Shown: positions 1 through 18,809 of the stretch, piece after piece
Layout of the letters: every line of letters starts with the position of its first letter
Numbering within the stretch: position 1 is the stretch's first letter
From: Mycobacteriaceae bacterium
GTDB lineage: Bacteria > Actinomycetota > Actinomycetes > Mycobacteriales > Mycobacteriaceae
Reading direction: 5' to 3'
Assembly: GCA_019242135.1 (NCBI GenBank)
Contig: JAFAWC010000284.1
Location: 1-18,809, forward strand
Length of the DNA: 18,809 bases
The notes under the pieces: model-generated
What the model saw: the letters and a program-made list of their open reading frames with translations, nothing else
Database searches by the model: none
Told to the model about the DNA's origin: nothing
Program-made: the position numbers and the translations under genes

Positions 1-497
1 GACTGCACCGCGACGGAGCCGGGGTCGTGTCCCCCGGGCGCGCCGGGGGTCAGGGTGTTGGCACCGTCGGCCACGACCAACACACCGATCGCGGCGCCGG
101 AGTCATCGAGAAGCGACCGCAGCTGCGCCCCGCGCCGAATCGCGTCATCGGCGCTGTGCTGGCTTGCGAAAACTTGCACCTCCGCGCTCGCGGAGGCTTG
201 AACCGCACCACGCACCCACGCGGTGATCAGCGCGCTCAACGGCAAGTCACCGGCCTCATCGGCGCCCGGCGACAGGCCGACCGCGAGATCCACGCCGTAC
301 CCGGCGAAGGTCCCCACAGCCCCGGAGCTGACCACCTCGTCGACCGGGCCGACACCGATGGCCAGCCAGTGTCGGGGAAGCGCGCTCGCCGCGGCGAACA
401 CGGCCTGCCGCAGGTCGGCCACCTCGGTGGCCGCGGCACCGGCCAGCTGCGGCACGAGCACCGGCGCCGAGGGCACGAGTGCGATGACCGACAACAT
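1..497 (-). CDS. Rv2728c-like conserved protein, 5' part only
   Basis: The minus strand is open from an ATG at 497 to the window edge, giving the first 165 residues of a protein that continues outside. It begins [20 protein letters not shown] and carries a [16 protein letters not shown] segment. I match it from memory to Rv2728c, an uncharacterised actinobacterial protein. Its start resembles the class III extradiol dioxygenase (LigB) fold, but I see no diagnostic metal ligands in this part, so no reaction is assigned. A GAGGAAG Shine-Dalgarno sequence lies about 9 nt upstream of the ATG. In M. tuberculosis the gene sits beside miaA and dapF, which would lie to the left of this window. It is divergent from the DUF349 gene, with 145 bp between them. 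The reading frame is secure; the function is not. Confidence 0.82.
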
Positions 498-577
498 CAG
501 CTACGACTTCCTCGGGAGTGGTCGAACGCGGGGGCAATCAACTCGGCGACCTGCTTCAATAGCGAGGTCGGGATTGA

Positions 578-589
578 CGATAGCTATCG
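578..589. promoter_or_regulatory. 12-bp perfect palindrome in divergent intergenic region
   Basis: CGATAGCTATCG is a perfect palindrome inside the 145-bp gap between the Rv2728c-like gene and the DUF349 gene. TTGACG (574-579) overlaps its left edge, and the AT-rich centre could serve as a -10 element on either strand. It could be a repressor site or simply a divergent promoter core. No known regulator is recognised. Confidence 0.3.
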
Positions 590-642
590 GGCGCCGCGGT
601 GCGCGGCAGGTGGGCGGGCTCCGGCCCGCGGAGGTGCACGAG

Positions 643-2013
643 ATGACGGAAAGCGATGCCAGGCCGGAGGCGGAAGGCCGCCGACATCCAACACCGGAGG
701 CGGAAGGCCGCCGACATCAAACGCCCGCGCGGCCGGTGCCCAAGCCGGGACCGGTGCGTTCGGCGAGGCGACCGGGGCTTTCGGTTGCCGCCGGCAGTGA
801 TCCCCACCGATTCGGGCGGGTGGACCCCGACGGCACCGTCTGGCTCATCACCGGCTCCGGTGAACGGGTCGTCGGGTCCTGGCAGGCCGGTGACCCGGAG
901 GCGGCGTACGCCCATTTCGGCCGCCGCTACGAGGACCTGTGCACCGAGGTGGAGTTACTCGAGCGGCGGCTCGCGTCCGGCACCGGCGATGCCCGCAAGA
1001 TCCGCTCCTCAGCGGCCGCCCTGCACGAGAGTCTGGCCACCGCCGCGGTACTAGGTGATGTCGACGCGATCGCCTTGCGGCTCGGCACAATCCGCGAGCA
1101 CGCCGACGAGATCGCACATGCCGAGAAGGCCCGCCGGGACGAGCATCGGTCAGCGCAGGTCGCGCGCAAGGAGGCGTTGGCGGCTGAAGCCGAAGAGCTG
1201 GCGGCGAATTCGGTTCAGTGGAAGGCTGCAGGCGACCGGCTGCGTTCAATCCTCGAGGAGTGGCGCACGATCACCGGTGTCGACCGCAAGACCGACGAGG
1301 CGTTGTGGAAACGGTATTCGGCGGCCCGCGAAACGTTCAACCGAAGGCGCGGTTCGCATTTCGCCGAACTCGACCGCGACCGTGCCAGTGCCCGTCAGGT
1401 CAAGGAGGGGTTGTGCGAGCGCGCCGAGGAGCTCGCCGGTTCGACCGACTGGGCCGCAACAGCGGCGGTGTTCCGCCAGTTGCTCACCGAGTGGAAGGCA
1501 GCGGGTCGGGCGGCGAAGGACGTCGACGACGCGTTGTGGCGGCGGTTTAAGGCCGCGCAGGATGGGTTCTTCACCGCCCGCAACGCCGTCACCGCCGAGC
1601 GGGACGCCGAACTGCACGCCAACGTCGCCGCCAAAGAGCAGCTGCTGACCAGGGCCGAGAAACTCGACACGGGCGACCCCGACGCGGCGCGAGCCGAGTT
1701 GCGGTCCATCGCGGCGAAGTGGGATGAGATCGGCAAGGTGCCGCGTGACCGTGTGGCTGAGTTGGAGCGCAGGCTTCGGGCAGTGGAGAAACGGGTGCGC
1801 GAGGCGGCCAGCTCGGACTGGAGCGATCCGCAGGCCGAGCAGCGCGCAGAGCAATTCCGTTCCCGTGCCGAGCAATTCGAGCTTCAGGCCGAAAAGGCGG
1901 CGGCGGCTGGCCGGATGGCAGAGGCGGATAAGGCACGCGCCAGCGCATTGCAGTGGCAGGAGTGGGCGCAAGCCGCTGCCGGTGCGCTGGAAAGGAAGCG
2001 CCAGCCGCGCTAG
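643..2013 (+). CDS. DUF349 helical-repeat protein (Rv2731-like)
   Basis: A 456-residue protein. The frame is open further upstream, but the ATG at 643 has a clear GGAGGT (630-635) 7 nt before it, so I start there. The N-terminus is disordered and rich in Pro, Arg and Glu, with a tandem 10-residue repeat (about residues 8-27). Next comes a short globular part with [15 protein letters not shown] and [14 protein letters not shown]. From about residue 187 to 400 there are three DUF349 units, recognisable by W-K-x-A-G, LW-x-R(F/Y)-x-A and F-x-x-R patterns, followed by a charged Ala/Glu/Gln-rich coiled-coil tail. DUF349 has no established biochemical role. It is probably cytoplasmic, as no signal peptide or membrane segment is seen. 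Its stop overlaps by 4 nt the stop of the convergent membrane-protein gene. Confidence 0.88.
664..723 (+). repeat. Two tandem 30-bp units inside the DUF349 gene
   Basis: Two adjacent 30-bp units (664-693 and 694-723) share their first 25 bases and differ at only two or three bases near the end. Each encodes [10 protein letters not shown] or [10 protein letters not shown], and each contains a GGCGG-AAGG-CCGCC inverted repeat. The period is a multiple of three, so gain or loss of units would keep the frame. Confidence 0.9.
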
Positions 2014-2600
2014 CGCTGGTCGGCGTCGCCGTCGGGATCTTCGCCCAGGCTCTCGAGCAGGTTCTTGGACTGGCGGTCGGCCGCCGCACGGCGGCGTTCC
2101 TCTTCGGCCGCCAGCTGAACAGCGGTGCGGCTCCAGACCACTCGCGCCCAGTGAAATGTCAGCAAAATTACCGCGATCCATGCGACGATCAGCCCGATTC
2201 CCGGCCCGGGGTGACCGCTGCCTGCTGTCTGCCGCGACCACACCGCGAACATGCCTTCCACACACGCCACCGCAGATCCGGCGAGGGCGATCCAGGCCAG
2301 TGCCCACCGCCGGGTCAGCAGGGCGAGCATCGAGAAACCGACGCTGAACACCAGTGCCATCCATGTGAACACACGGGACGGTATCCCGATCGCAGCCTTG
2401 GTCGCGGCCGACCCCCCGATCAGCGCGTCGAAGCCCCGCGCGTCGCCGGCATGTGGCAACGCGAACGAGCCAAGTAGCACGAAGACGAGGAACGCGACGA
2501 CTAATGCCCTTGCACCCGGCTGGATTTCGCGAGCCACTCGCCGTTCGGCGGCGTCGATGTCTTTCTTGAACGCCTCGAAGTCGCGGTTGTCGGTGCTCAC
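2010..2600 (-). CDS. Conserved four-helix membrane protein (Rv2732c-like)
   Basis: A 196-residue integral membrane protein. The start is a GTG at 2600, only 4 nt after the miaB stop, so it is probably translated from the miaB transcript. The first 28 residues are charged and amphipathic. Four hydrophobic segments follow, at about residues 32-49, 77-96, 99-121 and 133-151. The C-terminal tail is cytoplasmic-like and strongly charged ([14 protein letters not shown]), and the protein ends acidic. No catalytic motif is visible. By position and character it matches Rv2732c, a mycobacterial membrane protein whose role I cannot state. Its last 4 nt overlap the convergent DUF349 gene, leaving no room for an ordinary terminator between them. 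Confidence 0.85.
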
Positions 2601-2604
2601 CGGG

Positions 2605-4098
2605 TTATTTCTCTTCGCCCGAACGGCTCATCGACGCCCCGACACGGGGCAGGCCCAGTCCGACGGACCGCGGGCGCCGGCCGGCTTCGTGGGCGTCGCC
2701 TGCCCGAGTCCGCCGGTGGTCCACCAGGGTGCCGTCGGCGATCAAGAAGTGCGGCGCCGCGTCGGTGACGACCGCGGTGACGACGTCGCCCGGGCGGATA
2801 CTCGCGTCGCCGGGCGCAAAGTGCACGAGTCGGCCGTCGCGGGCGCGCCCGCTCATCCGGAAGGTGCGGGCGTCCTTGCGGCCCTCCCCGACGGCCACCA
2901 GCAGCTCGACGGTCTGACCCAGTTTGGCGCGGTTTTCGTCGAGCGAGATGCGCTCCTGCAGGCCGATCAGCCTTTCGTAGCGTTCCTGCACAACGTCTTT
3001 GGGCAGCTGACCGGGCATGGCGGCGGCCGGGGTTCCCGGACGCTTCGAGTATTGGAAAGTAAACGCGCTGGTGAAGCGGGCGGACTCGACCACATCGAGG
3101 GTGGCGGCGAAATCGTCCTCGGTTTCGCCGGGGAACCCGACGATCAGATCGGTGGTGATCGCGGCGTGCGGCATCGCGGCGCGCACGCGGTCGATGATGC
3201 CCAGGTAGCGCTCCGCCCGGTACGACCTGCGCATCGCGCGCAGTATGCGGTCGGAACCGGACTGCAACGGCATGTGCAGTGCAGGGCACACATTCGTTGT
3301 TTCGGCCATGGCGTCGATGACGTCGTCGGTGAACTCCGCCGGATGCGGCGACGTGAACCGGACTCGCTCCAGCCCGTCGATGCGCCCACAGGCGCGCAGC
3401 AGCGACGCGAATGCGCCACGGTCGCGGGCGAGTCGCGGGTCGGCGAACGACACTCCGTAGGCGTTGACGTTCTGGCCGAGCAGCGTGACTTCGAGCACGC
3501 CCTGGTCGACGAGCGAGGCGACCTCCGCGAGGATGTCATCGGGACTGCGGTCGACTTCCTTGCCGCGCAGCGACGGCACTATGCAGAAGGTGCAGCTGTT
3601 GTTACAGCCGACGGATATGGAAACCCAAGCAGCATAGGCGGATTCGCGCGCTGCAGGCAACGCTGAGGGGAACTCCTCAAGGGCTTCGGCGATCTCGACC
3701 TGAGCAGACTGGTTGTGCCGGGCGCGCTCGAGCAGGACCGGCAGCGCCCCGATGTTGTGGGTGCCGAACACGACGTCGACCCACGGCGCCTTGTCCAGCA
3801 CCGCTTGGCGGTCCATCTGTGCCAGGCAGCCGCCGACGGCGATCTGCATGCGCGGCTCGCGTTGCTTTCGCGGCGCAAGGTGGCTGAGGTTCCCGTAGAG
3901 CTTGTTGTCGGCGTTCTCACGGACGGCGCAGGTGTTGAATACCACGACGTCGGCCTCGGCGCCCTCGTCGGCCCGGACGTAGCCGGCCGCGTCCAGCAGC
4001 CCGGCGAGGCGCTCGGAGTCGTGCACGTTCATCTGGCAGCCGTACGTGCGGACCTGGTAGGTCCGGGCTGCGAGAGGAGATGCGGTCGTCCGGGTCAC
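2605..4098 (-). CDS. miaB: tRNA-2-methylthio-N6-isopentenyladenosine synthase MiaB
   Basis: A 497-residue radical-SAM methylthiotransferase that adds the methylthio group to i6A37 of tRNAs reading UNN codons. The N-terminal MTTase domain has the three auxiliary-cluster cysteines: C21 (TYGCQMN), C57 (FNTCAVRE) and C91 (GGCLAQ). The radical-SAM cluster is C165-x3-C169-x2-C172 (GCNNSCTFC). A TRAM-like RNA-binding domain lies at about residues 385-450 (LGQTVELLV to PHFLIADG). The C-terminal tail is basic. I use the GTG at 4098. No Shine-Dalgarno is present, but a TACCAT box ends 6 nt upstream, which fits a leaderless start. The downstream membrane protein is only 4 nt away. In mycobacteria the partner prenyltransferase miaA lies nearby; here it would be beyond the left edge. 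Confidence 0.96.
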
Positions 4099-4104
4099 AT
4101 GCCC

Positions 4105-4110
4105 ATGGTA
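4105..4110 (-). promoter_or_regulatory. Candidate -10 box for leaderless miaB
   Basis: TACCAT on the minus strand matches the mycobacterial TAnnnT -10 pattern. It ends 6 nt before the GTG at 4098, so transcription would start at or near the start codon. No clear -35 is seen. Confidence 0.4.
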
Positions 4111-4165
4111 CGGAGGAGCGAGAGCCGAAAATCGATGACCGGGGTTGGGCTGAATGTTCGCTGGG

Positions 4166-4193
4166 TAGGGTCACCCCCATGCCCTGCGGGGTG
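4166..4193 (+). promoter_or_regulatory. Candidate gluB promoter and leader hairpin
   Basis: TAGGGT at 4166-4171 fits a TAnnnT -10 box about 60 nt before gluB. Immediately downstream, CACCCC (4172-4177) and GGGGTG (4188-4193) can form a 6-bp stem with a 10-nt loop. This could be a leader structure or an operator. The evidence is pattern only. Confidence 0.25.
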
Positions 4194-4232
4194 TCATGAA
4201 GGACGTCGGCATGAGCAGTCGAGGAGAGATCG

Positions 4233-5033
4233 ATGCGTTTGAGGCCCTTCCGTCTGGCCGCAGCCCTCGCGCTCCTGCTCGTGTTCGTGCTGTCCGGCTG
4301 TGGCGGCAATGCTCGCAGGCTCGCGATTGGGGTGAAGTTCGACGAGCCGGGGCTCAGCGTCAAACAGCCCGATGGTTCGATGACGGGCTTCGATATCGAC
4401 GTGGCGAAGTATGTCGCGGAGCAGCTTGGATACAAACTCGACCAGATCGAGTGGAAGGAGGCGCCAACCGGGCAGCGAGAAGCGCTGATCCAGGATGGCC
4501 AGGTCACCTACCTTGTCAGCACGTACTCGATCACGCCGGAACGCAAACAAAAGGTTGGCTTCGCGGGGCCGTACTTTCAGACCGGCCAGAGCCTTTTGGT
4601 GCGCGAGGACGACACCGACATCGTCGGTCCCCAATCGCTGACCGGTAACAAGAGGGTGTGTTCGGTGACGGGATCGACTCCAGCGCAGCGGATCAAGGAT
4701 AAGTACCCGGACGTGCAGCTGCAGCTCTACGACACCTATTCGGCGTGTGTCGAAGCCCTGACGAACGGCACGGTCGAAGCCGTGAGCACCGACGCCGTGA
4801 TCCTCGCGGGGTTTGCCGCACAGAACCCCGGCAAGATGAAGATTGTGGGCCAACCGTTCTCGCGTGAGCTCTACGGCATCGGACTGGCCAAGGAGAACAA
4901 CGAGCTTCGGGGCAAGATCGACGATGCACTGCAAAAGATGATCGACAGCGGCCAGTGGCAGGCGGCGTTCGACAAGAACCTCGGCCCCTCGGGCTACAAG
5001 CCGCCACCGCCGCCGCGGATCGAGCGCTACTGA
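4233..5033 (+). CDS. gluB: Glutamate-type ABC transporter substrate-binding lipoprotein (GluB-like)
   Basis: A 266-residue extracytoplasmic solute-binding protein of the SBP_bac_3 family, most like actinobacterial GluB. The ATG has a strong GAGGAG (4221-4226) 6 nt upstream. A lipoprotein signal (basic MRLRPFR, hydrophobic core, LSGC lipobox with C23) predicts membrane anchoring. The family pattern is clear: GFDIDVAKYVAEQLG, ERKQKVGFAGPY (about 103-114), VTGSTPA (145-151) and STDAVIL (about 185-191). Two cysteines, C143 and C172, could form a disulfide. The tail is Pro-rich. No permease (gluC, gluD) or ATPase (gluA) gene is next to it, whereas related genomes carry gluABCD near recX. It may serve a distant transporter or act as a sensor. 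Substrate specificity is inferred from family likeness. Confidence 0.88.
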   Translation: MRLRPFRLAAALALLLVFVLSGCGGNARRLAIGVKFDEPGLSVKQPDGSMTGFDIDVAKYVAEQLGYKLDQIEWKEAPTGQREALIQDGQVTYLVSTYSITPERKQKVGFAGPYFQTGQSLLVREDDTDIVGPQSLTGNKRVCSVTGSTPAQRIKDKYPDVQLQLYDTYSACVEALTNGTVEAVSTDAVILAGFAAQNPGKMKIVGQPFSRELYGIGLAKENNELRGKIDDALQKMIDSGQWQAAFDKNLGPSGYKPPPPPRIERY

Positions 5034-5037
5034 TCCG
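5016..5037 (+). terminator. Hairpin across the gluB stop codon, possible terminator
   Basis: CGGATC (5016-5021) and GATCCG (5032-5037) form a perfect 6-bp stem with a 10-nt loop spanning the gluB stop codon. A short T run (5062-5065) follows about 24 nt later. The 38-bp gap between the convergent gluB and vapC holds nothing else recognisable. Confidence 0.25.
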
Positions 5038-5071
5038 AGCCGGCCGACGTGCTGTGGGTACTTTTCCTCCT

Positions 5072-5455
5072 CTATCGGGGAACACACGTGATCGGGCACA
5101 GCGCGTGGCCGGTATTACTCAGCCGGGCATCTGCCGTCACGAGCGCGCAGCCGAGGTTCTCGGCCAAAGCGACATAACTGGCGTCGTATGCGGAGAAGTT
5201 GTCCCTGAGTTGCCAGATGCGCTCGAACAGGCCGTAAACCGGGTAGCGAGTGACACCAAGGCGGCGCCACACTTCGAGCGCATTCCACCCGTCGGTTGCG
5301 TGCAGGTTTTCGCGCCGGACTAGCCGCCGCAGTCCACTCGCAACTTCAGAATCGATGAGGTGGGGGCCATGCAGGCGTTCGTCAGCAAGTAATTGTCGTG
5401 CGGGCCCGTCGTTCAGCAGAGCCGATAGCGCGGCCGAGGCGTCGACCACGATCAT
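5072..5455 (-). CDS. vapC: VapC-family PIN-domain toxin ribonuclease
   Basis: A 127-residue PIN-domain protein, the usual VapC length. The four acidic residues expected at the metal site are present: D5 (MIVVDAS), E37 (DSEVAS), D91 ([10 protein letters not shown]) and D109 (VTADARL). VapC toxins are Mg2+-dependent endoribonucleases that cleave tRNA or rRNA; the RNA target here cannot be told from sequence. Its ATG overlaps the stop of vapB by 3 nt (ATGA arrangement), so the two are translationally coupled, antitoxin first. The frame is intact, so the toxin is probably functional. The pair lies between gluB and recX, a place where other actinobacteria carry glutamate-transporter genes, which suggests acquisition by transfer. 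Confidence 0.93.
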
Positions 5456-5673
5456 CGATCAGCGCGCTCGGCGTCGACGGCGCGGACCAGCGCGCCAGCA
5501 TCGATGCCAAGATCAGGCAGGTCGCCCAGCAGCGCGGGATTGTCTGCGCGGCGAGAAGCCTCCGTGAGTTCCTGCACGGCAATCGCCGAAACGGAGGACT
5601 GGGCGCGCGCGGCGAGGCGTTCCAGTCGCTGCACGACCTCGTCCGGAACATTGCGCAGATAGAGCGTCTTCAT
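5452..5673 (-). CDS. vapB: VapB-family antitoxin (ribbon-helix-helix)
   Basis: A 73-residue protein opening with a ribbon-helix-helix pattern: strand [10 protein letters not shown], helix [15 protein letters not shown], then [16 protein letters not shown]. This is typical of VapB/FitA antitoxins, which dimerise, bind their own promoter and neutralise VapC with the C-terminal tail (about residues 45-73, [11 protein letters not shown]). The ATG at 5673 has no Shine-Dalgarno. A TAGCAT box ends 6 nt upstream, fitting a leaderless mRNA. The upstream 40 bp are markedly AT-rich for this genome and contain palindromes that would be the autoregulatory operator. Its stop overlaps the vapC start. Confidence 0.9.
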
Positions 5674-5674
5674 A

Positions 5675-5709
5675 GCAATATGCTAGCAAATTGCTTGCTT
5701 AATGCTAGC
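5675..5709 (-). promoter_or_regulatory. vapBC promoter with palindromic operator
   Basis: GCAATATGCTAGCAAATTGC (5675-5694) is a 20-bp palindrome with one mismatched pair. TGCTAGC occurs at 5681-5687 and again at 5703-5709, 22 bp (two helical turns) apart. The minus-strand TAGCAT at 5680-5685, a -10-like box 6 nt before the vapB ATG, lies inside the palindrome, so a bound VapBC complex would block RNA polymerase. Autoregulation is known for the family; this particular site is inferred. Confidence 0.6.
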
Positions 5710-5724
5710 CATCGGCTCCCCGAG

Positions 5725-6243
5725 CTATATCCGCCGCCGTTCCAGCTCCAGCGCCAGCTCCGTGCGCACGACCTCGAAGCACAGCGTTTCGTTGTAGCCC
5801 CGCCGCGCCAGCATCCCCACCAGCCGTCGCGCCACCTTGGCCTGATCGCCGTCGAGGTTCTCCCGCCGCAATCGGGTCTGCACCAGCCTGGCCGCACGGC
5901 CGTACTCGGCCGGCGCGTCAATGCCGCCCAGCGCCGCGTCGATGACGTCGTTGTCGACACCCTTTGTCCGCAACTCGGCCGCCAACGCTCGCTTGCCCTT
6001 TCCGGCGTTCGCCCGCCGGCCCTGCACCCACTGCTCGGCGAAATCGGCGTCGTTGATCAAACCAACCTCACCAAGGCGGTCGAGCACCTTCGCGCTGACC
6101 GCGTCGGGATAGCCGCGTTTCGTCAGCTGCCCGGCGAGTTCGGCCCGGGTACGAGCCCGCGCGGTGAGCAGGCGCAGACACAGCGCGCGCGCCTGCTCCT
6201 CACGCTTTTCAGAAGTCGACGGGGGCGGGCAAGACGTCGTCAT
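5725..6243 (-). CDS. recX: Recombination regulator RecX
   Basis: A 172-residue all-helical RecX protein that binds RecA filaments and damps RecA activity. It has the three-helix repeats typical of the family: [28 protein letters not shown], then [25 protein letters not shown] and [24 protein letters not shown]. The C-terminal part has [21 protein letters not shown]. The ATG at 6243 lies inside recA, giving a 35-nt overlap in a different frame, an arrangement I recall for mycobacterial recA-recX. The two are therefore cotranscribed and coupled, and recX should be DNA-damage inducible with recA. The length is normal and no defect is seen. Confidence 0.95.
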
Positions 6244-7249
6244 CGGTCACCACGGCGCCAATACCGAGCTTCTCCTTGATCTTCTTCTCGATCTCGTTGG
6301 CCACATCGATGTTCTCCAGCAGGAACGTGCGGGCGTTCTCCTTGCCCTGTCCCAGCTGCTCACCCTCGTAGGTGAACCACGAGCCGGACTTGCGGATGAA
6401 GCCCTGCTCGACACCCATGTCGATCAGCGAGCCCTCCTTGCTGATGCCCTTGCCGTAGAGGATGTCGAACTCCGCCTGTTTGAACGGGGAGGCCACCTTG
6501 TTCTTGACGACCTTGACCCGGGTCCGGTTACCGACCGCATCGGTTCCGTCCTTCAGCGTCTCAATTCTCCTGACGTCCAAGCGAACTGAGGCATAGAACT
6601 TCAAAGCCTTTCCGCCCGTTGTGGTTTCCGGCGAGCCGAACATCACACCGATTTTTTCCCGCAGCTGGTTGATAAAGATCGCGGTAGTACCCGAATTACT
6701 CAGCGCGCCAGTCATTTTCCGCAGCGCCTGGCTCATCAGCCGGGCCTGCAGACCGACATGGCTGTCCCCCATTTCGCCCTCGATCTCGGCGCGCGGCACC
6801 AACGCCGCCACCGAGTCGATGACGAGGATGTCCAGCGCGCCGGACCGGATCAGCATGTCGGCGATCTCCAGCGCCTGCTCACCGGTGTCGGGCTGAGACA
6901 CCAGTAGCGAGTCGGTGTCCACGCCGAGCTTCTTGGCGTATTCGGGGTCCAGTGCGTGCTCGGCGTCGATGAACGCCGCGATGCCGCCGGCGGCCTGGGC
7001 GTTGGCCACCGCATGCAGCGCCACGGTGGTCTTACCCGAGGACTCCGGGCCGTAGATCTCGACGATCCGGCCACGTGGGAGTCCGCCGATGCCCAGCGCC
7101 ACGTCCAGCGCGATCGAGCCGGTGGGGATGACGGAGATCGGCTGGCGCACCTCGTCGCCGAGGCGCATCACCGAACCTTTGCCGAAACTCTTCTCGATCT
7201 GGCCCATCGCCAGCTCGAGGGCCTTATCGCGGTCAGGGGCCTGCGTCAT
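6209..7249 (-). CDS. recA: Recombinase RecA, intein-free
   Basis: A 346-residue RecA, the ATP-dependent strand-exchange protein and co-protease for LexA. Walker A is GPESSGKT at residues 67-74; the LVIDSVAAL Walker B strand, the MSQALRKM loop and the [30 protein letters not shown]2 region are all present. The C-terminus is the usual acidic tail. The coding sequence is continuous: [12 protein letters not shown] stands where M. tuberculosis RecA carries an intein, and the Walker A segment is also uninterrupted. ATG at 7249 has GAGAGG 8 nt upstream. recX overlaps its 3' end by 35 nt. Two promoters lie in the 170 bp upstream (LexA-type and PafBC-type), described separately. Confidence 0.99.
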
Positions 7250-7282
7250 GAGTGATGCCTCTCTGAAGTAGTCGTGGTCGGT

Positions 7283-7300
7283 TGATCGAGGAATCGATCA
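7283..7300 (-). other. Stem-loop in the recA leader
   Basis: TGATCGA (7283-7289) and TCGATCA (7294-7300) are perfect 7-base arms around a 4-base loop. The element lies 33-51 nt upstream of the recA start and downstream of both predicted transcription starts, so it would be a hairpin in recA mRNA. Alternatively it is a DNA operator. Its role is unknown. Confidence 0.5.
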
Positions 7301-7310
7301 GTTGGCCGTG

Positions 7311-7333
7311 ACGCTAGCGGCAGGCACCGACAA
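7311..7333 (-). promoter_or_regulatory. recA SOS-independent damage promoter (PafBC/RecA-NDp type)
   Basis: The minus strand reads TTGTCGGTG (7333-7325), an 8-nt spacer, then TAGCGT (7316-7311). This is the RecA-NDp pattern described for LexA-independent DNA-damage genes of mycobacteria, driven through the activator PafBC. ClgR has also been reported to act at the recA promoter, and clgR lies in this window. The predicted transcription start is near 7304, about 55 nt before the ATG. Confidence 0.82.
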
Positions 7334-7370
7334 GTCGGTCTGACCAGCGTCTCTCCGCTGCACACCGACC

Positions 7371-7398
7371 ACATTAGACGAACAGGTGTTCGACTCAA
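7371..7398 (-). promoter_or_regulatory. recA LexA-controlled promoter with SOS box
   Basis: CGAACAGGTGTTCG (7379-7392) matches the mycobacterial LexA box CGAAC-N4-GTTCG exactly. On the minus strand it lies between TTGAGT (-35, 7398-7393) and TAATGT (-10, 7376-7371), with a 16-nt spacer. LexA binding would therefore occlude the promoter. It is upstream of the PafBC-type promoter, and together they give recA the two-promoter control known in mycobacteria. Confidence 0.85.
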
Positions 7399-7418
7399 GT
7401 TGACACGCCGCGCGGCGG

Positions 7419-8996
7419 CTATCCGCTTTTCTGTCGACCCGCCAGCGCGGCCAGTGCACGCTGCTCCTGCGCATGTGCGGCCGCCGTGAGGTCTCGCTGC
7501 TCACCCACCGGATCGGCGCGCAGCACCGACCCGCTGCCCGGCGCGCCCGCCAACCCCAGCTTGTTCACCCGCTTCGGCACCGGCGCGCCCTGGTACTCCA
7601 ACGAGACCGAACCCAGCGGTTGACGCAGCTCGATGTACGCCCCGTGCGGCAGCCGCCTGACGATCCCCGTTTCCACACCGTGCTCGAGCACCTCCCGATC
7701 GCTGCGCTGCAGCGCGAGCGCCCATCGATAGGCGATGACGTACACGATCGGCGGCAACATCACCATGCCGATCCGCCCGATCCACGTGGTCGCGTTCAAA
7801 GAAATGTGAAACGTCAACGCGATGATGTCATTCATTGAAGCCAGCGTCAGCACCAGGTAGAACGCGATCGCCATCGCTCCGATCGCGGTGCGCACCGGGA
7901 CGTCTCGCGGTCGCTGCAGCAGGTTGTGGTGCGCTCGGTCACCGGTGGCGCGTTTCTCGATCCAGGGATAGGCGAACAACACGACGACGACCGTTCCCAA
8001 GATGACGACGACCCCGGCGGTCGCCGGGACGGTGTAGTTCCCGATGTACAGCTCCCATGCCGGCCACAGCCGCATCAAACCTTCGGTCCACATCAAGTAG
8101 AAATCGGGCTGCGATCCGGCCGATACCTGCGCCGGCTGGTACGGGCCGAGCTGCCAGATCGGGTTGATCTGCAACAGGCCGCCCATCAGGCCAAGGATGC
8201 CGACCGTCATCGCAAAAAACGCACCTGATTTGACTGCGAACACTGGCAGAATCCGCACCCCCACCACGTTCTGTTCAGTCCGACGCGGTCCGGGGAACTG
8301 CGTGTGCTTCTGATACCAGACCAGCGCCAGGTGAATTCCGATCAGCGCCAACATGATTGCCGGCAGAAGCAACACGTGCAGGGCATACATCCGCGGGATG
8401 ATGCTGCTGGGGAAGTCGCCTCCGAAGATCGCCCAGTGCAGCCATGTGCCGATCACCGGTAGTCCGAGCGTGATCGATGACAGCGCGGTTCGCAGGCCGG
8501 TGCCGGAGAGAAGGTCGTCCGGCAACGAATAGCCGAGATACCCCTCGGCCATCGCCAGGATCAGCAACACCACGCCGATCACCCAGTTCATCTCGCGCGG
8601 CCTGCGGAACGCGCCGGTGAAAAACACCCGTGCCAGGTGCACCATGATCGACGCCGCGAACATCAATGCGGCCCAGTGGTGTACCTGGCGAACGAACAGC
8701 CCGCCGCGCACTTCGAAGCTGATGTTCAGCGCGCTTTCGTAGGCGCGCGACATCTGGACGCCTTTAAGTGGTTGGTAGACACCGTGGTAGACGACCTCCG
8801 CCGACGATGGCTCGAAGAACAGCGTCAAATACACCCCGGTGATCAGCAGGACGACGAACGAATAGAGCGCGATCTCACCGAGAAGGAACGACCAGTGGGT
8901 CGGGAAGACCTTGTTGATCTGCCGTCTCAGACCCGCGGCCAGGTGGTAGCGCTGATCGATCGCCTCGGCCGCTCCGCGGCTCAGCGTCGGGCTCAT
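7419..8996 (-). CDS. qcrB: Second cytochrome b subunit of cytochrome bc1 (QcrB paralogue)
   Basis: A 525-residue polytopic protein, clearly a QcrB: the quinol-oxidising cytochrome b of the actinobacterial bc1-aa3 supercomplex. Haem-ligand histidines are intact: H106-x13-H120 (HHWAALMF to VH) and H207-x14-H222 (ALHVLLLP to IH). The Qo-site region keeps PDFY (297-300) and WTEG (303-306), whose Thr and Glu correspond by my alignment to T313/E314 of M. tuberculosis QcrB. Compared with that protein (about 549 residues, from memory) it has a shorter N-terminus and lacks several residues in the C-terminal loop after YIELRQPLG. No qcrA, qcrC or ctaE is adjacent, and M. tuberculosis has no gene here, so I infer an extra copy. 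AGGAGG lies just upstream of the ATG. Operator-like dyads precede it. Whether a standard qcrCAB exists elsewhere cannot be seen. Confidence 0.93.
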
Positions 8997-9006
8997 GGCG
9001 CCCTCC

Positions 9007-9061
9007 TACTACATACTGTAGTAACTTCCAACTACAGACGGTAGTACTAGCCGGCTGTCAA
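9007..9061 (-). promoter_or_regulatory. Promoter of the qcrB paralogue with twin BlaI/MecI-like operators
   Basis: TACTACA-TAC-TGTAGTA (9007-9023) is a dyad with perfect 7-base arms. A second, weaker dyad ACTACA-GAC-GGTAGT (9031-9045) has one mismatched pair; the two centres are 23 bp apart. A consensus -35 TTGACA lies at 9061-9056 on the minus strand. The second dyad falls between this -35 and the expected -10, and the first ends at the Shine-Dalgarno sequence. TACTACA/TGTAGTA arms are typical of BlaI/MecI-family operators, although the 3-bp centre differs from the 2 bp I recall for the staphylococcal mec operator. The regulator gene is not in this window. I could not identify a convincing -10 box. 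Confidence 0.65.
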
Positions 9062-9093
9062 GTAAAGGACCCGCTGCCATCGGAGCCGCGGCG

Positions 9094-9288
9094 CTACCAC
9101 TGATCGCGGGGAACGTCGAAGTCGATGCACAGGGCCCGCCACACGTCGCGGGGGTCGACGCCGTCTTCGATGGCTTGCGCGGCCGTCCGGCCGCCCAGGT
9201 TGGTCAGCACGTGGTCGGCGAGCACCGACGCCCCGTAGGCAGCGCCGAACCGGCCGGTGACCAGTTCGTGGAATTCGGTCAGCCGCAT
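9094..9288 (-). CDS. DUF3046 small protein (Rv2738c-like)
   Basis: A 64-residue soluble protein of the actinobacterial DUF3046 family, starting MRLTEFHELV, with NLGGRTAAQAIEDGVDPRDVWRALC in the middle and ending FDVPRDQW. Families of this kind have no assigned role, though the gene typically lies close to recA. I use the ATG at 9288, which gives the usual family N-terminus; an in-frame TTG at 9297 is possible but less likely. It begins 11 nt after the glycosyltransferase stop, so it is probably translated from that transcript. In M. tuberculosis it directly follows recA; here the qcrB paralogue is inserted between them. Confidence 0.88.
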   Translation of the reverse strand: MRLTEFHELVTGRFGAAYGASVLADHVLTNLGGRTAAQAIEDGVDPRDVWRALCIDFDVPRDQW

Positions 9289-9299
9289 CGGGGCCAAAC

Positions 9300-10463
9300 T
9301 TACGCCAGCGCGTCATGGCACACCTGTACCGGATCGGCGACGTCGGCGGCGCTCGCACTTGCCCGGCGAGCAGCGTCGCGGTATCCCGGCGACCCCAGGA
9401 CCTCGGCCACCTCGGTGACCAACGCATCCGGGGTGAGCGGACGGATCAGCCGCGCACTGCCTTGCCGCGCAACACGATTCGCGATCTCCCACTGATCGCC
9501 GCCACCTGGAACCACCACCATCGGCACGCCCGCGAGCAGTGTTTTCGTCACCATCCCGTGGCCGCCTCCGCAGACCACGACATCGGCCTGCGACAGCAGC
9601 CGGTCCTGCCGCCCCAGCCCGATCGCCGCCCACGGCGGAGCCGGTGTGTCAGGGCCCCCCAATCGTGATACCACCAACCGGGCGCCGTCGGGCAATGTCT
9701 TTCCGGGAACCAGACAGTCCAGCGCTGTTTCGGCCAGGCCCTTGGCGCCGGTCATCGCCGTCGAAGGCGCCACCACCACGACGGGCCCGGTGCCCGGCGG
9801 CGGATCCAGTTCGGCGCGGGTCGGCTCAAAATGCAGCGGGCCGACGACCAGCGCCTCAGCCGGCCAATCCGGTCGCTGCAGCTCCAGCGCGGGCAGCGTC
9901 GCGATCAACCGGCGCACAGGCGCTGAGCCGGCCGCCGGCAGGCCGATCCCGACACGTGCCGCCTCGCGCTGCCGCGCGCCGTCCCTCAGCGATCGTGCGG
10001 TCAGCCGGCGCATCAGCGAGTCGCGTAATCGGCCCCGCAGGCCCACCCCGGGCGCCAGCCCGCTTCCTATCGGCGGCAACCCTTTTGACGCCAGGTACAG
10101 CGGATGCGGGCTCAACTCGACCCACGGCACTCCGATGATCTCCGCGGCGAGAGCACCGCACGCGGTGATCACATCGGAGACGATCAGGTCGGGTGCCAGC
10201 TCTGCCAGTTGGGGTGCGTTCAGTACCGCCATCCGGGCCGCTCGCTGGTGGATCTTGGCACCGGCGTCGCGGTCGTCGTCGACGGGAGTGGGATCGAGCC
10301 CGAGTAACTCGACGGTATTCACCCCCGCGGCGCGCGCCGTGTCGAGCCACTGCACGCCGGTGAGCAGCGTCGGTTCGTCGCCGGCGACCAAGAACTTCAG
10401 ACACAGCGCGATTGCCGGAAACGAGTGCCCCGGATCCGGGCCTGCGACCACGGCCACGCGCAC
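9300..10463 (-). CDS. GT-B (UGT-like) glycosyltransferase, Rv2739c-like
   Basis: A protein of about 387 residues of the UDP-glycosyltransferase type (GT1 family, MGT-like). The N-terminal Rossmann half starts MRVAVVAGPDPGHSFPAIAL, and IVSDVITACGALAAEIIGVPWVE follows in the acceptor half. The donor-site half has SQADVVVCGGGHGMVTKTLLAGVPMVVVPGGGDQWEIANRV, with GGGHGM at residues 299-304; this is the classic nucleotide-sugar signature. The acceptor is unknown: glycolipids, sterols or secondary metabolites are all possible. I take the GTG at 10463 as start because it gives the family-like N-terminus and has AGGGTAGG just upstream; a GTG at 10481 is the alternative. It is divergent from ephG across only about 40 bp, and DUF3046 follows closely. 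Confidence 0.85.
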   Translation of the reverse strand: MRVAVVAGPDPGHSFPAIALCLKFLVAGDEPTLLTGVQWLDTARAAGVNTVELLGLDPTPVDDDRDAGAKIHQRAARMAVLNAPQLAELAPDLIVSDVITACGALAAEIIGVPWVELSPHPLYLASKGLPPIGSGLAPGVGLRGRLRDSLMRRLTARSLRDGARQREAARVGIGLPAAGSAPVRRLIATLPALELQRPDWPAEALVVGPLHFEPTRAELDPPPGTGPVVVVAPSTAMTGAKGLAETALDCLVPGKTLPDGARLVVSRLGGPDTPAPPWAAIGLGRQDRLLSQADVVVCGGGHGMVTKTLLAGVPMVVVPGGGDQWEIANRVARQGSARLIRPLTPDALVTEVAEVLGSPGYRDAARRASASAADVADPVQVCHDALA

Positions 10464-10491
10464 CGGCCTACCCTGCCACACAGAACGCCTC

Positions 10492-10497
10492 TACGCT
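10492..10497 (+). promoter_or_regulatory. Candidate -10 box for leaderless ephG
   Basis: TACGCT fits TAnnnT and ends 6 nt before the ephG ATG, with no Shine-Dalgarno between, which predicts a leaderless mRNA. No strong -35 is seen. Confidence 0.5.
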
Positions 10498-10503
10498 GAC
10501 GGC

Positions 10504-10947
10504 ATGACCGATCAGCTACCCGAGCAATCAGTGACCACGAACCCGACGCGCACGGTCGAAACCTTTCTCTACGCCATGCGCGATAAGGATTTCGACGCGA
10601 TGGATGCCGCACTCGACGACGACCTCGTCTACCAGAACGTCGGTCTGCCCACCATTCGTGGCAGAGCGCGCACCATGAAGTTTCTCCGCGGCCTGAGCCG
10701 ACCCAACATGGGGTTCGACGTCAAGATTCACCGCATCGCCGCCGAAGGCACCGCTGTGCTCACCGAGCGCACCGACATGCTCGTTTTCGGGCCGTTCCAG
10801 CCCCAGTTCTGGGTGTGCGGCGTGTTCGAGGTCCGCGATGGCCGAATCACCTTGTGGCGCGACTACTTCGATTTTCTCGACGTCGTCAGGGCGACTGTCC
10901 GCGCATTGGCCGCGATCGCGATCCCCGCGCTGCGGCGAGACCTTTAG
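10504..10947 (+). CDS. ephG: Limonene-epoxide-hydrolase-type epoxide hydrolase
   Basis: A 147-residue SnoaL/NTF2-fold protein of the limonene-1,2-epoxide hydrolase family, most like Rv2740 (EphG). These enzymes open epoxides by direct water attack. The active-site set is visible: Y43 and N45 (VYQNVG) to position water, R89-T-D91 (ERTDML) and D120 (WRDYFDF), giving the Asp-Arg-Asp triad. The substrate is probably a lipid or sterol epoxide, by analogy with EphG; this is inferred. The frame is open far upstream, but the ATG at 10504 gives the normal family length and sits just after a -10-like box. The next gene, pspM, converges from 27 bp away. In M. tuberculosis PE_PGRS47 and pspN intervene here; they are absent. 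Confidence 0.93.
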   Translation: MTDQLPEQSVTTNPTRTVETFLYAMRDKDFDAMDAALDDDLVYQNVGLPTIRGRARTMKFLRGLSRPNMGFDVKIHRIAAEGTAVLTERTDMLVFGPFQPQFWVCGVFEVRDGRITLWRDYFDFLDVVRATVRALAAIAIPALRRDL

Positions 10948-10974
10948 CGCGCTGCACAGATCCCCACCACGCGG

Positions 10975-11784
10975 CTAGCCGATGAGTCGCCGCGGACCGC
11001 TCAACTCGTCAAAGGCCTGCGCCCACCCCAGCAGCCGGTCAGTGGCGTCGACCAGCTCAGTGCGATACTGCTGGCGCGACATCGGCGAGCTGGACGCCGA
11101 CACCAACTGCGCTGCGGCGTTGACCATTTCGTTGTACTGGCGCACCCCGTGGTCGAGCTGAGCCGCGAACGCGTTGATCGTCGGGGCCAGCGACGGCCGC
11201 GACGACGGGCTGGCACGCACCGCCTTCTCCATTGACACGATGTCGGTGGCCGTCGCCGACATCGTCGCCGCCACCGAATTGGCTGCCCGGGTGACTTCCC
11301 GGATCTCGTCAGTGGGCAACAACCCCGCGCGCTCGATGACACCGAGCAGCGAAAACATGCCGCGTTCGGCCGCTGCCAGCGTGGTCATCGGTGCCCGTGC
11401 GGCCGATCCAGGCGCCGGTAACCGCCGCACCACGCCCGGCCGGGGCGCCGGCAGCGGCTCCTTACGCAGCCACCGGTAGCGCAACAGCCACAGGGTGGTG
11501 GGCACGGCCGCGCCGGCCGCGATCGCCACTGGGAAGATCAGCACCCACGCCGGAGTGCTCCACGAGGCGAGCAGAGCGGTCACCAACATCCAGAACACAC
11601 AGGTGACAGCAGAAAAAATGCCCAACCGCAGCGCCCACCGCCGCTTGCGGATCAGCCGGGCGCGTGGATCAGCCACCCGCCTGATCGTGTCGGCGGCGAT
11701 ATCGGCGTACTCGCTCGCGGTGTCGATTCCGCGCTGCAGAACCGACCGGTATGCGCGCGCTCCGCCGCCGGGATTCATCGCCAT
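10975..11784 (-). CDS. pspM: PspM, membrane partner of PspA (Rv2743c-like)
   Basis: A 269-residue membrane protein. A basic, amphipathic N-terminus is followed by two hydrophobic segments at about 54-74 and 79-101, then a Pro-rich linker (PLPAPRPGVVRRLPAPGSAARAP, read as two stretches) and a helical soluble domain ending LSGPRRLIG. It matches Rv2743c, named PspM in M. tuberculosis, which links PspA to the membrane in the envelope-stress response. ATG at 11784 follows a GGAAG motif at 8-nt spacing; the gene starts 12 nt after the pspA stop, so it is in the clgR-pspA-pspM operon. The fourth member, pspN, is missing: only 27 bp separate pspM from ephG. Confidence 0.88.
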   Translation of the reverse strand: MAMNPGGGARAYRSVLQRGIDTASEYADIAADTIRRVADPRARLIRKRRWALRLGIFSAVTCVFWMLVTALLASWSTPAWVLIFPVAIAAGAAVPTTLWLLRYRWLRKEPLPAPRPGVVRRLPAPGSAARAPMTTLAAAERGMFSLLGVIERAGLLPTDEIREVTRAANSVAATMSATATDIVSMEKAVRASPSSRPSLAPTINAFAAQLDHGVRQYNEMVNAAAQLVSASSSPMSRQQYRTELVDATDRLLGWAQAFDELSGPRRLIG

Positions 11785-11796
11785 CTTCGCCGCTTC

Positions 11797-12615
11797 CTAT
11801 TGCTGACTGACCGGGTTCTGCGGCGCCGGCTCCGCGGTCGGGGTGGCCGGCGCGATGGGCGTGGCCGCGGTGCTGCCCCCGGCGGGCAACGCGTCGCCGC
11901 GCATCGAGGCCCGGATCTGCTCGAGCCGCGAGTGACCGGCCATATGCACGCTGGCCTGCTGCACCTCGAGCATGCGGCCCTGGACCGAGTCCTGCGCCAA
12001 CTCGGCGGCGCCCATCGCGTTGGCGTAGCGCCGCTCGATCTTCTCGCGGACCTCATCCAGGCTCGGCGTGTTGCCCGGGGCGGCGATCTCGCTCATCGAC
12101 CGCAACGACGCGCTGACCTGCTCCTGCATCTTGGCCTGCTCGAGCTGACTGAGCAGTTTCGTGCGCTCGGCGATCTTCTGCTGCAGCACCATCGCATTCT
12201 GCTCGACGGCCTTCTTGGCCTGGCTCGCCGCTTGCAGCGACTGGTCGTGCAGCCCCTTGAGGTCCTCCACGCTCTGCTCTGCGGTCACCAGCTGTGCGGC
12301 GAACGCCTCCGCGGCGTTGTTGTATTCGGTGGCCTTGGCGGTGTCGCCCGCGGCCGTGGCCTGATCGGCCAGCGTCAGCGCCTGGCGAACGTTGACCTGC
12401 AGCTTCTCGATGTCGGCGAGCTGACGGTTAAGACGCATCTCGAGTTGGCGCTGGTTGCCGATCACCTGTGCCGCCTGCTGGGTCAGCGCCTGGTGCTGGC
12501 GCTGCGCCTCCTCGATGGCCTGCTGAATCTGCACCTTCGGATCGGCGTACTGGTCGACCTTCGAGCTGAACAGCGCCATCAGGTACTTCCACGTCTTGAC
12601 GAACGGGTTGGCCAT
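11797..12615 (-). CDS. pspA: Phage shock protein A / 35-kDa antigen homologue
   Basis: A 272-residue PspA/IM30 (ESCRT-III-like) protein that binds stressed inner membrane and stabilises it. It starts [38 protein letters not shown], which reads as an amphipathic helix then long coiled coil (about residues 25-190, rich in Gln, Ala and Glu). A helical segment [20 protein letters not shown] follows. The last about 30 residues are a low-complexity Ala/Pro/Thr tail, seen in mycobacterial homologues. The ATG at 12615 gives the family N-terminus; upstream in-frame codons would add an unrelated basic stretch. It is the second gene of clgR-pspA-pspM, with an 89-bp gap after clgR that may hold an internal promoter. 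Confidence 0.95.
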
Positions 12616-12670
12616 GAGTTGCTTCCGCCTTCGTGTCGAGTGCTGCCGGACTAAGTGCGCGTGTGTGCCC

Positions 12671-12676
12671 AATTTA
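12671..12676 (-). promoter_or_regulatory. Possible internal -10 box upstream of pspA
   Basis: TAAATT on the minus strand fits TAnnnT and sits in the AT-richest part of the 89-bp clgR-pspA gap, about 55 nt before pspA. It could allow pspA-pspM expression apart from clgR. No -35 was identified. Confidence 0.25.
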
Positions 12677-12704
12677 TCCGTTTCGGGCGGTCCAGCGCAT
12701 CGGG

Positions 12705-13022
12705 TCAGGCGACCGCCATCGACACCACCGGCGGGATGACGACTTTGATGCTCGCGTCGATGTGGGCAGCGGCCACCTCGGCGCGCTCCTCGCGCTGCAT
12801 CTGCCTGCCCGCATCGGTCAGCAGGCCTGACAGCGGAACGTTCAGCGCGCCGCAGATGGCCGTCAGCAGCTCGCTGGAGGCTTCTTTGCGGCCACGCTCA
12901 ACTTCGGACAGATATCCCAGGCTCACTCGCGCCGAGTCGGAAACCTCGCGCAGGGTCCGCCCCTGCGACGTGCGGGCACGGCGAAGCACGTCGCCGATCA
13001 CCTCGCGCAGCAACGCTGCCAT
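12705..13022 (-). CDS. clgR: XRE-type transcriptional activator ClgR
   Basis: A 105-residue DNA-binding protein with a Cro/C1-type helix-turn-helix at about residues 18-60 ([36 protein letters not shown], read in two parts). ClgR activates clp protease genes, the psp operon and other stress genes in actinobacteria, and is itself a Clp substrate. Its C-terminus ends SMAVA, fitting a short hydrophobic C-terminal degron. AAGGAG lies 8 nt before the ATG at 13022. It leads the clgR-pspA-pspM operon and follows pgsA with a 68-nt gap that contains an ECF-sigma-like promoter. In M. tuberculosis SigE drives this operon with ClgR feedback, and PspA restrains ClgR. Confidence 0.94.
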
Positions 13023-13059
13023 GATGCACTCCTTCGCGTGGGCAGATCTCTACACTCTG

Positions 13060-13089
13060 GCAACGTCGGCCGCAGGTCGGATGGTTCCC
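13060..13089 (-). promoter_or_regulatory. Possible SigE-type promoter of clgR-pspA-pspM
   Basis: On the minus strand GGGAAC (13089-13084) is followed after 18 nt by CGTTG. This resembles the ECF SigE pattern GGAAC...CGTT, but the spacer is one or so longer than the consensus I recall. The position fits: just after the pgsA stop and about 40 nt before clgR. Established work places clgR under SigE in M. tuberculosis; this exact site is inferred. Confidence 0.4.
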
Positions 13090-13090
13090 G

Positions 13091-13663
13091 TCACCGGCCG
13101 CCGGATCGCGCCCGCGTGTCCCTGACCGCCTGTACGACGTAGTCGATGCCGGTGACGACCGTGAGCACGATCGCGATCGCCATGATCACGACGGCCACGG
13201 TGTGCCACACCCCCGCCAGCGGCAGGATGAACAATCCGATCGCAACCGACTGAACCAGCGTCTTGAGTTTTCCGCCGTGACTCGCCGGGATAACGCCGCG
13301 GCGCAGCACGGCGAACCGCAGCACCGTCACCCCGATCTCCCGCACGAGGATCAGCACGGTCACCCACCACGCAAGCTCACCCAGCACCGACAACCCGATC
13401 AACGCCGCGCCGATCAGCGCCTTGTCGGCGATCGGGTCGGCCAGCTTGCCGAACTCGGTCTCCGTCCCCTGGCTGCGTGCCACCGCACCGTCGAACCGGT
13501 CAGTGAGAACTGCGACCGCGAACACCACGAATGCAGTTACCCGCCAATACGTTTCGTGCCCGCTCCCGGCGAACAGCGCGAGCAGAAACACCGGCACGAG
13601 AACCAGTCGCGCGGTTGTCAACAGGTTTGCGACGTTGACCAGCCGCGCCGTCGGGGCCGTCAT
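13091..13663 (-). CDS. pgsA: CDP-alcohol phosphatidyltransferase (phosphatidylglycerophosphate synthase PgsA)
   Basis: A 190-residue membrane enzyme that condenses CDP-diacylglycerol with glycerol-3-phosphate, the committed step to phosphatidylglycerol and cardiolipin. The family motif DxxDGxxARx8GxxxDxxxD is complete: D55, D58, G59, A62, R63, G72, D76, D80. About five or six hydrophobic segments surround it, and the N-terminal NLLTTARLVLVP stretch is typical. It corresponds to Rv2746c (PgsA3). The ATG at 13663 yields the normal length. It lies upstream of clgR in the same direction, so envelope lipid synthesis and the envelope-stress operon are neighbours, though clgR probably has its own promoter. 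It is divergent from argA across 90 bp. Confidence 0.94.
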   Translation of the reverse strand: MTAPTARLVNVANLLTTARLVLVPVFLLALFAGSGHETYWRVTAFVVFAVAVLTDRFDGAVARSQGTETEFGKLADPIADKALIGAALIGLSVLGELAWWVTVLILVREIGVTVLRFAVLRRGVIPASHGGKLKTLVQSVAIGLFILPLAGVWHTVAVVIMAIAIVLTVVTGIDYVVQAVRDTRARSGGR

Positions 13664-13691
13664 CGTCGACCCCGCAGCGGTGAGAAGTGTG

Positions 13692-13721
13692 CCGGCACCG
13701 ACTCAGAATATCGGTTGCCGG
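13692..13721. other. Inverted repeat between pgsA and argA
   Basis: CCGGCACCGA (13692-13701) and TCGGTTGCCGG (13711-13721) pair with one bulged base around a 9-nt AT-rich loop. On the minus strand the loop contains TATTCT, a possible -10 for pgsA, so this may be an operator for the divergent pair. Only the pattern supports it. Confidence 0.3.
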
Positions 13722-13740
13722 TGCTTTGGCCCGAAACCGA

Positions 13741-13746
13741 TACTGT
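13741..13746 (+). promoter_or_regulatory. Candidate -10 box for leaderless argA
   Basis: TACTGT fits TAnnnT and ends 7 nt before the GTG at 13754. There is no Shine-Dalgarno, so transcription and translation would start at the same base. Confidence 0.45.
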
Positions 13747-13753
13747 GCAGGTT

Positions 13754-14308
13754 GTGAGCCGTGCGACTGATGCTTCCTGGCCTGAGGGCCCGTCGGTGCG
13801 CGGCGGCCGGGATGACGCGCTCGTGATCCGGCGGGCCCGAACCTCGGACGTGGCCGCCATCAAGGCCCTTGTCGACGTCTACGCGGGCAGAATCCTGTTG
13901 GAAAAGAACCTGGTGACGCTCTACGAAGCGGTGCAGGAGTTCTGGGTCGGCGAGCTCGCCGGCGAGGTTATCGCCTGCGGCGCACTGCATGTGATGTGGT
14001 CAGATCTCGGCGAGGTACGCACCGTCGCTGTACATCCGAAGGTCAGGAGCCGCGGCATCGGGCACGCCATCGTCGACCGGTTGATTGAGGTGGCTCGCGA
14101 ACTTCAGCTTCAACGAGTGTTCGTGCTCACATTCGAGACCGAATTCTTCAGCCGGCACGGGTTTGTCGAGATCGAAGGCACCCCGGTCACCGCCGAAGTG
14201 TACGAGGAGATGTGCCGCTCCTATGACACCGGAGTGGCCGAGTTCCTCGACTTGAGCTACGTCAAGCCCAACATCCTCGGCAATTCGCGGATGCTGTTGA
14301 TGCTCTAG
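13754..14308 (+). CDS. argA: N-acetylglutamate synthase, GNAT type (ArgA)
   Basis: A GNAT acetyltransferase of 184 residues with this start, matching Rv2747, shown in M. tuberculosis to acetylate glutamate as the first step of arginine synthesis. It lacks the amino-acid-kinase domain of classical ArgA. VIRRARTSDVAAIKALVDVYAG opens the domain; the acetyl-CoA loop is VHPKVRSRGIGHAI, carrying R-x-x-G-x-G. The C-terminal half has VFVLTFETEFFSRHGF and ends YVKPNILGNSRMLLML. The frame is open far upstream through pgsA; I start at the GTG at 13754 because it sits just after a -10-like box. The M. tuberculosis protein is about 174 residues, so an internal GTG start is also possible. It converges on ftsK with a 2-bp gap. 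Confidence 0.9.
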   Translation: MSRATDASWPEGPSVRGGRDDALVIRRARTSDVAAIKALVDVYAGRILLEKNLVTLYEAVQEFWVGELAGEVIACGALHVMWSDLGEVRTVAVHPKVRSRGIGHAIVDRLIEVARELQLQRVFVLTFETEFFSRHGFVEIEGTPVTAEVYEEMCRSYDTGVAEFLDLSYVKPNILGNSRMLLML

Positions 14309-14310
14309 AC

Positions 14311-16767
14311 CTATTCACCGTCCGCCGCGGGCGCGACGCCACGGATCGACGCCAGCGTCGCGGCCAGTTCGTCGGGCTTGACCAGCACCTCGCGAGCCTT
14401 CGAGCCCTCGCTGGGCCCGACGATTCCGCGGGTTTCCATCAGATCCATCAGCCGCCCGGCCTTCGCGAACCCCACGCGCAGCTTGCGCTGCAGCATCGAC
14501 GTCGAGCCGAACTGGCTGGACACCACCAGCTCGACGGCTTGCAGGAACACGTCCATGTCGTCGCCGATGTCCGGGTCGACGTCGGCGCGTTCGGACGTCG
14601 GCTTGGTGGCGGTGACGCCCTCCGTGTACTGCGGTTCTGCCTGGTCCTTGCAGGCGGAAACGACGGCGTGGATCTCCTCGTCGGTGATGTATGCGCCCTG
14701 CAGGCGGATCGGCTTGTTGGCTCCCATCGGCAGGAAGAGCCCGTCGCCCATGCCGATCAGCTTCTCCGCGCCCTGCTGATCCAGGATGACGCGGCTGTTG
14801 GTCAGCGACGAGGTGGCAAACGCCAGCCGCGAGGGCACGTTGGTTTTGATCAGGCCGGTCACCACGTCGACTGATGGCCGCTGGGTCGCCAGCACCAGGT
14901 GGATGCCGGCGGCCCTGGCCTTCTGGGTGATCCGCACGACCGCGTCCTCGACGTCGCGGGGCGCGGTCATCATCAGGTCGGCGAGCTCGTCGACGATCGC
15001 GACCACGTACGGGTACGGCTGGTATTCGCGCTGGCTGCCCAGCGGCGTGGTGATCGCGCCCGACTTGAGCTTGGCGTTGAAATCGTCGATGTGGCGCACC
15101 CGCGACGCCTGCATGTCCTGGTAGCGCTGCTCCATCTCTTCGACGAGCCAGGCGAGCGCGGCCGCGGCCTTCTTGGGCTGCGTGACGATCGGCGTGATCA
15201 GGTGCGGAATGCCCTCGTAGGGCGTGAGTTCGACCATCTTCGGATCGATCAGGATCATCCTGACCTCCTCCGGAGTGGCGCGGGCCAAAAGGGAGACCAG
15301 CATCGAGTTGATGAAGCTCGACTTGCCTGAACCGGTGGAGCCCGCGACGAGCAGGTGCGGCATCTTCGACAGGTTCCACGAGATGTATTCGCCTTCGATG
15401 TCCTTGCCCAGCCCGATCACCAGCGGGTGGTGGTCGCGCCGCGTGCCCGGGTCGGTCAGCACGTCGGCCAGTCGCACCATCTCGCGGTCGGCGTTGGGCA
15501 CCTCGATGCCGACCGCCGACTTGCCGGGAATCGGGGCCAACATGCGCACACTCTCGGTGGCCACCGCGTAGGCGATGTTCTTCTGCAGCTGGGTGATCTT
15601 TTCGACCTTGACCCCCGGGCCGAGCTCGACCTCGTAGCGCGTGACGGTCGGGCCGCGGGTGCAGCCGGTCACCGCCGCGTCGACTTTGAACTGCTCTAGC
15701 ACCGAGGAGATCGCGTCGACCATGTGGTCGGTGGCCGCGCTGCGCCGCTTGGGCGGATCGCCGGGAATGAGCAGGTCCAGCGAAGGCAATGTATACGGAC
15801 CCTCGACAACCCGATCCAGGCCGGCGACATTGCGCGCGGGTCGCCGGGAACGACGCCGGGCCGGCTGCTCTGCCGCCGTCGCTTCGGGGACGGTGGGTGT
15901 GTCGTCCTCGAACGCGTCGTCGGCGGGCGGTGGCTCCCAGACCTGCGCCTCGTCACCGATGTCGACCTCGTCGAGCCCGTCGTCGAAGTCGATGTAGTCG
16001 TCGGGCTGCGCGGCGGGGCCGAAGCCGCGCACCGTGAACATCGCCCGCAGCGCCGAGGGCACCTCACGAACCGTGGTGCCCGATAGCAGCAGCACCCCGA
16101 ATAGCACCCCGATGAACAGCAGCGGTGCGGCGATGAAGGCGCTCACCCCGTCCGACAGCGGTCCGCCGATCACGAAACCGATGAAGCCCGAGGCATGTTG
16201 CCGGCCCTGCGGTGTCGACGGCGAACCGGCCCACAGGTGCCACAGCCCGAGCGCGGGCAGCGTGACCATTGCCGAACCCAGCACCAGCCGCGGCCGTGCG
16301 TCCGGGTCGGGCTCCGAGCGCATCAGCGCGATCGCCACCGCCACCGCCACCACCGGCAGCAGCACGACGGCCGACCCGATCAGTGTCCGCAGCACGGTGT
16401 CCACCCACTGCCCCACCGGCCGGGCCGCATCGAACCAGCTACTGGCCGCGATCACCATCGCGACGCCCAGCAGCGTCAGGGCCACCCCGTCGCGTCGATG
16501 CCCCGCCTCGATCTCGCGGGCACGACCCACCGAGCGCGCGGCACTGCCGGCGCCCTTTGCCAGCATGAGCCAGGTTGACTGCAATCCGCGTCCGACCGCC
16601 ACCGCGCCGGAAACAGTGCCGCCCCCCGACGTGCGGCGCTTGCCGGGTTTTCTGCGTGCCGGGGGCCGCGAGCCGTTCCGCGAATTGGCCTTTGACCTGG
16701 TCGTTCGGCTCCGTGACCGCAGGCCACCCCGTCCATCGCCCCCGCGGGCGGCGGTCTTGCTAGGCAT
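14311..16767 (-). CDS. ftsK: DNA translocase FtsK
   Basis: An 818-residue septal DNA pump that clears chromosomes and activates XerCD at dif during division. A basic, Arg/Ser-rich N-terminus precedes four hydrophobic segments within about residues 95-235. An acidic linker (about 245-320) follows, shorter than in M. tuberculosis FtsK (about 880 residues, from memory). The motor has Walker A GSTGSGKS at 476-483 and Walker B with D593-E594 (VAIVDELADLMM). The winged-helix gamma domain that reads polar KOPS-like sequences begins near 736 (DMDVFLQAVELVV) and includes TSMLQRKLRVGFAKAGRLMDLME. A TAGGCT box ends 6 nt before the ATG, so the mRNA is probably leaderless. It converges with argA. Confidence 0.97.
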   Translation of the reverse strand: MPSKTAARGGDGRGGLRSRSRTTRSKANSRNGSRPPARRKPGKRRTSGGGTVSGAVAVGRGLQSTWLMLAKGAGSAARSVGRAREIEAGHRRDGVALTLLGVAMVIAASSWFDAARPVGQWVDTVLRTLIGSAVVLLPVVAVAVAIALMRSEPDPDARPRLVLGSAMVTLPALGLWHLWAGSPSTPQGRQHASGFIGFVIGGPLSDGVSAFIAAPLLFIGVLFGVLLLSGTTVREVPSALRAMFTVRGFGPAAQPDDYIDFDDGLDEVDIGDEAQVWEPPPADDAFEDDTPTVPEATAAEQPARRRSRRPARNVAGLDRVVEGPYTLPSLDLLIPGDPPKRRSAATDHMVDAISSVLEQFKVDAAVTGCTRGPTVTRYEVELGPGVKVEKITQLQKNIAYAVATESVRMLAPIPGKSAVGIEVPNADREMVRLADVLTDPGTRRDHHPLVIGLGKDIEGEYISWNLSKMPHLLVAGSTGSGKSSFINSMLVSLLARATPEEVRMILIDPKMVELTPYEGIPHLITPIVTQPKKAAAALAWLVEEMEQRYQDMQASRVRHIDDFNAKLKSGAITTPLGSQREYQPYPYVVAIVDELADLMMTAPRDVEDAVVRITQKARAAGIHLVLATQRPSVDVVTGLIKTNVPSRLAFATSSLTNSRVILDQQGAEKLIGMGDGLFLPMGANKPIRLQGAYITDEEIHAVVSACKDQAEPQYTEGVTATKPTSERADVDPDIGDDMDVFLQAVELVVSSQFGSTSMLQRKLRVGFAKAGRLMDLMETRGIVGPSEGSKAREVLVKPDELAATLASIRGVAPAADGE

Positions 16768-16773
16768 GCCGCT

Positions 16774-16779
16774 AGCCTA
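16774..16779 (-). promoter_or_regulatory. Candidate -10 box for leaderless ftsK
   Basis: TAGGCT on the minus strand fits TAnnnT and lies 6 nt upstream of the ftsK ATG, with no Shine-Dalgarno between. It gives ftsK its own promoter, separate from glbN upstream. Confidence 0.5.
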
Positions 16780-16821
16780 GTCGCATATGCCTCATTCGCA
16801 CCATTCGCCACACTGGTCACT

Positions 16822-16836
16822 CGGCTCGGTGAGCCG
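16822..16836 (-). terminator. Short hairpin downstream of glbN
   Basis: CGGCTC-GGT-GAGCCG forms a 6-bp stem with a 3-base loop, 13 nt after the glbN stop and before the ftsK promoter. There is no T run. It may be a weak terminator of the kind common in mycobacteria. Confidence 0.35.
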
Positions 16837-16848
16837 CCCGCTGTGCAG

Positions 16849-17214
16849 CTATGCCGACTTGGCGGTCACGATGTCGTCAGCGAGCGGCGCGATCGCCGCG
16901 ACGATCTGCTCGACGATCGCCGGCGGCACGCCCGCAGCCCCGAGACTGTCGCTCAGATGCCCGGCGACCAGGTCGAAGTGGTGCATGGTGATCCCCCGGC
17001 CCTGGTGCACTCGACGCATCGACGCGCCCGCGTAGGGTCCCGGGCCACCGAGCGCAGCGGAGAAGAACTCGACTTGTTTGCCTTTCAGCCGACCCATGTT
17101 GGTGCCGCTGAAAAAACCCACCAGCTCGGCGTCTCCGAGCACGCGATCGTAGAAGTCCTCGACAACAGTCTCGAGCGCTTCCGCTCCGCCGATTTGCTCA
17201 TAGACAGTCGACAT
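16849..17214 (-). CDS. glbN: Group I truncated haemoglobin (HbN)
   Basis: A 121-residue 2-on-2 haemoglobin, very close to M. tuberculosis trHbN, which oxidises nitric oxide to nitrate using bound O2. Key haem-pocket residues are present: Y22 (B10), L43 (E7), Q47 (E11) and proximal H70 (F8, VHQGRG). FFSGTN and [10 protein letters not shown] are strongly conserved. ATG at 17214 gives a protein starting [10 protein letters not shown] and therefore lacking the about 11-residue charged pre-A extension of the M. tuberculosis protein. The frame is open upstream, but that part is unrelated in sequence to the pre-A segment. AAAGG lies 11 nt upstream. No lprI-type neighbour is present. It lies between ftsK and a divergent ABM-SDR operon. 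Confidence 0.94.
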
Positions 17215-17244
17215 TTCGGCACGCCTTTCTTTCTCGCAGCTCCA

Positions 17245-17277
17245 TGTCACAGCTCCGTGCCACAGCGAATGCCACAG
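17245..17277. repeat. Three TG(T/C)CACAG direct repeats upstream of glbN
   Basis: TGTCACAG (17245-17252), TGCCACAG (17258-17265) and TGCCACAG (17270-17277) recur at 13- and 12-bp steps, 31-63 bp before the glbN start. They may bind a regulator. No known motif is matched with confidence. Confidence 0.4.
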
Positions 17278-17391
17278 AGGAAACACGGACCGCGTTGCCG
17301 AGCGGTTTTCGTGCGGTCGCGTAATCGCTAAGAAGTCGTCACATGCCCCCGGTCCCGGCGGTGAGGTCGCGGGCGGAGAGGTGGGCGGCAT

Positions 17392-17406
17392 GGCTACGGT
17401 GTAGCC
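17392..17406 (+). promoter_or_regulatory. Candidate promoter with hairpin for the ABM-SDR operon
   Basis: GGCTAC-GGT-GTAGCC is a perfect 6-base inverted repeat. TACGGT (17395-17400) within it fits a -10 box, which would give a leader of about 30 nt containing the GAAGGAG ribosome site (17421-17427). Confidence 0.35.
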
Positions 17407-17435
17407 GTCACGTCTTGACCGAAGGAGTTGACCGC

Positions 17436-17750
17436 ATGCCCGTCGTTGTCGTCGCCACCATGACCGCCAAGCCCGAATCCGTGGACAAAGTGCGCGAGGC
17501 CTGCATGCGGGCCATCGAAGCCGTGCACCAAGAGCCCGGCTGTGAACTGTACGCGCTGCACGAAGCCGACAGGACCTTCGTGTTCGTGGAGCAGTGGGCC
17601 GACGTCGATGCGCTCACGACCCACAGCACGGCACCGGCGGTGACGACGATGTTCGGTGATGTCGGCGAGCATCTGGATTCCGCCCCCGACATCAAGATGC
17701 TGCAGCCGGTGGTTGCCGGTGACCCCGCCAAGGGCCGGCTGCGTCCCTGA
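17436..17750 (+). CDS. ABM-domain (antibiotic biosynthesis monooxygenase-like) protein, Rv2749-like
   Basis: A 104-residue dimeric alpha/beta-barrel protein with the ABM pattern: [23 protein letters not shown], then [24 protein letters not shown] and [15 protein letters not shown] proteins include cofactor-free monooxygenases, haem-degrading enzymes and non-catalytic folds; no diagnostic active site is seen, so the role is open. ATG at 17436 has GAAGGAG (17421-17427) upstream. Its stop overlaps the next ATG by one base (TGATG), so it is translationally coupled to the SDR and they probably act on the same pathway. It is divergent from glbN across 221 bp. Confidence 0.88.
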
Positions 17751-18565
17751 TGGGCCTGCTCGACGGCAAGGTCGCGTTCATCACCGGGGCGGCCCGCGGG
17801 CAGGGCCGCGCGCACGCGCTGAAGCTGGCCTCCGAGGGCGCCGACATCATCGCGGTCGACCTGTGCGCCCAGATCGCCTCCGTGCCCTACCCGTTGGCGA
17901 CGGTGCAGGATTTGGACGCGACGGTGAAGCTGGTCGAAGACACCGGCGCGCGTATCGTCGGCCGGCAAGCCGACGTGCGGGACCGCGCGTCGTTGGACAC
18001 CGCGTTCCGCGACGGCCTCGACGAACTGGGCGGGGTGAACATCGTGGTGGCAAACGCCGGAATCGCGCCGATGGCGGGACGAGACGCGTGGCAGGACGTG
18101 ATCGACGTGAACCTGACCGGTGTTTATCACACCGTTGAGACCGTGATGAAGCCGATGATCAGGCAGGGCACCGGCGGATCGATCGTGCTGACGAGTTCGG
18201 TGGCGGGATTGGTGGGTTTGGCCGCCCCGGCCGCCGGTTCGCTGGGCTACGCGGCGGCCAAGCACGGCATCGTCGGGCTGATGAGAGTTTACGCGAACCT
18301 GTTGGCACCACACAATATTCGCGTTAATTCGGTTCACCCGGCAGGTGTCAATACGCCGATGATCGACAACGACTTCACCCGAAGCTGGCTGGAGGGCCTG
18401 GCCCAGCAGAGTCCGGGCGGTCCCGACATGGGCAACGCCTTGCCGGTGCAGACGCTGGAACCCGAGGACATCGCCAACGCGGTGCTGTGGTTGGTGTCCG
18501 ACGCGGCGCGGTACGTGACCGGCGTGGCGTTGCCGGTCGATGCGGGCTACGTCAACAAGCGCTAG
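17750..18565 (+). CDS. Mycofactocin-coupled short-chain dehydrogenase/reductase, Rv2750-like
   Basis: A 271-residue SDR with the cofactor motif TGAARGQG (12-19), NAG (VVANAG), a Ser pair at 149-150 (VLTSSVAG) and the catalytic Y167-x3-K171 (YAAAKHG). The insertion after the second strand, [18 protein letters not shown], is characteristic of the SDR group whose NAD is thought to stay bound and be recycled by the redox cofactor mycofactocin. The tail [13 protein letters not shown] is typical. The substrate is unknown; alcohols, terpenoid or steroid-like carbinols are reported for relatives. The start overlaps the ABM stop by 1 nt. Its stop lies 6 bp from the convergent RNase J gene. Confidence 0.93.
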
Positions 18566-18571
18566 CCGCCC

Positions 18572-18809
18572 TCAGACCTCGATGACGGTCGGCACGATCA
18601 TCGGCTGGCGGCGGTAGGTGTCCCCAACCCATTTGCCGACGGTGCGCCGCACCGCCTGCGCGATGCGCGCGGGCTCGGTAATGCGCTCCTCGGCAAGCAG
18701 TTCGAGTTCCTTTTCGACCTTGCGGGCCGCGGGTTCCAGCGCCTTGGGGTCTTCCGAGAACCCCCGGGAGTGCAGAAGCGCCGGGGCCGCAGGCCGGCCC
18801 GTCCCACGC
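18572..18809 (-). CDS. rnj: Ribonuclease J, 3' end only
   Basis: The minus strand is open from the right edge to a TGA at 18574-18572, giving the last about 78 residues of a protein that starts outside the window. The tail reads LHSRGFSEDPKALEPAARKVEKE (in part), then ITEPARIAQAVRRTVGKWVG and YRRQPMIVPTVIEV at the end, which matches the C-terminal domain of mycobacterial RNase J (Rv2752c). RNase J combines endonuclease and 5'-3' exonuclease activity in RNA maturation and decay. The metallo-beta-lactamase core is not in view. It converges on the SDR gene. Identification rests on synteny and the distinctive C-terminus. Confidence 0.88.
   Translation of the reverse strand, partial: RGTGRPAAPALLHSRGFSEDPKALEPAARKVEKELELLAEERITEPARIAQAVRRTVGKWVGDTYRRQPMIVPTVIEV

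What the first reader, a model, noticed from the sequence alone, without database searches (positions are those of the whole stretch)
9007..9061. Twin BlaI/MecI-like operators over the qcrB-paralogue promoter
A perfect TACTACA-N3-TGTAGTA dyad and a weaker second dyad 23 bp away (about two helical turns) lie between a consensus TTGACA and the ribosome-binding site. This is a classical repression layout. BlaI/MecI repressors respond to beta-lactam or cell-wall stress, and M. tuberculosis BlaI has been reported to control ATP-synthase genes as well as blaC. A switchable cytochrome b under such a repressor would tie respiratory-chain composition to wall stress. I know of no description of this arrangement.
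Basis: partly seen in the sequence, partly recalled or inferred. Interest (0 to 1): 0.82.

Follow-up and report, generated by a model that had tools for sequence, protein, structure and literature searches.

The report
BlaI-switched spare cytochrome b gene
A mycobacterium carries a spare copy of the respiratory protein cytochrome b behind a double switch of the kind used by the repressor BlaI, and the spare has an altered drug-binding pocket, so it may be a reserve part that is turned on when respiration is blocked.

Summary
A perfect TACTACA-N3-TGTAGTA dyad (9007-9023) and a second dyad (9030-9046) start 27 and 50 bp upstream of a standalone qcrB paralogue (7419-8996, minus strand); shuffles give 0.01 such sites in the window. 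The operator class is very probably BlaI's: the same half-sites and spacing precede blaI in 31 of 31 loci read and cydA, ctaD and the atp operon in 30 of 30 best-matching loci each, though the atp box mostly coincides with an upstream stop codon. The assembly has one BlaI-family gene, close to Mtb BlaI. Binding was not tested. Thirteen of 41 standalone qcrB copies examined carry the box. Twelve of these 13 have Met or Gln at residue 317 (Mtb numbering), a Q203 contact and resistance site; 0 of 107 canonical copies do. I propose a BlaI-repressed reserve cytochrome b with an altered Qp site, derepressed when oxidative phosphorylation is impaired: mecA-like logic in respiration. The wall-stress reading is weaker: this BlaR shows no beta-lactam sensor domain. 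BlaI control of atp and cydAB is published; my searches showed none for a qcrB paralogue.

The parts
9007..9023 (.). Operator 1: perfect dyad TACTACA-N3-TGTAGTA, BlaI box
   Evidence: same half-sites and spacing as 31 of 31 blaI operators read
9030..9046 (.). Operator 2: second BlaI box (1 mismatch to TACKAC-N5-GTMGTA), 23 bp from operator 1
9056..9061 (-). TTGACA, possible -35 hexamer of the qcrB paralogue promoter
   Evidence: sequence; no promoter-like pair found by scan
9002..9007 (-). AGGAGG ribosome-binding site; shares base 9007 with operator 1
7419..8996 (-). Standalone cytochrome b gene (qcrB paralogue, 525 aa), no qcrA/qcrC beside it
   Evidence: Pfam Cytochrome_B and Cytochrom_B_N_2; best solved-structure match is a QcrB chain, 7e1v_N; canonical copy with ctaE-qcrC-qcrA on contig C554; no qcrA match near it
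6209..7249 (-). recA, downstream neighbour
   Evidence: translation; name from recall
9094..9297 (-). 67-aa ORF, Rv2738c-like (name from recall), upstream neighbour

Best explanation
The two dyads are tandem operators for the chromosomal repressor BlaI. Bound BlaI dimers would cover the region from the promoter to the ribosome-binding site and keep the qcrB paralogue silent. Through these boxes the paralogue belongs to a BlaI oxidative-phosphorylation regulon (blaI-blaR, ATP synthase, cydAB, ctaD; in this genome also a box before a ctaA-like gene, and a weaker conserved element before ctaE-qcrCAB in relatives). When oxidative phosphorylation is impaired, BlaR would inactivate BlaI and the cell would make a second cytochrome b that can replace QcrB in the bcc-aa3 supercomplex. 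Because the paralogue differs at the menaquinol/inhibitor (Qp) pocket, its product is probably less sensitive to natural Qp-site inhibitors: an inducible spare target, like mecA under MecI/BlaI in staphylococci (recalled). Shown: the boxes, their conservation, the gene and the residue changes. Inferred: BlaI binding, the inducing signal, assembly into the supercomplex and the change in inhibitor sensitivity.
For: Operator identity: the box is upstream of blaI in 31 of 31 loci read (own plus the 30 best PF03965 loci), and of cydA (0 mismatches), atpB (0 mismatches) and ctaD (1 mismatch) in 30 of 30 best-matching loci each; control stretches of equal length starting 100 bp into the gene have it in 0 of 30 at up to 2 mismatches. 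Mtb BlaI is reported to bind the cytochrome bd and ATP synthase promoters (PMC5473688, passages citing Sala 2009; Rv1303 EMSA in PMC12565901, passages). The own BlaI aligns with 2g9w, recognised as Mtb BlaI from recall (the file calls it a conserved hypothetical protein), over residues 1-127, E 2.6e-67, and is the only PF03965 match in the assembly. Of five other boxed genomes searched for PF03965, G005, G046, G070 and G116 have one each and G029 has four. Conservation: 13 of 41 standalone qcrB copies have a box within 200 bp; 2 of 107 canonical copies do, both at -200. All 11 other mycobacterial boxed copies have a second box-like dyad 15 bp away at up to 3 mismatches. Pocket: residue 317 is A in 88, I in 17, L in 1 and V in 1 of 107 canonical copies; boxed copies have M (6), Q (6) or L (1). 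A scan of 522 columns ranks 317 first, with rare residues in 5 of 5 boxed groups; 178, 184 and 313 are among the six hit in two groups. A317V is called a Q203-resistance change (PMC6178619, passages). Respiratory inhibitors induce known BlaI targets elsewhere: clofazimine raises ATP synthase and cydAB in M. abscessus (PMC8765290, passages); Q203 raises cydA and qcrB in M. smegmatis (PMC9498996, passages).
Against: No binding, expression or inhibitor data for this gene. By count the degenerate pattern does not stand out: at 0 mismatches 198 sites against 171 for the reversed control in 40 genomes (sum, added), and 19 against 53 at up to 1 mismatch in the own genome; the case rests on position and conservation. 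In 28 of 30 loci the atp box coincides with the last codons and stop of the upstream frame, so part of its conservation may be coding; 11 of 30 ctaD boxes and 1 of 30 cydA boxes lie inside a predicted ORF of 100 aa or more, not resolved further. Under amoxicillin-clavulanate cydAB rose but atp genes fell in Mtb (PMC5473688, passages), so BlaI targets do not always move together. Residue 317 varies in some canonical QcrBs, and T313/E314 are unchanged in the window copy. Among conserved columns the pocket is only weakly enriched for changes (uncorrected Fisher p at the 90% threshold: 0.03-0.04 in the window's group of five, 0.1 in Gordonia, 0.3-0.4 in the other seven). One origin of the 12 mycobacterial boxed copies is not rejected (p-AU 0.69, that tree even being likelier), so the five groups are not independent; adding Gordonia is rejected (p-AU 0.0004), so only two origins are shown. 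Crp1 also controls cydAB in M. smegmatis (PMC7739888, start of abstract and passages). A relative of the canonical copy (L195's genome, completeness not told) has one qcrB only.
Confidence: 0.65

Rival explanations
1. One reading: BlaI derepresses the paralogue in response to beta-lactams or cell-wall stress, linking respiratory composition to wall damage.
For: BlaI-type boxes. Amoxicillin-clavulanate induces blaR-blaI and cydAB in Mtb (PMC5473688, passages).
Against: BlaR here has only protease-family matches; the same paper says mycobacterial BlaR lacks the beta-lactam sensor and that atpC, atpG and atpH went down under that treatment. In M. abscessus cefoxitin changed relatively few genes while clofazimine raised ATP synthase and cydAB (PMC8765290, passages).
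Confidence: 0.15
2. The paralogue is BlaI-controlled, but its Qp changes adapt it to a different quinone pool, redox poise or oxygen level rather than to inhibitors.
For: Some affected residues line the menaquinone site (158, 310, 342; PMC8616580, passages). The box-bearing genes are respiratory. Unboxed standalone copies show other recurrent changes (396, 310, 317).
Against: Residue 317, listed there as a Q203 contact and not among the menaquinone residues shown, is the most consistently changed column in boxed copies.
Confidence: 0.3
3. The paralogue is a drifting duplicate under relaxed selection; boxes and pocket changes have little function.
For: Patchy distribution; the window copy is one of three long end branches in the tree; three boxed matches were flagged with one stop inside the matched span (G029; G338 and G188).
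Against: Those loci still show open frames of 549, 521 and 525 aa. Boxes are found at several loci in 12 genomes of the genus and one Gordonia. Of 336 conserved non-pocket columns, 21-23 changed in the window's group of five.
Confidence: 0.15
4. A different regulator (CopY-, TetR- or Crp-type) uses the same dyad and BlaI does not.
For: Binding was not tested. Some genomes hold several PF03965 proteins (13 in G095).
Against: One PF03965 protein in the own assembly and in four of five other boxed genomes searched; the box is at the blaI promoter in 31 of 31 loci read and at promoters where Mtb BlaI binding is reported.
Confidence: 0.07

Closest known systems
M. tuberculosis BlaI regulon (Rv1846c; Sala et al. 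2009, seen only as cited in other papers)
   Same: Same repressor orthologue; box at blaI, the atp operon and cydA, of which atp and cytochrome bd promoters are reported targets.
   Different: A standalone qcrB paralogue is added, with two boxes; boxes at ctaD, a ctaA-like gene and ctaE-qcrCAB are seen here by sequence only (I could not check whether Sala lists them).
Staphylococcal mecA-mecI/blaI (recalled)
   Same: BlaI/MecI-family repressor over an alternative, target-altered version of a drug's target.
   Different: Target is cytochrome b, not a penicillin-binding protein; the BlaR here shows no beta-lactam sensor domain; dyad core spacing N3 rather than N2 (recalled); repressor genes are not beside the target gene.
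Canonical mycobacterial QcrB (bcc-aa3 supercomplex)
   Same: Full-length homologue, 82% identical over the match to the own canonical copy.
   Different: No qcrC/qcrA beside it; twin consensus boxes instead of the weak element before ctaE; Qp residues 158, 310, 317, 342 differ.
Second qcrB of Streptomyces coelicolor (PMC7931247, search listing only)
   Same: The listing counts 'second qcrB' and 'qcrB2' in this paper on an actinobacterium.
   Different: Not read (paper cap); no comparison made.

Membership tests
Mycobacterial BlaI operator/regulon | Dyad with the half-sites and spacing of the blaI operator | tested here: met
Mycobacterial BlaI operator/regulon | Box placed over the promoter-to-RBS region | tested here: inconclusive
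   Between TTGACA and AGGAGG, but no promoter-like pair found
Mycobacterial BlaI operator/regulon | BlaI orthologue encoded in the genome | tested here: met
Mycobacterial BlaI operator/regulon | Direct BlaI binding and derepression in a blaI mutant | not testable with these tools
   no experiment possible
Classical staphylococcal BlaI/MecI system | BlaR1/MecR1 with a beta-lactam-binding sensor domain | tested here: not met
   only Peptidase_M56 and M48 matches in 320 aa
Classical staphylococcal BlaI/MecI system | TACA-N2-TGTA core spacing (recalled) | tested here: not met
   N3 in the window
QcrB (cytochrome b of bcc complex) | Cytochrome b family over most of its length | tested here: met
   (QcrB alignment over residues 7-523)
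QcrB (cytochrome b of bcc complex) | Encoded in ctaE-qcrCAB | tested here: not met
   canonical copy elsewhere, L043
Inducible insensitive target (mecA-like logic) | Altered residues at the inhibitor-binding site | tested here: met
   Fisher enrichment weak
Inducible insensitive target (mecA-like logic) | Lower inhibitor sensitivity and induction by the inhibitor | not testable with these tools
   needs biochemistry

The most novel reading that the evidence does not exclude
Some mycobacteria and at least one Gordonia keep a standalone cytochrome b whose Qp pocket is altered at positions where bc1-targeting drugs bind, and hold it under BlaI operators, so that blocking respiration switches on a spare, inhibitor-insensitive cytochrome b: a natural, inducible target-replacement system for the respiratory chain. 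BlaI would then be mainly an oxidative-phosphorylation stress regulator, not a beta-lactam one.
Probability: 0.4. Interest if true: 0.88.

Novelty: new variant of a known kind. Interest (0 to 1): 0.72.

Why it matters
QcrB is the target of telacebec (Q203). A pre-existing, repressor-controlled spare QcrB with changed drug-contact residues in mycobacteria would explain some natural differences in sensitivity, point to natural Qp-site inhibitors in their habitats, and recast BlaI as a regulator of oxidative phosphorylation. It makes the open question of what mycobacterial BlaR senses testable.

Tried and rejected
Genome-wide counting of the degenerate box as proof of a regulon: rejected, 198 sites against 171 for the control over 40 genomes (summed). 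One-mismatch own-genome sites in L002, L005, L095-L097, L099, L100, L102 and L313, L315, L316 lie inside predicted ORFs and were set aside as chance; L098, L101 and L103 were not looked at. Claim of several independent mycobacterial origins of boxed paralogues: dropped after the AU test. Pocket enrichment by Fisher test: weak, so the argument is carried by residue 317 and the column scan (0 of 2000 shuffles), whose shuffle treats the five groups as independent and is therefore too favourable. A sigma-70 promoter was not found. Searches (wrong pattern; wrong qcrA query, so nearly everything was called solo) were faulty and replaced. Literature searches; no title, abstract start or passage that I saw speaks of BlaI control of a qcrB paralogue, but Sala 2009 is not in the library and most listed papers were not opened.

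Full report
What is there. The window is a contig (G000:C82) of an 84% complete, 3.81 Mb Mycobacterium-type assembly (genus by recall of the gene order and by the named relatives). On the minus strand, between recA and a short Rv2738c-like ORF (names from recall), lies a 525-aa cytochrome b gene (7419-8996) with no qcrA match near it. Its upstream region reads TTGACA - dyad 2 - dyad 1 - AGGAGG - ATG. The canonical ctaE-qcrC-qcrA-qcrB operon is on another contig (L043).

Whose operator. The own assembly has a single Penicillinase_R (PF03965) match, next to a BlaR-type protease, and the repressor matches 2g9w (Mtb BlaI by recall) over residues 1-127. Upstream of it is TACGAC-N5-GTAGTA, and the same half-sites and spacing occur upstream of blaI in all 31 loci read (own plus the 30 best PF03965 loci). 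With TACKAC-N5-GTMGTA at zero mismatches the own assembly has three places: this promoter, blaI, and a place 251 bp before an ORF with a weak, below-cut-off ATP-synt_I match, which is followed by atpB. One-mismatch sites include dyad 2, a place starting 75 bp before the ctaD match and a place upstream of a COX15/CtaA gene; other one-mismatch sites looked at lie inside ORFs. The box is present before ctaD (1 mismatch), cydA and atpB (0 mismatches) in the 30 best-matching loci of 60-genome searches, 30 of 30 each; in stretches of the same length starting 100 bp into the gene it is found in 0 of 30 at up to 2 mismatches (the atpB stretches run on past that gene). Two cautions: in 28 of 30 atp loci the box coincides with the last codons and stop of the upstream frame, so part of that conservation may be coding, and 11 of 30 ctaD boxes lie inside a predicted ORF of 100 aa or more. 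No cydA match was found in the own assembly. A related element, mostly AACTAC-N5-GTCATA, sits 25-26 bp before the ctaE match in relatives: of 64 distinct upstream stretches, the best site has 1 mismatch in 8, 2 in 55 and 4 in 1. At up to 1 mismatch, 8 of 83 ctaE loci matched (some loci may overlap), all eight in records of Rhodococcus, Williamsia, Gordonia or Nocardia (titles). Counts of the degenerate box over whole genomes are hardly above control (198 against 171 in 40 genomes; 19 against 53 at one mismatch in the own genome), so position and conservation carry the argument.

Literature. BlaI binding to the cytochrome bd and ATP synthase promoters in Mtb is stated in PMC5473688 (passages, citing Sala 2009), and an EMSA for the Rv1303 promoter in PMC12565901 (passages). 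PMC5473688 also says mycobacterial BlaR orthologues lack the extracellular beta-lactam sensor; the own BlaR agrees. The same paper reports cydAB up but atpC, atpG and atpH down under amoxicillin-clavulanate, so the reported targets need not move together. Clofazimine induces ATP synthase and cydAB in M. abscessus (PMC8765290, passages); Q203 induces cydA and qcrB in M. smegmatis (PMC9498996, passages). Whether BlaI mediates these is not shown; Crp1 acts on cydAB (PMC7739888, start of abstract and passages). Nothing I saw in the searches reports a BlaI-controlled qcrB paralogue, but the main regulon paper is not held and most listed papers were not opened.

Relatives. From loci chosen by similarity to the window protein (hence biased), 148 distinct qcrB copies were compared: 107 with qcrA directly upstream, 41 standalone. 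Thirteen of the 41 have a box within 200 bp; 2 of 107 canonical copies have one, both at -200. The boxed copies sit in different neighbourhoods. Not every second copy in the 396 genomes was examined, so 12 boxed genomes of the genus is a lower bound. All 11 other mycobacterial boxed copies have a second box-like dyad at 15 bp spacing at up to 3 mismatches; the window has 23 bp and the Gordonia copy has one such dyad (plus an overlapping three-mismatch one). I did not look for BlaI in the Gordonia genome. The quick tree needs four changes of the label (starred branches force two), but holding the 12 mycobacterial copies together is not rejected and is even likelier (p-AU 0.69), while adding Gordonia is rejected (p-AU 0.0004): at least two origins.

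The pocket. In Mtb numbering (alignment; contacts from PMC8616580, passages), the window copy and its four nearest boxed relatives have A158, L310, M317, L342; a second group of three has P313, D314, Q317; a third of three M184, Q317; G269 has P313, M317; Gordonia has L317 where its own canonical copy has A. M or Q at 317 occurs in 12 of 13 boxed, 0 of 107 canonical and 0 of 28 unboxed standalone copies. In a scan of 522 columns for residues found in at most one canonical copy, 317 is the only column hit in all five boxed groups; 178, 184 and 313 are among the six hit in two. A317V is called a Q203-resistance change and M342V/I give resistance to AX compounds (PMC6178619, passages); codons 313, 317, 342 and 396 are on the list screened in PMC6325196 (passages). 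Counter-evidence: 17 of 107 canonical copies have I317, T313 and E314 are unchanged in the window copy, and a Fisher test of pocket against other conserved columns is weak. Unboxed standalone copies change other sites, 396 in four of six groups.

Reading. The simplest account is a BlaI-repressed reserve cytochrome b in an oxidative-phosphorylation regulon, altered at the site where inhibitors bind. Operator identity is strongly inferred; the signal and inhibitor insensitivity are hypotheses.

Noticed in passing
L039-L042 (G020, G127, G137, G039), about position 1501: Perfect TACTACA-N3-TGTAGTA dyads stand just upstream of a similar 182-191 aa gene in four genomes; the L040 copy matches Pfam Glyoxalase. 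A possible further BlaI target.
   Followed up: partly
L314:2473-2489 (G000:C704:4472): One-mismatch box upstream of a COX15/CtaA-type heme A synthase gene next to ABC transporter-like genes; conservation in relatives not tested.
   Followed up: partly
canonical ctaE loci such as L195, L200, L053: Element AACTACAAAGCGTCATA is nearly invariant 25-26 bp before ctaE in the mycobacterial loci printed, with one-mismatch versions in Gordonia, Rhodococcus, Williamsia and Nocardia.
   Followed up: partly
L164-L193, about 700 bp before atpB: The atp box falls on the last codons and stop of the upstream gene in 28 of 30 loci: a binding site that overlaps a coding end, or a coding coincidence.
   Followed up: partly
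L010-L014, L016, L022, L049, L194, L211, L244 and others: Twenty-eight further standalone qcrB copies have no box; many form clades of their own and change residues 310, 317 and 396. Their control is unknown.
   Followed up: no
window 5072-5455 (-): PIN-domain protein (127 aa), possibly a VapC-type toxin, a little downstream of recA.
   Followed up: no
L223, L256: Records titled Bifidobacterium breve and Acidobacteria bacterium hold qcrB 71-74% identical to the window's; probably mislabelled or contaminated assemblies.
   Followed up: no
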